Source: Kitasatospora gansuensis
GTDB lineage: Bacteria; Actinomycetota; Actinomycetes; Streptomycetales; Streptomycetaceae
NCBI RefSeq assembly: GCF_014203705.1
Contig: NZ_JACHJR010000001.1
Span: forward strand, 7,626,001 to 7,690,000
Direction: 5' to 3'
DNA length: 64,000 bases
A program made the position numbers and the translations under genes. Below the pieces are notes generated by a model that was not told the DNA's origin, did no database searches, and saw only the letters and a program-made list of their open reading frames with translations. Within the stretch, counting starts at the first letter, position 1; each line of letters begins with the position of its first letter. Shown piece by piece: positions 1 through 64,000 of this stretch.

Positions 1-300
1 GTGTCGGCGACGCCGGTGGTGTTGCTGTTGCGGAGGTACCAGGTGGTGCCGCGGACGATGCCGGGGGTGGTGGTGCCGTTGCCGTCCCAGTCGCCGGCGA
101 CGGGTACGTCGCCGGGATCGCCGTAGCCGAAGGTGGTGTCGGCGACGCCACTGGTGTTGCTGTTGCGCAGGTACCAGATGCCGCCCCGGACCACGCCGGG
201 CGTGCTGCTGCCGTTCCCGTCCCAGTCACCGGACATCGGCAGGTCGCCGGGGGCGCCGTAGCCGAAGGTCGTGGTGGCGGTGCCGGTGGTCAGCGAATCC
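1..300 (-). repeat. Tandem 135-bp coding repeats
   Basis: A unit starting near base 121 and the next near base 256 are exactly 135 bases apart, and an earlier copy runs off the window edge. They encode the 45-residue WDGNG repeat of the secreted protein above. Long stretches are near-identical at the DNA level (for example the codons for FGYG.PGD and NSNT.GVAD), so unequal crossing-over could change the copy number. Confidence 0.75.
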
Positions 301-458
301 CGCAGGTACCAGGTGCTGCCCCGGACGATCAGCGGGCGGGTCGGGTCACCCACCTTCGCGGCCGCCTCCGGTGCCGTGCCGAGGCCGACGCCGAGCGCCG
401 TGGGCAGCGCGAGCGCCATCGTCAGCAGAACGGCTCCGACACCTCTGTGAGTCCGCAT
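1..458 (-). CDS. Secreted repeat protein (VCBS/FG-GAP-like), 3' end beyond window
   Basis: The gene is read leftward from ATG at 458 and has no stop before base 1, so at least 152 residues are present and the C-terminus is missing. It opens with a signal peptide (MRTHRG, then a hydrophobic stretch ending near TAPEAAAK). The mature part is built from tandem units of 45 residues. Each holds FGYG, PGD, a GDWDGNG motif, TPG, VRG, a WYLR strand and NSNT. The DWDGNG loop resembles the calcium-binding loop of FG-GAP/VCBS beta-propeller repeats. Such proteins are exported in Streptomyces and often annotated as VCBS repeat proteins. The substrate and partner cannot be told from this fragment. The start codon faces the oxygenase gene at 597, leaving a divergent promoter region of about 140 bases. 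Confidence 0.75.
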   Translation of the reverse strand, partial: MRTHRGVGAVLLTMALALPTALGVGLGTAPEAAAKVGDPTRPLIVRGSTWYLRDSLTTGTATTTFGYGAPGDLPMSGDWDGNGSSTPGVVRGGIWYLRNSNTSGVADTTFGYGDPGDVPVAGDWDGNGTTTPGIVRGTTWYLRNSNTTGVAD

Positions 459-596
459 CCCGACCACCTCCGGGGCACGCGTGCTCGGGTCGACCAGCTA
501 TCTCATCGTATGACCGCCACCGCCTTCCGGAGCCGCTCCCGACCCGGAAAAGAAGCGGGGTACTGTGGTGGGCCGGGTGACGAGGGGCAGGCGCTG

Positions 597-1520
597 GTGG
601 GGACAGGAACCGGTACGGCTGAGCGGCGGACGCCGATCGGTGCGCTGCGCGCCCGTCTGCTGGACGAGATCAACGCGACGGTGCACGGGGAGGACCTGCA
701 CCTGGAGCGCTACGACCGGCCGCCCGGGGACCCGGGCCTGTTCGGCCCGGACAGTGTGGTGTGGCGGGTGCACGGGCACCCGGCCGGGATGCTGGTGGGC
801 GGTTTCGCCGCCCTGCTGCTGCAGTCCCTGCACCCGCTGGCGATGGCCGCCGTCGCCACGAACTCCGACTTCCGGACCGACCCGACCGGGCGGCTGCACC
901 GGACGGCACGCTTCGTCACCACCACCACGCTCGGCTCGACGGCCGCGGCCGAGCAGGCGATCGCGTCGGTGCGGCGGATCCACCTGCGGATCCGGGGCAC
1001 CGCGCCGGACGGCCGCCCGTACCGCGCCGACGATCCGGACCTGCTCACCTGGGTGCACGCCGCCGAGGTGCACTGCTTCCTGACCGGGTATCAGCACTTC
1101 TCCGCCACGCCGCTGAGCGCTGCCGAGTGCGACCGCTACTACGCCGAGGCGGCGCTCGTCGCCGAACTGCTGGGCGCCACCTCGATACCCCGGTCGCGGG
1201 CCGAGATGGCGGAGTACCTGGCCCGGATCCGGCCCGACCTGCGGGTCACACCGCCCGCCCTCGAGGTGCTCCGGCTGCTGCGCGGCTTCGGCCGCAGCCG
1301 CCGGGAGCGGCTGGCCGTCCGGCTGCTCACGAACGCCTCGATCGACCTGCTGCCGGGCTGGGCCAGGGCCGAACTCGCCGTCCGCCGCCCCTGGTTGGTG
1401 CGGGTCGGCTGGGACCGCCCGCTGGCCCGGGCGGGCGGGCGGATCATGGTCTGGGCCTGCGGCCCGTCCCAGATCCGCGCCGCCGCGCACGCGCGGGCCA
1501 CCGCACCGACCGCGCAGTAG
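597..1520 (+). CDS. Oxygenase MpaB family protein (DUF2236)
   Basis: The 307-residue product matches the DUF2236/MpaB oxygenase family, which includes latex-clearing proteins and fungal MpaB, by the pattern VWRVHGHPAGMLVGG, LLLQSLHPLAMAAV, FRTDPTGRLHRT and a later WVHAAEVHCFL segment. The histidines in these blocks fit a haem or metal oxygenase role seen in some family members; the substrate here is unknown. An ATG at 447 is in frame, but it lies inside the start of the divergent gene. GTG 597 is preceded by GAGGGGCAG at a sensible distance, so I prefer it. No signal peptide is visible from that start. The gene stands alone between a secreted protein and a convergent hydrolase gene that ends 20 bases away. 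Confidence 0.75.
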   Translation: MGTGTGTAERRTPIGALRARLLDEINATVHGEDLHLERYDRPPGDPGLFGPDSVVWRVHGHPAGMLVGGFAALLLQSLHPLAMAAVATNSDFRTDPTGRLHRTARFVTTTTLGSTAAAEQAIASVRRIHLRIRGTAPDGRPYRADDPDLLTWVHAAEVHCFLTGYQHFSATPLSAAECDRYYAEAALVAELLGATSIPRSRAEMAEYLARIRPDLRVTPPALEVLRLLRGFGRSRRERLAVRLLTNASIDLLPGWARAELAVRRPWLVRVGWDRPLARAGGRIMVWACGPSQIRAAAHARATAPTAQ

Positions 1521-1540
1521 CGCACGGAGCTGACGGCCGG

Positions 1541-2260
1541 TCAGAGCGGCAGGGTGAGCCCCAGCCCGCCCGCGTCGGCGGTGCCCAGGGCGAGGGCTTC
1601 GGCGACCTCCGCGGGCAGCGGCCGCAGGCCGAGCAGGCCGGCCGTCAGGTCGGCGGCCGCGCGGTGCCAGTCGGCGGAGCGGCGGAGCAGGGCGTGGCCC
1701 GAGCCGTGCACCGTGTAGCCGGCCACCCGGGCGCCCGCCTCGCGGGCCCGGGCGGCCAGGTCGCGGGTGGCCTCGGGCTCGGTGACCCGGTCGCGGTCGC
1801 CGTGCAGGGTCAGCACGGTGCGGTCCCTGAGCTGGGCCACCGGGTCCTCCGGCGGGCACCACGGGGCCAGCGCGATCACGCCGGTCACGCACGGGTGCCC
1901 GGCGGCGCGGAGGGCGGCCCGGCCGCCCATCGAGTGCCCGACCAGGACGGTCGGCACCGGGCCGAGCTCCTCGGCCAGGTCGCAGAGGGCCGCCGTGGCG
2001 TCCCGGGCGGCGTCGGCCTGCTCGCCGTTCCAGCCCCGGTAGCGGTAGCGCACCGAGCCGACCGCGACCCTGGTCCCCGCCGTCTCGCGGGCCACCGCGC
2101 GGGCGAACCCCTGCATCCGCAGCCCCGGCAGATTGACCGGCCCGGGCCGGCGCTCACTGGCGATCTGCCCCCCGTGCAGCACCAGGACCGCCGCCACGGC
2201 CCCCTCGGTCGCCCCGCGCCACGCCAGCGCCCGGTGCCCGGCGACCCGCACTCTGTTCAT
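1541..2260 (-). CDS. Alpha/beta hydrolase (dienelactone-hydrolase-like)
   Basis: This is a compact 239-residue alpha/beta hydrolase. It shows the oxyanion-side VLVLHGG motif near residue 25, the nucleophile elbow GHSMGG, a likely acid in LHGDRDRV and a catalytic histidine in VHGSGHALL, in the family order. No lid domain or signal peptide is seen, so it is probably a cytoplasmic esterase or hydrolase of unknown substrate. The ATG at 2260 is preceded by GGAG nine bases upstream. An open frame reaching to 3208 covers the antisense strand of the next gene and is not used. It is divergent from the phosphorylase gene at 2399, with about 140 bases between them for both promoters. Confidence 0.8.
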   Translation of the reverse strand: MNRVRVAGHRALAWRGATEGAVAAVLVLHGGQIASERRPGPVNLPGLRMQGFARAVARETAGTRVAVGSVRYRYRGWNGEQADAARDATAALCDLAEELGPVPTVLVGHSMGGRAALRAAGHPCVTGVIALAPWCPPEDPVAQLRDRTVLTLHGDRDRVTEPEATRDLAARAREAGARVAGYTVHGSGHALLRRSADWHRAAADLTAGLLGLRPLPAEVAEALALGTADAGGLGLTLPL

Positions 2261-2398
2261 CTCCACCGACTCCAACTCAGACCACCCACCAAGGGACGGC
2301 CACTGTACGCCCGAATGCCCTTGCCCCGGAGGCATCGGCCACCGGGCCCGGTTCGTACAGTGGTGGGTGCCGGAGCAGCCGACTGAGAGGCCGTCACC

Positions 2399-3247
2399 AT
2401 GAGCGAGAGCGCCGCCCGTCCCGTCCGCGCCGAGATCGGTGTGATCGGGGGCTCGGGCCTGTACGCGCTGCTGGACGACGTGACCGAGGTGGTGGTGGAC
2501 ACGCCGTACGGGGCGCCCAGCGACGCGGTGTTCGTCGGGGAGGTGGCCGGGCGGTCGGTGGCGTTCCTGCCCCGGCACGGGCGGGGCCACGGGCTGCCGC
2601 CGCACCGGATCAACTACCGGGCCAACCTGTGGGCGCTGCACTCGCTGGGCGTGCGGCAGGTGCTCGGGCCGTGCGCGGTGGGCGGGCTGCGGGAGGAGTA
2701 CGGGCCCGGGACGCTGGTCGTCCCCGACCAGTTCGTCGACCGGACCGACGGCCGGCAGCAGACCTACTACAACGGCCTGCCGCTGCCCGGCGGCGGCCGG
2801 CCCGAGGTGGTGCACGTCTCGATGGCCGACCCGTACTGCCCCGACGGGCGGCGGGTCGCGCTGGGCGCGGCCCGGGATTGCGCCTGGGAGCCGGTGGACG
2901 GCGGCACCCTGGTGGTGATCGGCGGGCCGCGGTTCTCGACCCGTGCGGAGTCGCGCTGGTTCGCCGCGAACGGCTGGTCGGTGGTCGGCATGACCGGCCA
3001 CCCGGAGGCCGTGCTGGCCCGCGAACTGGGCCTCTGCTACACCTCGCTGGCCCTGGTCACCGACCTGGACGCCGGGGTGGAGAGCGGCGAGGGCGTCACC
3101 CACGCGGAGGTGCTGGAGGTGTTCGGACGGAACGTGGACCGGCTGCGCACCGTGCTGTTCAAGGCACTGGAGAGCCTGCCCGCGACCCGCGACTGCCTCT
3201 GCTCGCACGCACTGGACGGCCTGGAGACCGGCCTGCCGGGCGTCTGA
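2399..3247 (+). CDS. mtnP: S-methyl-5'-thioadenosine phosphorylase family protein
   Basis: The 282-residue protein belongs to the PNP/MTAP family, which cleaves methylthioadenosine or a related purine nucleoside with phosphate to release the base and a sugar-1-phosphate. Visible signatures are IGVIGGSGLY at the N-terminus, the phosphate-binding FLPRHGRGHGLPPHRINYRAN block, VPDQFVDRT, GGPRFSTRAE and GMTGHPEAVLARELGLCY. Full MTAP enzymes usually carry MTN.PE in the last block; here it is MTGHPE, so the exact nucleoside preference is open. GAGAGG sits eight bases before ATG 2399, and TACAGT near 2356 could be a -10 box. The gene ends at a strong hairpin. In the methionine salvage pathway this enzyme recycles the by-product of polyamine synthesis. 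Confidence 0.82.
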   Translation: MSESAARPVRAEIGVIGGSGLYALLDDVTEVVVDTPYGAPSDAVFVGEVAGRSVAFLPRHGRGHGLPPHRINYRANLWALHSLGVRQVLGPCAVGGLREEYGPGTLVVPDQFVDRTDGRQQTYYNGLPLPGGGRPEVVHVSMADPYCPDGRRVALGAARDCAWEPVDGGTLVVIGGPRFSTRAESRWFAANGWSVVGMTGHPEAVLARELGLCYTSLALVTDLDAGVESGEGVTHAEVLEVFGRNVDRLRTVLFKALESLPATRDCLCSHALDGLETGLPGV

Positions 3248-3250
3248 CCG

Positions 3251-3288
3251 GGCGTGAGACGGCCTCTGGCCGGAGGCCGTCTCACGCC
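3251..3288. terminator. Bidirectional hairpin terminator
   Basis: A perfect 16-bp stem (GGCGTGAGACGGCCTC against its complement) encloses a 6-nt loop. It lies between the convergent phosphorylase and cupin genes, four bases after one stop and 13 before the other. It lacks a T-run, which is common in actinomycetes. Confidence 0.8.
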
Positions 3289-3301
3289 GAGCGTCCCTGG
3301 G

Positions 3302-3748
3302 TCAGGCGCAGCTGGGGGCCGGCATGTCGACCGAGAGGGGGCTGCCCTCCGGGACCAGGTAGGTGACCAGCAGGACCACCGGCTCGGTGCCGTAGTTGTA
3401 GCCGATGTGGGTGTGCTTGTGCCCGGCCGGCTCCACCACGACGCCGCCGGCCGGGGTCACCTCGGTCGCGCAGTCGTCCAGCTTGCGGGTCAGGGTGCCG
3501 GACTTGACCACGGCGAGCACCTGGCCCGGGTGGTAGTGCCAGCCGGTGGTGCCGCCGGGGGCGATGGTGATCTCCCGGAAGACCACGTCGGTGCGGCCCT
3601 TGGCCTTGAGCGTGATGCTGCCGTCCGAGGTGCCCTTGCCGAGCAGCGTGGCGGTGACGCCGCTGCCCGGGGTCGCGCCCGCGACGGTCGGCAGGAAGCC
3701 GAGGAGAAGTGCGCCGAGGACGGCCGTGCCGGTGCGCTTGATGTTCAT
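3302..3748 (-). CDS. Secreted cupin-domain protein
   Basis: The 148-residue product begins with a Sec signal peptide (MNIKRT, hydrophobic core ALLLGFLPTV, cleavage near AGA-TPG). A single cupin barrel follows: motif 1 is GGTTGWHYHPGQVLAVVKSG with two histidines and a spaced acidic or polar ligand, and motif 2 is around PAGHKHTHIGYN. Two cysteines (CATE and the C-terminal SCA) could form a disulphide outside the cell. Cupins of this type bind metal and may be isomerases, dioxygenases or non-enzymatic binders, so the role is not determined. The start at 3748 follows the signal-peptide logic. The gene is divergent from the DNA glycosylase gene at 3845. Confidence 0.78.
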   Translation of the reverse strand: MNIKRTGTAVLGALLLGFLPTVAGATPGSGVTATLLGKGTSDGSITLKAKGRTDVVFREITIAPGGTTGWHYHPGQVLAVVKSGTLTRKLDDCATEVTPAGGVVVEPAGHKHTHIGYNYGTEPVVLLVTYLVPEGSPLSVDMPAPSCA

Positions 3749-3844
3749 GTCCACCCCGTGAGCAAGATAAGCAGATGATCTTTGCGGCGAAAACATATCA
3801 GGGGCTGATCGCCCGTCAGCCCCCCGCTGCCGGATGATGGACGG

Positions 3845-4636
3845 GTGCCAGAAGGAGACTCCGTCCACCGCGTCGCCGGGCAGCTGGACCGCGCGCTCAC
3901 CGGCCGGCCGCTGATCACCGCCGAGCTCCGGGTGCCCGCCCACGCCACCGCCGACCTGACCGGGCGCCGGGTGCTCGGCACCGTCCCGCGCGGCAAGCAC
4001 CTGCTGACCAGGTTCGACGGCGGACTGACCCTGCACACCCACCTGCGGATGGACGGCCGCTGGGCGCTGTACGGCCCGGGGGAGCGGTGGACCGGCGGGG
4101 CCGGGCACCAGATCAGGGCCGTGCTCGGGGTCGAGGGGCGGACGGCCGTCGGGTACCGGCTGCCGGTCGTGCAGCTGCTCCGCACCACCGAGGAACAGAC
4201 CGTGGTCGGCCACCTCGGCCCCGACCTGCTGGGCCCGGACTGGGACGCCGCCGAGGCCGCCCGCCGACTCGCCGCCGATCCCGAACGGCCGCTCGGCGCC
4301 GCCCTGTTGGACCAGCGAAACCTGGCCGGGATCGGCAACATCTACGCCAACGAGCTGTGCTTCCTGGCCGGGCTCACCCCGTGGGCCCCGGTCGCCGACG
4401 CCCTCCCCGTCCTGGAGCGGCTGGCGGCCCGGGCCCACCAGCTGCTCGACGCGAACAAGGAACGCCCGGGCCACCCGACCACCCCGGACCCCCGCCCGGG
4501 CCGGCAGAACTGGGTCTACGGCCGGGCCCGCCGGCCGTGCCTGCGCTGCGGCACCACCGTGCGCACCGCCCAGCACGACCGCGACCGGCCCGCGTACTGG
4601 TGCCCGCACTGCCAGCGCGGCCCTACGCCTCGATGA
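3845..4636 (+). CDS. nei: Fpg/Nei family DNA glycosylase (endonuclease VIII-like)
   Basis: The 263-residue enzyme removes oxidised bases and cuts at the abasic site. After loss of the initiator residue, Pro2 is the Schiff-base nucleophile and Glu3 its partner: the start reads M-PEGDSVHR. The RGKHLL segment carries the conserved lysine. The H2TH region LLDQRNLAGIGNIYANELCFLAGL lies near residues 155-180. A C-terminal zinc finger (CLRC...CPHC) is intact near residues 228-252. PEGD rather than PELP places it with Nei, and actinobacteria carry several such paralogues. The start is GTG, fixed by the requirement for proline at position 2. Its last 14 bases overlap the end of the convergent kinase-like gene. 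Confidence 0.88.
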   Translation: MPEGDSVHRVAGQLDRALTGRPLITAELRVPAHATADLTGRRVLGTVPRGKHLLTRFDGGLTLHTHLRMDGRWALYGPGERWTGGAGHQIRAVLGVEGRTAVGYRLPVVQLLRTTEEQTVVGHLGPDLLGPDWDAAEAARRLAADPERPLGAALLDQRNLAGIGNIYANELCFLAGLTPWAPVADALPVLERLAARAHQLLDANKERPGHPTTPDPRPGRQNWVYGRARRPCLRCGTTVRTAQHDRDRPAYWCPHCQRGPTPR

Positions 4637-5252
4637 GGGCGGGGTGCCGGGGGTCGTCGCAGCGGACGGTGAGGTCGGCGAGGGCGATCGGGTCGGTCTC
4701 GGCCTGGTAGCGGGCGAAGGCGGGCAGGGTCCACTGCTCCTCGGGCGCGGTCCGGCGGGCCAGGGCGGCCGGGCCGAGGGCGAGGTGCACGGTGAGTTCG
4801 AACGGCAGCCAGCGGCCGAGCAGCAGCGGGCCGTCCAGCAACAGGACGCCGCCGGGCGGCAGTTCGACGTACCGGGCCCGGGTGGACCGGTCGGTGGCCG
4901 GGTCCCGGAAGGTGGGCAGGATCCGGCCGGTGCCGCCGGGCTCCAGCGGGTCGAGCACCTCGCGCAGCAGCGCGCCGTCGTCCAGCCAGCCGTCGTGGTA
5001 CGCGTCGGCGTCCTGGTGGCCGTACTCCAGACGGACCGAGGCCGGGCGGAGGAAGTCGGCCGCCGACACCCGCTGGACGGGGCGTCCGCGCAGGCGCAGC
5101 GGCTCGACCAACGCGTCCGCGAGCGCGCCGGGACCGGCGGCGGGCGCGCCGTCCAGGGCCACCCGGACCCGGCGGCCGTCGGCGGACAGGTCGGCGATCC
5201 GGTCGGCGAGCAGTTCGGCCAGCCGCTCCGGGGAGATGGGGTGTACCCGCAC
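4623..5252 (-). CDS. Uridine-kinase-like protein with degenerate P-loop
   Basis: The 209-residue product follows the uridine/phosphoribulokinase fold: a first beta strand VRVALDGAPAAGPGALADAL, then VSAADFLRPASVRLEYGHQDADAYHDGWLD (like the DDFY.R....G.DSP.SFYYDWFD block of uridine kinases), and a FELTVHLALGPA..ARRTA lid-like region. The Walker A motif should read GxxxxGK[S/T], but here the lysine is absent (GAPAAGPGAL). It may therefore bind nucleotide weakly or have another role. Streptomyces genomes carry related proteins annotated as uridine kinase. The ATG at 5252 is preceded by a purine-rich stretch. It is divergent from the HD gene at 5401 and overlaps the glycosylase gene end. Confidence 0.72.
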   Translation of the reverse strand: MRVHPISPERLAELLADRIADLSADGRRVRVALDGAPAAGPGALADALVEPLRLRGRPVQRVSAADFLRPASVRLEYGHQDADAYHDGWLDDGALLREVLDPLEPGGTGRILPTFRDPATDRSTRARYVELPPGGVLLLDGPLLLGRWLPFELTVHLALGPAALARRTAPEEQWTLPAFARYQAETDPIALADLTVRCDDPRHPALIEA

Positions 5253-5400
5253 GGGATCGGTCTCCGGCTTCTCTTCGGTGGGTCGGTCGAAGTATGCCCC
5301 GGGCTGGTGCGGAGGGGGGGTTCGGGCCGGTGCTATCGTCGCGCCAGACCCGGCGGCCGTCCGGCTGACGGAGCGTCATCTGCCCCTGGGGGAGCGCCCT

Positions 5401-5916
5401 GTGCCCACGCTGAGCCTTGCCGACGTCGACGCCCTGGCGGCCGAAGCGCACGCCGGACAGTTCGACCTGATCGGCGCGCCGTACATCGGGCACGTCCGGG
5501 CGGTGGCGGCGGGCGTCGCGCCGTTCGGGGTCGGGCTGCAGATGGCCGGACTGCTGCACGACGTCCTGGAGGACACCCCGGTGACGGCCGACGACCTGCT
5601 GCGCGCGGGCGTGCCGTTCAGCGTGGTGGCGACCGTGCGACGGGTGACCAGGCTGCCCGGGGTGAGCTACCCGGAGATGCTCCGGCAGGTGGTGACCGAC
5701 CACGCGGCCACCCTGCTGAAGATCTCCGACAACGCGCACAACTCGCACCCCGACCGGGCCGCCGCACTGGCGCCGGCTGACCGCGAGCGGCTGGCCGAGC
5801 GCTACCGCTCGGCCCGGGCGGTGCTCTGGCCCGCCGCGGCGGCGGCGGACGTCCGGGCGGTGCTGGAGCTGGTCAACCCCGCGCTGCTGGCGGAGCTGGC
5901 CCCGGCGGCGCGATGA
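5401..5916 (+). CDS. HD-domain protein (small RelA/SpoT-type hydrolase fold)
   Basis: The 171-residue protein has a metal-dependent HD phosphohydrolase core: a histidine in PYIGHVRAVA, the HD pair in AGLLHDVLEDT, and a later KISDNAHNSH segment giving the final aspartate. This arrangement matches the (p)ppGpp hydrolase half of RelA/SpoT and stand-alone MESH1-like enzymes (H...HDxxED...D). No synthetase domain is present. It could hydrolyse an alarmone or another nucleotide, which I infer only from the motif order. The open frame extends upstream to 4792, but GTG 5401 has GGGGGAG just before it and starts at the conserved region. TATCGT near 5332 is a possible -10 box. Confidence 0.75.
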   Translation: MPTLSLADVDALAAEAHAGQFDLIGAPYIGHVRAVAAGVAPFGVGLQMAGLLHDVLEDTPVTADDLLRAGVPFSVVATVRRVTRLPGVSYPEMLRQVVTDHAATLLKISDNAHNSHPDRAAALAPADRERLAERYRSARAVLWPAAAAADVRAVLELVNPALLAELAPAAR

Positions 5917-5955
5917 GCGCAGGCTGGGAGTAGCTGACCAGTTGGGAGAGCCGTC

Positions 5956-6126
5956 ATGTCGGACATGCAGGAGAAGTTCAGCGACAAGGCCGCGACCGAC
6001 CGCGAGGACGTCCGCGCCGCCGACCCGGAGGAGGGCATCACCTCCTACCAGGTCGCCCACGCCTGGGAGGAGTCGCAGGCGGAGGGCGACCGTGAGGACG
6101 AAGCGAACGAGGACGCCCTGCGCTGA
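5956..6126 (+). CDS. Small acidic hypothetical protein
   Basis: This 56-residue ORF starts at ATG 5956 with GGGAGAG six bases upstream and ends TGA at 6126. The product is very acidic and probably disordered (MSDMQEKFSD at the start, ADPEEGITSYQ and HAWEESQAEGDRED further on). No motif, signal peptide or membrane segment is visible. It sits 39 bases after the HD gene on the same strand and 34 bases before the next, so it may be co-transcribed with either. Its function is not recognised. Confidence 0.65.
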   Translation: MSDMQEKFSDKAATDREDVRAADPEEGITSYQVAHAWEESQAEGDREDEANEDALR

Positions 6127-6160
6127 CCGGTAGCGGCGGGCAACGCGCGACAATCACGGT

Positions 6161-6757
6161 ATGGGTGACACGGAGAACGACGGCGGGGACGCGGCGTGCT
6201 GGCTGGAGCAGGTCTGCCCGGAGTGCGGGCGGCTGCGCGCTTCGTGCGGACACGATGAGGTAGCGGCGCCTTCGCCCAGCGCCGTACGGCGTCCCGGCCG
6301 GGACCGCGACGCGGCGGGCCGGGCCCGGAACGGACGTCCGCGCGACGGACTCGGCCGGCCGCTCCCGTACGGCGCGCAGGGCGCCCCGCGCCAGCCGGAG
6401 GGCGTGCACCGCTCGCCCGGGCAGACGCTCACCGAGGCCCAGCAACTGCTGGACGCCGGAATGCCGTTCCACGCCCACGAGGTGCTCGAGGACCGCTGGA
6501 AGGCCGCCCCCGAACCGGAGCGGCCGCTCTGGCGCGCCCTCGCCCAGTACGCGGTCGGCCTCACCCACGCCGCCCGCGGCAACCCGACCGGCGCGGCCGC
6601 CCTGCTGGCCCGCGCGGCGGACGGCCTGGCCCCGTTCGAGGCGGCCCCGCCGTTCGACCTCGACATCGCGGGCATCCGGCGGTGGGCGGGGCAGCCGGCG
6701 GCCGTCTCGACGACGGTGCCTGCGCCGGAGGCGCCGGCGCTGCGGCGGCTTCGGTAG
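6161..6757 (+). CDS. DUF309 domain protein with N-terminal cysteine motif
   Basis: The 198-residue product has two parts. Residues 1-35 carry a CWLEQVCPECGRLRASCGH cluster that could bind a metal ion. A proline/arginine-rich linker follows. Residues 88-175 form a DUF309 helical domain: AQQLLDAGMPFHAHEVLEDRWK, then RPLWRALAQYAVGLTHAARGN and GAAALLARAADGL. DUF309 proteins are small helical proteins of unknown activity. The ATG at 6161 comes 34 bases after the small acidic gene. It converges on the TetR gene, leaving 17 bases between stops. Confidence 0.75.
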   Translation: MGDTENDGGDAACWLEQVCPECGRLRASCGHDEVAAPSPSAVRRPGRDRDAAGRARNGRPRDGLGRPLPYGAQGAPRQPEGVHRSPGQTLTEAQQLLDAGMPFHAHEVLEDRWKAAPEPERPLWRALAQYAVGLTHAARGNPTGAAALLARAADGLAPFEAAPPFDLDIAGIRRWAGQPAAVSTTVPAPEAPALRRLR

Positions 6758-6774
6758 GTGCAGCCGACGGCCGG

Positions 6775-7398
6775 TCAGGCCGGGTGCGGTCGTGACGCCG
6801 TGGGCAGCAGCGCGGCCAGGCCCGCCCGGACGGCGGCCGGGTCCACGTCGCCGAACAGGGCCTGCTGGGCGATGAAGCCCTGGGCGGTGGCGATCAGGAC
6901 GCGGGCGATCTGGGTGGGCTCGGCCTCACGGGGCATCAGGCCGGCCTCCTGGTAGGCCGTGATCAGCTCGGTCCAGAGGCCGAGCAGGGAAGCGAAGCCG
7001 GCCCGCAGGGTCTCGGTCAGCTCGGGGCTGCGCAGGGTCTCCGACCAGACCTGGAGGATCAGCCGGGTGAAGATCAGCGGGTCGTCGCCGCCCAGGGTGT
7101 GGGTGAAGACCCGGTCGAGCACGGCGGGCAGCAGCACGTCGACCGGGGGCGGGGGAGTGCTGGCGACGGCTTCGGCGTAGGCGCCCCGGACGGTGGTGAA
7201 GACCTCCTCGGCGATGGCCGTGATGATCTCCTCCTTGCCGGAGAAGTAACGGTAGACGGCACCGGCGGACAGTCCGCTCTCGCGCAGCACGTCCTGCATG
7301 GAGGTGGCGTGGAACCCGTTGCGGGCGAAGCAGCGGGCGGCGCCGTCGAGGATCTGACGGCGGCGGGCGTCTAGGTGTTCCTGGGATACGCGAGCCAT
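6775..7398 (-). CDS. TetR/AcrR family repressor
   Basis: The 207-residue protein has an N-terminal TetR helix-turn-helix (RRRQILDGAARCFARNGFHATSMQDVLRESGLSAGAVYRYFSGKEEII, residues 12-58) and a helical ligand-binding domain. The helix pair TSMQDVLRESGLSAGAVYRYF is the recognition unit. It is divergent from the membrane protein at 7506, and the 107-bp gap holds two near-palindromic sites, one by each gene. This is the usual arrangement for a repressor that controls itself and a neighbouring exporter or permease. The inducing ligand is unknown, but a hydrophobic drug-like molecule would be typical of the family. Confidence 0.88.
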   Translation of the reverse strand: MARVSQEHLDARRRQILDGAARCFARNGFHATSMQDVLRESGLSAGAVYRYFSGKEEIITAIAEEVFTTVRGAYAEAVASTPPPPVDVLLPAVLDRVFTHTLGGDDPLIFTRLILQVWSETLRSPELTETLRAGFASLLGLWTELITAYQEAGLMPREAEPTQIARVLIATAQGFIAQQALFGDVDPAAVRAGLAALLPTASRPHPA

Positions 7399-7410
7399 GT
7401 GGCCACCGTA

Positions 7411-7482
7411 GAACGAACATTCCTTCTTGACAATCCGCAGCGGGGCGGCAGAGAGTTGGCGACATAAAACGAACGATCCTTC
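7411..7482. promoter_or_regulatory. Twin TetR operator sites
   Basis: Two 16-bp near-palindromes follow GAAnGAAnnTTCnTTC: GAACGAACATTCCTTC at 7411-7426 and AAACGAACGATCCTTC at 7467-7482. One lies 13 bases before the repressor start and the other 24 bases before the membrane protein start. A TTGACA immediately follows the first site. The duplication, and its place between divergent genes, support binding by the adjacent TetR protein. Confidence 0.75.
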
Positions 7483-7505
7483 TCTTTAATGGAGACCCGT
7501 CCGCC

Positions 7506-8492
7506 ATGACCGCCAACCTGCCGCCGACACCACGTCGGATCGCCGCCGTCTGCCTGGCCGTACCCCTGCTGGTGGCCTTCGCACTCTGGGCCTTCACCTG
7601 GCCCGCCGCCCGCCTCGCCCCGCACGACCTGCCGATCGGGGTGGCCGGACCGGCTGCCGCCACCGCCCCGTTCGAGCAGCAACTGGCCTCCCATCAGGGC
7701 GCGTTCGAGATCCACCGGTACACCGATGGTGCCGCCGCCCGGGAGGCGGTGGAGAACCGGGAGGTCTACGGCGCAGTGGTGGCGGGCGAGGCCGGGCCGG
7801 AGCTGTACACCGCGTCGGCGGCCGGGCCGCTGGTGGCCCAACTGCTCCAGGGGGTCGGCGGAAAGGCGAAGCTGACCGACGTCGTCCCGGCACCGGCCGG
7901 GGACCCGCGTGGGGCCGTGTTCGGGGCGGGGCTGCTGCCGTTGGTGCTCGCCGGGATCGCGTCCGGAGCCCTGGTCACGCTGCTCCGGCTGCGCGGCGGC
8001 GCGGCCATCGGAGCGCTTCTCGGGGCGGCCGCGCTGACCGGCTTGGTCGCGGCGGCGATCGCCCACAGCTGGCTCGGCGCGCTGACCGGCAACTGGTCCG
8101 CCGAGGCGGGCGTCCTCGCCCTCACCACCCTCGCGGTCGGCGCCACCACCGCCGGCCTGGCCGCCCTGATCGGACCGCCCGGCATCGGCCTGACCGCCCT
8201 GCTGATGGTCCTGCTTGGCAACTCGTTCTCCGGAGTCACCTCCGCCCCCGAACTCCTGCCCGGCGCCGCCCGCGTGATCGGCGCCCAACTCCCACCGGGA
8301 GCAGCCGGCACCCTGCTCCGCTCCGTCGCCTTCTTCGACGGCGCGGCCGCCGCCGCCCCGCTGCTCACCCTCTCCCTCTGGGCGGGCCTCGGCCTCGCAG
8401 CAGTCGGCCTGGCCGCCGCCCGCCGCCGGCCGGCACCGGAGGCGGCCGCCCTGGCGGTCGGTGAGCCAGGCCAAGTGACGACGCCCGCCTGA
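7506..8492 (+). CDS. ABC-2/YhgE-type membrane protein
   Basis: The 328-residue integral membrane protein begins with a short cytoplasmic tail and one membrane span (AAVCLAVPLLVAFALWAF). A large outside domain of about 115 residues follows, and then about five more spans from residue 140 to the end (for example GLLPLVLAGIASGALVTLL and GIGLTALLMVLLGN). One span, an extracellular domain and a C-terminal span bundle fit the ABC-2 permease or YhgE/Pip superfamily. No ATP-binding subunit gene is beside it, so it may act alone or with a distant partner. Divergence from the TetR gene and the shared operators suggest regulated efflux or envelope defence. Confidence 0.7.
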   Translation: MTANLPPTPRRIAAVCLAVPLLVAFALWAFTWPAARLAPHDLPIGVAGPAAATAPFEQQLASHQGAFEIHRYTDGAAAREAVENREVYGAVVAGEAGPELYTASAAGPLVAQLLQGVGGKAKLTDVVPAPAGDPRGAVFGAGLLPLVLAGIASGALVTLLRLRGGAAIGALLGAAALTGLVAAAIAHSWLGALTGNWSAEAGVLALTTLAVGATTAGLAALIGPPGIGLTALLMVLLGNSFSGVTSAPELLPGAARVIGAQLPPGAAGTLLRSVAFFDGAAAAAPLLTLSLWAGLGLAAVGLAAARRRPAPEAAALAVGEPGQVTTPA

Positions 8493-8722
8493 CGAGCCGT
8501 CAAGCACGGCGGCATCCATGCACCGCAGCGTGGCCCGTCGGACGGCTCTCCTGACTGCCGCAAGCGGAGCACTGTCTCGGCTGCGCCAGGTGAGGACAAA
8601 GTGGTTGCGTACGGGACACAACAGGAACCAAGATCTTGACCAGGTCGGGGCGACACCGAGAGGGCGCCTCACACGGAGGTTGGCCGGGTAGGGGCGGATG
8701 CCCTCCTGTTGGGAAGGGTTGC

Positions 8723-10114
8723 ATGGCAACGGCGGGGTACGGCCGATACGAAGAGAGCCGGAGCGGCCGGCTCGTAGCAGCAGTCCATGCACGCGACGCC
8801 GAGCTGGTGCGTGCGCTGCTGGAAGAGGGAGCGGACCCCGACACGGTCGGCGAGGACGGGCTCCCGGTGTTGTGCGTAGCCGTGGCGGCGTACGACGAAC
8901 GGGTCGCCGAGGCGTTGGTGGAGGGCGGGGCCGACCAGTACCGATCCTTGCCTGACGGGACGACACCGCTGCTGCGGGCCGTCGATCTCGGCTCGCCGAC
9001 GATGGTCCTGACGCTCCTGCTCGACGAACCGCAGCTGCGAGTCCCGCAAGGCATGCAGGAGCGACTGCTCGCGTTGGCCAGGCACTGGTACGAGATCGGC
9101 GCAGCCGAGGAGTTGCGCCGCAGGACAGGTACACCCGGACCCGCTGCCGTACGCCTCATCCCCGACGGCGAGTACAACCGGATCGAGCAGATCTCCCTGG
9201 GTGAGCTCACCGTCCGGGCCGGGCACGGTGGCATCCTCACCTGGCTGGAGCGGGCCTTCCACATTCCGACACCGGTCGACGAGCTGGCGGCTCGTGCGCT
9301 CCGGTACCCCGACGAGGAGGACGCGGACTCGCACGGGGACTGGTTCGCGGCCTGCTTCACGCTCGGCGAGCGCCGCGACAAGGAGACCTGGGCGGCCGTG
9401 GCGGCCCTGCGCCACCACCCGTCGCCCGCCCACCGCGGGTTCCTGGCGGACGCCCTGGGCGTCGGAGGGGTCAGTGTCGGGACCGCAGGCCAGGACTGGT
9501 ACCCAGATGCGAGGAACCGGCTGCTCGCCGCCTGGGCGGCCGACGAGACGGACGGCAGGGTCCTCGCCAGGGTCCTCGCCGCCTACCCCGGCTGCAACGA
9601 AGGCCCCGACAGCGAGGCGCTCGGGCTCCGCTACGCCGACCACCCGGAGTCCCGCGTACGCAGCGAAGTTCCCTACTACCTCCACACGCACGGCGTCCCC
9701 CTGACACCGGCGGCCACCACCGCGCTGCTCGCCCTCGCGCGCGATCCCGAAGCCGAAGTACGCGCTGCCGTGTGCCACGTACTCGGCGGGGGACGTGACC
9801 TCACCTCCGAGACCAGGAACGCACTGCTCACCTTGGTCCGAGACCCGGAGGCCGGCGTGCGGGTAACCGCTGCGGTCGCCCTGTCCAGCTCGGGCGACCG
9901 GGAGCCCGCTGTCGCGGACGCGTTCGTGCTACTGCTCGACGAGGAGGATCAACTGCTGCGCCTGGAGGGCGCCTACGGTCTTGCCAAGCTGGACGATCCG
10001 CGGACCGGGGCAGCGAACGAGCGTGTTGGACCACTCGGCCCTGGCTTCGAGCACGACCACCGGGCGAGCGAGCTCTGGTATTGGACATGGCGCAACCGAC
10101 CCGACCAGGCTTGA
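8723..10114 (+). CDS. Ankyrin-repeat and HEAT-like repeat protein
   Basis: The 463-residue soluble protein has two or three ankyrin repeats near residues 15-105 (LVAAVHARDAELVRALLEEGADPDTVGEDG, PVLCVAVAAYDERVAEALVEGGAD and TTPLLRAVDLGS). A middle helical region follows, then HEAT-like repeats near residues 325-445 (LLALARDPEAEVRAAVCHVLGG and LVRDPEAGVRVTAAVALSSSG). Both repeat types make protein-protein surfaces, so this is likely an adaptor; no catalytic motif is seen. ATG 8723 is preceded by GGGAAGGG. The 230-bp gap before it holds nothing else that I can support. The leucine/aspartate-rich repeats make horizontal spread possible, but base composition is like that of its neighbours. Confidence 0.72.
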   Translation: MATAGYGRYEESRSGRLVAAVHARDAELVRALLEEGADPDTVGEDGLPVLCVAVAAYDERVAEALVEGGADQYRSLPDGTTPLLRAVDLGSPTMVLTLLLDEPQLRVPQGMQERLLALARHWYEIGAAEELRRRTGTPGPAAVRLIPDGEYNRIEQISLGELTVRAGHGGILTWLERAFHIPTPVDELAARALRYPDEEDADSHGDWFAACFTLGERRDKETWAAVAALRHHPSPAHRGFLADALGVGGVSVGTAGQDWYPDARNRLLAAWAADETDGRVLARVLAAYPGCNEGPDSEALGLRYADHPESRVRSEVPYYLHTHGVPLTPAATTALLALARDPEAEVRAAVCHVLGGGRDLTSETRNALLTLVRDPEAGVRVTAAVALSSSGDREPAVADAFVLLLDEEDQLLRLEGAYGLAKLDDPRTGAANERVGPLGPGFEHDHRASELWYWTWRNRPDQA

Positions 10115-10150
10115 CCGATTCGCGCTGCAGATGGGTGTTGCGCCGCGGCT

Positions 10151-10181
10151 GGGCCCGCGAGGCCGGGTGGCTCGCGGGCCC
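10151..10181. terminator. Hairpin terminator
   Basis: An 11-bp perfect stem (GGGCCCGCGAG and its complement) with a 9-nt loop lies between the convergent ankyrin-repeat gene (ends 10114) and the small peptide gene (ends 10199 on the other strand). It could serve both. Confidence 0.72.
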
Positions 10182-10198
10182 CGTGCTTGGCCGGTCAC

Positions 10199-10306
10199 TT
10201 ACATCCAGATACAGATGCCGCTGTCGCGGCTGGTGGCCGCGTGCGCAGGGGTGGCGATGAGCAGCAGGCCGATCGTCAGGGCCATGCCGAGAGCGAGCTT
10301 CTTCAC
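10199..10306 (-). CDS. Predicted secreted small peptide (35 aa)
   Basis: A GTG at 10306, with AGGGAAG nine bases upstream, opens a 35-codon frame ending TAA. Residues 1-23 form a textbook Sec signal: VKKLALGMA, a hydrophobic core LTIGLLLIATP, then AHA as a signal-peptidase site. The predicted mature peptide is only about 12 residues (ATSRDSGICIWM) with one cysteine. The gene lies downstream of the SARP-NB-ARC-TPR regulator on the same strand, 178 bases away. A 27-nt palindrome lies at its likely promoter, next to TCTAAT as a -10 box. Small exported peptides beside TPR regulators act as signals in Gram-positive RRNPP systems; that role here is inference. It could also be an unrelated secreted peptide. 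Confidence 0.6.
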   Translation of the reverse strand: MKKLALGMALTIGLLLIATPAHAATSRDSGICIWM

Positions 10307-10363
10307 GTTGCTGTTCTTCCCTTTCAGGGATGACTTGCGTAGCGCGGACCTGAGTGATTAGAT

Positions 10364-10390
10364 TCAGAGGATGGTCGGACCATCCTCTGA
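10364..10390. promoter_or_regulatory. 27-nt palindrome upstream of peptide gene
   Basis: Thirteen-base arms (TCAGAGGATGGTC and its complement) flank a single central base. On the minus strand it is followed directly by TCTAAT (10362-10357), a fair -10 box for the peptide gene, so the palindrome would cover the -35 region. It might be an operator. Because it also lies 95 bases after the regulator stop, it could instead be a terminator hairpin, although no T-run follows. Confidence 0.55.
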
Positions 10391-10484
10391 TGGATCATCA
10401 GGCCGCGACAGTAGCGCGCGAGTTCGGGCGCGGCAAAATCGCTCGAGAGGCTGGGTGAGTGGTGATCAAAAGCGAAAGATCATG

Positions 10485-13400
10485 TCACTGAATCGGTCGA
10501 AGACAAGCGCGAAGATAGTCTGATTCGCCGAGGTCCAATGATGAGCCGAGGGCCACTGCTCGCTGCCACATCGCCTGGGCCTCCGAGGGGCGGCCGAACC
10601 GGAGCAGGGCGGCAGCCAGACTGTCGGCAGCTTCGGCCTCCGCGCCGGGAAGCCGGGTCGCGCGGGCCAGGGTCACGGCGGCGCCGAGGTGTTGGGTGGC
10701 CTGGCGCAGGTGCCCGAGTGCAGTCTCGGCCCGACCCGCGCCGCGTAGGGCGATGATCTCCTCGTGGACGGCCCCGACCTCGTGGGCGACCTGGGCGGCC
10801 TCGGTGAAGCGGTCGACGGCGTCGCGAGGCCGATCGGCGCGCAGGTAGGTGCCACCGAGGATGTTCAGTGTTTTGACGACGTGTTGGCGGTCGTCGAGCT
10901 GCCGGAAGGTCTCCAGGCCGGCCTGACACAGTCGGACGGCGGTAAGGAGCTCTTCAGGGAGGGGCAGGGTTTCGGCCAGATTGATGCGGATCATGGCGCG
11001 ATCGGAATCGGTGCCGGAGATTCTGCTCAGGGTGAGCGACTCCTCGAAGGTCCGCCGGGCCGACTGCTGGTCGCCCATTTCCAGATAGACGTTGCCGATG
11101 TTGTTGAGGGCCTGTCCCTCTTTCCGGATATCGCCGCTGCGCCGTGCTTCGGAGAGCGCTTCGAAGAACGCGACGAGCGCCTCCGCCGGCTCGGAGAGAT
11201 GGAGCAGGATGATGCCGTGCCCGTTGGAGTACCTGATCCGGTTGGCTCGGTTGATCGGCAGGGTCAGGGCCTTCCGCTGCAGATCCAGTGCGGTCTCGTA
11301 CTCGCCGGTGCGCAGGTGCAGTCGGGCCAGTTGGGTGAGGGCCTCGGCCTCGCCCTCCGGGTCTCTCGCCGCCCGGGTCAGCGCGAGTGCCCGCTCGCCT
11401 GCCTCTCCGGCCAGGGAGTTGCGGGAGGTGTTCGAGTAGCTGACGCTCAGGTCGATCCGGCTGCGGCCCTCGGCGCGGCGGTTCCCGACGGTCCGCCAGT
11501 GGGCGGACGAGGCGTGGTGCATCTCCGCAGCCGCCACCCAGTGCCCTTCCTGGCGGAGGAACTCGGCCAGGACATGGGAGAGTTGAGCGGCCTCGACCAT
11601 CAGTCCGGCGCCCCGGGCCTGCAGCTCGGTCGCCACCAGGGCTGCACACGACTCGGTGAGCCAGTGGTGCGGATCCGCCTCATCGGTCCAGTGCGGATCA
11701 GTGCCCTCGATGCCGGTGACGGGAAGCCTGGGTCGGCCGGGGTAGAGGATGCGATCGGCCTGGTCGGCGAGCCGGATACAGGTGAGAACCAAGCGGCGGA
11801 CGGCTGCCTCGCGTTCGCCGGTGGGCTCCTCGCGTTGGGCCAGGGTGCGCGCGTACTCGCCGAGCAGGTCGTGGAAGCGATAGCGCTCGGGGGAGATCTC
11901 TTGCAGCAGGTGGCAGTTGAGCAGGCTTTCGATGATCCTCTCGGATTGGCCGCCCGGTCTGCCGATCAGGGCCTCGGCCTCGAAGGAGCCGAAATCCGGC
12001 CCCGGGTGCAGGCCGAGACGACGAAATCCCGAGCGCTGATCCCCACTGAGGGCCAGGTACGACATCTCGAACACCCGTGCCACGTCACGGAATTCGTCCC
12101 GGATCTCACCCAGGCGGCCGGGCTCGCGGGCCAGTCGGCGGGCCAGGCGCTCCAGGGTCCAGGTCGGTCTGCCCTTGAGGCGGGCGGCCCCGATCGCGAG
12201 AGCGAGCGGTAACTGGCCCAAGCGCGCGACGATGTCGCCGACCTGGGCGATGTCGTCGGTTCGCTCCTGGCCGACCAGGTGACGGAACAGGGCGATCGAC
12301 TCGGCTTCGGGCAGCAGATCGAGGAAATGGGTGTGCGCACCGGAGAGTTCGGTGAGTCGGTGCCGACTGGTCAGCAGGGCTGTCGAGGAGGGCGAGTCGG
12401 GCAACAGCGGACGGACCTGCTCCGGGCTGGCGACATCGTCCAGGATCACCACCATGCGGCGGGCGGCGAGTTCGGTCCGCCAGCGCGTACTGAGCTCGGC
12501 GGTGTCGGCATGCAGGGAGTCGGCTGGAGCGCCGAGGGTGCGGAGCAGGAAGAGCAGTGCGGAGTGGGTGGGGAGCGGCGGCGACTGGGGTGTGGAATGG
12601 CCTTGGAGGCTGAGGTAGATCCGACCGTCGGGGTAGCGGGACTGGAGGCGATCGGCGGCGTGCAGGGCCAGTTCGGTCTTTCCGACCCCGGGCATGCCGG
12701 AGAGGACCTGGATCCTTGCCCGCTGCCGGTCGGCCTCGGCGACCTGGGCCAGCACGTCGTCCCGGCCGATCAGGTGGCTCATGCCGGGAAGATTGGAGAG
12801 CGCCGTGGACCGGTGCGATGTGCCGCGTGGAGCCGGCTGCCGGTCCGGCAGGAGCTCGGCCACCGGGGCCTGGTTCAGGATGCGGTCGTGGAGGTGGGTG
12901 AGCTGGGGGCCCGGGTCGGTGCCGAGCTCGTTGAGGAGATGGTGGCGGACCCGTTGGAAGGTGGTCAGGGCGTCGCCGGGGCGCCCGGCGCCGTAGAGGG
13001 CGATCAGCAGGTGGCCGGCCAGCGATTCGTTGCCGGGGTGCTGGTCGAGCTGGCGGGAGAGTTCGGGGACCAGGTCGGTGAAGCGGCCGAGGCGGAGCTC
13101 GATCGGGTAGCGGTGCAGGGTGGTCGCGAGCCGCTGCTCGGCCATCCTGGTGCGGGTGGCCTGGGCCCAGAGGCCGGGCAGGCCGGCCAGGGCCTCGCCG
13201 TGCCAGAGGGCCTCGGCCTGGTCGAAGGCGGCCAGGGCGGCCCGGTCGTCGCCCGCCTCGGCCAGGGTTCTGGCACGGGCGGCCGCCCGCAGGTAACGGT
13301 GCCAGTCGACCGCGGTCCGGTCGGCCTCCAGGGTGTAGGTGCGCGGACCGCTGGTGACCTCCGGGGCGGGGCCGTCCGAGCCGGTCTGCTCGATTGCGTC

Positions 13401-13625
13401 GCGGAAGGCCCGGCGGAGTCTGGAGACGTAACTGTAGAGCAGGGCCAGGGCGTTGGCGGGTGGCTCGTCGTCCCAGACCCGCTGGGTCAGCACGTCGTGC
13501 GAGACCGCCTTGCCGAGGTCGTGGGCGAGCGCCGCGAGCACCGCCCGCTCGCGGTTCGAGCGGAGGGGGACGAGCTGGGCCGCGGCGCGGATCTCCACTG
13601 CGCCGAACAGACGAATCGTCAGCAT
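10485..13625 (-). CDS. SARP-family regulator with NB-ARC and TPR domains (AfsR-like)
   Basis: The 1046-residue protein has the AfsR layout. Residues 1-100 are an OmpR-type winged helix (LRSNRERAVLAALAHDLGKAVSH, then NALALLYSYVSRLRRAF). Residues 105-250 are the bacterial transcriptional activation domain. An NB-ARC ATPase follows, with Walker A GMPGVGKTE at 310-318, Walker B MVVILDDV and the sensor LLTSRHRL. From about residue 660 the protein is TPR repeats (GQALNNIGNVYLEMGDQQSA is a clear one). Such proteins activate secondary-metabolite or developmental genes; ATP binding and the TPR part usually gate activity. It starts at ATG 13625, divergent from another NB-ARC-TPR gene, and is followed on its own strand by the small secreted peptide gene. 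The target genes are not evident in the window. Confidence 0.88.
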   Translation of the reverse strand: MLTIRLFGAVEIRAAAQLVPLRSNRERAVLAALAHDLGKAVSHDVLTQRVWDDEPPANALALLYSYVSRLRRAFRDAIEQTGSDGPAPEVTSGPRTYTLEADRTAVDWHRYLRAAARARTLAEAGDDRAALAAFDQAEALWHGEALAGLPGLWAQATRTRMAEQRLATTLHRYPIELRLGRFTDLVPELSRQLDQHPGNESLAGHLLIALYGAGRPGDALTTFQRVRHHLLNELGTDPGPQLTHLHDRILNQAPVAELLPDRQPAPRGTSHRSTALSNLPGMSHLIGRDDVLAQVAEADRQRARIQVLSGMPGVGKTELALHAADRLQSRYPDGRIYLSLQGHSTPQSPPLPTHSALLFLLRTLGAPADSLHADTAELSTRWRTELAARRMVVILDDVASPEQVRPLLPDSPSSTALLTSRHRLTELSGAHTHFLDLLPEAESIALFRHLVGQERTDDIAQVGDIVARLGQLPLALAIGAARLKGRPTWTLERLARRLAREPGRLGEIRDEFRDVARVFEMSYLALSGDQRSGFRRLGLHPGPDFGSFEAEALIGRPGGQSERIIESLLNCHLLQEISPERYRFHDLLGEYARTLAQREEPTGEREAAVRRLVLTCIRLADQADRILYPGRPRLPVTGIEGTDPHWTDEADPHHWLTESCAALVATELQARGAGLMVEAAQLSHVLAEFLRQEGHWVAAAEMHHASSAHWRTVGNRRAEGRSRIDLSVSYSNTSRNSLAGEAGERALALTRAARDPEGEAEALTQLARLHLRTGEYETALDLQRKALTLPINRANRIRYSNGHGIILLHLSEPAEALVAFFEALSEARRSGDIRKEGQALNNIGNVYLEMGDQQSARRTFEESLTLSRISGTDSDRAMIRINLAETLPLPEELLTAVRLCQAGLETFRQLDDRQHVVKTLNILGGTYLRADRPRDAVDRFTEAAQVAHEVGAVHEEIIALRGAGRAETALGHLRQATQHLGAAVTLARATRLPGAEAEAADSLAAALLRFGRPSEAQAMWQRAVALGSSLDLGESDYLRACLRPIQ

Positions 13626-13824
13626 GGGCCCCCCAATGTCTGGTTATCGCTCACATCTTTATGGGAGCATGACACGGGCCGGGAAGTCGAGACATACCAC
13701 TTGACCACAGGAGGCAGCGGAGTTCCGGAGAATTCGTCAACTGCCGGTGAATCACCTGCTATTCGCGGTAAACGGCCCCGGCCGGTCCGCTTCGGGTGAC
13801 GGGCAGTGATCGGGGGAGAGGCCA

Positions 13825-16107
13825 GTGCAGCCACTGACGAACGCGTCACTGACCGCCGCGCTGCGGTCGGCCACCAGCGAGCAGCTCGACCAACTGGAGC
13901 CGCTGACAGGCAAGTTGCGCAGGCCGCTGACAGACGACCAGTGTGACGAGATCGCCCGGACGGTGCTGGCGGGAACACCCGGACTGGTGACGGGAATTGC
14001 GGTCTGGGTGGCGATGGTGAGTTCGGACGTGAACAACTCGATCTCCGGTTCGGCGCAGTTCACCGGCACCACCGTGCAGGCCCGCGAGATCCACGGCGGA
14101 ATTCACGTCCGAGTAGAATCACCCGCGCTGCCGACGCCACGTCAACTACTGCCCATTCCCAGCCATTTCACCGGACGGTCGGAGGAGCTGTGCCGGCTGG
14201 ACCGGATGGCCGACCCCGCCGGACCGGTGCTGGTGGTGGTGACCGGACCGGCCGGCGTGGGCAAGACCGCTCTCGGGTCGTACTGGCTGCGCGGTCTGGC
14301 GGCGGAGTACCCGGACGGCCAGCTGTACGCGGATCTGCGCGGACACGCACCGGAGGGGCCGACCGATCCGACCGAGGTGCTCGGTGGTTTCCTGCGGGCG
14401 TTCGGGGTCAGCCCTGTGCCGTCCGAGCTGGCCGAACAGGCCGCTCTCTGGCGCTCGTTGACCGCGCGGCGACGGCTGATCCTGATGCTCGACAACGCGG
14501 TGAGCGCCGCGCAGGTCCGGCCACTGCGGCCCGGGTCGGACGGTGGCGTGGTGCTGGTGACCAGCCGGCTGCGGCTGACCGGCCTGGCGCTGGACGGCGC
14601 GGACTTCCTGCCGCTCGGACTGCTGGCCCCCGAGGCGGGGACCGAACTGCTCCGGAGCCGGATCGGCACCGGACGGATCGAGGCCGAACCGGACTCCGCC
14701 CGGCAGGTGGTGGACCGGTGCGGCGGCCTGCCGCTGGCACTCTGTGTGGCTGCCGCCCGGCTGGCGGCCCGGCCGGCCCAGGCCATCTCGGTCACCGCCG
14801 CCGCGCTGGGACGGGACACCGACCGGCTGGGCACGCTCAGGATCGGGGACGAGGACGCCGTCCAAGGCGCGCTGGACGCTTCCCGCCGCCTGCTCTCCCC
14901 GGCAGCGCGGCGGCTGTACGGGCTCCTCGGCCGGCTGCCGTTCGCCGAGTTCGGCCGGGAACTGGCCACCGCCGTGGGCGGATCGGCAGCCGAGGCGGAC
15001 GACGCGTTGGAGGAGCTGACGGAGGTTCACCTGCTGGAGGAGACCGGCCGCGAGCGGTTGAAGTTCCACGACCTGGTCCGGCTGCACGCCCGGGGCACCG
15101 ACCCGGGCGGGGTGGACGCCGTGCGCCGGGCGGTGGACTGGTACCTCGCCGTCGCGACCGCGGCGGAGACACTGATCAGCCCCAACCACCGCTCGATGGC
15201 GCGGAGTTACGCGGAGCAGCTGCCCAGGCCGGTGCCGTTCGGCGATGAGCCGGGGGCGCTGGCCTGGCTGGACGCCGAGCAGTTCCAGCTGATGACCGCG
15301 CTGCGGACGGCGGCCGAGGCGGACTGGCACCCGACGGTCTGGCAACTGGCCGACGCGATGTGGCCGTTGTTCCTGCGGCTGCGCCCGTACGCGCTCTGGA
15401 TCGAGGCTCACGAGCGGGGCCTCGCCGCGGCACGCGCCGCCGCTGATCCGGCGGCCGAGGCCCGGATGCTGACCTCCGGCGCGGCGGGGCTGCGCAACGC
15501 GGGCCGGCTGGTGGAGGCGGCGGAGTGGTACCGGCAGGCGCTCGCGCTGGCCGAGCGCTCGGGTGACCCGAGGAGCGGGTCGCAGGCGCGGAACGGGCTC
15601 GGGCAGCTGGCCCGGCTGGCGGGCCGACCGGCCGAGGCGGTCGGGCACTTCGAGCAGGCCGTGGCGCTGCGGGAGGGGATCGGCCACGACCGGGGCGCAG
15701 CCGTTTTCCGGATCTCGCTGGCCGAGGCCAGGCTCGCCCTGGACGAGCACCCGGAGGCCGTCCGGCTGCTCGAACTGGCCCGGGCGCAGCTGCTGGCCGT
15801 ACCGGACCGGTACGAGGCGGCCAGGGCGCTGGCCCTGCTCGGCCGGGCGAACGGCACGGTGGACCCGGAGCTCGCCGAGCGCCATCTGCGGGCGGCGATC
15901 GACGAGTTCCGGGCCTGTGGGTCGCGGCACTGGGAGGCCCGCTGCCACGAACTGCTGGGCGAACTGGCCGGATCGACGGGAGATCCGGCCGAACAGCGGG
16001 CGCGCTACGAGCACGCGCTCGAGCTCTACCGGGCGGTGCGGGCGCCGGATGTCGACCGGCTGACCGAGAGGCTCGTGGAACTCTCGGCCCGCAGGGTCAG
16101 CGACTGA
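13825..16107 (+). CDS. STAND-type NB-ARC and TPR protein without DNA-binding domain
   Basis: The 760-residue product begins with about 60 helical residues, then a short linker SGSAQFTGTTVQAREIHGGIH. That glycine-rich 'VQAR-IHGG' element is typical of actinomycete STAND proteins. An NB-ARC module follows: Walker [11 protein letters not shown] at 141-150, Walker B RLILMLDNA, VLVTSRLRL and a GLPLAL helix. TPR-like repeats occupy roughly residues 520-745 (GLRNAGRLVEAAEWYRQALALAERSGD, then RNGLGQLARLAGRPAEAVGHFEQAVAL). Without a recognised effector domain it may act as a sensor or scaffold. GTG 13825 has GGGGGAGAG upstream. Divergence from the SARP gene suggests shared regulation. Its final 82 bases overlap a convergent small gene. 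Confidence 0.83.
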   Translation: MQPLTNASLTAALRSATSEQLDQLEPLTGKLRRPLTDDQCDEIARTVLAGTPGLVTGIAVWVAMVSSDVNNSISGSAQFTGTTVQAREIHGGIHVRVESPALPTPRQLLPIPSHFTGRSEELCRLDRMADPAGPVLVVVTGPAGVGKTALGSYWLRGLAAEYPDGQLYADLRGHAPEGPTDPTEVLGGFLRAFGVSPVPSELAEQAALWRSLTARRRLILMLDNAVSAAQVRPLRPGSDGGVVLVTSRLRLTGLALDGADFLPLGLLAPEAGTELLRSRIGTGRIEAEPDSARQVVDRCGGLPLALCVAAARLAARPAQAISVTAAALGRDTDRLGTLRIGDEDAVQGALDASRRLLSPAARRLYGLLGRLPFAEFGRELATAVGGSAAEADDALEELTEVHLLEETGRERLKFHDLVRLHARGTDPGGVDAVRRAVDWYLAVATAAETLISPNHRSMARSYAEQLPRPVPFGDEPGALAWLDAEQFQLMTALRTAAEADWHPTVWQLADAMWPLFLRLRPYALWIEAHERGLAAARAAADPAAEARMLTSGAAGLRNAGRLVEAAEWYRQALALAERSGDPRSGSQARNGLGQLARLAGRPAEAVGHFEQAVALREGIGHDRGAAVFRISLAEARLALDEHPEAVRLLELARAQLLAVPDRYEAARALALLGRANGTVDPELAERHLRAAIDEFRACGSRHWEARCHELLGELAGSTGDPAEQRARYEHALELYRAVRAPDVDRLTERLVELSARRVSD

Positions 16108-16430
16108 CGCTCCGCCAGCACCACCGAGAGCAGCGCGGGCCGTCCGAGGACCAGCCAGGTGTGCACCAACGACCCGGCCTGCCAGGCTGGTTGGGCGGTC
16201 ACGGTGATCAGGCCGACCGGGGTCGCGGCCCAGACCGCGCCACCCGGGGCCGGTACCGCGACCACCCGGCAGCCCGGGTGGCGGCGCAGCGTGAGCGCCG
16301 CCTCGGCGGCCGGGCGCGGCTCGGTGGCGGTCAGCACGTCCGCCCAGTGCAGCCCGGGGGAGCCGTGGTCGACGGCGAGGCGCAGGTGCTCGTCCACCAG
16401 GACGCCGCCGGACATCACCCGGACGATCAC
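16026..16430 (-). CDS. Hypothetical protein coupled to transferase gene
   Basis: The GTG at 16430 overlaps the TGA of the preceding transferase gene (GTGA), which indicates translational coupling. The 134-residue product has strand-rich sequence (GGVLVDEHLRLAVDHG, CRVVAVPAPGGAVWAATPVGLITVTAQPAW, SLVHTWLVLGRPALLSVVLAERQSL), with no known motif or signal peptide. The last 27 or so residues lie opposite the 3' end of the NB-ARC-TPR gene and look less protein-like. The upstream open frame to 18614 is antisense material and is not used. The function is unknown; its place suggests work with the transferase. Confidence 0.55.
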   Translation of the reverse strand: MIVRVMSGGVLVDEHLRLAVDHGSPGLHWADVLTATEPRPAAEAALTLRRHPGCRVVAVPAPGGAVWAATPVGLITVTAQPAWQAGSLVHTWLVLGRPALLSVVLAERQSLTLRAESSTSLSVSRSTSGARTAR

Positions 16431-17644
16431 CGGTCGGTGAGCGGGCTCGGCAGCGGCAGCGGTTCGGTGACCGGTTCGTACGCGGGTTCGCCCAGCCCGA
16501 GCAGACGGTAGATCAGGGCGCGGGCATTGCGGTTGAAGCCGCCGGGCTCGGAGGAGATCCCGGCCGCGATGGCCTCGAACTCGGCGGGGCGGTGGCGCTC
16601 TTGGGTGTAGGCGAGCTGGTCGGCGAGGGAGTGGCCGAGCGAGAGCGCGGGCGCGGTCCTGGCCAGCTGGGCGGCGGGCGAGTCGGGGTTGACGTCCTGG
16701 AACGGGAAACGGGCGAGCAGCATCGGCGTCCGGGTGAGCGCCCCGTACAGGGTGACCGAGCCGTGGTCGCCGATCAGGTGGTCGGCCGCGATCAGCAGCT
16801 GCCGCCAGTCGGTCTCCGGCGGGATCAGCCCGACGCCGCGGCGGGCGTGCGCGTGCAGCCAGGCGTCGATCTGCCAACGCCCGTGCCCGGCGAAGACGTT
16901 GGGGTGCACCAGCAGGGCGGTGCGGTAGGTGTCGGTGGGCAGTTCGGCGAGCAGGCGGGGGAGCAGGGCGTCCAACCGGTTGAAGGAGGAGCCCAGGCCC
17001 CAGGTGGAGCAGACCAGTACCAGCCGTTCGGCCGGGCGCAGGCCGAGCGCCCGGCGGTAGTCCTCGCGCAGCGGCAGGCTGGCGGCGATCCGGTCGTAGC
17101 AGGCGTCGCCGATCACGCTGGCCACCGGCAGCGCCTCCGGGCAGGAGCGGGCCAGGGTGTCGAGGTCGGAGCGGTGGGCGAGCGCGATGGCGCTCGGCAC
17201 CACCCGGCCCTGCCAGGTGAGGTAGCGCCGGCCGAGGCCGCCCACGGAGCGGTCGGACGTGTCGGCGAGCCGGGAGAGCTTGATGTGACCGGCGCCGTGC
17301 GGGAGCCGGAGCAGCGGTCCTCGGAGCTGCTCGACACCCTGCGAACCGGCGGCCAGCACCAGGTCGAAGTCGGTTCTGACGGCCTCCCGCCAGGGCAGCA
17401 CGATGCCGCCCAGGCGGTGCAGGAACTCGGGTACGCCCGCGTTGAAGGCGTGCGGTGCGACGGTGAAGACGACGTTGATCCGGAGGTCGGCGCGGAGCAG
17501 CGGCAGCAGGTCCTGCAGCCGCTGACCGTAGACCAGGGTGTGGATCACGAACAGGACGCGCTTGCAGTCGGGCAGGGTGGCCCACTGACCGGGATTCCGG
17601 CGGATCGGGGCGCCGGCTTTCGTCCTGGGTGCTGCGGATGACAC
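16427..17644 (-). CDS. CDP-glycerol-transferase-like glycosyltransferase fold protein
   Basis: The 405-residue protein resembles CDP-glycerol glycerophosphotransferase or GT-B enzymes. An N-terminal Rossmann part (KRVLFVIHTLVYGQRLQDLLPLL) is followed by a second domain with LVLVCSTWGLGSSFNRL, TALLVHPNVFAGHG and the conserved ADHLIGDHGSVTLYGALTRTPML. In teichoic acid polymerases this DHGS/YG block binds the phosphate donor. Streptomyces relatives are often poorly annotated. No membrane span is visible. It could build or modify a cell-wall polymer, which agrees with the nearby CHAP amidase and carboxypeptidase genes, but this is inference. ATG 17644 follows a GGGGGAG ribosome site. It is coupled to the small gene that follows. 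Confidence 0.68.
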   Translation of the reverse strand: MSSAAPRTKAGAPIRRNPGQWATLPDCKRVLFVIHTLVYGQRLQDLLPLLRADLRINVVFTVAPHAFNAGVPEFLHRLGGIVLPWREAVRTDFDLVLAAGSQGVEQLRGPLLRLPHGAGHIKLSRLADTSDRSVGGLGRRYLTWQGRVVPSAIALAHRSDLDTLARSCPEALPVASVIGDACYDRIAASLPLREDYRRALGLRPAERLVLVCSTWGLGSSFNRLDALLPRLLAELPTDTYRTALLVHPNVFAGHGRWQIDAWLHAHARRGVGLIPPETDWRQLLIAADHLIGDHGSVTLYGALTRTPMLLARFPFQDVNPDSPAAQLARTAPALSLGHSLADQLAYTQERHRPAEFEAIAAGISSEPGGFNRNARALIYRLLGLGEPAYEPVTEPLPLPSPLTDR

Positions 17645-17767
17645 GGTGACTCCCCCTTGTGACGACTCGACGGCCGCCGTCGCGGCCGTCGAGGGAGGAG
17701 GTGCCCGGCCGGACTGGTGGAAGCCCTGCCACCGGCTTGCCGAAACCTTGCGGGCTCGGATCCAGGC

Positions 17768-18577
17768 TCAGATCCGGTCGCCGAAGTCGGCTTCCAGGCG
17801 GTGGAGTTGGCGGGGCCCAGGGATGCCGTCGGCGTCCGCTCCGGCGTCGCCGATGCTGAGTTGGTACTGCCGGAAGCTCTCGGTGTCGGCCGGGCCCCAG
17901 ACCGGGCCCGGGCCCTCGGTGTAGTGCGAGCAGCCCGCCGCGACCAGCAGTCGGCCGAGCTTGGTGATGTGCTCGCCGACCGCGCCGGGGCCGTACGGGC
18001 GGCCGTCGATCACCACCTGACGGGGGATCAGCGGGCCGGGCAGGTCGGACTCGTCCGCCTGGTGGCCGAAGTACCGGACGCCGGGGCGGTCGCGCCAGGC
18101 GGGGTCGGCGGTGACCAGGCCCTCGGGGAAGTCGGGGTAGCCGTACGAGTCGACGTAGCGGGAGCGGCGCTGGTAGCTGCGGCGGTAGACGCCGTCGCCG
18201 TTGGCGGAGCCGTCGTCGTTGGTGTTGCCCGCGACGACCGTGATGGTGTCGGTGGTGTAGGCGAGCACCAGGCCGGTGTGCTCGCCGCCGGGGCCGAGCG
18301 GGCCCTCGGGCCTGCCGAACAGCACCTGGGCGCCGATCGCGGGGTACGCCGAGAGCCGGCCGCGCCGTTCGAACCAGTCCCGGGCGACCGAGCAGGAGGC
18401 GGTGTCGGGGTAGCGGCCCGCGTTGCCGCTCTCCACCGCGACGGCGGCGACGAAGTCGGCGCACCAGCTCTCGGCGGGGCGGCCCATCGCGGCCGAGAAA
18501 CGGTTCTGGTTGTCCGCGCCCTCGCGGTAGCCGAGATGGCCTCGGGCGGTTTGCAGCATGGCCCTCGCACCGGACAT
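17768..18577 (-). CDS. CHAP-domain amidase with peptidoglycan-binding-like tail
   Basis: The 269-residue protein starts at ATG 18577 with GGAG six bases upstream. The CHAP (NlpC/P60-like) domain spans residues 5-130: the nucleophile is in ESWCADFVAAVA, and a histidine in GGEHTGLVLAYTTDTITVVAGNTN completes the site. A C-terminal segment with a PG-binding-like pattern follows (LGRLLVAAGC, WGPADTESFRQYQLSIG, DADGIPGPRQLHRL). There is no signal peptide or membrane span. That is like phage endolysins or proteins released by another route. It lies 77 bases after the PBP4 gene on the same strand, with an intrinsic terminator between them. Confidence 0.78.
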   Translation of the reverse strand: MSGARAMLQTARGHLGYREGADNQNRFSAAMGRPAESWCADFVAAVAVESGNAGRYPDTASCSVARDWFERRGRLSAYPAIGAQVLFGRPEGPLGPGGEHTGLVLAYTTDTITVVAGNTNDDGSANGDGVYRRSYQRRSRYVDSYGYPDFPEGLVTADPAWRDRPGVRYFGHQADESDLPGPLIPRQVVIDGRPYGPGAVGEHITKLGRLLVAAGCSHYTEGPGPVWGPADTESFRQYQLSIGDAGADADGIPGPRQLHRLEADFGDRI

Positions 18578-18590
18578 GTCGTCTCCAAAC

Positions 18591-18634
18591 TAAAAAGAAG
18601 CCGGGCCCTGCCAACGAGAGTCGGCAGGGCCCGG
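18591..18634 (-). terminator. Intrinsic terminator between PBP4 and CHAP genes
   Basis: A 12-bp perfect stem (CCGGGCCCTGCC and complement, 10-nt loop, 18601-18634) is followed on the minus strand by CTTCTTTTTA. This is a classic Rho-independent terminator, unusual in such GC-rich DNA. It ends 14 bases before the start codon of the CHAP gene. Confidence 0.85.
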
Positions 18635-18654
18635 TTACGAGACGACGGGGCTGA

Positions 18655-20298
18655 TCAGCAGCGGCCGAGCGTCTCGCACTCCTCCCAGCGGGTGGCCGGG
18701 ACCTCGGCGGGAGCGTCGTGCAGCGCCGGGGCGTTGAAGGACTTCAGCGCGGGAGCGGCGGGCGCGGACGGCGTGACGGCCGGGCCGGTGGCCAGCCGGA
18801 CGGCGATCGCGTCGAGGACGCTGCGCGGGCGCGCGCCGGGGAAGTTGTTCACCAGGATCGAGAAGGCGAGCCGGCGCCCGTCGGGCGCGGTGGCGTAGCC
18901 GACCAGGTTGTCGACGCCGCCCATCGAGCCGCTCTTGGCGTGCACGTTGTTCTCGGCGGCGGTGCCGCGCATCCGGGCGGCCAAGGTGCCGCCGACCATC
19001 CGCTCCGGGTTGCCCGCCACCGGGAGGGCGTCGTACCAGGTCTTGAACCACGGCTTGCCCGGGGCGAGCTTGAGCAGGCCGGTCAGCTTGGAGGCGCTGA
19101 CCAGGTCGTAGCGGGACAGGCCGGAGCCGTCCACCTGGCGGCCAGTCGGCAGCTCCAGGCCGTTCGCCTTGAGGAAACCGTTGACCTGGGTGACGCCGGC
19201 GCTCCAGCTGCCCTGGCCGCCCTTGACCTTGCCGATCTCCTTGAGCAGGTGCTCGGCGATGCCGTTGTTGCTGATCTTGAGCATCGGGACCAGCAGCTCG
19301 CCGAGCGGGCGGGAGGCGTGGCCGACCAGGGCCTGCGAGGTCTCGGTGCCGGTGGCGGCCTTGGCCGGACGCAGCACCTTGACCCCGTGCCTGGCCAGCG
19401 CGCCGGCGAACACGTCGCCGGTGTAGCCGGCCGGGTTCTCCACCGTGGTGAGGAAGTCGACGGGCGCGGAGCCGACGGCCAGACTGCCGGTCAGCGCCAG
19501 CTCGTTGACGCCCCGTCGGCGCTCGACGTCGGCGCTGTTGCCGCTGCCGGCCGCGCCGGTGGCGATCTGCCCGGCGAACTTCACCGGCGCCTCGGCCGGG
19601 AACAGGGTGACCGTGGCGGGCTGGCCCGCGGTGGCGGCCGGGGTGACGGTCACCTTGACGGTGTCCATCGAGTACTCGGCGTCGGGGGCGACGGTGAGCG
19701 CGGAGATCTGCGGGCTGTACGAGTACGCCTCGTCGTCCCAGGCCCAGCCGGGGCCGAGCGGGACGGAGTCGTAGCGGCTGCCGTCGGCGAGCACCCGGCC
19801 GGTGACGGTGGTGATGCCGGCCGCGGCCACCTGGGCGGCCAGGTCGTCCAGGTCCTTGGGCTGCAGGCTCGGGTCGCCACCGCCGCGCAGGATCAGGTCA
19901 CCGTTGAGGACCGAGCTGTAGCGGCTGCCGGTGGTGCGGACCTCGGTGGTGAAGACGTGGTTCTCGCCGAGCAGCTCCAGCGCGGCGGCGGAGGTGACGG
20001 TCTTCAGGGTGGAGGCCGGGGTGAGCAGCGCGTCGGCCTGGTGCTGGTAGACCACCTGACCGGTGCTGGTGTCGACCACCTGCACGCCCGCCTGGGCGGT
20101 GGCGAGCCGGGGGTCGGCCAGGATGGCGTCCAGGTCGGCGATCAGCTTCGGGTCCGCCGGGGTCGAGGTGTCGGCCTGGGCGACGCCCGCCAGCAGCGAG
20201 GCGGCGATGGCGACGGCGGCGAAGGGGAGGACACGGCGGCGGTGGGTGCGCGCGGGCAGCAAGAGTGCTCCTGGCAGTCGGGTACGACGGGAGCACAC
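18655..20298 (-). CDS. dacB: D-alanyl-D-alanine carboxypeptidase/endopeptidase (PBP4 type)
   Basis: The 547-residue protein is an exported class C low-molecular-weight penicillin-binding protein (peptidase family S13). A signal peptide ends near VAQA-DTS. The three active-site motifs are present: SxxK as STLK near residue 96, SxN as SNN in LKISNNGIAEHLLKE, and the KTG equivalent as HAKSGSMGG. A long insertion between the first two motifs is typical of PBP4. It trims D-alanine or cuts cross-links in peptidoglycan outside the membrane. GTG 20298 is used here. A TTG at 20262 has a better AGGAG and also keeps the signal peptide. A short proline/alanine-rich tail with two cysteines ends the protein. 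Confidence 0.85.
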   Translation of the reverse strand: MCSRRTRLPGALLLPARTHRRRVLPFAAVAIAASLLAGVAQADTSTPADPKLIADLDAILADPRLATAQAGVQVVDTSTGQVVYQHQADALLTPASTLKTVTSAAALELLGENHVFTTEVRTTGSRYSSVLNGDLILRGGGDPSLQPKDLDDLAAQVAAAGITTVTGRVLADGSRYDSVPLGPGWAWDDEAYSYSPQISALTVAPDAEYSMDTVKVTVTPAATAGQPATVTLFPAEAPVKFAGQIATGAAGSGNSADVERRRGVNELALTGSLAVGSAPVDFLTTVENPAGYTGDVFAGALARHGVKVLRPAKAATGTETSQALVGHASRPLGELLVPMLKISNNGIAEHLLKEIGKVKGGQGSWSAGVTQVNGFLKANGLELPTGRQVDGSGLSRYDLVSASKLTGLLKLAPGKPWFKTWYDALPVAGNPERMVGGTLAARMRGTAAENNVHAKSGSMGGVDNLVGYATAPDGRRLAFSILVNNFPGARPRSVLDAIAVRLATGPAVTPSAPAAPALKSFNAPALHDAPAEVPATRWEECETLGRC

Positions 20299-20409
20299 GG
20301 CAAACCCACCGCACCCGGGAGACCGGAGCGGATCGGCCCGGAGCCCCCCGTTTGGCGTACACAGACTACCAGTTGAGTGATCATCATCAGCCCTGCCGGG
20401 CCGTCCGCC

Positions 20410-20685
20410 TCAGCTCGGGACGTGCGCGCCGCCGCCCGCTTTGGTGGCCTCGACCATGGCCTGGTGCAGATTGCGCGCGGCGGTCTCGTCGGTCACCGTG
20501 ACGGGGCTGCCGACCACGGTGAACCAGTCCTGCGCACCGGTGTACTGGATGGTGATCCGGGCCTCGCCGTCCACCCAGGTGGTGTGCAGGGTGAGGTCTC
20601 CGGTGATGGCTCCGAGCTCCTCGGTGAGCACACCGCCGTGCCCGGCCCGGATGCCCTGCGTGGTCCACGTCGCCCAGGTCTCCAC
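20410..20685 (-). CDS. Conserved small hypothetical protein
   Basis: I place the start at GTG 20685 because GGGGAGG lies five bases upstream; the frame itself opens at ATG 20730. The 91-residue product reads METWATWTTQG at the start and has a beta-rich middle (LTLHTTWVDGEARITIQYTGAQDWFTVVG). A helix with TDETAARNLHQAMVEATKAGGG ends it. No catalytic motif, membrane span or signal is seen. Proteins of this pattern are widespread in Streptomyces without assigned function. It lies upstream of the PBP4 gene on the same strand, with about 110 bases between them, and is divergent from the DUF2277 gene. Confidence 0.62.
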   Translation of the reverse strand: METWATWTTQGIRAGHGGVLTEELGAITGDLTLHTTWVDGEARITIQYTGAQDWFTVVGSPVTVTDETAARNLHQAMVEATKAGGGAHVPS

Positions 20686-20820
20686 TGTGCCTCCCCGCTG
20701 CTGTCCGGCCTCGCGGCCGTGCGTGATCATGCGTCAAGAGTTACCCGCCACGGTACCCCGGGACGCCGACCATCACCCCCTGTCACCTGTGAGGGGCGCG
20801 TGAGGGGGCAGACTGGAGGC

Positions 20821-21093
20821 ATGTGCCGAAGCATCAAGACTCTGCGCGCCCCTGTTACCCCTGAGGTGACCGAGGACGACATCCACGCGGCCGCGCTCCA
20901 GTACGTCCGGAAGGTCTCCGGCTTCCGCGCGCCGGCGGCGCACAACCAGGAGGCGTTCGACCGGGCGGTGGCCGCCGTGACCGAGGCGACCCGGGAGCTG
21001 CTGGAGCACCTGGTGGTGCGCGGGGCTCACCAGCACGTGAACGGCCACCAGCACGACCACGACCACAGTCACGAGCACCAGCACCAGCACTGA
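20821..21093 (+). CDS. DUF2277 family protein with histidine-rich tail
   Basis: The 90-residue protein matches DUF2277 over residues 1-68: MCRSIKTLRAP at the start, then EDDIHAAALQYVRKVSGFRAP and AFDRAVAAVTEATRELLEHLVV. DUF2277 is a small helical family of unknown activity with a conserved N-terminal cysteine and RxIKTL. Here the last 22 or so residues carry about eleven histidines alternating with Q, D and E, an extension I do not expect in the family. Such a tail could bind nickel, zinc or cobalt. The gene stands alone; its stop is 12 bases from the convergent FadR regulator stop. Confidence 0.75.
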   Translation: MCRSIKTLRAPVTPEVTEDDIHAAALQYVRKVSGFRAPAAHNQEAFDRAVAAVTEATRELLEHLVVRGAHQHVNGHQHDHDHSHEHQHQH

Positions 21094-21105
21094 GCCGGCT
21101 GGGGG

Positions 21106-21849
21106 TCAGCCCAGGAAGCCGCGGAGCAGCGCCGCGGTCGCTTCGAGGTGCTCCTCGGTGGCGCGCCGGGCGCCCTCGACGTCGCCGTCCAGGATGGCCC
21201 GCACCATGGCGTGGTGCTGCTCGGAGGCGTGGTCGATGTTGCGGCCGAGCACCGGGATCGCGTTCAGCAGGTCGTTCAGCCGCATCCGGCTCTCGGCCAC
21301 CCCGGCCGCCAGTGAGTGCGAGCCGGTCAGCTCGGCGATGGCCAGGTGGAAGCGGGAGTCGAGCTGCCGATACTCCTCCGGCCCGGAGTGCTCCAGCTCG
21401 TCGAGGCGCTCGGTCAGGTACGCGCGCTGCTCGGGGCTGAGCGCGCGCCGGGCGGCCTGCTCGGAGGCGCCGGTCTCCAGCACCATCCGGAAGGTCAGCG
21501 CGTCCTCCAGCTCCGCCCCCATGTCCTGGACGGCGCGCCGGAGTTGGCCGAGATCCGGGTCGGGCGGTGGCAGCCGGTAGGTGACGAAGGTGCCGCCGTA
21601 GCGGCCGCGCCGGGACTCCACACAGCCGGCCAGCTGGAGTGAGCGGATCGCCTCGCGCAGGGTCTCCCGGCTGACGTGCAGCCGGGCGGCGAGCTCGCGT
21701 TCGGCGGGCAGCCGGTCGCCGTGGGCGAAGACGCCGAGTTTGAGGGCCTCCAGGATGCGCTCGACGGTCTCCTCGAAGGCGTTGCCGGTCCGGACGGGGC
21801 GGAAGATCGCGCCGCCCTGCCAGTCCATCAGCCCGCCGTCGTCGTCCAC
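21106..21849 (-). CDS. FadR/GntR-family regulator of the adjacent amine operon
   Basis: The 247-residue protein has a GntR winged helix (LGVFAHGDRLPAERELAARLHVSRETLREAIRSLQLAG, residues 40-85) and an FCD effector domain with its acidic and histidine metal-binding positions (DSRFHLAIAELTGS, ASEQHHAMVRAILDGD). I choose GTG 21849 because TACGAT lies six bases upstream on the coding strand, which suggests a leaderless transcript with this codon at its 5' end. GTG 21888 and ATG 21829 are alternatives. The gene is divergent from the five-gene operon beginning at 22001, with an inverted repeat between them, so it most likely controls that operon in response to a pathway acid or amine derivative. Confidence 0.82.
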   Translation of the reverse strand: MDDDGGLMDWQGGAIFRPVRTGNAFEETVERILEALKLGVFAHGDRLPAERELAARLHVSRETLREAIRSLQLAGCVESRRGRYGGTFVTYRLPPPDPDLGQLRRAVQDMGAELEDALTFRMVLETGASEQAARRALSPEQRAYLTERLDELEHSGPEEYRQLDSRFHLAIAELTGSHSLAAGVAESRMRLNDLLNAIPVLGRNIDHASEQHHAMVRAILDGDVEGARRATEEHLEATAALLRGFLG

Positions 21850-21911
21850 GCGGGAATCGTACCCAGACCCCCTTGACGCGCCCACCACGTGGGGTGAAAC
21901 ATGCTCACCAC

Positions 21912-21939
21912 ATCAATGGTCTGGTTTCAGTCCATTGAT
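21912..21939. promoter_or_regulatory. Inverted-repeat operator candidate for FadR regulator
   Basis: ATCAATGG and CCATTGAT form perfect 8-bp arms 12 bases apart in the gap between the regulator and the permease gene. The TGGTCTG start and CAGTCCA end inside resemble the TGGTnn...CCA pattern of GntR/FadR sites. Protein binding here would affect both promoters. Confidence 0.6.
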
Positions 21940-22000
21940 CTCCACACTGCCGTGGGCGCACGTTTCGGACCTCCCCCAACCGAACCCCCAAGGGGTGCGC

Positions 22001-23509
22001 ATGTCCTCCGAACACACTCTCAGCGACGACGAACACCGCCTCCGCGAACTCGGGTACACCCAGGAACTCGCCCGCTCGATGTCGGGCTTCGGCAACTTCG
22101 CCCTCTCGTTCTCGATCGTCTCCATCCTCTCCGGCTGTCTCACCCTCTACGGCTTCGGCCTGAACACCGGCGGCCCGGCCATGATCATGTGGGGCTGGCC
22201 ACTGGTCGGCCTGATGACCCTGTGCGTCGCGCTCGCGATGGCCGAGATCTGCTCCAGCTACCCGACCGCCGGCGGGCTCTACTACTGGGCCGCCAAACTG
22301 GCCAGAACCAAGGGCGCGGCCTGGGCCTGGTTCACCGGTTACTTCAACTTCATGGGCCAGGTCGCGGTCACCGCCGGGGTCGACTTCGGCGCCGCGTTCT
22401 TCACCAACGCCTTCCTGGAACTCCAGTGGGGCTACGCCGCCACCCCCGCCCACACCGTGCTGATCTTCGCGGTGATCCTGGTCCTGCACGGGCTGCTGAA
22501 CACCCGGGGCGTCGGGCTGGTCTCGCTGTTCAACACGGTCAGCGTCTGGTGGCACCTGATCGGCGTCACGGTGATCGTCGGCGCGCTGGTCCTGCTGCCG
22601 GCCGAACACGCCTCCGCCTCCTTCGTGTTCACCAAGTTCGTCAACAACACCGGCTTCCAGAACAGCTTCTACGTCGCCATGCTCGGCCTGCTGCTGGCCC
22701 AGTACACCCTGACCGGCTACGACGCCTCGGCGCACATGACCGAGGAGACCAAGGACGCGGCCCGGTCCGGACCGAAGGGCATCGTCAACTCAGTGCTGGT
22801 CTCGCTGGTGGCGGGCTGGATCCTGCTGTTCGGCCTGACCTTCGCGATCACCGACTACGACGGCGCGCTGGGCAGTTCGACCGGGGTACCGCCCGCGCAG
22901 ATCTTCATCGACGCGATCGGGGTGGGCGGCGCCAAGCTGCTGCTGCTGATCGTGATCGGCGCCCAGTTCTTCTGCGGGATGGCCTCGGTCACCGCCAACT
23001 CCCGGATGATCTACGCCTTCTCGCGGGACGGCGCGCTGCCGGGCTCGCGGATCTGGCACCGGATCAACCCGCGCACCCAGACCCCGACCGCCGCCGTCTG
23101 GCTGGCCACCGGCGGCGCGTTCGTGCTCGGCGCGCAGTACCTGTGGAACGCCACCGCGTACGCCGCCGTCACCTCGGTCTCCGTCATCGGGCTGTACATC
23201 GCGTACGTCGTCCCGGTGTTCCTGAGACTCCGTCAGGGTGACGCCTTCGAGCGCGGCCCGTGGCATCTGGGCCGCTGGAGCAAGCTGGTCGGTAGCGTGG
23301 CGGTCGGCTGGACGGCGCTGATCACGGTGCTGTTCATGCTGCCCACGGTCAGCCCGGTGACCGCCGTCAGCTTCAACTACACACCCGTCGCGGTGGCGGC
23401 CGTGCTCGGCTTCGCCGGAGTCTGGTGGCTGGTGTCGGCCCGGCACTGGTTCACCGGCCCGCGAGTCACCGCCGAGGACGAACCGATCACCGTATTGGAG
23501 AACCGATGA
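22001..23509 (+). CDS. APC-superfamily amino acid/amine permease
   Basis: The 502-residue protein has about 12 membrane spans and the APC hallmarks: MSGFGNFALSFSIVSILSGCLTLYGFGLNTGGPA in span 1, AEICSSYPTAGGLYYWAA next, and GYDASAHMTEETKDAAR between later spans. That last block is typical of the amino acid/choline/GABA permease branch. ATG 22001 has AAGGGG nine bases upstream, and the longer open frame to 21740 runs into the regulator gene. It is the first gene of an operon with ligase, amidotransferase, aldehyde dehydrogenase and SDR genes, so its substrate is probably the amine that those enzymes break down. Ethanolamine, a polyamine or another small amine all fit; the sequence alone does not decide. 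Confidence 0.85.
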   Translation: MSSEHTLSDDEHRLRELGYTQELARSMSGFGNFALSFSIVSILSGCLTLYGFGLNTGGPAMIMWGWPLVGLMTLCVALAMAEICSSYPTAGGLYYWAAKLARTKGAAWAWFTGYFNFMGQVAVTAGVDFGAAFFTNAFLELQWGYAATPAHTVLIFAVILVLHGLLNTRGVGLVSLFNTVSVWWHLIGVTVIVGALVLLPAEHASASFVFTKFVNNTGFQNSFYVAMLGLLLAQYTLTGYDASAHMTEETKDAARSGPKGIVNSVLVSLVAGWILLFGLTFAITDYDGALGSSTGVPPAQIFIDAIGVGGAKLLLLIVIGAQFFCGMASVTANSRMIYAFSRDGALPGSRIWHRINPRTQTPTAAVWLATGGAFVLGAQYLWNATAYAAVTSVSVIGLYIAYVVPVFLRLRQGDAFERGPWHLGRWSKLVGSVAVGWTALITVLFMLPTVSPVTAVSFNYTPVAVAAVLGFAGVWWLVSARHWFTGPRVTAEDEPITVLENR

Positions 23510-24864
23510 GCAGCCCCCGCCTCACCCTCGACCGGTTGCGCGAGCTGATCGCGGCCGGTGCCGTGGACACCGTGGTGCTCGCCCTCACCGACATGCAGGG
23601 CCGACTGCAGGGCAAGCGGATCGCGGCCGGGCACTTCCTGGACGAGGTGGTCGAGAATGCGGCCGAGGGCTGCGGCTACCTGCTGGCCGTGGACATCGAC
23701 ATGAACACCGTGGACGGCTACGAGGTCTCCTCCTGGGAGACCGGCTACGGCGACTTCGTGCTGAAACCCGACTTCGACACACTGCGGATGGTGCCCTGGC
23801 ACCCGGCCACCGCGATGGTCCAGTGCGACGTGCTCCAGCACGACGGCACCCCGGTCGCGGTCTCGCCCCGGCAGGTGCTGCGGCGTCAGCTGGAGCGGCT
23901 GGCCGGGTACGGCTGGCAGGCGTACGCGGGCACCGAGCTGGAGTTCATCGTCTTCAAGGACAGCTACGAACAGGCCTGGCAGAAGGACTACTTCGGCCTC
24001 ACCCCGGTCAACCAGTACAACGTCGACTACTCGATCCTGGGCACCGCCAGGATCGAACCGCTGCTGCGCCGGCTGCGCAACGAGATGACCGGGGCCGGGC
24101 TGACCGTCGAGTCCGCCAAGGGCGAGTGCAACCTCGGCCAGCACGAGATCGCCTTCAAGTACGGGCCCGCGCTGGCCACCTGTGACGACCACGCGGTCTA
24201 CAAGACCGGCGCCAAGGAGATCGCCGACCAGGAGGGCTACAGCCTGACCTTCATGGCGAAGTACAACGAGCGCGAGGGCAACTCCTGTCACGTCCACCTG
24301 AGTCTGCGCGACGAGCAGGGCCGGCCGGTGTTCGCCGGTGACGGGCCCGGCGGCTTCTCCCGGACCATGGAGCACTTCCTGGCCGGGCAGCTGGCCTGTC
24401 TGGCCGAGTTCTCGCTGCTGCTCGCGCCGACCGTCAACTCCTACAAGCGGTACGTGCCGGGCAGCTTCGCGCCCACCGCCGTCGCCTGGGGCCGGGACAA
24501 CCGGACCTGCGCGCTGCGGGTGGTCGGCCACGGCGCCTCGCTGCGGTTCGAGAACCGGGTGCCCGGCGGGGACGTCAACCCCTACCTGGCGCTGGCCGCG
24601 CTGATCGCCGCCGGACTGCACGGGGTCGAACAACAGCTCGCCCTGGAGCCCGAGTTCACCGGCAACGCGTACGCCTCGGACGCGCCCCGGGTGCCCAGCG
24701 CGCTGCGCGACGCGGTGGCCGCCTTCGAGGCGAGCGAGGCCGCCGGGCTGGCCTTCGGCAAGGACGTGGTCCGGCACTACGCGCACGCCGGTCGGGTCGA
24801 ACTCGCCGCCTACGACGCGGCGGTGACCGACTGGGAGCGCCGCCGCGGATTCGAGCGACTGTGA
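23506..24864 (+). CDS. Glutamine-synthetase-like gamma-glutamyl-amine ligase
   Basis: The 452-residue enzyme belongs to the glutamine synthetase superfamily. Visible parts are the N-terminal beta-grasp (VVLALTDMQGRLQGKRI), the metal/glutamate site AGTELEFIVFKDS, ECNLGQHEIAFKYG, HVHLSLRDEQG, the ATP-side TVNSYKRYVPGSFAP and RFENRVPGGDVNPYLALAA. The NPY motif and the loss of the adenylylation tyrosine region mark it as a GlnA paralogue of the PuuA/GlnA3/GlnA4 sort. These join glutamate to an amine with ATP instead of to ammonia. The ATG overlaps the permease TGA as ATGA. It is probably the first catabolic step, making a gamma-glutamyl-amide of the imported amine. Confidence 0.85.
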   Translation: MSSPRLTLDRLRELIAAGAVDTVVLALTDMQGRLQGKRIAAGHFLDEVVENAAEGCGYLLAVDIDMNTVDGYEVSSWETGYGDFVLKPDFDTLRMVPWHPATAMVQCDVLQHDGTPVAVSPRQVLRRQLERLAGYGWQAYAGTELEFIVFKDSYEQAWQKDYFGLTPVNQYNVDYSILGTARIEPLLRRLRNEMTGAGLTVESAKGECNLGQHEIAFKYGPALATCDDHAVYKTGAKEIADQEGYSLTFMAKYNEREGNSCHVHLSLRDEQGRPVFAGDGPGGFSRTMEHFLAGQLACLAEFSLLLAPTVNSYKRYVPGSFAPTAVAWGRDNRTCALRVVGHGASLRFENRVPGGDVNPYLALAALIAAGLHGVEQQLALEPEFTGNAYASDAPRVPSALRDAVAAFEASEAAGLAFGKDVVRHYAHAGRVELAAYDAAVTDWERRRGFERL

Positions 24865-25565
24865 CCGGGGCCCTGACGGAGCGTCCGCTGATCGGCGTCA
24901 GCAGCTACCGGGACGAGGCCGCCTGGGGCGTCTGGCGTCAGCCCGCCGCGCTGATCCCGCAGAGCTACGTCGAGGCCGTCGAACGGGCCGGCGGCCTGCC
25001 CGTCCTGCTCCCGCCGCAGGACCCGGCGGGTGCCGCCCGGGTGCTGGCGCGGCTGGACGGGCTGGTGCTGGCCGGCGGCCCCGACCTCGACCCGGCCGCG
25101 TACGGCGCCGAGCCGCATCCGCGCACCGGAGTGCCCCAACCCGACCGGGACGGCTGGGAGTTCGCGCTCGCCCGGGCGGCGCTCGACAGCGGGCTGCCGC
25201 TGCTGGGCGTCTGCCGGGGCATGCAGCTGCTGAACGTCGTGCTCGGCGGCGACCTGGTCCAGCACCTCGACCCGCCGGACCACCAGGTCGCCCCGGCCAC
25301 CTTCCAGTGGCAGGAGGTGGCGACCGCGCCCGGCAGCAGACTGGCCGCGATCCTCGGTAGCCAGGCCAAGGTGCGCTGTTACCACCACCAGGCCGTCGGC
25401 CGCCCGGGCGAGGGCCTGGCGGTCACCGCCCGGAGCACCGACGGCACCGTCGAAGGGCTCGAACTGCCAGGCGAGCGCTTCGTGCTGGGCGTGCAGTGGC
25501 ACCCCGAGACCGACCCGACCGACCCGCGCCTGTTCCAGGCCCTGATCAAGGAGAGCACCCAGTGA
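24861..25565 (+). CDS. Class I glutamine amidotransferase-like gamma-glutamyl hydrolase (PuuD type)
   Basis: The 234-residue protein is a peptidase C26-family hydrolase. The nucleophile cysteine lies in LPLLGVCRGMQLLNVVLGGDL, and the histidine-glutamate pair in LGVQWHPETDP. The GGPDLDPAAYG block near residue 70 is also typical of PuuD. PuuD cleaves a gamma-glutamyl amide to release glutamate and the oxidised amine (for example GABA). GTG 24861 overlaps the ligase stop as GTGA, and its own stop overlaps the dehydrogenase start in the same way. In this operon it would release glutamate after oxidation, recycling the carrier. Confidence 0.85.
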   Translation: MTGALTERPLIGVSSYRDEAAWGVWRQPAALIPQSYVEAVERAGGLPVLLPPQDPAGAARVLARLDGLVLAGGPDLDPAAYGAEPHPRTGVPQPDRDGWEFALARAALDSGLPLLGVCRGMQLLNVVLGGDLVQHLDPPDHQVAPATFQWQEVATAPGSRLAAILGSQAKVRCYHHQAVGRPGEGLAVTARSTDGTVEGLELPGERFVLGVQWHPETDPTDPRLFQALIKESTQ

Positions 25566-26938
25566 GCCGAGCGGAGCCCGACCTCTTCGAGGTGGTCAAC
25601 CCCGCCACCGAGGAGGTGATCGCCACCGTCCCGATGACCTCGCTCGCCGAGACCGACGCCGCCATCGACCGGGCCGCGGCCGCCTTCGACAGCTGGCGCC
25701 GGGTCGCCCCGGCCGACCGGGCCCGGCTGCTGCGCGCCTTCGCCGCCGCCGTGGACGCCGACCGCGAGCACCTGGCACAGCTCGAAGTCGCCAACGCGGG
25801 CCACACGGTGGGCAACGCCCGCTGGGAGGCGGGCAACGCCCGGGACGTGATCGAGTACTACGCCGCCGCCCCCGAGCGGCTGTTCGGCCGGCAGATCCCG
25901 GTGGCCGGGGGAGTGGACCTGACCTTCCAGGAACCGCTGGGCGTGGTCGGCATCATCGTGCCGTGGAACTTCCCGATGCCGATCGCCGCCTGGGGCTTCG
26001 CCCCGGCGCTGGCGGCGGGCAACACGGTGGTCCTCAAGCCCGCCGAGCTCACCCCGATGACCGCGCTGCGGCTGGCCGAACTCGCCCGGCAGGCGGGCCT
26101 CCCCGAGGACGTCTTCCAGGTGCTGCCCGGGCGCGGCCCGGTGGTCGGCGAACGCTTCGTCACCCACCCCGCCGTCCGCAAGGTGGTCTTCACCGGCTCG
26201 ACCGCGGTCGGCAAGGCGGTGGCCGCCGGGTGCGCCGCGCAGGTCAAGCAGGTCACCCTGGAGCTCGGCGGCAAGAGCGCCAACATCGTCTTCGCCGACG
26301 CCGACCTGGACAAGGCCGCCGCCAGCGCGCCGGGCGCGGTCTTCGACAACGCCGGGCAGGACTGCTGCGCGCGGTCGCGGATCCTGGTCCAGGCCTCCGT
26401 GCTGGACGAGTTCATGGCGCGGTTCGAGACGGCCGTCCGGGCGGTCCGGGTCGGTGACCCGACGGACGAGAAGACCGAGATGGGCCCGCTGATCTCGGCC
26501 GCCCACCGCGCCCGGGTCGCCTCGTACGTCAACGAGCCCGCCTTCACCGGAAGTTGCCCGGACGGACCGGGCTTCTGGTACCCGCCGACCGTGCTGACGC
26601 CGGGCCGGACCGACGACCGGGCCTTCACCGAGGAGATCTTCGGCCCGGTGGTCAGCGTGGTCCCGTTCCGGGACGAGGCGGACGCGCTGCGGATCGCCAA
26701 CGCCACCAAGTACGGCCTGTCCGGCTCGATCTGGACCAGGGACATCGGCCGCGCGCTGCGCGTCGCGCGCGGCGTCGAGGCGGGCAACCTCTCGGTCAAC
26801 TCGCACTCCTCGGTGCGCTATTCGACCCCCTTCGGCGGCTTCAAGCAGTCCGGCCTCGGCCGGGAGCTGGGCCCCGACGCGCTCAACGCCTTCACCGAGA
26901 CCAAGAACGTCTTCATCGCAACGGAGGAGCAGTCATGA
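25562..26938 (+). CDS. NAD(P)-dependent aldehyde dehydrogenase
   Basis: The 458-residue enzyme is a standard aldehyde dehydrogenase. It has VPWNFPMP near residue 134, the cofactor motif FTGSTAVGK near 210, the general base E234 in LELGGKS, the nucleophile C268 in NAGQDCCARSR and EEIFGPVVSVV near the C-terminal third. It oxidises an aldehyde to an acid. The GTG start overlaps the hydrolase TGA. In the pathway it would oxidise the gamma-glutamyl-aminoaldehyde produced after amine oxidation. I see no separate amine oxidase gene in the operon, so either the SDR or an enzyme elsewhere supplies that step. Confidence 0.86.
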   Translation: MSRAEPDLFEVVNPATEEVIATVPMTSLAETDAAIDRAAAAFDSWRRVAPADRARLLRAFAAAVDADREHLAQLEVANAGHTVGNARWEAGNARDVIEYYAAAPERLFGRQIPVAGGVDLTFQEPLGVVGIIVPWNFPMPIAAWGFAPALAAGNTVVLKPAELTPMTALRLAELARQAGLPEDVFQVLPGRGPVVGERFVTHPAVRKVVFTGSTAVGKAVAAGCAAQVKQVTLELGGKSANIVFADADLDKAAASAPGAVFDNAGQDCCARSRILVQASVLDEFMARFETAVRAVRVGDPTDEKTEMGPLISAAHRARVASYVNEPAFTGSCPDGPGFWYPPTVLTPGRTDDRAFTEEIFGPVVSVVPFRDEADALRIANATKYGLSGSIWTRDIGRALRVARGVEAGNLSVNSHSSVRYSTPFGGFKQSGLGRELGPDALNAFTETKNVFIATEEQS

Positions 26939-27702
26939 CCAAGCGTCTGGACGGCCGGGTGGCCGTCATCACCGGAGCGGGCAGCGGGATCGGTCTGGCG
27001 ACCGCGAAGCGGTTCGCCGCCGAGGGGGCGAAGGTGGTCTGCGTCGACCTCGACCCGGAGAGCGGGGCCAAGGCCGCCAACGAGGTCGACGGCCTGTTCA
27101 TCCAGGCCGACGTGACCGACGAGGCGGCGGTGATCGCGATGTACCAGCAGGCGGTGGACCACTACGGCAGTCTGGACATCGCCTTCAACAACGCGGGCAT
27201 CTCGCCGCCGGAGGACGACTCGATCCTGACCACCGGGCTTGAGGCCTGGAAGCGGGTCCAGGAGGTCAACCTGACGAGTGTGTACCTGTGCTGCAAGTAC
27301 GCGATCCCGCACATGCAGCGGCAGGGCAAGGGCTCGATCATCAACACCGCCTCGTTTGTCGCGGTGATGGGCGCGGCCACCTCGCAGATCTCCTACTCCG
27401 CCTCCAAGGGCGGGGTGCTGGCGATGTCGCGCGAGCTCGGTGTGCAGTTCGCCCGCGAGGGCATCCGGATCAACGCGCTCTGCCCGGGGCCGGTGAACAC
27501 CCCGCTGCTGCAGGAGCTGTTCGCCAAGGACCCGGAGCGGGCGGCCCGGCGGCTGGTGCACATTCCGCTGGGGCGGTTCGCGGAGCCGTCCGAGATCGCG
27601 GCGGCGGTCGCCTTCCTGGCCAGTGACGACTCGTCGTTCATGACGGCGAACACCTTCCTGGTGGACGGTGGGATCTCGGGGGCTTACGTGACACCGGAGT
27701 AG
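26935..27702 (+). CDS. Short-chain dehydrogenase/reductase
   Basis: The 255-residue classical SDR has the cofactor glycine motif GAGSGIG at residues 14-20, an acidic residue (VDLD) at the end of strand 2 favouring NAD, NNAG near residue 85 and the catalytic set Ser140, Tyr154 and Lys158 (YSASK). The C-terminus ends VDGGISGAYVTPE. Its ATG overlaps the aldehyde dehydrogenase stop as ATGA, making it the last gene of a five-gene unit. It may oxidise an alcohol group (for example on a gamma-glutamyl-ethanolamide) to the aldehyde used by the preceding enzyme. That assignment is inferred from context. A second copy of its last 14 codons lies 42 bases downstream. Confidence 0.85.
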   Translation: MTKRLDGRVAVITGAGSGIGLATAKRFAAEGAKVVCVDLDPESGAKAANEVDGLFIQADVTDEAAVIAMYQQAVDHYGSLDIAFNNAGISPPEDDSILTTGLEAWKRVQEVNLTSVYLCCKYAIPHMQRQGKGSIINTASFVAVMGAATSQISYSASKGGVLAMSRELGVQFAREGIRINALCPGPVNTPLLQELFAKDPERAARRLVHIPLGRFAEPSEIAAAVAFLASDDSSFMTANTFLVDGGISGAYVTPE

Positions 27703-27744
27703 GTGCCCTGCGGGCGGCTGGGGGAGAGGTGGGGTGGGGGCGGA

Positions 27745-27786
27745 GTGGACGGCGGTATCTCGGGGGCGTACGTCACCCCGGAGTAG
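27745..27786 (+). pseudogene. Remnant of a second SDR gene 3' end
   Basis: These 42 bases encode VDGGISGAYVTPE and a TAG stop, exactly like 27661-27702 at the end of the intact SDR gene. The two copies differ at five bases, all synonymous third positions. This suggests the tail of a paralogous SDR gene whose body was lost, probably by recombination between copies. No open frame leads into it. Confidence 0.7.
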
Positions 27787-27795
27787 CCGGAGCAG

Positions 27796-29850
27796 TCAGT
27801 CGGGCAGTTTCGACGGCCACCACATCCGGTGGCGGAGGTCCATGGTCAGGGCCGTGACCAGGACGGAGCGGACCACCAGGGTGTCCAGCAGGACGCCGAG
27901 GGCGACCGCGAAGCCGATCTCCGCCAGTCCGACGATCGGCAGGGTGCCCAGGACGGCGAAGGTGGCGGCCAGGATCAGGCCGGCGGAGGTGATCACTCCG
28001 CCGGTCGCGGCCAGGCCGGCCACCGCGCCGTCCCGGGTGCCCCGGTGCTGGGCCTCCTCGCGGACCCGGGTCATCAGGAAGATGTTGTAGTCGATGCCCA
28101 GCGCGACCAGGAAGACGAAGGCGAACAGCGGGAACGACTGGTCCGAGCCCTCGAAGTCGAAGATGTGCTCGAAGGCCAGCGCGCTCAGCCCGAGCGCGGC
28201 CGCGTAGGAGAGCACCACGGTGGCGATCAGCACCAGCGGCGCGGTGATCGCCCGCAGCAGCCCGGCCAGGATCACCAGCACCACGCCCAGCACCAGCGGG
28301 ATGATCACCTTGTTGTCGTGCGCGGCGGCCCGCCCGGCGTCCAGGATCACGGCGGTGTTGCCGCCCACCTGGGCGTCGGCCCCGGGGACGGCGTGCACGG
28401 TGGTGCGCAGCCGGTCGACGGTGTCCTTGGCGGCCTGGCTGTCGGGCGGATCGGTCAGCGTCGCGTAGAACAGCGCGGTGCCCTGACGGACCGTCGGGTC
28501 GGTGGCCGCCGAGATGCCGGGGGTGCCGACCGTCGCCGCCTGGACCGGCCCGGCCCGGTCGGCGGCGCTGATCACGGTGAGCGGGGCGCCGGTGCCGCCG
28601 GGGAAGTGCTGGTTCAGCACCTGCTGCCCGGTGACCGAGTCCGGCGTGCCGGTGAAACTCCCGGCCTGGCTCAGGCCGTTGGCGTTCAGCGCGAACAGAC
28701 CGAGGCAGCAGGCGGCCAGCGCGAGCCCGGTACCCACCCAGATCCGGCGCGGCTTACGGGCGATCGCGCCACCGACCCGGGCCCAGCGGCCGTGCGCGGT
28801 CGGCTCCGGCGTGCCGTACGCCGGGCGGACCGGCCAGAACACCCAGCGGCCGAACACCACCAGCAGCGCGGGCAGCAGCGTCATCATGGCCAGCAGGGCG
28901 ACCAGCACACCGATCGCGCAGACCGGGCCGAGACCCCGGGTGGAGTTCATCTCGGCGACCAGCAGGCAGAGCATCGAGGCGACCACGGTAGCCGAGCTGG
29001 CGCCGATCGCGGGCCCGGCCCGGTGCAGGGCGAACGCCATCGCCTCGTGCCGGTCCCGGTGCCGTCTCAGCTCCTCCCGGTATCGGGCGGTCAGCAGCAG
29101 CGCGTAGTCCGTCCCGGCGCCGAGCACCAGCACGATCAGGATGCCCGCGCTCTGCGCGTTGACGGTCAGTCCGGCGTGCTTGGCGAGCAGGTAGATCACC
29201 GCCTGAGCCACCGTCAGGGCGGCCCCGGCCGCCAGCAGTGGCAGCAGCCACAGGACGGGGCTGCGGTACGTGAGCAGGAGCAGGACGACCACCACGCTGA
29301 CCGTGGCCAGCAGCAGGGTGCTGTCGATCCCGGCGAAGGCCTCCGCCTGGTCGGCGCCGATCCCGGCCGGTCCGGTGACGTGGGTGGTCATGCCCTGGCT
29401 GTCCTCGGCGGCGGTGGCCCGCAGGCTGTCCACGGCGGGGCGCAGGTCCTCCCAGCCGCCGGTGCCGATGTCGACCGGCACGATGGTCTGCATCGCCTGC
29501 CCGTCCGCCGACGTGACCGGACCGACCACCTGGCCCCGGACGTGCGGGGCGTCCGCGAACGCCATCGCGTCGCGGGCAGCCGCCACCCGGTCGGCCGGGG
29601 TGAGCCCGCCGGCCCGTTCGTAGACCACCACGGCCTGGGCGGTGTCGACGGGCTGGAAGGCGCGCTGGGCGATCAGGACCTGGGTCGACTCGGCGGCGCC
29701 GGGCAGCCAGCTGGACGCCTCGTTATCCTCGGCGTCGGCCAGCTTGGCGGCCAACGGACCGGTCAGTACCAGCACGGCCAGCCAGATCACCAGCACCACC
29801 CACTTGCTGCGCCGTCCGCACGGCAGGGTGCTCAGTCTGCGAAGGGACAT
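27796..29850 (-). CDS. MMPL/RND family transporter
   Basis: The 684-residue membrane protein has the MMPL layout in two halves. Each has one span, a large outside loop and five clustered spans. The key motifs are GAGTDYALLLTARYREELRR in the first half and ALGIDYNIFLMTRVREEAQ in the second, the GxDY signature used in proton coupling. SSWLPGAAESTQVL near residue 50 is typical of the first loop. Relatives export lipids, siderophores, drugs or polyketides. It starts at ATG 29850 and lies 32 bases after the SpoIIE-type phosphatase gene on the same strand, so co-transcription is possible. No cognate TetR regulator lies next to it. Confidence 0.85.
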   Translation of the reverse strand: MSLRRLSTLPCGRRSKWVVLVIWLAVLVLTGPLAAKLADAEDNEASSWLPGAAESTQVLIAQRAFQPVDTAQAVVVYERAGGLTPADRVAAARDAMAFADAPHVRGQVVGPVTSADGQAMQTIVPVDIGTGGWEDLRPAVDSLRATAAEDSQGMTTHVTGPAGIGADQAEAFAGIDSTLLLATVSVVVVLLLLTYRSPVLWLLPLLAAGAALTVAQAVIYLLAKHAGLTVNAQSAGILIVLVLGAGTDYALLLTARYREELRRHRDRHEAMAFALHRAGPAIGASSATVVASMLCLLVAEMNSTRGLGPVCAIGVLVALLAMMTLLPALLVVFGRWVFWPVRPAYGTPEPTAHGRWARVGGAIARKPRRIWVGTGLALAACCLGLFALNANGLSQAGSFTGTPDSVTGQQVLNQHFPGGTGAPLTVISAADRAGPVQAATVGTPGISAATDPTVRQGTALFYATLTDPPDSQAAKDTVDRLRTTVHAVPGADAQVGGNTAVILDAGRAAAHDNKVIIPLVLGVVLVILAGLLRAITAPLVLIATVVLSYAAALGLSALAFEHIFDFEGSDQSFPLFAFVFLVALGIDYNIFLMTRVREEAQHRGTRDGAVAGLAATGGVITSAGLILAATFAVLGTLPIVGLAEIGFAVALGVLLDTLVVRSVLVTALTMDLRHRMWWPSKLPD

Positions 29851-29882
29851 GCCGTCCTCCCGGTCCGTTCGGTGAGCGGGCG

Positions 29883-32800
29883 TCAGCCGGGTGGCGCCTC
29901 CAGTTCGTACCAGACGACCTTGCCCTCGTCGGTGGCCCGGCTGCCCCAGCGGTGGGCCAGCTCGTTGACCAGGTACATCCCGCGGCCGCCCTCGTCCGCG
30001 TCCTTGGCGTGCCGGAGCCGGGGCGGGCGGCTGTCCACGTCGGCGACCTCGATGGTCAGCAGGCGGTCGCGGAGTATCCGCAGTTCGACCGGTGAGCCCG
30101 CGTGCACCAGGGCGTTGGTGATCAGCTCGCTGGTGAGCAGCTCGGCCTGGTCGACCAGGCCGGTCAGGCCCCAGTCGGTCAGGGTGCGCCGGACGAAGCG
30201 GCGGGCGTGGCCGACCATCGCGTGGTCGTCGGCCAGCGGCAGCATCGCGAACCGGTCCGGGCCGACCGGGCGGGCCTGCGCCATCAGCACGGCCACGTCG
30301 TCCTGTCCGGCGGGCGCGTCCAGCGCGGCCAGCACGGCGTCGCAGGTCTGCTCCAGGGTGGCCCGCCGGTCGGCCACCGTCCGGCGCAGCAGGTCGATGC
30401 CCTCTTCCAGGTCCTGCCCGCGGCGCTCCACCAGGCCGTCGGTGTAGAGCACCAGGATGCCGTCCTCGGGCAGCGTGAACCGGTGGCTATCGAACGGCAC
30501 ACCGCCCACGCCCAGCGGTGCGCCGGACGGGAGTTCGATCAGCTCGGCGGTGCCGTCGGGCGAGCCGATCACCGGCGGCAGGTGGCCGGCCGAGGCGGCG
30601 GTGCAGGTGCGGTCCAGCGGGTCGAAGAAGACGCAGACGCAGGTGGCGAACTGGTCCTCGCCGACCGCCGCCGCCGCCTCGTCCAGCCGACGCAGCACCC
30701 GGGCCGGCTCCAGCTCCAGGGTGGCCAGCGTCCTTGCCACCGTACGGAGTTGGCCCATCGTCGCGGCCGCCCGGATGCCGTGTCCCATCACGTCCCCGAC
30801 GATCAGCGCGACCCGGCCGCCGGAGAGCGGCACCACGTCGAACCAGTCACCGCCCACCTCGCTGATCACGCTGCTCGGCAGGTAGCGGTGGGCCAGTTCG
30901 AGCCCGAGCGTCCGGTGCACCTCCTGCGGCAGCAGGCTGCGCTGCAGGGTGAGCGCGGTCTCCCGCTCCCGCCGGTACAGCCGGGCGTTGTCCATGCAGA
31001 CCGCCGCCCGGGCCGCCAACTCCTCGGCCAGCGCCACGTCGTCCTCGGTGAACGGCTCCGGGGTGTTGCCGGTCCGGATGAACTCCGCACCGCCCAGCAC
31101 CACCCCGCGGGCCAGCAGCGGCACCATCAGGTACGAGTGCACGCCCGCCGCCAGGCTCGGGGCCACCCGGTCCGGCGCGGCGACGATCCGGTGCAGCGCG
31201 GCCTCGTCCACCTCGGAGACCAGGATCGACCGCCGGGTGCGCAGGCTCTCCGCGTACAGCTTGGCCGACTTGCTCGCCTCGCCCACCGCGTCGGCCGCCC
31301 CGGCCATCACCACCGAACCCTGCACCTCACCCACCGCGACGGCGCGCAGCATCGCGGGCCCGTTCTCGGGCGGCGGGGCCGGCTCCTCGCCCTCCAGCAC
31401 CGACTCCAGCAGGTCGACGGTGACGAAGTCGGCGAACCGGGGCAGCACCACCTCCACCAACTCCCGGGCGGTGCGGTGCAGATCGAGCGTGGTGCCGATC
31501 CTGCTGCTGGCCTCGTTCAGCAGCAGCAGGCGCTGCTGGGCGGCATGCGTCTCGTCCAGCGCCTGCTGCCGCAGCCGGGCCGCGTCCCGCTCACGGGTGT
31601 AGAGCAGCGCGTTGTCCACCGCGACGGCCGCCCGGGCGGCGAGCTCGGTGGCCAGCGCCAGGTCCTCCTCCTCGTAGCGACGTTCCGTCAGGTTCCGGTA
31701 GAACGCCGCCACCCCGACCGCCGCCCCGCGCGCGATCAGCGGCACCACCATCAGGGAGCGGACGCCGTCGGCGCGCATCCGCGCGGTCAGTTCGGGGGTG
31801 TCGGCGAACCAGTGCAGCGCGGAGCCCTCGATCGCGGGCAGCAGCACCGGGCGCCGGTGGGTCAGCGCCCAGGCGTACGGCGCGGACGGCGGGTAACGGT
31901 GCACGGTGTCCACCGGCGCCAGCGGGGTCATGGCCGAGCCGGGCACGGTGTGGAAGGCCATCCGGCGCAGCACCGCCGAGCGGTCCGCCGGGCTGGGCGG
32001 GGCGGCCGACTCGCCCCGGGCCAACGTGTCCAGCACCTCCACCACCACCGTGTCGGCCAGCTCGGGCGTCGCCACCTCGGCCAACTCCTGGGCGGTACGG
32101 GCCAGATCGAGGGTGGTGCCGATCCGGGTGCTGGCGTCGTTGAGCAGCGCCAGCCGCTGCTGCGCCCGGGCCGCCTCGGACTCGGCGCGGTACCGCTCGG
32201 TGATGTCCACGATGGTCGAACTCACCCCGAGCACCCCGCCCTCGGGGCGTTCCAGCCGGAAGTACGAGGCGGACCAGGCGTGGTCGTGGGTCGGGTCGCC
32301 GGGCGTACGGCCGTGCGACCGGGCGTCGATCACCGCCTCGCCGGTCTCGAGCACCCGCCGCATCACCGCCTCGATCTCGGTGCCGTTGATGCCCGGCAGC
32401 ACCTCGATGACCCGGCGGCCGAGCTGGGCGGCGACCGGCAGGCCGTTGGTGCGGGCCAGCGCTTCGTTCAGCCGGACGAAGCGCAGCTCGGTGTCGTACA
32501 CCGCCATGCCGACCGGGGACTGGGTGAAGAAGCCGTCCAGCACCGCGAGGTCGGCCCGCAGCCGGTGCACGGCCGTCACGTCCGAGGCGACCGCGAGCAC
32601 CAGTGGGAGCCCCTCCGGGCCGAGCACGGGGTGGGTGCGGAACTCCAGGTTCACGTGGTGGCCGTTGCGGTGCAGCACCGGGAAGACGCCGGACCAGGCG
32701 CGGCCCTCGAGGATGCTCCGGAACAGCTCCTGCACGCCGGGGCGCTGCGCCTCGGTGACCAGCAGCTGGGCGGCCCGGGCGCCGACCGCCTCGTCCGGCG

Positions 32801-32978
32801 AGTAGCCGAGCAGGGCCTGGGCGTCCGCGCTCCAGTGCAGGATGCGGCCGTCGGCCGCGATCAGCGCCGTGGCGATCGGGACCATCAGCAGGCCGCCCTG
32901 GTCCGGCTCGCCTCCCGCGGCGTCGAACGGGAAGGGGCCGGGGCCCGGCTCGTCGGTAGGCATGTAGTCGGTAGGCAT
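29883..32978 (-). CDS. SpoIIE-type PP2C phosphatase with PAS, GAF and ATPase domains
   Basis: The protein is about 1031 residues. In order it has two PAS domains (ALIAADGRILHWSADAQALLGYS; then FTQSPVGMAVYDTELRFVRLNEAL), two GAF domains (each followed by LATELAARAAVAVDNA or LAEELAARAAVCMDNA helices), and a PPM/SpoIIE phosphatase (GGDWFDVVPLSGGRVALIVG, GHGIRAAATM, ASAGHLPPVI, LYTDGLVERRGQ, GQDDVAVLMA). A C-terminal HATPase_c anti-sigma kinase part (LTSELITNALVHAGSPVEL, GGRGMYLV) ends it. Such proteins sense signals and control sigma factors through anti-sigma antagonists. I use ATG 32978, which has GGTGG upstream; ATG 32963 lies in an exact 15-base repeat, and an open frame reaches 33029. No membrane span is present. 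Confidence 0.87.
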   Translation of the reverse strand: MPTDYMPTDEPGPGPFPFDAAGGEPDQGGLLMVPIATALIAADGRILHWSADAQALLGYSPDEAVGARAAQLLVTEAQRPGVQELFRSILEGRAWSGVFPVLHRNGHHVNLEFRTHPVLGPEGLPLVLAVASDVTAVHRLRADLAVLDGFFTQSPVGMAVYDTELRFVRLNEALARTNGLPVAAQLGRRVIEVLPGINGTEIEAVMRRVLETGEAVIDARSHGRTPGDPTHDHAWSASYFRLERPEGGVLGVSSTIVDITERYRAESEAARAQQRLALLNDASTRIGTTLDLARTAQELAEVATPELADTVVVEVLDTLARGESAAPPSPADRSAVLRRMAFHTVPGSAMTPLAPVDTVHRYPPSAPYAWALTHRRPVLLPAIEGSALHWFADTPELTARMRADGVRSLMVVPLIARGAAVGVAAFYRNLTERRYEEEDLALATELAARAAVAVDNALLYTRERDAARLRQQALDETHAAQQRLLLLNEASSRIGTTLDLHRTARELVEVVLPRFADFVTVDLLESVLEGEEPAPPPENGPAMLRAVAVGEVQGSVVMAGAADAVGEASKSAKLYAESLRTRRSILVSEVDEAALHRIVAAPDRVAPSLAAGVHSYLMVPLLARGVVLGGAEFIRTGNTPEPFTEDDVALAEELAARAAVCMDNARLYRRERETALTLQRSLLPQEVHRTLGLELAHRYLPSSVISEVGGDWFDVVPLSGGRVALIVGDVMGHGIRAAATMGQLRTVARTLATLELEPARVLRRLDEAAAAVGEDQFATCVCVFFDPLDRTCTAASAGHLPPVIGSPDGTAELIELPSGAPLGVGGVPFDSHRFTLPEDGILVLYTDGLVERRGQDLEEGIDLLRRTVADRRATLEQTCDAVLAALDAPAGQDDVAVLMAQARPVGPDRFAMLPLADDHAMVGHARRFVRRTLTDWGLTGLVDQAELLTSELITNALVHAGSPVELRILRDRLLTIEVADVDSRPPRLRHAKDADEGGRGMYLVNELAHRWGSRATDEGKVVWYELEAPPG

Positions 32979-33080
32979 GTATTCGGACCACCGCCCGGGG
33001 GTCGGACTTCCGTCCTGCCATGGTCCCACGCGGTGGGGTGGCCCGCCGGGGAGTGTTTTCGGCCTGGTCAGGCGGGGTGG

Positions 33081-33425
33081 TCAGGCGGGGTGGTCGGGGC
33101 GCAGCACCAGGTCCAGCAGGCCGGGGAAGCGGGCGTCGAACTCGGCCCGGCGCAGCCGGTTGACCCGCTTGGCGCCCTGGTCGCGCTGCTCGACCAGGCC
33201 GGCCGCGCGCAGCACGGTGAAGTGGTGGCTGAGCGCCGCCTTGCCGACCGGGACGTCGAAGCTGCCGCAGCTGCGGGTCCAGTCGGCGTCACCCGCGAGC
33301 TCACGGACCAGCTGGATCCGGACCGGGTCGGCGAGGGCCGACAGGGCGGTCTCCACCGGGACCTGGTCCGGGTCGCGGTGGACCGGGGCGGCGCGGTGGC
33401 CGCTGCTCGCCGTCTGGTCCGGCAT
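33081..33425 (-). CDS. ArsR-type winged-helix regulator
   Basis: The 114-residue protein has a single ArsR winged helix: ETALSALADPVRIQLVRELAG, then VGKAALSHHFTVLRAAGLVEQRDQGAKRVNRLRRAEFD. The recognition helix begins at AALSHHF. No clear CxC metal site exists; its only cysteine is in RSCGSF, so metal sensing is doubtful. ATG 33425 is preceded by AGGAG. It is divergent from a zinc-independent quinone oxidoreductase gene, with a 13-bp palindrome between them, which is a common pairing. It probably represses the oxidoreductase and itself in response to a reactive electrophile or quinone, though the inducer cannot be read from sequence. Confidence 0.84.
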   Translation of the reverse strand: MPDQTASSGHRAAPVHRDPDQVPVETALSALADPVRIQLVRELAGDADWTRSCGSFDVPVGKAALSHHFTVLRAAGLVEQRDQGAKRVNRLRRAEFDARFPGLLDLVLRPDHPA

Positions 33426-33464
33426 GCCGATATCTCCTCTTGCCTGGTGTTCGATGAAAATCAT

Positions 33465-33477
33465 ACACTCCGAGTGT
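33465..33477. promoter_or_regulatory. Palindromic ArsR operator candidate
   Basis: ACACTC-C-GAGTGT is a perfect 6+1+6 palindrome 40 bases before each divergent start (ArsR gene at 33425 and oxidoreductase at 33517). The AT-rich flanks (GAAAATCAT and TTTCGATTGAAC) stand out in this GC-rich region and mark the promoters. Confidence 0.6.
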
Positions 33478-33516
33478 TCGCTTTCGATTGAACACATGCC
33501 GAGGGACGGTGCTGTC

Positions 33517-34509
33517 ATGCGCGTGGTGGAGTTCCAGGAGTACGGAGGCCCCGAGGTGCTCCGCCCGGTGCGGGCCGAGGTGCCCCGGCCGGGGCCCGGG
33601 CAGGTCACCGTCGACGTGGCCTACGCCGGGGTGAACTTCGCCGACCTCAAGGCCAGGTCGGAGGGCTACCGGGTGCCGACCCTCCCGTACGTGCCCGGTC
33701 TCGAGGTGTCGGGCACGGTCCGCGCGGTCGGCGCCGGGGTCACCGGGCTGACGCCGGGTCAGCAGGTGGCCGCGCTCACCGCCGGCGGTGGCTACGCGGA
33801 GGTGGCGCTCGCCGAGGCCGGCACCGTCTTCGCCCTCCCGCCGGGGCTGGACCTGCGGACCGCGGCCACCCTGCCCACCGTGCTGCCGACCGCGCACGCC
33901 CTGCTGCACGAGGTCGGGCGGCTGCGCGCGGGTGAGAGCGTCCTGGTGCACGGCGCGGCGGGCGGCGTCGGCACGGTGGCCGGGCAGCTGGCCCGGGCCG
34001 CCGGGGCCGGTGCGGTCTACGGCGTGGTCTCCTCGGCGGCGAAGGCCGCGTACGCGCGCGGATTCGGCTACCACGACGTGTTCGTGGACTCCGGCGTCGA
34101 GGGCTCCGACTTCGCGGAGCAGGTCGGCCGTGCCACCGGCGGCCGGGGCGTCGACCTTTTGCTCGACCCGGTGGGCGGGGCCACCCTGCGGCGCGGCCTG
34201 GGAGCGCTGGCGGTGTACGGGCGGCTGGTGTCGTACGGCAACGCGGGTGGCGAACCGCCGTGGCAGCTGGGGCAGTCGGACCTCGCCACGCACGGCCGCT
34301 CGGTGGCGGGCTTCTCCATCCTGACGCTGGCCCGGACGGACCCGGGGGCGCTGCGCGCGCTGGCCGAGCGGGCCTTCCGTACCGTCACCGAGGGCGGGGT
34401 GGAGCTGCCGGTCACCGCAGAGTTCCCGCTCGACCGGGCGGCCGAGGCCCACGAGCTGATGGGCAGTCGGACCTCGACCGGCAAGCTGCTGCTGCGGGTG
34501 GCGCAGTGA
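33517..34509 (+). CDS. Zinc-independent quinone oxidoreductase (MDR family)
   Basis: The 330-residue protein is a medium-chain dehydrogenase/reductase of the quinone oxidoreductase branch. It has MRVVEFQEYGGPEVLR at the start, YAGVNFADLKARSEGY, PYVPGLEVSGTVRAVG and the NADPH-binding HGAAGGVGTVAGQLA near residue 146. GVDLLLDPVGG follows. No zinc-ligand cysteines occur. It reduces quinones or enones with NADPH. ATG 33517 is preceded by GAGGGACGG; an earlier in-frame ATG lies at 33496. A truncated ketopantoate reductase follows after 37 bases, and the two together often form a small operon. Confidence 0.85.
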   Translation: MRVVEFQEYGGPEVLRPVRAEVPRPGPGQVTVDVAYAGVNFADLKARSEGYRVPTLPYVPGLEVSGTVRAVGAGVTGLTPGQQVAALTAGGGYAEVALAEAGTVFALPPGLDLRTAATLPTVLPTAHALLHEVGRLRAGESVLVHGAAGGVGTVAGQLARAAGAGAVYGVVSSAAKAAYARGFGYHDVFVDSGVEGSDFAEQVGRATGGRGVDLLLDPVGGATLRRGLGALAVYGRLVSYGNAGGEPPWQLGQSDLATHGRSVAGFSILTLARTDPGALRALAERAFRTVTEGGVELPVTAEFPLDRAAEAHELMGSRTSTGKLLLRVAQ

Positions 34510-34546
34510 CCACCCCGAACCGCGACCTTGAAGGGTTCCACTTCTG

Positions 34547-34858
34547 ATAAGGATTCTGATCGTCGGCGCCGGAGCGACCGGTGGCTTCTTCGGTGCCCGG
34601 CTCGCCGAGGCCGGACAGGACGTCACCTTCCTGGTCCGCCCGGGCCGGGCAGCAGTGCTGCGGGAGCGCGGGCTGCGGATCATCAGCCCCGAAGGGGAGG
34701 ACGTGATCACCCCTCAGCTGGTCACCGCCGCCGAACTCGGCTCGCCGTGTCGTCTGTATACACGCCGACAGGGACGAACCGGTTGGAAAGTGGCGGATCG
34801 TGCCCGAGTTCTTGGCACACGGTGCCCGTTCGTCCGTCCGGCGGCTGTACCCCGGTGA
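34547..34858 (+). pseudogene. Truncated ketopantoate reductase (PanE/ApbA) gene
   Basis: From 34547 the frame reads IRILIVGAGATGGFFGARL, then EAGQDVTFLVRPGRAAVL, GLRIISPEGEDVI and TAAELGSP. This is the N-terminal NADP-binding part of the PanE family, which makes pantoate for coenzyme A. The normal start ATG is replaced by ATA. After about 67 codons (near 34747) similarity stops, and the frame runs on in unrelated sequence to TGA 34858. A full protein is about 310 residues, so roughly four fifths is missing. The break adjoins a region with a long inverted repeat, so an insertion and deletion event is likely. Confidence 0.72.
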
Positions 34859-34951
34859 CTTCGCGCGGTGCCGCAGCCGTCGGCGAGCGCGTCTCCGGCC
34901 GCGACGACAGCGGGCAGCGGCCTTGAGTGAAGTCACCGGGGTACGGCCGCC
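34840..34951. repeat. 112-bp element bounded by 23-bp inverted repeats
   Basis: Arms at 34840-34862 and 34929-34951 are complementary at 22 of 23 positions (core GTACCCCGGTGACTTC) and are 66 bases apart. No open frame lies within, and I see no clear target-site duplication. It resembles a miniature inverted-repeat element or the ends of a decayed transposon. The rest of 34510-35071 holds the panE fragment and the protease terminator. Confidence 0.5.
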
Positions 34952-35024
34952 GGTCGGCGTGACGATGGCCGAGTCCCGGGCCGGTGAGAGGATCTGCGCC
35001 TCGCAGGGCGTACCCCCTGCGGGC

Positions 35025-35067
35025 GAGCCACGGTCTGCCCCGAGAGCCTCGGGGCAGACCGTGGCTC
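35025..35067 (-). terminator. Terminator of the sedolisin gene
   Basis: A perfect 20-bp stem with a 3-nt loop (AGC) begins 4 bases after the protease stop on the minus strand. It is exceptionally stable and has no T-run. Confidence 0.8.
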
Positions 35068-35071
35068 AGGT

Positions 35072-37024
35072 TCAGCGGAACAGGCTCCCGTAGGAGGCGA
35101 CGTAGCCCGGGGCGGGCGTGCCGACGCCGGTGACGTCGTCGTAGCCGCGCACCGCGTGCAGCGAGCTGTCCTTGCCGAGGCTGCGTACCGAGGTGCGCAG
35201 GCCGTCGGTGGCGTCCACGGTGTTGGCGAAGTCGACGCGGGCGACCGCGAGTTCACGGTTTGCGCCGAGCGGCCGGTCGGTCACGTCGTGGTAGAGCGGC
35301 GAGTCATAGCGGGCGTAGATCCCCGGGTTGGCGAAGCCGATCGGGAGGTGCCGGGCCTGCTGCGCCAGTGCCTGGACACCCGCGATGACCGGGGCGGCCA
35401 GCGAGGTGCCGCCGATCCGGTACTCGTCGTAGGAGACGGTGCCGTCGGGCCAGGACTGGGTCTGGCCGACCAGGAAGCCGGTGTTGGGGTCGGCGACCGC
35501 GGCGATGTCGGGGATGGTGCGCATCCGGGTCGGGCCGTTGGCCTTCGCCAGCGAGTCGGGCACCACCCCGCGCTGGTAGAAGGGCTGCTTGACGGTGGCA
35601 CTGGTGCCGCCGCCCGCGCCGCCGGTGTAGGTGCCCGGGAAGTCGGTCCAGCTCTTGCCGTCGGCGGAGAGGGTCGCCTTCTGGGTGCCCCAGCCGGTCT
35701 CGAACTGGTACCGGTCACCCTTGCCGACGGCCAGCGAGGTGCCGCCGACGGCGGTCACCCAGGCCGAGCTGGCGGGGATGTCGACCTGCTTTTTGCCGGT
35801 GCTGGCGACCTCGTCGCCGTCGTCGCCGGAGGAGAAGTAGAAGCCGATGCCCTCGATCGCGCCCAGTTTGAAGGTGCGGTCGTAGGCGGCCGCGGTGTCC
35901 GAGGTCTGGTTGGCCTCGATGTCGCCCCAGGAGTTGGAGACGATGTCGGCGAGCCGGCTGTCGACGATCTTGTTGAGGGCGTCGAGCAGGTCGGGGTCAT
36001 TGCAGGAGGCACCAGCGACGTACACGATGTTCGCGTCCGGGGCGAGCGCGTGCACCGCCTCGACGTCGAGGGACTCCTCGCCGTACCAGCCGGAGGCGTC
36101 GCAGTCCTCCACGCTGTTGTAGGAGGCCGGCAGGACCTCGGTGTACTGGCCCTTGCGGTAGGGCTGGTCACCGTTGCGCTTGGCGTACGCGGCCGCGTCG
36201 GCCGCCATGGTCGGCGAGGCGTAAGCGTCGGTGATCGCGACGGTCACGCCCTTGCCGGTGTACTTGCCCGCACCGTAGGCGGCGCGCAACTGCGTGCCGG
36301 TGTATCCGTGGACGGCGTACGGGATCTTCGTACCGTACGCGTCCGGCAGCGTGTTGGCGGTGTTCGAGCCGTAGTAGGTGGAGAACGGCCCCGCGTTGCG
36401 GAAGCCGGCGCCGGGGCCCGGCAGGGTGTCCTTCGGCTCGGCGCGGTGCGGCGCATTGTCCAGGCCGGTGACGGTGAGCACGGCGTCGGCCAGCTCGCGC
36501 GGGGCGGAGGCGGCGTGTGCCGGGGCGTGGAAGGTGTGGCCGTCCTTGCGGTAGTCGTGCAGCGGTGTGGCGAACGCCTTCTGCACGGCCGCGGCGTCGC
36601 CGGTGACCGCGAGGTAGTGCCGGCCGTCGCCGGTGACGCTCAGACCGGAGGACCTCAGCCACGCGGTGACCGCTGCGATCTGCTGCGGGCTCGCGCCGAA
36701 GCGCTCCTCGGCCTGCTGGGGCGTCAGGTACTTGCCGTACGAGGGCGAGGCCGGGTCCGAGACCGCGGTGGCGTAGGCGGTCAGCCCCTGGGCGTCCCGG
36801 CCGGCGAGGTACACGCGGGCACTGACCTGGGTGGATCCGGCAGTGGCCCCGGCGTCGGCGGCGCTTCCGGTCCATTCGGGGGCCGTGCCCTCCAGGGTGG
36901 CCCGGCCGTCCGGGACGGTCTCCGCCTGTGCGGACGGAATGCCGACGGCCAGCGTGCCGGCCAGCAGCGATACGGCTGCCATGGCCCGCAGGCCGGTACG
37001 CCGATGGATGCGATCGGTGGTCAT
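35072..37024 (-). CDS. Secreted S53 family peptidase (sedolisin/kumamolisin)
   Basis: The 650-residue protein is an exported acid serine peptidase. It has a signal peptide ending near PSAQA-ET and a pro-kumamolisin activation domain of about 150 residues (SARVYLAGRDAQGLTAYATAVSDPASP, LTPQQAEERFG). The catalytic core has the sedolisin Glu/Asp pair in GEESLDVEAVHALAP (E316 and D320), the oxyanion Asp region NSWGDIE and the serine in GGTSLAAPVIAG. The DDVTGVGTPAPGY segment near the end is the usual calcium-binding region. The activation domain is removed outside the cell at low pH. AGGGGGGAT precedes ATG 37024. It probably feeds on extracellular protein. A strong terminator follows. Confidence 0.88.
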   Translation of the reverse strand: MTTDRIHRRTGLRAMAAVSLLAGTLAVGIPSAQAETVPDGRATLEGTAPEWTGSAADAGATAGSTQVSARVYLAGRDAQGLTAYATAVSDPASPSYGKYLTPQQAEERFGASPQQIAAVTAWLRSSGLSVTGDGRHYLAVTGDAAAVQKAFATPLHDYRKDGHTFHAPAHAASAPRELADAVLTVTGLDNAPHRAEPKDTLPGPGAGFRNAGPFSTYYGSNTANTLPDAYGTKIPYAVHGYTGTQLRAAYGAGKYTGKGVTVAITDAYASPTMAADAAAYAKRNGDQPYRKGQYTEVLPASYNSVEDCDASGWYGEESLDVEAVHALAPDANIVYVAGASCNDPDLLDALNKIVDSRLADIVSNSWGDIEANQTSDTAAAYDRTFKLGAIEGIGFYFSSGDDGDEVASTGKKQVDIPASSAWVTAVGGTSLAVGKGDRYQFETGWGTQKATLSADGKSWTDFPGTYTGGAGGGTSATVKQPFYQRGVVPDSLAKANGPTRMRTIPDIAAVADPNTGFLVGQTQSWPDGTVSYDEYRIGGTSLAAPVIAGVQALAQQARHLPIGFANPGIYARYDSPLYHDVTDRPLGANRELAVARVDFANTVDATDGLRTSVRSLGKDSSLHAVRGYDDVTGVGTPAPGYVASYGSLFR

Positions 37025-37129
37025 TGAGCGATCCCCCCTGGGATGTCCTGGCGGATTGTCAGGTGCGGATCGTATCGACCACTTGTCGCATTCCCCAGTG
37101 ATGGAAGCCAGTTGATCCATCGTCAGGTG

Positions 37130-37760
37130 AAAGCTTTACCCAGACGTGGGTGACCTCCTGCCGGGGGACAGTCGGCGGGGCAGCGCAGAGGTGACGGACG
37201 GCAGCACGACGTCCAGGGGATACGTGACGGGCGAGGCCACCCTGGCGGCCGATACGACGCCGACCGCCGCCAGTGGAGCTCGACCGGATGCTGCGGGTCG
37301 GCCTGGGCTCGTACGGCGGCCACTGCCTCCAGCAGGGGCCAGCCGTGGATCTCCACCGCCAGTGGCTCCTGCGGCTGCCACCCGCGGGAGACCGCCGCAT
37401 CGAGCAGGGCCCGGACGGTGCCCGGTTCGTGCAGGTTCAGGGCGCTGCCGTGGGTGTAGCCCACGTCCCCCGAATCCGGCCTGTGAGGCGCTCGCCCAGC
37501 CACCGCCGTCGCCGACCCACAGGCCCCGAGCCTCTCGCGCCGCCGTCCAGGCGTGGTCGCGGGCGTGGTCGGCGGCCAAGGCGCGCAGTAGGGCCCGCAG
37601 TTCGCCCGACGTGGCGACCGGCGGCTCGGTGCCCAACGGAGCGGGATCGGCGAGCCCGGCCGGCGGCGCGGCGAGCACGCCGAGCAGTCGGTCGGCCAGA
37701 CCGGTCCAGCCGGGATCCAGACCGAGGCTCAACAGACCTCGTTGGGACAGGTCACGGGTC
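37130..37760 (-). pseudogene. Decayed gene of unknown function
   Basis: Two minus-strand frames hold protein-like sequence that does not join. One (about 37500-37760) reads GLDPGWTGLADRLLGVLAAPP and SGELRALLRALAADHARDHAW. The other (about 37240-37470) reads LNLHEPGTVRALLDAAVSRGW, then VEIHGWPLLEAVAAVRAQ. A shift near 37490 would connect them. The second resembles small Streptomyces proteins that hold TVRALL.AA...GW. No start with a ribosome site is found for a full gene, so I call it a frameshifted remnant. The upstream part (37025-37129) would hold the protease promoter. Confidence 0.35.
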
Positions 37761-38304
37761 GTCAGGCCGGTGGTCGCGGTTCTGGGTCGGAGCTTCCTGT
37801 CCGGGTGCTGCCGTGCGTTCTCGCCTCGCTCGTGCCGGGCCGAGAGTGTGGTCAGCGCCAGTGGTGCTGTCCGATCCCGGCCCGGCGCGACTGGCTTGCC
37901 CGCTGCGCCCCCGGACTGCCGGTGAGCCGGCCCCGGGCAGAGAGCCGGTCTCCGTCTCTGTCGCTGTCCTGCTTGGCCGTCCGCCCTGCGCAGCCTGGTT
38001 GCGCCGAGGCCGTCTGGGGCGATCGTCCAGACCACTGTGCGGCTGCTCCTTGCCATAGCCGGTCGGTTCGCTGCTCAGTGAGCGGCAGCTTCCTCGGCCG
38101 CCTGTCCGGCCGCAGTGGCCCGGCCCTGGCAGCTGGACCGTCAGGCTGCCATCCGGCTCCGGCTGTTGGCCCCTGCCACCCGCGTTCGCTCCGGCTGTCA
38201 TTCGCCCGCCCGCGTTTGTCCCGGCCGGCTGCCCGCCAGGGCCGGCGGCTGGGTCGGCCGCCGGCCCTAGTGGTCGCTGGCCCTAGCTGTGCTGCCGGTC
38301 GGTC
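37761..38304. other. Long stretch without a recognisable gene
   Basis: About 540 bases here contain open frames on both strands, but all give low-complexity, arginine/glycine/proline-rich or serine-rich products with no motif. Pyrimidine-rich runs (for example tccgtctctgtcgctgtcctg) give it a texture unlike the flanking genes. I see no hairpin or start signal that I can support. Confidence 0.4.
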
Positions 38305-39243
38305 TCAGGGCTCGAAGAGCGCTGCGGCCACCGCCGCTGCGCCCACCAGGCCCGCGTCGGTGCCCAGTTGGGCGCGGTGGAGGTGGAGGGAGGCGGCGAA
38401 GGGGAGGGCGGCGTAGGTGGTGAGGTGGGTGCGGAGTGGGGCCAGCAGGAGGTCGCCGGTCTCGGCGACGCCGCCGCCGATGACCGCGGCGTCGAGCTCC
38501 ACCAGGGTGGCGGTGGCGGCGATGCCGGCGGCCAGTGCGCGGGCGGCCCGGTCGAAGGCGGCGAGGGCGAGTGGGTCGCCGGTCCGGGCGGAGGCGGCGA
38601 CTGCGACGGCCGACGCGTCGTCAGCCGGGGGGCGCCAGCCGGTGTCCAGTGCGTACCGGGCGATCGCGGTGCCGCTGGCGTAGCGCTCCAGGCAGCCCCG
38701 GCTGCCGCACGGGCAGGGCTCGCCGTCGAAGGCCACCGAGATGTGGCCGATGTGCCCGGCGTTGCCGGTGGTGCCGGTGTGCAGCTCGTTGTTCAGCACC
38801 AGCCCGCCGCCGACGCCGGTGGACACCACCAGGCAGAGCGCGTTCCGGTACGGCCGGGCCGCGCCGTAGCGGTGCTCGGCCGCCGCGATCGCGATGCCGT
38901 CCCCGGCCAGCGTGACCGGCAGGCCCTTGACGGCCGGGTGCGCGGCGATCCGTTCGACGATCGGGAACCCGCGCCAGCCGGGGATGTTGACCGGGCTGAC
39001 GGTCCCTCGGGAGATGTCCACAGGACCGGCGCTGCCGATGCCGAGCGCGGCCACCCGCGGCCACAGCGCGGAGTCGGCCAGCTCGGTGAGCGCTTCGGCG
39101 GCCGCGGCGAGGACGGCCTCGGCGTCCCGGTCGGCCGGGGTGGGCCGGCGGGTCCTGGCCAGGACGGCGCCGTCGGGGGAGACCAGCGCTGCGGCGATCT
39201 TGGTCCCGCCGACGTCCAGGGCGGCGAGCAGGGCGTCCGACAC
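38305..39243 (-). CDS. ROK-family sugar kinase
   Basis: The 312-residue protein is a ROK kinase, probably glucokinase- or N-acetyl-sugar-kinase-like. It begins ALLAALDVGGTKIAAALVSPDG, the phosphate-1 ATP motif. Later come VAALGIGSAGPVD, the catalytic-loop NIPGWRGFPI with an acid region, VSTGVGGGLVLNN and the zinc-binding CPCGSRGCLERYASG. There is no N-terminal helix-turn-helix, so it is an enzyme rather than a repressor. GTG 39243 is preceded by GGAGGAG. It is divergent from the FUSC gene at 39403, with about 160 bases between them. The exact sugar is not decided by sequence. Confidence 0.85.
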   Translation of the reverse strand: MSDALLAALDVGGTKIAAALVSPDGAVLARTRRPTPADRDAEAVLAAAAEALTELADSALWPRVAALGIGSAGPVDISRGTVSPVNIPGWRGFPIVERIAAHPAVKGLPVTLAGDGIAIAAAEHRYGAARPYRNALCLVVSTGVGGGLVLNNELHTGTTGNAGHIGHISVAFDGEPCPCGSRGCLERYASGTAIARYALDTGWRPPADDASAVAVAASARTGDPLALAAFDRAARALAAGIAATATLVELDAAVIGGGVAETGDLLLAPLRTHLTTYAALPFAASLHLHRAQLGTDAGLVGAAAVAAALFEP

Positions 39244-39402
39244 GGTGCTTCTCCTCCCGGCGCGCGATCGGGTGGGGCGCGCCGGTTGGCCATTCTGGCA
39301 CCTGGTCAGGACCGGACGGATGGTCACGTTCCCGTAACGGCGATGCAGCGAGACCGACAACTGCGGCTCGTAGGCTGCAGGGACCGATATACGAGGAGTA
39401 CC

Positions 39403-41217
39403 GTGCCCCAGCCGCCCGCCTGGCTCGCCCACCCGTTCCGCTGGCAGCGGGGCCCGGTGCCCTGGCCCGCGCTGCTCCGGGGTGCGCTCGGGATGGGGCC
39501 GGTGCTGGCCGCCGGTCTGGCCACCGGGCACCGTCCGGCGGCGATCGCGGCCGGTCTGGGCGCGATGTTCGCCACCCTCAACGACCGGCCCGGCACCCGT
39601 CGGGTGGCCGCCGTCCGGATCGCCGTACCGGCGCTGGCCGGTGCGCTCGGGTTCTTCGGCAGACTGGCGCCCGGCTGGTGGGCGCTGCCGCTGCTCACCC
39701 TGGTCGGGCTGCTCTCCGGGGCGGTCAGCGTGGCGGGGCCGGTGTGCGCGGCCGCCGCCGTTCAGCTGCTGGTGCTGACGGCGGTCGGCGCCGGGATGCC
39801 GCTCGCGGCGCCGCCGTGGGTGACCGCGCTGTGCTTCCTGGCCGGGGCGCTCTGGCCGCTGCTGCTCCGACTGACCGTCAGCCCGTCCCGGGCGGACGGG
39901 GAGCGGCACGCGGTGGCCGCCGTCTTCGACGCCCTCGCCGACGCGCTGGACGCCGTCGGCACCCCCGCCGCCGAGGCCGCCCGGCGCAGGCTGACCGGGG
40001 CGCTCGACCAGGCCGACGAGGCGCTGCGGCTGTGGGGTCCGTGGCACCGGATCACGGGGCGGCCGCTGCTCGGACGGTTCGCGGCGGCCGCCGCGCTCTG
40101 CGAGGCGAGCGTCGCGCTGCTCTGGGAGGGCACCCCGCTGCCGCCCCGGGTCGCCGAGGGCCCGCGCCTGCTGGCCGCCGCCGTCCGGGCCGGGGCGGCG
40201 CCGGGTGCGCTGCCCGCCCCGGTCTCGGACACCGCCGCCCGCAGCGCCTTCGACCGCGCGGTGCTGGATGCCACGCTCGCCTTCGCGGATCCGGTCGTCC
40301 CGTCCGTTGTGCCACCGCGCAGCCGCCCAGGCGCGCGTCCGCTCGGTCCGGTGGGGCGGGAGAACGGCCTGCGGGTCGCGGTCTGCGTCGCCGTCAGCAC
40401 CGCCGCGGCGCTGCTGCTGCGCGCCGACTACTGGTACTGGCTGCCCGTCACCGCCGCGTTCCTGGTCAAGCCCGACGTCGGCCCGCTGTTCTCCCGGGTG
40501 GTCAACCGCTGCGCCGGTACCGCGCTCGGAGTGCTGCTGTTCGCCGCGCTGCCGACCCGAGGGGCGGAGCTGGCCGCCGTCACGCTGGCCGGGGCGCTGA
40601 TCCCGCTGGCGGGCCGTCACTTCGCCGCCCAGACCGCCGTGATCACCGTCACGGTGCTCGCCTTCGTCTCGCTCGGCGGGGACACCCGGGCCTCCGGCAC
40701 CAGGCTCGCCGACACCGCGCTGGCCTGCGCGATCGTGCTGGTGGTCGGCCACCTGCCCCGGCTGGCGTCGACCCGTACCAGCGTCGGCCACCGGTTCGCG
40801 GTCGCGCTGCGGCACGCCAGGCACTACCTGGAGCACGTACTCTCCGGTGCACCCGAGGGCCCCGAGCGGGCCGCGCTGCGCCGGACCGCGTACCGGGCGC
40901 TGGCCGAGGCCCGGGCCGCCGCCGAGACCGCCGCCGCCGAACTGCACGCCGACCGGAACTGGCTGCCCGTCACCGCCCGGGCCGAACGGATCGTCGACGC
41001 CACCACCGCCTGCGCCGTCCGCCTCGACCACGGCCGCCCCACCCCGGCGGCCCCGACCGCCCACCGGATCACCACCGAACTGGCCGCCCTGGCCGACACC
41101 CTGGACGGCCTGACGCCCGACACCCCGGAGGCCGCCACCGCCCCGGCCGACTGCCGCACGCTCAACGACATCGTGGGCGAACTGCACCGGATCCGTACGC
41201 TCACCGACGCTCGTTAG
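39403..41217 (+). CDS. FUSC-family (aromatic acid exporter-like) membrane protein
   Basis: The 604-residue protein matches the FUSC/ArAE family. An N-terminal set of about five spans (PALLRGALGMGPVLAAGLATG, LLSGAVSVAGPVCAAAAVQLLVL) comes before a soluble helical region. A second span cluster near residues 325-450 holds the family block YWYWLPVTAAFLVKPDVGPLFSRVVNRCAGTALG. The C-terminal 150 residues are soluble helices (ARHYLEHVLSG, TAYRALAEARAAAETAAAE). Relatives such as AaeB and YccS export aromatic acids or affect the envelope. GTG 39403 has GAGGAG four bases upstream; the longer open frame to 38368 covers the antisense strand of the ROK gene. A -10-like TAGGCT lies near 39371. Confidence 0.82.
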   Translation: MPQPPAWLAHPFRWQRGPVPWPALLRGALGMGPVLAAGLATGHRPAAIAAGLGAMFATLNDRPGTRRVAAVRIAVPALAGALGFFGRLAPGWWALPLLTLVGLLSGAVSVAGPVCAAAAVQLLVLTAVGAGMPLAAPPWVTALCFLAGALWPLLLRLTVSPSRADGERHAVAAVFDALADALDAVGTPAAEAARRRLTGALDQADEALRLWGPWHRITGRPLLGRFAAAAALCEASVALLWEGTPLPPRVAEGPRLLAAAVRAGAAPGALPAPVSDTAARSAFDRAVLDATLAFADPVVPSVVPPRSRPGARPLGPVGRENGLRVAVCVAVSTAAALLLRADYWYWLPVTAAFLVKPDVGPLFSRVVNRCAGTALGVLLFAALPTRGAELAAVTLAGALIPLAGRHFAAQTAVITVTVLAFVSLGGDTRASGTRLADTALACAIVLVVGHLPRLASTRTSVGHRFAVALRHARHYLEHVLSGAPEGPERAALRRTAYRALAEARAAAETAAAELHADRNWLPVTARAERIVDATTACAVRLDHGRPTPAAPTAHRITTELAALADTLDGLTPDTPEAATAPADCRTLNDIVGELHRIRTLTDAR

Positions 41218-41288
41218 ACTGGCCCAATCCCACTCGTACGGCGGTCAGCGGCGACCGCCTCCCACCCTTGACCTGGAGTTGAACCCTC

Positions 41289-42488
41289 ATGCCGCTGGCG
41301 CTCGTCGCCCTCGCCGTCACCGCCTTCGCCATCGGCACCACCGAGTTCGCCGCGATGGGCCTGCTGCCGCAGATCGCCGGGGACCTGGACGTGTCCATCC
41401 CGCAGGCCGGCTGGCTGATCACGATGTACGCGGTCGGGGTGGTGATCGGCGCCCCGCTGCTCACCGGAGCCTGTGCCCGGCTGCCCCGCAAGGGCGTGCT
41501 GATCGGCCTGGCCGCGCTGTTCACCGTCGGCAACCTGCTCTGCGCCGTGGCGCCGACCTTCCCGCTGCTCGCCGCCGCCCGGCTGATCACCGGGCTTCCG
41601 CACGGCGCGTTCTTCGGCGCCGGAGCGGTGGCCGCCGCTGAACTGGTCGCCCCGCACCTGCGGGCCCGGGCCGTCTCGGTGATGTTCTCCGGTCTGACGG
41701 TGGCCAACATCGTCGGCGTGCCGGCCGCCACCCTGCTCGGCCAGCAGCTCGGCTGGCGGGCCGCGATGCTGGTGGTGGTCGGCATCGGCGCGCTCGGCAC
41801 CCTCGCCATCGCCCGGCTGGTCCCCGCTCTGCCGAGCCACCCCGGCGCCGGGCTGCGCCGTGAGCTCTCCACCTTCCGCAGCGGCCAACTCTGGCTCGCG
41901 CTCGGCACGGTGGTGTTCGGCTGCGCCGGACTGTTCGCCTGCTACAGCTACATCACGCCGATCCTGACCGAGGTGGCCGGCTTTTCCGAGGGCTCGGTCA
42001 CGGTGGTGCTCGCGTTGTTCGGCGTCGGCATGACGCTCGGCAACGTGATCGGCGGGTACGCCGCCGACCGCGCGCTGCGGCCGGCCATCTGCGCGACCTT
42101 CCTGCTGATGGCGATCACACTGGCGGTCTTCTCGGTCACCGCCCGGACGGAGTGGTCGGCCGCGGTCACGGTGGTGCTGATCGGACTGTTCGGCTTCGCG
42201 ACCGTACCGACCGTGCAGACCCTGGTGCTGCAGAAGGCCCGACGCGCCCCGACGCTGGCCTCGGCGACCGTCCAGGGGGCGTTCAACCTGGCCAACGCGC
42301 AGGGCGCGTTCTTCGGCGGCCTCGCGCTGAGCGCCGGGTTCGGCTGGGTCTCACCGGCGCTGGTCGGTGCGGGGCTGGCCGCGCTCGGCTTCCTGATCGC
42401 CGCCGCCTCCTGGGCCCTGGACCGGCCGGGCGAGCAGCCCGCCCCGGTCGAACCGGGCGTCGGGGCGGTGCCGCAGCACGTCGCCTGA
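41289..42488 (+). CDS. MFS transporter, AraJ/drug-efflux type
   Basis: The 399-residue protein has 12 predicted spans and the MFS pattern of the AraJ/YdhP/CmlR group: FAIGTTEFAAMGLLPQIAGDLDVSIPQAGWLITMYAVGVVIGAPLL at the start (quoted in parts: FAIGTTEFAAMG, LPQIAGDL, GWLITMYA), then ARLITGLPHGAFFGAGAV. The TTEF-MGLLP block is characteristic. Relatives export sugars, chloramphenicol or other drugs. GGAG lies 11 bases before ATG 41289. It is 71 bases after the FUSC gene and 171 bases before the rifampin monooxygenase gene on the same strand. A role beside the resistance gene is possible, but the rifamycin-associated element lies after it, so it is not clearly in that regulon. Confidence 0.85.
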   Translation: MPLALVALAVTAFAIGTTEFAAMGLLPQIAGDLDVSIPQAGWLITMYAVGVVIGAPLLTGACARLPRKGVLIGLAALFTVGNLLCAVAPTFPLLAAARLITGLPHGAFFGAGAVAAAELVAPHLRARAVSVMFSGLTVANIVGVPAATLLGQQLGWRAAMLVVVGIGALGTLAIARLVPALPSHPGAGLRRELSTFRSGQLWLALGTVVFGCAGLFACYSYITPILTEVAGFSEGSVTVVLALFGVGMTLGNVIGGYAADRALRPAICATFLLMAITLAVFSVTARTEWSAAVTVVLIGLFGFATVPTVQTLVLQKARRAPTLASATVQGAFNLANAQGAFFGGLALSAGFGWVSPALVGAGLAALGFLIAAASWALDRPGEQPAPVEPGVGAVPQHVA

Positions 42489-42538
42489 ACCGTGCAGCGG
42501 CCCGTCCGCACCGGAGCGCGCACGAGAAAGGCAAGGAG

Positions 42539-42571
42539 GTGAAAACGCTCCTTGCCACTCTCAACTTATAG
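42539..42571 (+). CDS. Possible 10-codon leader ORF before rox
   Basis: GTG 42539 opens MKTLLATLNL and a TAG stop, with AAAGG seven bases upstream. It contains a TTA codon, which is rare in such genomes. A 9-bp hairpin (42530-42538 with 42548-42556) overlaps its start. It ends 9 bases before the rifamycin element. Whether it is translated is unknown. Confidence 0.3.
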   Translation: MKTLLATLNL

Positions 42572-42579
42572 CGCGCCCC

Positions 42580-42599
42580 GGGGCTTGCCGCAAGGCCCC
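42580..42599 (+). promoter_or_regulatory. Rifamycin-associated element (RAE)
   Basis: GGGGCTTGCCGCAAGGCCCC is an imperfect inverted repeat 61 bases before the rox start. From memory, it matches the RAE consensus found upstream of rifamycin-inactivation genes (rox, arr, rph, helR) in actinomycetes, where it is needed for rifamycin induction. Confidence 0.78.
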
Positions 42600-42641
42600 G
42601 GTGATCATGGAGAATCGTCGGTCGAAGCCGGAACCGGCTGA

Positions 42642-44084
<1,443 letters not shown>

Positions 44085-44148
44085 GCCCGTCGCCGGGCTG
44101 CCGCCGGTCGGCCCCGGGGTTCCGGGGTCCGGGCCCGCGAAGGTGGAG

Positions 44149-44187
44149 ACCGCGCGTGCTGGCGCTGGGGGTGTCAGCACGCGCGGT
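44149..44187 (+). terminator. Terminator after rox
   Basis: A 13-bp perfect stem (ACCGCGCGTGCTG and complement) with a 13-nt loop begins 65 bases after the rox stop. Confidence 0.65.
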
Positions 44188-44670
44188 GACTGTGGGGCGG
44201 CCGGCCGGGTCGCGGTGCAGCGTGGTCCCGACCGACCGCCTCGGTGGGGCGAGGTGGTCCGCTCCGCGGCCGCCGGTGAGCACTACCGGAGCCGCGGATA
44301 CGGGGAGTCCCAGGAACAGCTTCAGGGCACCGGGTCGGGTGTATGGAGCCCGCCCCGGTGGGCACCTGTCCACACGGGGTCTCCGTAGGTCAGCGAACCA
44401 CCTGCCGCACCGCTCGCCGTCCCGACCGGATGACCGGCTGAAGCACGCCCCCGCGCGCGCCCAGCCGGCTCCTACGGGCCGCCGGGCCCCGGAACTCCGG
44501 GGCCGGGATCAGTCTCACCCGGCCGGATTGCAAGAATCTTGCACGGGCCGACGGCACACCCCGCCGGACGGCCCGTCAGGTGGACACTCCGGCGGGCGGG
44601 ACCGGCCCGGCGGACGGCCACCAGCAGGACCGCCCTCGACCGCGAGGGACCGCGAGGGGCGAAGAACGGG
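44188..44670 (+). promoter_or_regulatory. SARP upstream region with a TGCAAG palindrome
   Basis: This gap of about 480 bases before the second SARP gene holds no convincing gene on either strand; a minus-strand frame reaching 44373 gives a proline/arginine-rich product without motif. TGCAAG-AAT-CTTGCA at 44529-44543 is a perfect 6+3+6 palindrome 128 bases before the SARP start and could be an operator. GGCCCCGG-AACT-CCGGGGCC at 44485-44504 is a short hairpin. Confidence 0.45.
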
Positions 44671-47600
44671 GTGCACGTGCTGGTCAGGCTGCTGGGTCGG
44701 GTCGGGGTCGAGACGGCGGACGGTTTCGTCCCGGCCGGGACGGCGAAGCAGAGCGCGGTGCTCGCCGTGCTCGCGATGACGCCGGGACGCCGGGTGGGGG
44801 TGGACCACCTGATCGACCGGGTCTGGGAGGAGCACCCACCGCCCACCGCCCGGAGCACCCTGTACGCCTACCTGGCCCGGCTGCGCCGGGTGCTGGTTCC
44901 CTGGCCGGAGCTCCAACTGCTCCGGGACGGCGCGGGTTACACGCTGACGGCCGAGCCCGAGCAGATCGACGTGCACCGCCTGCGCCGGCTGGCCGCCGAC
45001 GCCGAGCGGGCCGAGCGGGACGGCGACCGGCCGCGCTCGGCCGAACTCCTCGGCGCGGCGGCCCGGTTGTGGGACAGCCCGCTCGCGGGAGTGCCCGGAG
45101 CCTGGGCGGACCGGATGCGGGAGACCCTGACCAGGGAGTACCTGGAGATCCAGACCAGCCGCTACCGCACCGAACTCGGGCTCGGCCGGCCAGGACCGGT
45201 GGCCGCCGAGCTCTCCCCGCTGGTGGCCGAACACCCGCTGGCCGAACCGCTGGTGACGCTCCTGCTGCTGGCGCTCCGGCAGAGCGGCCGGACCGCCGAG
45301 GCCCTGGAGCTGTACGAGCGCACCAGGACTCGGCTGCGCGAGGAGCTCGGCTCCGACCCCGGCGCGGCCCTCGCCGACGCCCACCGCCAACTGCTCGCCG
45401 GTGACCGGACCGCACCTGCTCCGCCACCGGTCGTGATCCCACGTCAACTCCCGCCGGTGGTACGCGAACTGACCGGCCGCCGGGCCGAGTTGGCGGAGCT
45501 GGACGGGCTGCTCCCGGACGGCCTGCCCGCGCTGGTGCTGGTCTCCGGGATGGCGGGCGTCGGCAAGACCGCACTCACCACCTGGTGGGCCCAGCAGGTC
45601 CGGAGCCACTTCCCGGACGGTCAGCTCCACCTCAACCTGCGCGGCCACGGCCCCGGCGAACCGATGACGCCGGGTCAGGCCCTGACCCAACTGCTCGGCG
45701 CGCTGGGCGTCCAGCCCGAGCAGATCCCCGCCGACGAGCAGCAGGCCGCCGCCCTCTACCGCTCGGTGCTGGCCGAGCGCCGGGTCCTGCTGCTGCTCGA
45801 CAACGCCCGGACCGCCCAGCAGGTCCGCCCGCTGCTGCCCGCCGGGCCGCTGAGCTGCGTGCTGGTCACCTCCCGGGAGCGGCTCACCGGCCTGATCGCC
45901 CGGGACGGCGCCCGGGACCTGCGGCTCGGCCTGCTGACACCCGATCAGGCGGTCACCCTGATCGCCCGCCTGGTCGGTTCCGACCGGGTCGCCCAGGAAC
46001 CGGAGGCCGCCGCCGAGATCGCCCGGACCTGCGGCCTGCTGCCGCTGGCGATCCGGATCGCCACAGCCGGGCTGGCCGGGGCCGACTACCCGACCCTGGC
46101 CGACCGCGCCGCCGCCCTGTCCGGCACCAGCGCACTGGCCGAGCTGGAGGTGCTGGGCGACGAGCAGGCCGCGATCCGGACCGCCTTCGACTACTCGTAC
46201 CAGGCGCTGACCCCCGATCAGCAGCTGCTGTTCCGCCGCCTCGGCCTGCTGCCGGTCCCCGAGTTCGGCCCCCGGGGAGCGGCCGCGCTGACCGGCTCCA
46301 CCCCCGAACGGACCGCCCCGCTGCTGCGCCGCCTGCTGGACGCGCACCTGATCACCCAGGTGGCCGCCGACCGCTACACGGTGCACGACCTGCTCCGCCG
46401 CTACGCCCAACTGCTGGGCCTGGAGTGCGACCCGGAGGCCGACCGGCTGGCCGCCTCCCGGCGGCTGTACGCGCTCTACCTGCACCTGGCGGACTCGGCC
46501 GCGCGGACACTGTTCCCGCAGTTCGTCCGGCTGCCGATCCCGGAGGAATTGCGGCTGCCGGGCGAGCCGTTCACCGACGCGCGGGACGCCGCGGCCTGGA
46601 TCGCCCAGTACGAGGCCGCGCTGGTGCTGGCGCAGAGCGCGGCGGTGGCGCAGGGCGCGCCCGAGATGGCCTGGCTGCTCTCCGACGCGCTGCGCCCGCA
46701 CTACACCGCCCGGCGCGGCAACCCGCACTGGCTGCCGGTCGCCCGCACCGCGCTGGCCGCCGCGCTGGCCCGGGACGACCGGGCCGCCGTGATGGCCTCG
46801 CTCACCAGCCTGGCGATGGCCCACCACTGCACCGGCGACTACCGGCGCGCGGTCGGCTACAACCGCTGGATCGTCCGGGTGGCCGAGCGGATCACCGACG
46901 GCCCGGCCGAGCTGCACCGGTTCCGGGCCTCGGCGCTGGAGCGGATCGGCGTCGCCTGCTCGATCCTCGGCCGGGCCGACCAGGCGGTGGAGTACATGTC
47001 GGCGGCGCTGGCGGTCTACCAGCAGCTCGGCCGGCGGACCGGCATCGCGATCAACCACAACAACCTGGGCGCCGACTACCTGATGTCGGGCCGGCTGACC
47101 GAGGCCGAGGCCCACCTGACCGAGGCGCTGGAGATCCACCGCTCGGCGGGCGCCCGGCGCGGCGAGGCGGCCGCACTGATCAATCTCGGGGTGCTCCGGC
47201 ACCGCCGGGGCGATCTCGACGCCGCGGTCCTGGACCTGACCACGGCCCACCTGATCGACCGTGACCTCGGGCACCTGGACGGCGAGGCCGCCGCACTGGT
47301 CGAACGGTCGGCCGTGGCGCTCTCCGCCGGACGCCCCGAGGACGCCCTGCACGACGCCCGTACGGCACTCGCCCTGGTGCTGCGGACCGGGGACCCGTTC
47401 GCCGAGTGCGGCGCGCTGCTCGCCCTCGGCGGCTACCGGCTGGCGATGGGCCACACCCGCCCCGCCGCCCTGCACCTGCGCCGCGCCCTCCGCCTCGCGG
47501 TCACCAGCGGCGTACGGCACCCGGAGCTCCGCGCCACCCTCGGCCTGGCCGAGGTCGAGCTGCTGGAACACCGCCCGGCCGAGGCCGCCCGACTCGCCGG

Positions 47601-47804
47601 CCAGGTGGTCGACCTCTGCCGCACCGGCGGCTACCGCCCGCTGGAGGCCCGGGCCCTGCTGGTGATCGCCACCGCCCACCTCCACCAGGGCACCCCGGCC
47701 GCCGCCGTCCCGCTCGCCGAGCAGGCCGCCGCCATCCAGCGCGCCATCGACCACCGGTCCGACCTGGCCCGCACCGAGGCGCTGCTGGCCCGGGCCCGGA
47801 GGGC

Positions 47805-47808
<4 letters not shown>
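44671..47808 (+). CDS. SARP-family regulator with NB-ARC and TPR domains (second copy)
   Basis: The 1045-residue protein has the AfsR layout. A short OmpR-type winged helix (residues 1-95, [15 protein letters not shown], then [15 protein letters not shown]), an activation domain (100-245) and an NB-ARC ATPase with Walker [11 protein letters not shown] near 293, Walker B VLLLLDNA and LVTSRERL come in turn. A long TPR region follows from about residue 700 ([42 protein letters not shown]). I use GTG 44671, with GAGGGG upstream; the frame runs to 44539 without a ribosome site, and GTG 44677 is another option. Its last 4 bases overlap the convergent sigma gene. It shares domain order and size with the regulator at 10485-13625 but differs widely in sequence, so it is not a recent duplicate. 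Confidence 0.87.
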
Positions 47809-48956
<1,148 letters not shown>

Positions 48957-49043
48957 GAGGAGCCTCTCACAAGGGGGAGTGGGACAACGCGGTACGGGAA
49001 CTCGTCCCGCGCGACAACACCTCCCCGTTCATCGCGGGGCAGG

Positions 49044-49062
49044 TCGATCCGTTACGGATCGA
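49044..49062. promoter_or_regulatory. Perfect 19-nt palindrome between sigma and Xre genes
   Basis: TCGATCCGT-T-ACGGATCGA forms 9+1+9 arms in the 226-bp divergent gap between the sigma gene (start 48956) and the Xre-type gene (start 49183). A second imperfect repeat, CGGGA-ACTCG-TCCCG, lies at 48995-49009. Either could be an operator; the small Xre protein is an obvious candidate to bind. Confidence 0.5.
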
Positions 49063-49182
49063 ATTACGTGACGTGGACCACGGTTTTGCGCCCAATGGCC
49101 GAAAGGACTCCACCGGCAGCACCGGCGTGGGTGTTAGATCCGCAGTGACATCGAGGCTAGGGTACTGCGCGGAGGTGGCGTA

Positions 49183-49461
49183 ATGACGGAAGCCGGGGCG
49201 TTGTTCCAAGCAGTGGACGCGCTGCTCGCGCGAGCGGAGGAGCTGCCTCCCCCCGACGAGCGGGCCCGTCTGCGCAAAGCCGCCCGGCTGACCCAGCAGC
49301 AGATCGCGGACGCCCTGCAGGTGAAGCGCGAAACCATCTGGACGTGGGAGAAGGGCCGGGTCGAACCCCGGACACCACAGCGGGAAGCATACGCGCGCCT
49401 GCTCCGGGGTCTTGCCGAGCGCTTCCCGGCGCCGGTGGAGGCCGAGGCGCCGGAGCGCTAG
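49183..49461 (+). CDS. Small Xre-type helix-turn-helix protein
   Basis: The 92-residue protein has one helix-turn-helix: LRKAARLTQQQIADALQVKRETIWTWEKGRVEPRTPQREAYARLL. The first 28 residues (LFQAVDALLARAEELPPPDERAR) resemble the start of the Tap-like proteins of Streptomyces, which carry the same fold before a larger body. Here the body is missing, so this is either a stand-alone regulator or a remnant of one. Its last four bases overlap the convergent PadR gene end. It is divergent from the HrdB-like sigma gene and may regulate it; that is inference from position. Confidence 0.65.
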   Translation: MTEAGALFQAVDALLARAEELPPPDERARLRKAARLTQQQIADALQVKRETIWTWEKGRVEPRTPQREAYARLLRGLAERFPAPVEAEAPER

Positions 49462-50075
49462 GGCCTGTCCGCCTGCACCGCCGCCAGGGCGTCCAGCTGC
49501 TCCTTCGACCACGAGAGCCGGCCGGCCCGCAGGTCCTCGACCACCGTGCGCACCCACGCCAGCTCCGCGGCCGTCACGGCCCGCAGGTACTCGGTTTCCA
49601 GGCGGGTGATGCGCGGCAGCCCGTGCCCCGCCTCCGCGGCCATGGCCGCTTCCAGCCCGTCGAGCTTCCGCGTGAGGGCGTCGGCCCGCCGCTCCAGCAC
49701 GTCCGCCATCCCGTCCGACGTGAGCAGCAGAAGGTTCGAGAGGGCGGCCGGGAACTCCGGGAACTCCTCCTTGGGTGTGGTGAGCATCTCCTCCAGCCAG
49801 GCCCGGGCGGTCTCGCGTCCCGCGTCGGTGACCTCGTAGACGGTCCGCTCGGGGTACTGCTGATCGCGCTCGGTCTCGCGGACCGCGATCAGCCCGTCGG
49901 CGTTGAGCCGCTCGATCGTGCGGTAGAGGCTCGCGCGCTGCCGGACGTTGACGACCTGCTCCTTGCCCCAGTCCTTGACCAGCCGCTGGATGCCGTACGG
50001 ATGCAGCGGCTTGTGGTGCAGCAGGGCCAGGACGGTCAGGGCGAGGGGGGAGCTGCGGGGGGCGGATGCGGTCAT
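49458..50075 (-). CDS. PadR-family repressor
   Basis: The 205-residue protein has a PadR winged helix (LALTVLALLHHKPLHPYGIQRLVKDWG, then SLYRTIERLNADGLIAVRETERD, then RTVYEVTDAGRETARAWLEEML) and a C-terminal dimerisation helix pair. ATG 50075 is chosen; a clear ribosome site is not visible, so a leaderless start is possible. The 99-bp gap to the divergent FAD monooxygenase gene at 50175 holds a composite palindrome. PadR proteins usually repress neighbouring genes and release on binding a phenolic or other ligand, so it most likely controls the monooxygenase. Its stop overlaps the Xre-type gene by four bases. Confidence 0.83.
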   Translation of the reverse strand: MTASAPRSSPLALTVLALLHHKPLHPYGIQRLVKDWGKEQVVNVRQRASLYRTIERLNADGLIAVRETERDQQYPERTVYEVTDAGRETARAWLEEMLTTPKEEFPEFPAALSNLLLLTSDGMADVLERRADALTRKLDGLEAAMAAEAGHGLPRITRLETEYLRAVTAAELAWVRTVVEDLRAGRLSWSKEQLDALAAVQADRP

Positions 50076-50096
50076 GGGCGGGATTCTAGCTTCGCG

Positions 50097-50133
50097 GCAA
50101 CTAGTTGACGTGTAACTAGTTGCAGTGCAACTA
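50097..50133. promoter_or_regulatory. Composite PadR operator
   Basis: GCAACTAGTT and AACTAGTTGC form perfect 10-bp arms 7 bases apart (50097-50123). TAGTTGCA-G-TGCAACTA (50117-50133) is a second, overlapping 8+1+8 palindrome. The result is three half-sites for a GTTGC-type motif between the PadR gene and the monooxygenase gene. Confidence 0.72.
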
Positions 50134-50174
50134 TCGACTCGTTCACAGGGCACCCCACAGAGAGGACCTCCGAG

Positions 50175-51377
50175 ATGTCTCCCAAAGCCCGCACCGCGCT
50201 CGTCATCGGCGGCGGCATCGCCGGCCCGGTCGCCGCGATGGCACTCCGTCAGGCAGGTATCGAGGCCGCCGTCCACGAGGCGTACGACCACACGGCCGAC
50301 GGGGTCGGCGGCGGTATGACCATCGCCCCGAACGGCCAGAACGCCCTCGACGCGATCGGCGCGGGCGACCTGGTCCGCGCCATCGGCATCCCGGTCAGCG
50401 CCCTGGGGCTGCGGAGCTGGACGGGCAAGCACCTCGCGCGGTTCGCGCCGCCCGCCCGCCTCCCGTCCCTGCAGTTCGTCTGGCGCGCCGATCTCTACCG
50501 GGCGATCTACGCCGAGGCGGAGCGCCGCTCCGTCCCCATCCACCACGGCAAGCGGCTGACGGGCACGACGGACACCGGCTCCGGCGTCACCGCGCACTTC
50601 GCGGACGGCACCCAGGCGAGCGCCGACATCCTGATCGGCGCGGACGGCATCCGCTCCACGGTCCGCTCCCTGATCGACCCCGCCGCACCGCAGCCGAACT
50701 ACGCCGGCCTGGTGTGCTTCGGGGCGCGGCTGGACCGGTCGGGGCTGCCCTCCACCGAGGGCGTGATGTACATGTGCTTCGGCAAGCGCGCGTTCTTCGG
50801 CTACCAGGTCTTCGACGACTCCTCGGCGGTGTGGTTCGTGAACCTGCCGCACCGTGCCCCGATGACGGTGGCCGAGGCCCAGGCGATCGGCGCGGAGGAG
50901 TGGATGCGCACCCTGCGGGCCGCCTTCGCGGACGACCGGACCCCTGCGCTGGAAATGATCGGCCGTACCGACCCCGGCCAACTCCTCGTCACCGGACCGA
51001 TGGAGAACATGCCGAGGGTCGCGAACTGGACCCGCGGCCGGATGGCCCTGATCGGCGACGCGGCCCACGCCGCCTCGTCCAGCTCCGGACAGGGCGCCTC
51101 GATCGCCGCCGAGAGCGCCGTCGAACTGGCGCGCTGCCTGCGGGACTTGCCCTACGACCAGGCGTTCGCGGCGTACGAACAGCTGCGCCGCCCCCGGGTC
51201 GAACGCATCATCAAGCTCGGCGTCCGCACGAACAGCAACAAGACCGCGGGCCCGGTCGGCCGCGCCCTGCGCGACCTGGTGATGCCGGCGGCCATGAAGC
51301 TGGTCAATCCGGAGAAGATGGCCTGGCAGTTCGACCACCGCATCGACTGGGACGCGAAGGCGGCCCCGCTCACCTGA
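50175..51377 (+). CDS. FAD-dependent monooxygenase (class A)
   Basis: The 400-residue flavoprotein starts ALVIGGGIAGPVAAMALRQAGIEAAVHEAY, the FAD Rossmann motif with an acidic end (quoted in parts: ALVIGGGIAGPVAA, VHEAY). It has ILIGADGIRSTVR, the second motif, and GRMALIGDAAHAASSSSGQGASIA near residue 290. The extended SSSSGQG around the GD motif is typical of the PHBH/TetX-like branch in actinomycetes. It likely adds oxygen to an aromatic or polyketide substrate, perhaps a drug, using NAD(P)H. Its substrate is unknown. The gene is under a probable PadR repressor, and it precedes a convergent GNAT gene 15 bases away. Confidence 0.84.
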   Translation: MSPKARTALVIGGGIAGPVAAMALRQAGIEAAVHEAYDHTADGVGGGMTIAPNGQNALDAIGAGDLVRAIGIPVSALGLRSWTGKHLARFAPPARLPSLQFVWRADLYRAIYAEAERRSVPIHHGKRLTGTTDTGSGVTAHFADGTQASADILIGADGIRSTVRSLIDPAAPQPNYAGLVCFGARLDRSGLPSTEGVMYMCFGKRAFFGYQVFDDSSAVWFVNLPHRAPMTVAEAQAIGAEEWMRTLRAAFADDRTPALEMIGRTDPGQLLVTGPMENMPRVANWTRGRMALIGDAAHAASSSSGQGASIAAESAVELARCLRDLPYDQAFAAYEQLRRPRVERIIKLGVRTNSNKTAGPVGRALRDLVMPAAMKLVNPEKMAWQFDHRIDWDAKAAPLT

Positions 51378-51392
51378 ACCCTCCGGTTGGGG

Positions 51393-52181
51393 TCAGTGGG
51401 CGGTGAGCGTGGCCTCCTCGAACTCCAGCACCGAGGTGAAGCCGAGGCGCTCGTAGAGCCGTACGGCGATGGTGTTGTCGGCGCGGACGTTGAGCCCGAT
51501 GTGGTCGACGGTGCGGGCCAGTTGACGGCAGAGCACGGCCACGCAGGCGGCGGCCGCGCCGCGTCCCCGAGCTGCCGGACGGGTCGTCACATTGCCGATG
51601 GCGGCCACCCGGTGGGCGGGGGAGTAGACGTGCACACCGGCGACGGCGACCAGGCTGCCGTCATCGTCCCGGGCGCCGACGTACTGGCCGGTGTCGATCA
51701 TCCGGTCGTCGAACCAGTTGCCCGGGTAGCTCGCCGCGAACAGCTCGGTCAGCTCCGGCAGTTCGGCCCGGCCCAGCGGCTGCGGCCGCCAGGGGCCGAG
51801 CGGGTGCCGGTCGGCGCGGGCGGGGTCGGTGAGGGCCATCCGCCGCAGCGTGCCGTGACGCTTCACCGCGTAGGCGGTGGACAGGACTTGGAGCGAATCC
51901 GCCGACAGATGGGCGAGGATTCGGCGTGGCAGCACCGGCAGCAGCGCGTGCGTGAGCGCCCGCCAGTCGGCCGCCTCCTCGGGCCGGCCCAGCCCGAGCA
52001 GGGTGGGCGGGTCGCCGACGCCGTACAGCAGGGCCACCGGACCGTCGTCGCCGAGGGTGTACCAGGTGGTGTGCGGCCACAGCAGGTCGTCGAGGTCGCC
52101 GAGTTCCAGCTGATGGAGTGCCGGGTCGCGTTCGAAGCGGGCCGCCAGGACGGCCTTGTCGTGCAGGCTGAGCAGGGACAT
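51393..52181 (-). CDS. GNAT family N-acetyltransferase
   Basis: The 262-residue protein has a degenerate N-terminal half and a C-terminal GNAT domain near residues 150-255: GARDDDGSLVAVAGVHVYSP, the acetyl-CoA motif A TTRPAARGRGAAAACVAVLCRQL, and motif B IGLNVRADNTIAVRLYERLGFTSVLEFEEA. The RGRG loop binds the pyrophosphate. The N-terminal part (LHQLELGDLDDLLWPHTTWYTLG) resembles GCN5-like proteins of the FeeM/GNAT double-domain group. The acceptor is unknown. It is divergent from another GNAT gene, with 57 bases between them. Confidence 0.75.
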   Translation of the reverse strand: MSLLSLHDKAVLAARFERDPALHQLELGDLDDLLWPHTTWYTLGDDGPVALLYGVGDPPTLLGLGRPEEAADWRALTHALLPVLPRRILAHLSADSLQVLSTAYAVKRHGTLRRMALTDPARADRHPLGPWRPQPLGRAELPELTELFAASYPGNWFDDRMIDTGQYVGARDDDGSLVAVAGVHVYSPAHRVAAIGNVTTRPAARGRGAAAACVAVLCRQLARTVDHIGLNVRADNTIAVRLYERLGFTSVLEFEEATLTAH

Positions 52182-52237
52182 CCGTGCACCCTACCCGGGG
52201 CGTTGCCCGGCGGTGCCGACGAGGGGATCATGCCGGG

Positions 52238-52765
52238 ATGACTGCTCATCACCTCCCGCCCGCCCCGGTGCGGCTCGCCCGGTACACGAAGGACGACCAG
52301 GCCGAGATCCTCGGCGACACCACCGACGCGTTCGGAGTCGCCTCGCTCGGGCTGACCTGGCTGCCGAAGGAGGAGCACTTCGGCATCCGGCTCGACGGCC
52401 GCCTGGTCGCCCATACCGGTCTGCTCCGGCTGCCGATCGCGATCGGTGAGCTGGAGACGGAGGTGATGGGCGTCGGCGGCGTGGCCGTCGCCGCCGATCT
52501 GCGCGGTCGAGGGCTGGCCCGGGCCGTCATCGGGGCCGCCCTGGAGTACGCCCGCACGGTGGGTCCGCCGTACGCGCTGCTGTTCTGCCGGCCCCCGATC
52601 GCGCCCGTGTACCGGCGGCTCGGCTGGCGGACGGTGGAGGGCGAGGTGGAGGTACGGCAGCCCGGTGGGGTGGTCGTGATGCCGCTGTGCACCCTGTGGA
52701 CGCCGCTGCGGGAGGGGGTGGAGTGGCCGGGGGGTGCGGTGCGGCTGCTCTCGCTGCCGATGTGA
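52238..52765 (+). CDS. GNAT family N-acetyltransferase
   Basis: The 175-residue protein is a single GNAT domain. It has GIRLDGRLVAHTGLLRLPIAIGELETEVMGVGGVAVAADLRGRGLARAVIG (quoted in parts: GIRLDGRLVAHTG, VGGVAVAADLRGRGLA), then ALLFCRPPIAPVYRRLGWRTVEG. The V-A-DLRGRGLA block is motif A of the fold and binds acetyl-CoA. This pattern resembles the aminoglycoside 2'-N-acetyltransferase-like (AAC(2')) branch, but no substrate can be assigned. GAGGGG lies upstream of ATG 52238. It sits between a divergent GNAT gene and the CapA-like lipoprotein gene on its own strand. Confidence 0.8.
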   Translation: MTAHHLPPAPVRLARYTKDDQAEILGDTTDAFGVASLGLTWLPKEEHFGIRLDGRLVAHTGLLRLPIAIGELETEVMGVGGVAVAADLRGRGLARAVIGAALEYARTVGPPYALLFCRPPIAPVYRRLGWRTVEGEVEVRQPGGVVVMPLCTLWTPLREGVEWPGGAVRLLSLPM

Positions 52766-52873
52766 AGGTGATGGGGACCCGGAATCGTTCCCTCCGTATT
52801 TGTGGAGGGTGCATGGAGAACTCGTGAGGCCGGTCGGTAGTCTCTCTGTTCTAACGACTCCGGGGGGACTCCA

Positions 52874-53998
52874 ATGCGCCGCGTCAGCTCCACTGCCGTA
52901 CTGCTGGCCGGTCTGGCCTGCCTCGTCTCGTGCAGTTCCGGTCCGCACCCCACCGGCGGGGACCATGCGGACGGCGGCAAGGCGGACGGGGGCAAGTCCG
53001 CCACCGCGCCGAGCAGCCCGGCGGAGCCGTCGAAGGCAGCGGCCGGGGACCCGGCGGCGACCATCACGATCGCTTTCGCGGGCGATGTGCACTTCGAGGG
53101 CCGGACCGAGAGCCGGCTCAACGTGAAGGCCCCCGAGCAGGCGCTCGGACCGATCTCCAAGACGCTGGCGGCAGCCGACCTCTCGGTGCTCAACCTGGAG
53201 ACCGCGATCACCGAACGGGGCGCGCCGGAGCCGAAGACCTACACCTTCAGGACCCCGGCCAGATCGCTCAAGGTGCTCCAGGACTCCGGCGTGGACATCG
53301 TCTCGCTCGCCAACAACCACGCCGTCGACTTCGGCCCGGCCGGGCTGGCCGACACCCTGGCGGCGAAGGCGGCTTCGCCGATACCGGTGGTGGGCTTCGG
53401 CAAGAACGCCGAGGAGGCGTTCGCGGCCCACGTGGCGGACGTGAAGGGGGTCAAGGTCGCGGTGCTCGGGGCGAGCCAGGTGGTCGACCTGACCAACCAG
53501 AAGTGGCGGGCCGGTGCCGACAAGCCCGGCATCGCCTCGGCGCTGGAGGCGGACACCCTGGTCAAGGCGGTGCAGAAGGCCAAGACCCAGGCCCCGGTGG
53601 TGATCGTCTACCTGCACTGGGGCGAGGAGGGCGTGGCCTGCCCGACCGGTGCGCAGACCACCCTCGCCAAGCGGCTCGCCGCCGCCGGCGCCTCCGCCGT
53701 GGTCGGCACCCACGCGCACACCATGCTCGGCGCGGGCATGCTCGGCGACACCTATGTCGCGTACGGCTTCGGCAACTTCCTCTGGTACGGCACCTCCAGC
53801 TACGCCAACTCCAACGAGACCGGCGTCACCACCCTCACCCTGACCGGCGCGGGCAAGGTCACCGGCGAGGTCTTCACCCCGGCCCAGGTCAACTCCCAGG
53901 GCATCCCCGCACCGGAGACCGGTGCCGTCGCCACCGCCTCGCTGAAGCGCCGGGACGGGCTGCGCGGCTGCACCGGGCTGGCCCCCGCCCCGAAGTAG
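52874..53998 (+). CDS. CapA-family lipoprotein
   Basis: The 374-residue protein is exported as a lipoprotein: the signal ends in LACLVSC, with the lipid cysteine at about residue 20. A charged, low-complexity linker follows, then a CapA metallophosphatase-like domain: ITIAFAGDVHFEG, LSVLNLETAITERG, SLANNHAVDFGPAGLADT, VYLHWGEEG and GTHAHTMLGAGMLGDTYVAYGFGNFLW. These are the usual metal-binding blocks (GD, NLE, NNH, HWG, GTHAH). CapA takes part in making or holding poly-gamma-glutamate in Bacillus, but many actinomycete copies stand alone and have no such known role. No capB or capC gene is near. The 108-bp gap before it shows no clear promoter. Confidence 0.83.
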   Translation: MRRVSSTAVLLAGLACLVSCSSGPHPTGGDHADGGKADGGKSATAPSSPAEPSKAAAGDPAATITIAFAGDVHFEGRTESRLNVKAPEQALGPISKTLAAADLSVLNLETAITERGAPEPKTYTFRTPARSLKVLQDSGVDIVSLANNHAVDFGPAGLADTLAAKAASPIPVVGFGKNAEEAFAAHVADVKGVKVAVLGASQVVDLTNQKWRAGADKPGIASALEADTLVKAVQKAKTQAPVVIVYLHWGEEGVACPTGAQTTLAKRLAAAGASAVVGTHAHTMLGAGMLGDTYVAYGFGNFLWYGTSSYANSNETGVTTLTLTGAGKVTGEVFTPAQVNSQGIPAPETGAVATASLKRRDGLRGCTGLAPAPK

Positions 53999-54048
53999 TC
54001 CCGGCCCAGGTGTGGTGTGCTGGAGGGGGAAGCCGCCAGGAGGTCGCC

Positions 54049-55083
54049 GTGAGAGTTGCACCCGTCGCCGTTCTGCTGGCCGCCCTGCTGCTGACCGGCT
54101 GCGAGGCGGGCGAGCCGGTGGCGGGGAAGACGGTGGAGACCGTGGCGGACGGGTTGGACACACCGTGGGGAGTGGCTCAACTCCCGGACGGGGAGCTGCT
54201 GGTGGGGTCGCGGGACCAGGGGCGGATCACCCGGGTGCCGCTGTCGGGCGGCCCAAGGGTGGATCTCGGCGCCGTGCCCGGCGTGCGGCCGGGCGGGGAG
54301 GGCGGACTGCTGGGGCTGGCGCTCTCGCCGGGGTTCGCCGAGGACCGGACGGTCTACGCGTACTTCACCGCAGAGCAGGACAACCGGATTGTCCGGCTGC
54401 ACTACCGGGACGGCCAACTCGCCGACCCGCAACCGGTGTTGACCGGCATCCCGAAGGGCAGCAACCACAACGGCGGCCGGATCGCGTTCGGCCCGGACGG
54501 CATGCTGTACGCCGGCACCGGCGAGGCGGGCCGGACCGCACTCTCCCAGGACCGGGCGTCGCTGGGCGGCAAGATCCTCCGGATGACCCCGGACGGCGCA
54601 CCCGCGCCCGGCAACCCCTTCCCCGGCTCGGTGGTGTTCAGCCTCGGCCACCGCAATGTGCAGGGCCTGGCCTGGGATGCCCAAGGGCGGCTCTGGGCAG
54701 CCGAGTTCGGGCAGAACACCTGGGACGAGCTCAACCTGATCGAGCCCGGCGGCAACTACGGCTGGCCGGTGGTGGAGGGCAAGGCGGGGCGGCCGGGGTT
54801 CCTTGATCCGTACGCCCAGTGGACCACCGCCGAGGCCTCGCCCTCCGGGATCGCGTACGCCGACGGCGCGGTCTGGATGGCGGCCCTGCGCGGGAGCCGG
54901 CTGTGGCAGGTGCCGCTGGACGGCGGCGCGCCGACCGCCCACCTGACCGACCGGTACGGGCGGCTGCGGACCGTGCTCGCCGACCGGGACGGCACGCTGC
55001 TGGTGACCACCAGCAACACCGACGGACGCGGCCGCCCCCGGGACGGGGACGACCGCGTCCTGCGGTTCAGCGTCCGCCGTTGA
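54049..55083 (+). CDS. PQQ-dependent sugar dehydrogenase-like lipoprotein
   Basis: The 344-residue protein has a lipoprotein signal (LLAALLLTGC) and a six-bladed beta-propeller of the soluble glucose dehydrogenase/YliI group. Key blocks are DGLDTPWGVAQLPDGELLVG, GEGGLLGLALSPGF, IPKGSNHNGGRIAFGPDGMLYAGTGEAG (quoted in parts: IPKGSNHNGG, AFGPDGMLYAGTG) and FSLGHRNVQGLAWDAQGRLWAAEFGQNTWDELN. HN and GHRN histidines match the active-site positions. Such enzymes oxidise aldose sugars with PQQ. AGGAGG lies five bases before GTG 54049. It is 50 bases after the CapA-like gene, and its last 17 bases overlap the convergent solute-binding gene. Confidence 0.85.
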   Translation: MRVAPVAVLLAALLLTGCEAGEPVAGKTVETVADGLDTPWGVAQLPDGELLVGSRDQGRITRVPLSGGPRVDLGAVPGVRPGGEGGLLGLALSPGFAEDRTVYAYFTAEQDNRIVRLHYRDGQLADPQPVLTGIPKGSNHNGGRIAFGPDGMLYAGTGEAGRTALSQDRASLGGKILRMTPDGAPAPGNPFPGSVVFSLGHRNVQGLAWDAQGRLWAAEFGQNTWDELNLIEPGGNYGWPVVEGKAGRPGFLDPYAQWTTAEASPSGIAYADGAVWMAALRGSRLWQVPLDGGAPTAHLTDRYGRLRTVLADRDGTLLVTTSNTDGRGRPRDGDDRVLRFSVRR

Positions 55084-55972
55084 CGACGGCGCTGGTGACC
55101 GCGCCGCCCTGGACGTTCCACTTGGCCAGCACCTTGTCGTACTCGCCGTTGCGGATCAGCTGGTCCAGGGCCTTGGCCAGGACGTCGCGCAGGGCGGTCC
55201 GGTCCTTGCGCACGGTGATCCCGTACGGGCTGGTCTGGAACTGACCGCCCGTCACCTGGAAGGTGCCCTTGCCGCGGCCGGTGCGGGTGTTGTACTCGGC
55301 GACGGGGTAGTCGTTCAGGTCGGCCACCGCTGTGCCGGCGGCGAGTTCGGCGAGCGCCTGGTCGTCGGTGTCCAGCCGGTGGATGCGCAGCGGCTTGCCG
55401 GTCCTGGTGCAGGCGCCGGTCTGCAGTTCGGCCATCTCGTCCTGGACGGTCCCGCGCTGGAGGGCCACCGTCCGGCCGCACAGGTCGTCGAGCGAGCCGA
55501 TGCCGAGCGGGTTGCCCTGCTTGACCAGGATCGAGGTGCCGGTGACGAAGTAGTCGACGAAGTCGACGCCCGGGTTGACCTGGTTGCCGGTCTCGTCGGT
55601 GCCCAGCTGGCGGCGGCGGGTGTCGATCACGGCGGACATCGCCAGGTCGGCCTTGCCGTTCTGCACGGCCGGGAGCACCTCGGCGAACGGCAGGTCGACG
55701 AACTGCACCCGCAGCCCGAGGTAGGTGCCGAGGGCGGCGGCCAGGTCCGGGTCCAGTCCGGTCGCGGTGCCGTCGGCGGCCTTGAAGTCGACGGGCGGGT
55801 AGTTGAGGTCGGAGGCGATCTTCAGGACGCCGGCGTCCCGGACGGACTGCGGCAGCCGGGAACGCAGGTCGGTCTTCGAGCCGGGGGCGGCCGAGGTGAC
55901 GCTGCCGCACGCGGCCAGCGTCAGGCAGCCCACGGCCGCGAGGGCGCGCGTGGGTATGGCGGAGACGTGCAT
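55067..55972 (-). CDS. ABC transporter solute-binding lipoprotein (SBP family 3)
   Basis: The 301-residue protein has a lipoprotein signal ending LTLAAC and an SBP_bac_3 fold: VLKIASDLNYPPVDFKAADGTATGLDPDLAAALGTYLGLRVQFVD at the start of lobe 1 (quoted in parts: VLKIASDLNYPPVDF, GLDPDLAAALG). Next come LPAVQNGKADLAMSAVIDTR and GRTVALQRGTVQDE, then a VADLNDYPVAEYN segment and SPYGITVRKDRTALRD. It would bind a polar amino acid or opine-like substrate outside the membrane. No permease or ATPase gene lies next to it, so it is an orphan receptor that uses a distant transporter. A structured leader of about 230 bases precedes it. The 17-base overlap with the dehydrogenase gene is tail to tail. Confidence 0.83.
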   Translation of the reverse strand: MHVSAIPTRALAAVGCLTLAACGSVTSAAPGSKTDLRSRLPQSVRDAGVLKIASDLNYPPVDFKAADGTATGLDPDLAAALGTYLGLRVQFVDLPFAEVLPAVQNGKADLAMSAVIDTRRRQLGTDETGNQVNPGVDFVDYFVTGTSILVKQGNPLGIGSLDDLCGRTVALQRGTVQDEMAELQTGACTRTGKPLRIHRLDTDDQALAELAAGTAVADLNDYPVAEYNTRTGRGKGTFQVTGGQFQTSPYGITVRKDRTALRDVLAKALDQLIRNGEYDKVLAKWNVQGGAVTSAVVNGGR

Positions 55973-56157
55973 GAGGGTGCAACTTCCAGAGGGAGGGAAG
56001 AGGAGAAGACGCGATCACCGCTGCCGGCTGCCGGGGTACGCAGCGGTCGGGCCTGCTCGCATCGCCCCTGATACCGGTGCTGGATGAGCACCCGGCCGGT
56101 CGGCTGAGAGGCCCGCCCACGGCTGGCGGGAACGGCCATCCTCGCACCTCACACCCC
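55973..56157 (-). promoter_or_regulatory. Structured leader of the solute-binding gene
   Basis: On the minus strand this gap holds two hairpins: GGTGCT-CATCC-AGCACC (56092-56076) and ACCGCTGC...GCAGCGGT with a 15-nt loop (56047-56017). A GGCCCGACCGCTGC...CCCCGGCAGCC pattern is a little like the core of actinomycete SAM-I riboswitches, but it is too diverged to call. It may be an untranslated leader with regulatory structure. Confidence 0.35.
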
Positions 56158-56188
56158 CGGCACCGGCCGCCACCCCCGGCCGGTGCCG
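56158..56188 (-). terminator. Terminator of the ychJ-like gene
   Basis: A 12-bp perfect stem (CGGCACCGGCCG and complement, 7-nt loop) begins 17 bases after the YchJ-like stop on the minus strand. Confidence 0.65.
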
Positions 56189-56204
56189 CCTCACCCTGGT
56201 GGCG

Positions 56205-56624
56205 TCAGCTCAGTTCGAGTGCGTCCCGGTACACCCAGGCGCCGTTCTCCCGGACGAACGCGCTGCGCTCGCTCATCACGCCCTCCTCGCCCTGGTGCAC
56301 GAAGTGCGCCCGGAACGTGACCGTGCCCTCGGAGTGGAACGCCCCGCCCTCGCTGCTCGCCAGCACCTCGAGCCGCTGCCAGCGCAGCTCCAGGTCGAAG
56401 TCGACCGACGGCGGCCTGGTCGCGGCGGCCCAGGTGCGCAGCAGGTACGCCTCGTCACCCACCACGAACGCGCTGTAGCGCGAGCGCATCAGCTGCTCTG
56501 CGGTACCGGCGGCCAGTTCGCCCCGGTGCAGGCGGCCGCAGCACTCCCGGTAGCTGGCGGGCAGACCGCAGGGGCAGGCGGCGGTGGCGGCGGGGCGCGG
56601 CGAGGGCTTGGGGCGTCGTGACAT
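56205..56624 (-). CDS. YchJ family protein (SEC-C motif)
   Basis: The 139-residue protein has an N-terminal SEC-C zinc motif (CPCGLPASYRECCG, residues 17-30). The YchJ domain follows: AEQLMRSRYSAFVVGDEAYLLRTWAA, then VTFRAHFVHQGEEGVMSERSAFVRENGAWVY. YchJ proteins are small and conserved with an NTF2-like fold, and their role is unknown. It is 39 bases after the S4-domain gene on the same strand, so the two are probably co-transcribed. A hairpin terminator follows. Confidence 0.83.
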   Translation of the reverse strand: MSRRPKPSPRPAATAACPCGLPASYRECCGRLHRGELAAGTAEQLMRSRYSAFVVGDEAYLLRTWAAATRPPSVDFDLELRWQRLEVLASSEGGAFHSEGTVTFRAHFVHQGEEGVMSERSAFVRENGAWVYRDALELS

Positions 56625-56663
56625 GCCCCTATTCTGCGGCCTCCGGCGGGCCGATCTGCCGGG

Positions 56664-57038
56664 CTACTGCCCGCGCAGGCGCTCCATGTCCCGACGGTCG
56701 CGCTTGGTGGGCCGTCCGGCGCCGCGGTCCCGGATGCCCGCCATCTCGATCTCCGCGCGCGGCGGCGGGGGCGGGGTGTCGTCGCGGTAGCACTCGGCCG
56801 CCACCTCGGCGCCCACCCGCTTGCGGATCAGCTTGCGGACCGTGACGATCCGCTCCTGCCCGGCGTGGAACAGCCGGACCACGTCACCTTCGCGGACGGC
56901 CTGCGCGGGCTTCACCCGCTCGTCGTTGATCCGTACGTGCCCGGCCCGGCACTCGGCGGCGGCCAGGGACCGGGTCTTGGTGAGACGGACGGACCAGATC
57001 CAGGCGTCCACCCGCACGCTCGACTCGTCGGTTGCCAT
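56664..57038 (-). CDS. S4-domain RNA-binding protein (Hsp15-like)
   Basis: The 124-residue protein has one S4 RNA-binding domain near residues 8-70: VRVDAWIWSVRLTKTRSLAAAECRAGHVRINDERVKPAQAVREGDVV (in parts, VRVDAWIWSVRLTKTRS and GHVRINDERVKPAQAVR). A basic tail rich in R and K follows (GRPTKRDRRDMERLRGQ). It matches the Hsp15/HslR family, which binds stalled 50S subunits with peptidyl-tRNA. ATG 57038 begins the gene, and the YchJ-like gene follows it. The gene is divergent from the small conserved gene at 57158. Confidence 0.83.
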   Translation of the reverse strand: MATDESSVRVDAWIWSVRLTKTRSLAAAECRAGHVRINDERVKPAQAVREGDVVRLFHAGQERIVTVRKLIRKRVGAEVAAECYRDDTPPPPPRAEIEMAGIRDRGAGRPTKRDRRDMERLRGQ

Positions 57039-57157
57039 GATCCGACCCTACCGCCCGGGTGCGGGCGAAAACCGCTTGCCCGGTCCGGCGCCGCACGGCA
57101 CGCTTTCGCAGTCCGCACCGCATGTACTGTACGCACCAGGAAACGAGTAGTCAGCAG

Positions 57158-57382
57158 ATGCCCGCACCTTCGGGATTCGAGTACCAGCAGCGCCCCGACG
57201 GAACGGTGGTGATCATCCACCACCGCAGGCCGGCCGGCACCCTGCGCGGCCCCCGGGCCGAGGAGTTCCTCGCCGAGATCGAAGCGGGCGACCCCCAGTT
57301 GGTGATGGCCCGTTGGACCGGCCACTACAAGCACGGCAACGAACGCGCGGCCCGACAGCACCCGCGCAACCGGGGCCGCTGA
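57158..57382 (+). CDS. Conserved small hypothetical protein
   Basis: The 74-residue product begins MPAPSGFEYQQRPDGTVVIIHHRRP, continues LRGPRAEEFLAEIEAGD, and ends WTGHYKHGNERAARQHPRN. It is basic, soluble and lacks a known domain, but close relatives are common in Streptomyces. ATG 57158 has no strong ribosome site, and the frame could open earlier at 57059. A -10-like TACTGT lies near 57124. It comes between the divergent S4 gene and the BtrH-like gene and may be regulated independently. Confidence 0.65.
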   Translation: MPAPSGFEYQQRPDGTVVIIHHRRPAGTLRGPRAEEFLAEIEAGDPQLVMARWTGHYKHGNERAARQHPRNRGR

Positions 57383-57493
57383 ACCGGAGTGCGGGCGCGG
57401 AGTTGACCCTGACACGGTGTGAGGGGGTTGACTCCTCTCACCTGCCCGGCGATCCGCGGGCAGGGATCACCGCTGTCTCCGCGAAGGATTCCC

Positions 57494-58438
57494 GTGCTCG
57501 GCTACGTCGGCTCCGGCCCCTACTGCTTCACCAACTCGCTGGCCATGATGCTGGGTCAGGAGGCTCCCTCCACCGCGGTCATCGAGACCCTGACGGGTTC
57601 ACCGTTCGGCGCCCAACTCATCGCCGGTGCCCTGCCGTTGTTCGATCCGTACGGATGGCACCCCGAGCTCGGCCTCGACGCCGCGATCGCCCAGCTGGGC
57701 TGGAGCTGCGAGCGCAGTGACGGAGGCACGTCGGCCGAGGCGCTGGAACGGCTGCGGACCGCCTGCTCGCGGGGGCCGGTCCTGGTCGGTCCGGTGGACA
57801 TGGGCCTGCTGCTCCACCAGCCCGGCACACCGAACGCCGACGGCGGTGACCACTACGTCGTGGTGATCGCGGTCGACGAGGACACCGTCGAACTCCACGA
57901 CCCCCACGGCCACCCGTACGCGACGCTGCCGACGCAGGCTTTCCTCGCGGCGTGGGAGGCGAAGTCGATCAGCTACATCGACGCCCCGTACGTGCTGCGG
58001 ACCGGTTTCGTACGTCAGCGTCGGATCACCCCCGTCGACGCGCTGCGGCAGTCGCTGCCGAGCGCCGAACGCTGGCTGGCCGGCCGCGACGACCTGCCCA
58101 TGCCGCCCGGTTCCCTGAGCGGAGCCGCCGCCGTCGAGACCCTCGCCGACCTGGTCGACCAGGGCCTGCCGCCCGGCATCCGCATGCTGCTCACCGCGTT
58201 CGGTGTGCGCGTGGGCGCACGCCGCCTGAACGACGCGGCGATGTGCCTGGAGGAACTGGGCCTGTCGCACGCAGCCTCGGTGGCACAGCGTCAGGCCAGG
58301 CTGCTGGGCAGCCTGCAGTACCCACTGGTACACGGCGACGACCGGACCGCAGCGGCGCAGCTACGTCAACTGGCGCCTACCTACGGGCAGTTGCACGCGG
58401 CCATCAGGGCCGGGGGGCGCGCTCCCGGAGTGCGGTGA
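57494..58438 (+). CDS. BtrH/cysteine-protease-fold N-terminal domain protein
   Basis: The 314-residue protein opens VLGYVGSGPYCFTNSLAMMLG, the N-terminal pattern of BtrH/papain-like acyltransferases: a possible nucleophile cysteine in GPYCFTNS, a histidine in GGDHYVVVIAVDED and an aspartate in ELHDPHGHPY. The relation to BtrH (butirosin side-chain transfer) suggests acyl transfer or proteolysis, but no cluster of that pathway is visible. GTG 57494 follows GAAGG. The C-terminal half is helical (PPGSLSGAAAVETLADLVDQG). Its last 35 bases overlap the convergent kinase-like gene. Confidence 0.7.
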   Translation: MLGYVGSGPYCFTNSLAMMLGQEAPSTAVIETLTGSPFGAQLIAGALPLFDPYGWHPELGLDAAIAQLGWSCERSDGGTSAEALERLRTACSRGPVLVGPVDMGLLLHQPGTPNADGGDHYVVVIAVDEDTVELHDPHGHPYATLPTQAFLAAWEAKSISYIDAPYVLRTGFVRQRRITPVDALRQSLPSAERWLAGRDDLPMPPGSLSGAAAVETLADLVDQGLPPGIRMLLTAFGVRVGARRLNDAAMCLEELGLSHAASVAQRQARLLGSLQYPLVHGDDRTAAAQLRQLAPTYGQLHAAIRAGGRAPGVR

Positions 58439-58973
58439 GCGCGCGCCTGGAAATCTCGTCGGGTGTGCCGACGGCGTCGACCGTGATCAGGAGGCCCTGC
58501 CCGGCGTAGTGCTGGGCGATGGGCACCATCATCGCTTCGTGTGACTCGAACCGGAGGCGGACGCCGATCTCGTTGGCGGCCCCTTGGCGGCTGGCCAGGA
58601 GGTGGACGTGACGCTCCACGTCCCGCTCGGGAAGCTTCAGGTACAGCACGCTGTCGAGCGGCGTGCCGAGCTCGCGGAGCAACTCGTCCAGCGCGAGCGC
58701 CTGGGCGGCGCTGTGCGGGTGTCCGACGAGGAGGAAGTCCGCACGGGCCGACCGATGCAGGTGGTCGCGGATGACCGCGGTGATCATCTCGTCGGGGAAC
58801 AGGTTGCCGGAGTTGATGATCTCGGCGGCTCGGATCCCCAGCTCGGTGCCCTGGGAGAGGTGAGCGCGCATGAGATCGCCGAGGTGGATCTCCGGCACTG
58901 CCAGGGCCTCAGCGAGTGACGCGGCAGGGGATTCCCGCGTGAACACTGGTGATTGGAAGAGAACGACGCGCAT
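58404..58973 (-). CDS. Adenylate-kinase-like protein with degenerate P-loop
   Basis: The 189-residue protein keeps the adenylate kinase frame: MRVVLFQSPVFTRESPAASLAEAL at the N-terminus (in parts, MRVVLFQSPVFTRES), IHLGDLMRAHLSQGTELGIRAAEIINSGNLFPDEMITAVIRDHL in the AMP-binding region (in parts, HLGDLMRAHLS and LFPDEMITAVIRD), and VLYLKLPERDVERHVHLLASR. In normal enzymes the first loop is GxPGxGKGT; here it is QSPVFTRESPA, with no glycine or lysine. It may bind AMP-like ligands without phosphorylation. The start ATG 58973 is supported by protein similarity; an upstream frame reaches 59033. It overlaps the BtrH-like gene by 35 bases. Confidence 0.7.
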   Translation of the reverse strand: MRVVLFQSPVFTRESPAASLAEALAVPEIHLGDLMRAHLSQGTELGIRAAEIINSGNLFPDEMITAVIRDHLHRSARADFLLVGHPHSAAQALALDELLRELGTPLDSVLYLKLPERDVERHVHLLASRQGAANEIGVRLRFESHEAMMVPIAQHYAGQGLLITVDAVGTPDEISRRALTALRERAPRP

Positions 58974-59651
58974 CAGCCCATCATCGAGCCTCGTTGCGTG
59001 AGATGCGATACCCCCAGGCCCGCGCCTGCGCACGGGAGTTGCGAACGGCCGGAGGCCCGGCTCTGGTTGTGAGGACAGGGTGGCGAGGGTCCACGTGGGC
59101 TTCTCCTGAGTGGCGCGCGATGAGCCTTGCGGGGAGGGACACTACTCAGGCTTGTCATGGCATGCAATGTATAGATGAAAACTTTCACGATCTACGTCAT
59201 GGATATGTTGCAAGCCAGCGGTCTGCGGCGAATAGCCACACCGCCCCGGTCGCCTGGTCGAGGCGGGCTTCACCCGACTGAATCAGGCTGCTGACCTGCT
59301 GATGTGCAGTTCCGTCCAGGCCGGCGTCAGCAGTCGGGGACGTGGAGGGCGACAGTCCTGATCCGAGGCACCCGGCCCGCAGGTGAGTGGAAGCGATGCG
59401 GTCGACTTGCACGCAACTATTGACACCACGTCACCACCAAGTACTCAATAGGCAACACAGTTCAACTACTTCCAACACAGCGAGCTGCGAAAGGCTCGGA
59501 CGGCCCGCCCCGATCTCCCCGGCCCCGCCCCCTCCCCGGCCGGAGCGGAGCGGCGCTCCGTCCTGATGTGTGTTCCACACCCCCACCGGGGGCGGTCGAG
59601 ATCGGCCGTCCCCGAATGAAGCGTGCCCCCACTCGAAAGGATCGATCGCAC
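58974..59651. other. Long intergenic stretch before the secreted glycosidase gene
   Basis: About 680 bases hold no gene that I can support. Bases 59150-59215 are AT-rich for this window (catgcaatgtatagatgaaa), and bases 59420-59460 hold a probable promoter. A minus-strand frame at 59197-59412 ends with SGEARLDQATGAVWLFAADRW, which looks protein-like, but I see no start signal. It could be a remnant. Confidence 0.4.
59420..59447 (+). promoter_or_regulatory. Candidate promoter of the secreted glycosidase gene
   Basis: TTGACA at 59420-59425 and TACTCA at 59442-59447 are 16 bases apart, a good -35/-10 pair. It would give a leader of about 195 bases before ATG 59652. Confidence 0.4.
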
Positions 59652-62438
59652 ATGCGTCGTTTTGCCTGTGCACTGTCTGTCGTACTGGCATCAGTCGGCA
59701 CCGCAATCGTGATTCCCAGCGCCCCCGCAGTGGCGTTGACGGCAGGGCCCTATGTGATCGAAGTCGAGAACATGTCGCTGACCAACTTCGCGACGGACAC
59801 CGTGAACCACACCTGGAACGGCAACACGGTCGACAACGTCACCTACGCCCGGGGTGTCGCAGGGCAGACGAGCATCGCCCGCACGACCTTCAACGGCGTC
59901 GCCGGCACCTACGACCTGATCACGCGCTACAACGGCAAGACCGCCAACGGGGTGACGTACAAGCTCTCCGTGAACTCCGCCCTGGTGGATTCCTGGGCGA
60001 CCTCCCAGCGGTACGGCCGGGACTACACCGACCCGATGAACATCGACACCCGTACGTCGAGCAAGGTGGCGCTCAAGGCCGGTGACACCGTCGAGTTGAC
60101 GGCCACCTCCGTCGGCGAGGTGCCGCGGGTCGACCGGATCACGATTCAGGAGCACGTGGGGGCGCCGACCAGCACGCTGTCCATCGCTTCGCCGAACGCG
60201 ACCCTGAACGACGGCTTCAACTGGGGCAAGAACCGGGCCCTGGGCATGACGTTCTATCCGGGAAACCCGATGATGGGTCACGAACCGGAGTGGTGGCGCC
60301 TCAAGGACGCCACGCACACGACGGTGGCGCCCGGCTACTGGGGTGCGTACACCAACCGGGAGTCCTACTACAACCGGGACATCTCCCACCAGTCGGACGG
60401 CGCGCACGTGCTCGGCCTGGACGCCGAGACGTTGAACATGCTGAAGACCTTCGCCGGTGACGCCGCAAAGCCGGGGCAGAACGGCTGGCCGCTGTGGGCG
60501 CACAGCTCGTCCGGAGCCATGTACTACATCGACGGCACCGGCTTCCGGGAGCTGCCGTCGCCGTTCAACCTGATGACCAAGGCGTACAAGCAGTACCAGT
60601 GGACGGGCAACGCGGACTGGATCAACGATCCGACCCTCGCCGCGTACTACGACTCGACGATGGGTCAGTTCCTCACCAACCACGAGGTGACCTGGAACGA
60701 CGCCAACCCGGCTGCCGAGCAGCCGGTTTCGCGGAAGCAGGCGGGGGAGTACACGGCGACGTTCTTCGAGTTCCCGAACGAGAACCTGGTCTCGGCGGCC
60801 GATTCGCTCGGGTACCAGTACCAGTCGATGCTGGCGTACTCGGAGATCCTGAAGGCGAAGGGCGACACCGCCAACAGCACGAAGTGGGCCGACCGGGCCC
60901 AGCGGGTGCGCAACAACTTCGAGGCGAACTGGTGGGACGCGGCGAACAACCGGTACGTCCGCGGCAAGGACGCTGCCGGTACGGGCTACAGCAGTTGGGG
61001 CCACGAGGCCAGCTTCCTGATGATGCTGACCGGGCTGGGCGACCACGGTGCCAGGACCAACGGCTACCTGGACTTCATCGCCGCCAACGATGACAACCTG
61101 AACGTCGAGGCGACCTCGTACCTGCCGGAGATGTACTACCAGTACAACCGGTCCACCGAGGGCTGGGCGTGGCTCAAGAAGCTCATGACCGGCAAGGACA
61201 ACTACCCGGAGATCTCGTTCCTGGCGGTCAGCAGCGTCGTCGACGGGATGATGGGCGTGCAGCCGGACGCCCCGCACCACAAGGTGTCCACCATCTCGCG
61301 GCTGACCTCCGAGACGCCGTGGGTCGAGCTCGACCACCTCAAGGTCGGCGACAACGACCTGAAGCTGAAGCACACCGGCACGACGGCCTCCACGTTGACC
61401 AACAACTCGGGTGGCACCGTGAGTTGGGAGGCCGAGTTCTACGGCACCCCCGCCACGATCACCGTGAACGGGGTCGCGCAGACGCCGCAGACCAAGACGC
61501 TGTACGGCAAGACGGTGTCCTACGTGACCGTTCCGGTGGCCGTCGGTGCGTCCGTGACCGCGACCGTCGGCACCGCCGGCGGGAACGAGCAGACTGTCGA
61601 CCTGAGCGATCTCACCTGGAGCAGCGCCCGGAGCGACTTCGGCACGGTCCAGAAGGACCGGAGCGTCGACTCCAGGCCGATCACGCTCAACGGCACGGCT
61701 TACCCCAAGGGCCTTGGCACGCACGCCAACGGCGCGATCACGTACGCGCTGAACGGTGCGTACGCGCGGTTCCGTTCGGATGTGGGTGTGGACGACGAGG
61801 TCAGTGCGAACGCGACGGTGAAGTTCGAGGTCTGGGGTGACGGCGTCAAGCTGTACGAGAGCCCGGCCGCGATGACGCCGGCCAGTGCGACGCAGTCGAT
61901 CGACGTCAGCGTCGCGGGCGTCAACTCGCTGGTGCTGAAGGTGACGGACGCGGGTGACGGCATCAACAGCGACCACGCCGACTGGGCCGGAGCCAAGCTC
62001 ATCGGCAACCCCCAGACGCCGACGGCCCTCAGCGACCTGAACTGGACCGGTACCCCCACCATCGGTTCGGGCACCGTCCGCAAGGACAAGAGTGTCGACG
62101 CGAACCCGATCCGGCTGAACGGCACCGCCTACGCCAAAGGCGTAGGTACGCACGCCACCAGCGCCATCACGTACGCGCTGAACGGTGCGTACGCGCGGTT
62201 CCGTTCGGATGTGGGTGTGGACGACGAGGTCAGTGCGAACGCGACGGTGAAGTTCGAGGTCTGGGGTGACGGCGTCAAGCTGTACGAGAGCCCGGCCGCG
62301 ATGACCCCGGCGAGTGCGACGCAGTCGATCGACGTCAGCGTCGCGGGCGTCAACTCGCTGGTGCTGAAGGTGACGGACGCGGGTGACGGCATCAACAGCG
62401 ACCACGCCGACTGGGCCGGAGCCGAACTGACGCGGTAA
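59652..62438 (+). CDS. Secreted glycosidase-like protein with CBM and two NPCBM domains
   Basis: The 928-residue exported protein has a signal peptide ending near AVALTAG. A CBM35-like domain comes first (residues 35-165, YVIEVENMSLTNF, VDRITIQE). A large (alpha/alpha)-barrel-type domain follows (residues 185-600, WGKNRALGMTFYPGNP, HEPEWWRLKDATH and WGHEASFLMMLTGLGDHGAR), similar to glycosidase catalytic regions. Two NPCBM carbohydrate-binding domains end the protein (residues about 645-785 and 788-928; DLTWSS, KGLGTHANG, RFRSDVGVDDE). AAAGGA precedes ATG 59652. It probably acts on a plant or microbial polysaccharide outside the cell. I cannot assign a glycoside hydrolase family with confidence. 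The two NPCBM copies are nearly identical at the DNA level. Confidence 0.78.
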   Translation: MRRFACALSVVLASVGTAIVIPSAPAVALTAGPYVIEVENMSLTNFATDTVNHTWNGNTVDNVTYARGVAGQTSIARTTFNGVAGTYDLITRYNGKTANGVTYKLSVNSALVDSWATSQRYGRDYTDPMNIDTRTSSKVALKAGDTVELTATSVGEVPRVDRITIQEHVGAPTSTLSIASPNATLNDGFNWGKNRALGMTFYPGNPMMGHEPEWWRLKDATHTTVAPGYWGAYTNRESYYNRDISHQSDGAHVLGLDAETLNMLKTFAGDAAKPGQNGWPLWAHSSSGAMYYIDGTGFRELPSPFNLMTKAYKQYQWTGNADWINDPTLAAYYDSTMGQFLTNHEVTWNDANPAAEQPVSRKQAGEYTATFFEFPNENLVSAADSLGYQYQSMLAYSEILKAKGDTANSTKWADRAQRVRNNFEANWWDAANNRYVRGKDAAGTGYSSWGHEASFLMMLTGLGDHGARTNGYLDFIAANDDNLNVEATSYLPEMYYQYNRSTEGWAWLKKLMTGKDNYPEISFLAVSSVVDGMMGVQPDAPHHKVSTISRLTSETPWVELDHLKVGDNDLKLKHTGTTASTLTNNSGGTVSWEAEFYGTPATITVNGVAQTPQTKTLYGKTVSYVTVPVAVGASVTATVGTAGGNEQTVDLSDLTWSSARSDFGTVQKDRSVDSRPITLNGTAYPKGLGTHANGAITYALNGAYARFRSDVGVDDEVSANATVKFEVWGDGVKLYESPAAMTPASATQSIDVSVAGVNSLVLKVTDAGDGINSDHADWAGAKLIGNPQTPTALSDLNWTGTPTIGSGTVRKDKSVDANPIRLNGTAYAKGVGTHATSAITYALNGAYARFRSDVGVDDEVSANATVKFEVWGDGVKLYESPAAMTPASATQSIDVSVAGVNSLVLKVTDAGDGINSDHADWAGAELTR
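61737..62423 (+). repeat. Near-identical 258-bp NPCBM coding repeat
   Basis: Bases 61737-61994 and 62166-62423 differ at only two positions and are 429 bases (143 codons) apart. The bases between the copies, which encode the N-terminal part of the second domain, are more diverged. This pattern fits recent gene conversion or duplication limited to the domain core. Confidence 0.85.
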
Positions 62439-62446
62439 CAGTTGAT

Positions 62447-62480
62447 CCCCGAGCCGGCGGGAGCCCCCGCCGGCTCGGGG
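62447..62480. terminator. Bidirectional terminator
   Basis: A perfect 15-bp stem (CCCCGAGCCGGCGGG and complement, 4-nt loop) lies between the convergent glycosidase-like gene (stop 62438) and transporter gene (stop at 62483). Confidence 0.8.
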
Positions 62481-62482
62481 AG

Positions 62483-63430
62483 TCACGGCGTCGGGTCGGC
62501 GGCTTCCGACCAGGCCCGGCGCAGAAACCCGACGAGGGTGAGCAGCCAGACGGCGGTGGCGATCCACAGGAGCGGCCGGCCCAGGGTGGAGAGCTGGTGG
62601 ACGCCGGTGGCGGGGCCGGCGTTCAGGCAGGCGACGGCGGTCATGCCGAGCGGGAAGACGGTGGCCCAGCGGCGGATGTCGTAGGACAGCCGAGGGCGCG
62701 CGAGCTCGGCGGCCGCCAGGACCAGGTACCAGGCCAGGGCGAGGCCGAGCAGGGTGAGCGTCGCGGTACGGAGCACGGTGTGGGCGGTGCCGGTCCACAG
62801 CGGGGAGGGCAGGAGCTTGGAGCCCGCCAGCGCGGAGATCGCCATCGCCCCGCCGGCGACCCACTGGTCGCCGGCGCCGCTGACGACCTGTCGCGGATCG
62901 AAGTGGAACAGCGCCAGACCGTAGAGCAGCACGCCGAGGCAGAACAGCACGAGCGCGCCCCGGGCCAGCCAGCTGCCGTAGACCGGGGCGAGGACGGCGG
63001 CCAGTACCGCGAGCGCCTGGGTGGCGACGCAGACCAGGAACGCCGCCCCGGGCATCCGGCGCCGCCAGTGGCGGATCACGGTGATCAGCAGTCCCGGCCA
63101 GGCGAGCGTGGCGACCGCGAGCAGGACGGCGGCCGCCGGGTGCCGGCCGGACAGGGCCAGCCGGGTGCCGAGCACGCAGGTGGCGGCGACGCCGGTGAGG
63201 GCGGGCGGGGTGTCGGCCTCGGTGATCCACCGGTCCCGGTCACGCAGCAGCCGCCAGGTGAAGTCGGCGGCCAGGACCACCCACAGCCCGGCGGCCAGCA
63301 CGAGCAGGACCGCGGACAGCACCTGGCGGCCGGTCAGGTGCAGCCCCACGGAGACGATGCCGGTGGCCATGACCGCGGCTCCGGCGGCGGGGGTCAGGTC
63401 GGCCCATCGATGCGGGCGGTGTCTCTCCAC
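62483..63430 (-). CDS. TDT family transporter (tellurite-resistance/dicarboxylate type)
   Basis: The 315-residue protein has about ten membrane spans, the TDT/SLAC1 topology. ADLTPAAGAAVMATGIVSVGLHL is the usual N-terminal span with the MATGI..VG pattern. Later spans are GSWLARGALVLFCLGVLLYGLALFHF and LSYDIRRWATVFPLGMTAVACLN (WATVFPLGM is conserved in the family). It may move C4-dicarboxylates, sulphite or chloride-like anions. GTG 63430 is my choice because it keeps the compact N-terminus; the frame extends to 63505 with an arginine-rich addition. A shared terminator follows. Confidence 0.75.
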   Translation of the reverse strand: MERHRPHRWADLTPAAGAAVMATGIVSVGLHLTGRQVLSAVLLVLAAGLWVVLAADFTWRLLRDRDRWITEADTPPALTGVAATCVLGTRLALSGRHPAAAVLLAVATLAWPGLLITVIRHWRRRMPGAAFLVCVATQALAVLAAVLAPVYGSWLARGALVLFCLGVLLYGLALFHFDPRQVVSGAGDQWVAGGAMAISALAGSKLLPSPLWTGTAHTVLRTATLTLLGLALAWYLVLAAAELARPRLSYDIRRWATVFPLGMTAVACLNAGPATGVHQLSTLGRPLLWIATAVWLLTLVGFLRRAWSEAADPTP

Positions 63431-63508
63431 CGGTCCATCGCACCGTGTCCGGAGGGGTACCCGCCATCGGTGTGGTCCGCACGGGTCCTCAGGGGCCGGG
63501 CGCACCGG

Positions 63509-64000
63509 TCAGGCGGCGTACACCCGGAGCTCGGAGACCTGCCCGGCCGGCCAGCCCGTGTTGGCGGTGAAGACGAGCAGGACGTACCGGGTGGTCGCGG
63601 TGGCGGGCAGGGTCAGGGTGGCGGTGTTCCCGGTGGCCGGGTCGAAGGTGCAGCCCGTGGCGGCCAGCAGCTGCCCGAAGGAGGTGCCGTCGGTGCTGCC
63701 CTGGACGGCGACGGTCTGGGTCCGGGTGGCCCAGGCGGTGGCGGGCGGCAGGGTGAGGACGATCCGGCGGACGCCGGTGGCGGCGCCCAGGTCGACCTGG
63801 AGCCACTGCGGGAAGGCGTTGTTGGCGCTCTCCCAGTAGCTGTTCGGATCGCCGTCCACGGTGTTGCCGGAGCCGTACGCCTGGGTGTGGCTGCTCTCGG
63901 AGGTCGGCCGGTGCAGTGCGAGGTTGACGGGGGGTGAGCTGACTACTGGTGGGGTGGGTCGGACGGCAGTGAGGGCGAGCTGGCCCTTGAGCATCCGGCC
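63509..64000 (-). CDS. F5/8 type C (CBM32) domain protein, 5' end beyond window
   Basis: The frame stays open to base 64000, so only the C-terminal 163 residues are present. It holds an F5/8C discoidin domain: NLALHRPTSESSHTQAYGSGN, VDGDPNSYWESANNAFPQWLQVDLGAATGVRRIVL and a TRYVLLVFTANTGWPAGQVSELRVYAA end (in parts, TRYVLLVFTANTGW and VSELRVYAA). Such domains bind sugars and sit at the end of secreted glycosidases. The main enzyme is outside the window. It lies on the same strand as the transporter gene and close to it. Confidence 0.75.
   Translation of the reverse strand, partial: GRMLKGQLALTAVRPTPPVVSSPPVNLALHRPTSESSHTQAYGSGNTVDGDPNSYWESANNAFPQWLQVDLGAATGVRRIVLTLPPATAWATRTQTVAVQGSTDGTSFGQLLAATGCTFDPATGNTATLTLPATATTRYVLLVFTANTGWPAGQVSELRVYAA

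Follow-up and report, generated by a model that had tools for sequence, protein, structure and literature searches.

In a 64,000-nucleotide stretch of Kitasatospora gansuensis DNA (the window), a gene for a SARP regulator with NB-ARC and TPR domains is followed by a small peptide precursor gene. The gene pairing is seen again behind related SARPs, the precursors hold a conserved core whose type follows the SARP phylogeny, and four genes (peptide gene, SARP, divergent STAND and TagF-like enzyme) are syntenic. Judged from sequence, the two genes probably form a peptide-regulator pair that works like the RRNPP systems, built on an actinobacterial STAND/SARP receptor. The peptide would be translated, exported, processed and imported before binding and activation, and may be the ligand of the SARP or of its divergent STAND neighbour, as the earlier note had proposed.

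Peptide gene, regulator and neighbouring genes

Features of the locus are collected in Table 1. The frame 10306-10199 was translated as VKKLALGMALTIGLLLIATPAHA followed, after AHA, by the 12-residue tail ATSRDSGICIWM and a stop codon, which confirmed the 35-codon Sec-type ORF described behind the SARP in the earlier note. The ribosome site described there is present in a weak form, as a GGGA stretch ∼11 nt upstream of the GTG. The start of the peptide gene lies 178 nt from the SARP stop. Sec-type calls on precursors were made with a simple Sec score and not with SignalP; by this score the regulator adjoins a secreted-precursor gene of 10-100 aa, as in RRNPP systems. The window's peptide was searched with tblastn against 70 genomes in all, with no close match in the 69 other genomes, all from the same genus. 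Weak matches at E ≤ 0.5 were returned from 15 other genomes (best 0.05), mostly in long frames, which points to chance similarity of signal sequences.

Table 1. Coordinates of the features at the locus
Feature	Position	Strand	Basis or remark
35-codon gene for a peptide precursor; start GTG, AHA at the end of a Sec-type signal, then the tail ATSRDSGICIWM	10199..10306	-	frame translation
GICIWM codons, candidate core matching conserved cores of other precursors (CIIM, CIII, CIML, CMPS, PIWC, GIWL etc.)	10202..10219	-	
27-nt palindrome in the gap from SARP to peptide gene; two 13-bp arms with 1 base in the middle	10364..10390	.	real, not conserved
SARP-NB-ARC-TPR regulator of 1046 aa, which would act as receptor and as activator of transcription	10485..13625	-	domain matches
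Divergent NB-ARC-TPR (STAND) gene, 760 aa, conserved neighbour	13825..16107	+	NB-ARC and TPR_12 matches
Conserved 405-aa enzyme gene, convergent with STAND; predicted TagF/CDP-alditol-type GT-B fold	16427..17644	-	

Domain matches bore out the earlier description of an AfsR-like regulator ending in TPR repeats. Trans_reg_C was placed at residues 23-77, BTAD at 106-250, NB-ARC at 301-487 and TPR repeats at ∼760-1026, giving the large-SARP architecture of winged helix, BTAD, NB-ARC and TPR. Residues 620-1046 were predicted with a pLDDT of 94. Similarity was found between the TPR part and TPRs whose structures were solved with peptides, in fold to those of LGN and APPBP2 and in sequence to those of LGN and kinesin light chain. 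The nearest solved structures listed include eukaryotic TPRs solved with peptides, and RRNPP receptors are absent among the 50 fold and 60 sequence matches listed. The genome contains 16 SBP_bac_5 matches, which are permissive only for peptide re-import.

The divergent NB-ARC-TPR gene noted earlier on the other side of the SARP was likewise recovered by domain matches; no DNA-binding domain was matched in its product. A fourth conserved gene, unannotated and absent from the earlier note, encodes the putative enzyme. Its product gave no Pfam or NCBIfam match. The best Foldseek match was 3l7j (E 4e-11, TM ∼0.5-0.6) with other GT-B enzymes close behind; the predicted structure has a GT-B fold of the TagF/TarL kind. 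A reading as a defence system was rejected because PADLOC gave only generic or weak TPR/ATPase matches.

Small ORFs behind related SARPs

A scan of contigs with the SARP alone gave 70 stretches, with no relative among them. The scan was repeated with a 36-row alignment, giving 207 relatives, of which the best 80 were kept. The discovery set comprised 75 distinct loci including the window, 15 loci that repeated the same downstream DNA having been dropped beforehand; a few of its SARPs are placed by the tree outside the peptide-bearing groups. The control set comprised 40 SARPs, with L144, L156 and L169 left out as too short. L157 was counted among the controls though the tree puts it in a peptide-bearing group, which works against the peptide-pairing reading. 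Two hold-out sets of 12 and 25 loci, with rules fixed beforehand, provided the only prospective tests. L205 was dropped from the first (same contig as L093). Three further fetched loci yielded no SARP: L219, where the contig ends; L214, a 6.6-kb contig with a STAND fragment only; and L211, although 9.7 kb were read and an enzyme and a STAND are present.

SARPs of the window's subfamily often have a short same-strand ORF downstream, commonly Sec-type and with a small core. Under the motif rule (motif ORF 0-300 nt downstream of the SARP, patterns chosen after seeing the discovery loci), 51/75 discovery loci matched vs 3/40 control SARPs (Fisher 2e-10; here and below the p-values assume independent loci, an assumption that does not hold). 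Backgrounds for the same set were 4/75 on the antisense strand and, over 8 shuffles, 1-6/75 per shuffle. Sec-like ORFs were found at 39/75 discovery loci vs 4/40 controls, with 7/75 antisense and 1-8/75 in each of 10 shuffles. The motif rule matched 3/12 loci of the first hold-out set vs 38/600 shuffles (p 0.036) and 11/25 of the second vs 75/1000 (p 7e-7); one of the 11, at L237, is a chance frame, and L237 has another candidate. The motif-free Sec rule matched only 1/12 loci in the first set and 19/25 in the second, vs 74/1000 shuffles and 8/25 antisense. A C-[IML]-x-x segment, a pattern chosen afterwards, occurred in 18 of these 19 Sec frames vs 0/4 control Sec frames. Applied to 16 further BTAD genes of this genome, each rule gave one match, that of the motif rule being an 18-codon frame.

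The check proposed in the earlier note, a search for a small signal-peptide ORF behind SARP relatives, thus found one often present and commonly with a signal sequence. The Sec signal is not universal: many precursors of the Kitasatospora clade are short and have no obvious leader. The peptide gene was missing or unrecognised at L210, L212 and L218 (one clade) and at L204, L209 and L217, all with STAND and enzyme, and also beside the SARP relatives L235, L041 and L044. Absence of the frame beside orthologues, which the earlier note had named as counter-evidence, is true of some relatives.

The precursor cores include CIWM, CIIM, CIII, CMPS, CIPT, TCIAY, PIWC, GIWL and IFMT. Sister loci retain the core as the remainder diverges (VNRCIII, RCIIM, DVYIMF, IFMWASPIGD), with core codons changing synonymously while surrounding codons change, and an AxA-like site precedes the core in many precursors. 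A conserved core with a variable signal and spacer, the pattern that the earlier note had said would support its proposal, was in this way found beside relatives. Core type tracks the SARP clades in the SARP tree; the cores are highly diverse, and for both tree and correlation they were assigned visually. Core similarity correlated with the identity of the SARP TPR part (r 0.56), DNA-binding part (0.54) and NB-ARC (0.49). Partial correlations with the core were 0.33 for TPR given NB-ARC (reverse 0.09) and 0.28 for TPR given the DNA-binding part (reverse 0.20). As the DNA-binding part correlates nearly as well as the TPR part, shared ancestry may explain much of the correlation.

Proposed circuit, alternative readings and known systems

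In the proposed circuit the precursor would be exported, by Sec in many lineages and by another route where it is short and leaderless, and then cut down to a small hydrophobic peptide containing the core (here ∼GICIWM). The trimmed peptide would re-enter through an oligopeptide permease and bind the SARP TPR superhelix, relieving NB-ARC/TPR autoinhibition, and the freed SARP domain would activate transcription. In this scheme the divergent STAND may act as a second sensor or as a partner, and the TagF-like enzyme may provide an output or a modification.

The peptide could instead be a product, RiPP-like or otherwise secreted, matured with the TagF-like enzyme, the SARP being its activator and the STAND a helper like the FxSxx and cyclophane TPR proteins. 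SARP and STAND show similarity to the HaaT (NF041717) and FxSxx TPR (NF040586) models, below the cut-offs of both (321 and 240 vs 1125 for HaaT; 83 and 70 vs 300 for FxSxx), the core often lies close to the C-terminal end, as it does in RiPP precursors, and the enzyme gene is present at 42/53 closer loci and in 41/287 family genomes (E ≤ 1e-130). However, only SARP, STAND and enzyme recur in at least 5 of 53 neighbourhoods (∼4.5 kb each side, rough gene calls). The enzyme also occurs beside SARPs without a peptide gene and pairs with a STAND at two other sites of this genome, with no Sec frame near either pair. The Cys found in one group is lacking in most of the Trp group, leaving no common modification site, and a product is considered unlikely. 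The peptide might also signal to the divergent STAND, with the SARP merely driving expression. The STAND, which is the divergent neighbour in 33/53 loci, also has TPRs, and its TPR identity correlates with core similarity (r 0.55, 27 loci). The SARP TPR part does slightly better over the same 27 loci (0.585; partial 0.31 vs 0.19), the two solitary STAND and enzyme pairs have no such peptide nearby, and Actinomadura-type loci, in which the adjacent divergent gene is something other than the STAND homologue, keep candidate frames behind the SARP. A role for the STAND as the sole receptor is accordingly held to be quite improbable.

The gene directly downstream of afsR is afsS. The small ORF could be an effector that acts inside the cell or in the membrane and is controlled by the SARP, either an AfsS-like target, afsS being a target of AfsR in the accessible text of PMC10936776, or a small hydrophobic toxin, and many of the ORFs are hydrophobic. 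Sister pairs conserve the short core best and not the hydrophobic segment (L100/L109 and L117/L119 have diverged too little to be informative), and the AxA-like site stands ahead of the core in many precursors, so that an effector seems very doubtful. A chance origin of the ORFs, as random frames in intergenic DNA, is hardly credible and is largely refuted as a general account. Sec-like frames do arise in 7% of shuffles, one set gave 8/25 Sec matches on the antisense strand and at least one motif match is a chance frame, and single loci may be of this kind; but the motif counts in all sets, and the Sec counts in the discovery and second hold-out sets, exceed the shuffles, and the core is retained through synonymous changes amid changing codons.

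The preferred peptide-regulator pair resembles the RRNPP systems (ComRS/XIP, Rgg-SHP, PlcR-PapR) in having a TPR regulator that adjoins a short precursor gene, and a small, hydrophobic, conserved core behind a variable leader. XIP and SHP peptides carry Trp, as do some cores here. RRNPP receptors differ in having an XRE-type HTH (or none, Rap) and 250-500 aa, whereas Trans_reg_C, BTAD and NB-ARC are found here in 1046 aa, in Actinobacteria and with extra STAND and TagF-like genes. The window's system is not an RRNPP member because it has no XRE-type HTH, is built on a 1046-aa protein and is not from Firmicutes. RRNPP_detector, in the accessible text of PMC10075063, covered Firmicutes and viruses with receptors of 250-500 aa. 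The very short precursors without obvious leader in the Kitasatospora clade are like the leaderless communication peptides, a Firmicutes system with the receptor RopB (PMC10518010, accessible part).

The window's SARP has the domain order of AfsR and other large SARPs but falls below the NCBIfam AfsR equivalog cut-off (NF053617, 438 vs 1430 bits). In the part of PMC10936776 available, the AfsR SARP domain is inhibited by the NOD/TPR part, any inducer 'remains elusive' and no partner peptide is named. MalT-type STAND regulators likewise couple a ligand-gated NB-ARC switch to a DNA-binding domain, and their known inducers, in the source as available, are small molecules (maltotriose for MalT). 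NosP, in a source available in part, is a SARP with a reported response to peptidyl ligands, which differ in deriving from the nosiheptide precursor peptide. BldK of Streptomyces takes up a signal oligopeptide that triggers development; no linked receptor or precursor gene of the window's kind is named in the available part of PMC11303876. In the accessible portions of two papers, small molecules are given as the signals typical of Actinobacteria (a survey from 2023, PMC10075063), and a single Streptomyces yielded no strong signalling-peptide candidates (a study from 2024, PMC11019849). No description of a SARP-peptide pair was found among the titles and abstract openings listed, a search that took in few subscription journals and preprints.

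From these comparisons of genes and loci, the chances are put at about even that the pairs make up a widespread actinobacterial peptide-signal family outside the RRNPP lineage, paired with STAND-type SARPs, accompanied in conserved gene order by a second STAND and a TagF-like enzyme, and providing the first large-SARP inducer. RRNPP-like signalling would then be extended to Actinobacteria. Antibiotic clusters are among the targets that large SARPs can activate; should the short peptide be the inducer, addition of a synthetic peptide might turn on silent clusters. The listed SARP-peptide pairs make the inducer question directly testable.

Palindrome between the two genes

The 27-nt palindrome reported in the earlier note is real; arms of 13 bp were reached in 0/300 mononucleotide shuffles of the 200-nt region. 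Its placement next to a likely -10 was not supported, since a consensus scan found no sigma-70-like promoter; no T-tailed terminator was found by the same means. A conserved operator was rejected, as only L025 has a perfect palindrome of like length between its SARP and the small frame, and of different sequence. Long hairpins were observed further on at L124, L129 and L130.

The SARP locus and its relatives

The window covers 7.626-7.690 Mb of an 8.2-Mb contig. The large SARP-NB-ARC-TPR regulator (SARP), the small Sec-type frame behind it, the divergent NB-ARC-TPR gene (STAND) and the palindrome claimed in the earlier note were all present as described. The window also contains a second large SARP (locus L085), downstream of which no accompanying peptide frame was seen.

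Positions of features in the window and in two further loci (L173, L174) of the same genome
Feature	Position	Strand	Remark
SARP	10485-13625	-	1046 aa
Peptide frame	10199-10306	-	178 nt behind SARP
Palindrome	10364-10390		
STAND gene	13825-16107	+	
TagF-like enzyme gene	16427-17644	-	405 aa
Second large SARP	about 44965-45396	+	open frame of 1102 codons
Convergent STAND and TagF-like pair	L173:4454-8242		without SARP or peptide
Convergent STAND and TagF-like pair	L174:6896-10815		without SARP or peptide

SARP relatives were located in 23 of 70 same-genus genomes (E <= 1e-150), 26 of 249 family genomes (E <= 1e-190) and 3 of 236 class genomes (E <= 1e-120), each count including the window's genome. 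Named genomes were scanned as well; they contributed 207 relatives, and the 80 best were retained. The closest SARP relative was G053:C38. Many relatives were followed by a short frame on the same strand, mostly 40-230 nt downstream. Small signal-peptide ORFs, which the earlier note had suggested seeking behind related SARPs, were recovered behind many of them, with Sec-type frames terminating, for example, in ..AAATVNRCIII, ..SANRCIMM, ..NNGCIML, ..SPARCIIMGAPA, ..KQVCMPM, ..QAVTPDVYIMF and ..ASACIYMT. Some short frames carried no clear signal (such as MSMGPVPTFWDIPIWC, MNMLMHIFLFAASMPLWC, MPCIAALTALICVGIHFWM and ..GTCSWLGIWLLCPML), and no precursor-like frame was found in L210, L212 and L218, a single clade with SARP, STAND and enzyme genes present, or likewise in L204, L209 and L217. 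The window peptide was searched by tblastn against 70 same-genus genomes; outside the window, 15 genomes had a match at E <= 0.5, with 0.05 as the best E value. Judged by these matches, the peptide sequence is private to the window; the arrangement, recurring behind many SARP relatives, is not.

Controls and unseen loci

Frames were scored at 75 distinct discovery loci, window included, and at 40 controls, made up of 24 distant SARPs plus 16 further BTAD genes from the window's genome. A simple Sec score selected 39/75 loci vs 4/40 controls, with a background of 7/75 antisense regions and, over ten dinucleotide shuffles, 1-8/75 each. Sec and core combined selected 27/75 loci and no control, antisense region or shuffle. 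A motif rule that did not call for a Sec signal selected 51/75 vs 3/40 controls, 4/75 antisense regions and 1-6/75 per shuffle (eight shuffles). The patterns in these rules had been chosen on the same 75 loci. Of the three controls selected by the motif rule, L080 is from the own genome (an 18-codon frame) and L157 falls in a peptide-bearing group; the third was L164.

The rules were then fixed and applied to two unseen sets. Among 12 new loci found via the enzyme gene, 3 matched the motif rule (shuffles 38/600, antisense 0/12, p 0.036) and 1 the Sec rule; later inspection gave further candidates in L215 (..STASAVCMPT, at the stop), L216 (..GLCTPSLAG..) and L213 (..LTCIACVT..). Among 25 new loci found via SARP in another genus-level sample, the motif rule matched 11 (shuffles 75/1000, antisense 2/25, p 7e-7) and the Sec rule 19 (shuffles 74/1000, antisense 8/25, p 4e-17). 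The pattern C-[IML]-x-x, picked post hoc, occurred in 18/19 of these Sec frames (for example as ICLPS, VCMPY, TCLPY, TCIAF and, at four loci, TCIAY) vs 0/4 control Sec frames. The SARP frame appears broken in the genomes of both L215 and L223; in L215 the precursor-like frame lies 812 nt past the early SARP stop.

The TagF-like enzyme and its STAND partner

The enzyme gene was present in 42/53 closer loci at 43-71% identity and beyond these adjoined only L157 and L167. It was detected in 41/287 family genomes at E <= 1e-130. Sixteen further loci were fetched around it: SARP and STAND lay alongside in 13 (L205 included), L219 was cut off by a contig end and L214, a 6.6-kb contig, held a STAND fragment only. 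No recognisable SARP was found in the 9.7 kb of L211, where STAND and TagF-like genes were present; the locus has either lost its SARP or represents a third type of solitary pair.

The enzyme had no match in Pfam or NCBIfam. Its AlphaFold model (pLDDT 86.9) matched the teichoic-acid enzymes TagF and TarL and other GT-B proteins, and on this predicted fold it is an unannotated TagF-like GT-B protein family, whose association with STAND genes is conserved across Streptomycetaceae and genomes of Actinomadura type. The own genome holds two further copies, each convergent with another STAND gene (enzyme frames of 556 and 577 codons, one match spanning a TGA). No Sec frame was found near either pair. 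STAND and enzyme thus form their own unit, joined here by the SARP-peptide pair. Three Streptomyces loci (L099, L105, L110) have one more conserved gene, of about 192 aa, between the TagF-like and STAND genes; it lies some 5.4-6.1 kb upstream of the SARP stop codon, and its L110 copy had no Pfam match.

Core conservation and the candidate receptor

Sister precursors kept an invariant core within a changing remainder. L107 and L050 shared VNRCIII with 22/42 compared codons changed in sense, and L052 and L054 shared RCIIM with 42/92 changed; DVYIMF was common to L020/L031, SEPGTC-W-GIWL to L037/L040 and IFMWASPIGD to L124/L129. Core type tracked clades of the SARP tree: the Kitasatospora-like clade has Trp cores, Streptomyces and Actinacidiphila have C-x-P-S/T and C-I-x-M/I/L cores, and Actinomadura with its relatives has F-M-T/W cores. 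Among the 55 rows of the Streptomycetaceae clade, 50 were assigned a candidate by eye (L021 doubtful). In some precursors (L224, L227, L228, L237, L239-L241, L100, L109, L233) the core Cys stood at the very end of the hydrophobic segment (as in VALACMPT, VLTCIAY and TLTCIPT), which is reminiscent of a lipobox or of a pheromone excised from a signal peptide.

The frame exists and is conserved, and from there we infer every later step. The ligand of the SARP TPR part would be a short, hydrophobic, neighbour-encoded peptide, often with an export signal, and carrying the conserved core. The TPR part (modelled at pLDDT 94) had LGN and APPBP2, both TPRs with structures determined in complex with partners or peptides, among the nearest solved structures listed by fold, and LGN, kinesin light chain and AfsR among the nearest listed by profile. 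Over 60 loci, core similarity correlated with identity of the TPR part at 0.56, of the DNA-binding part at 0.54 and of NB-ARC at 0.49, TPR being the least conserved of the three. This pattern fits a co-diversifying receptor, and shared ancestry alone can yield much of it. For the large SARP AfsR, PMC10936776 describes NOD and TPR domains that hold back activity, activity that rises with ATP in vitro and no known inducer; inducer gating of STAND proteins is presumed there.

We consider it fairly probable that SARP senses the peptide. Sensing by STAND instead appears quite improbable; over 27 loci core similarity correlated slightly better with identity of the SARP TPR (0.585) than of the STAND TPR (0.549). 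STAND was the divergent neighbour of SARP in 33/53 closer loci (L136 among them weak) and in 0/27 more distant ones (L143-L169). A STAND match lay further upstream on the SARP strand in L116, L120, L123, L124 and L129, and a weak same-strand match was found in L148 and L167. That the peptide is itself a product or RiPP is rather unlikely.

A SARP sensing its peptide would work like RRNPP systems but departs from their defining features: it lacks an XRE-type HTH, has 1046 aa and belongs to Actinobacteria. The survey enlarging RRNPP was, by the scope given in PMC10075063, confined to Firmicutes and viruses and to receptors of 250-500 aa, and therefore could not detect SARP-peptide pairs. No such pair was found among the titles and abstract openings listed in the literature searches, and novelty is claimed to that extent. 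In Streptomyces, BldK takes up a signal oligopeptide, as reported in PMC11303876; SARP-linked peptides may use such a route.
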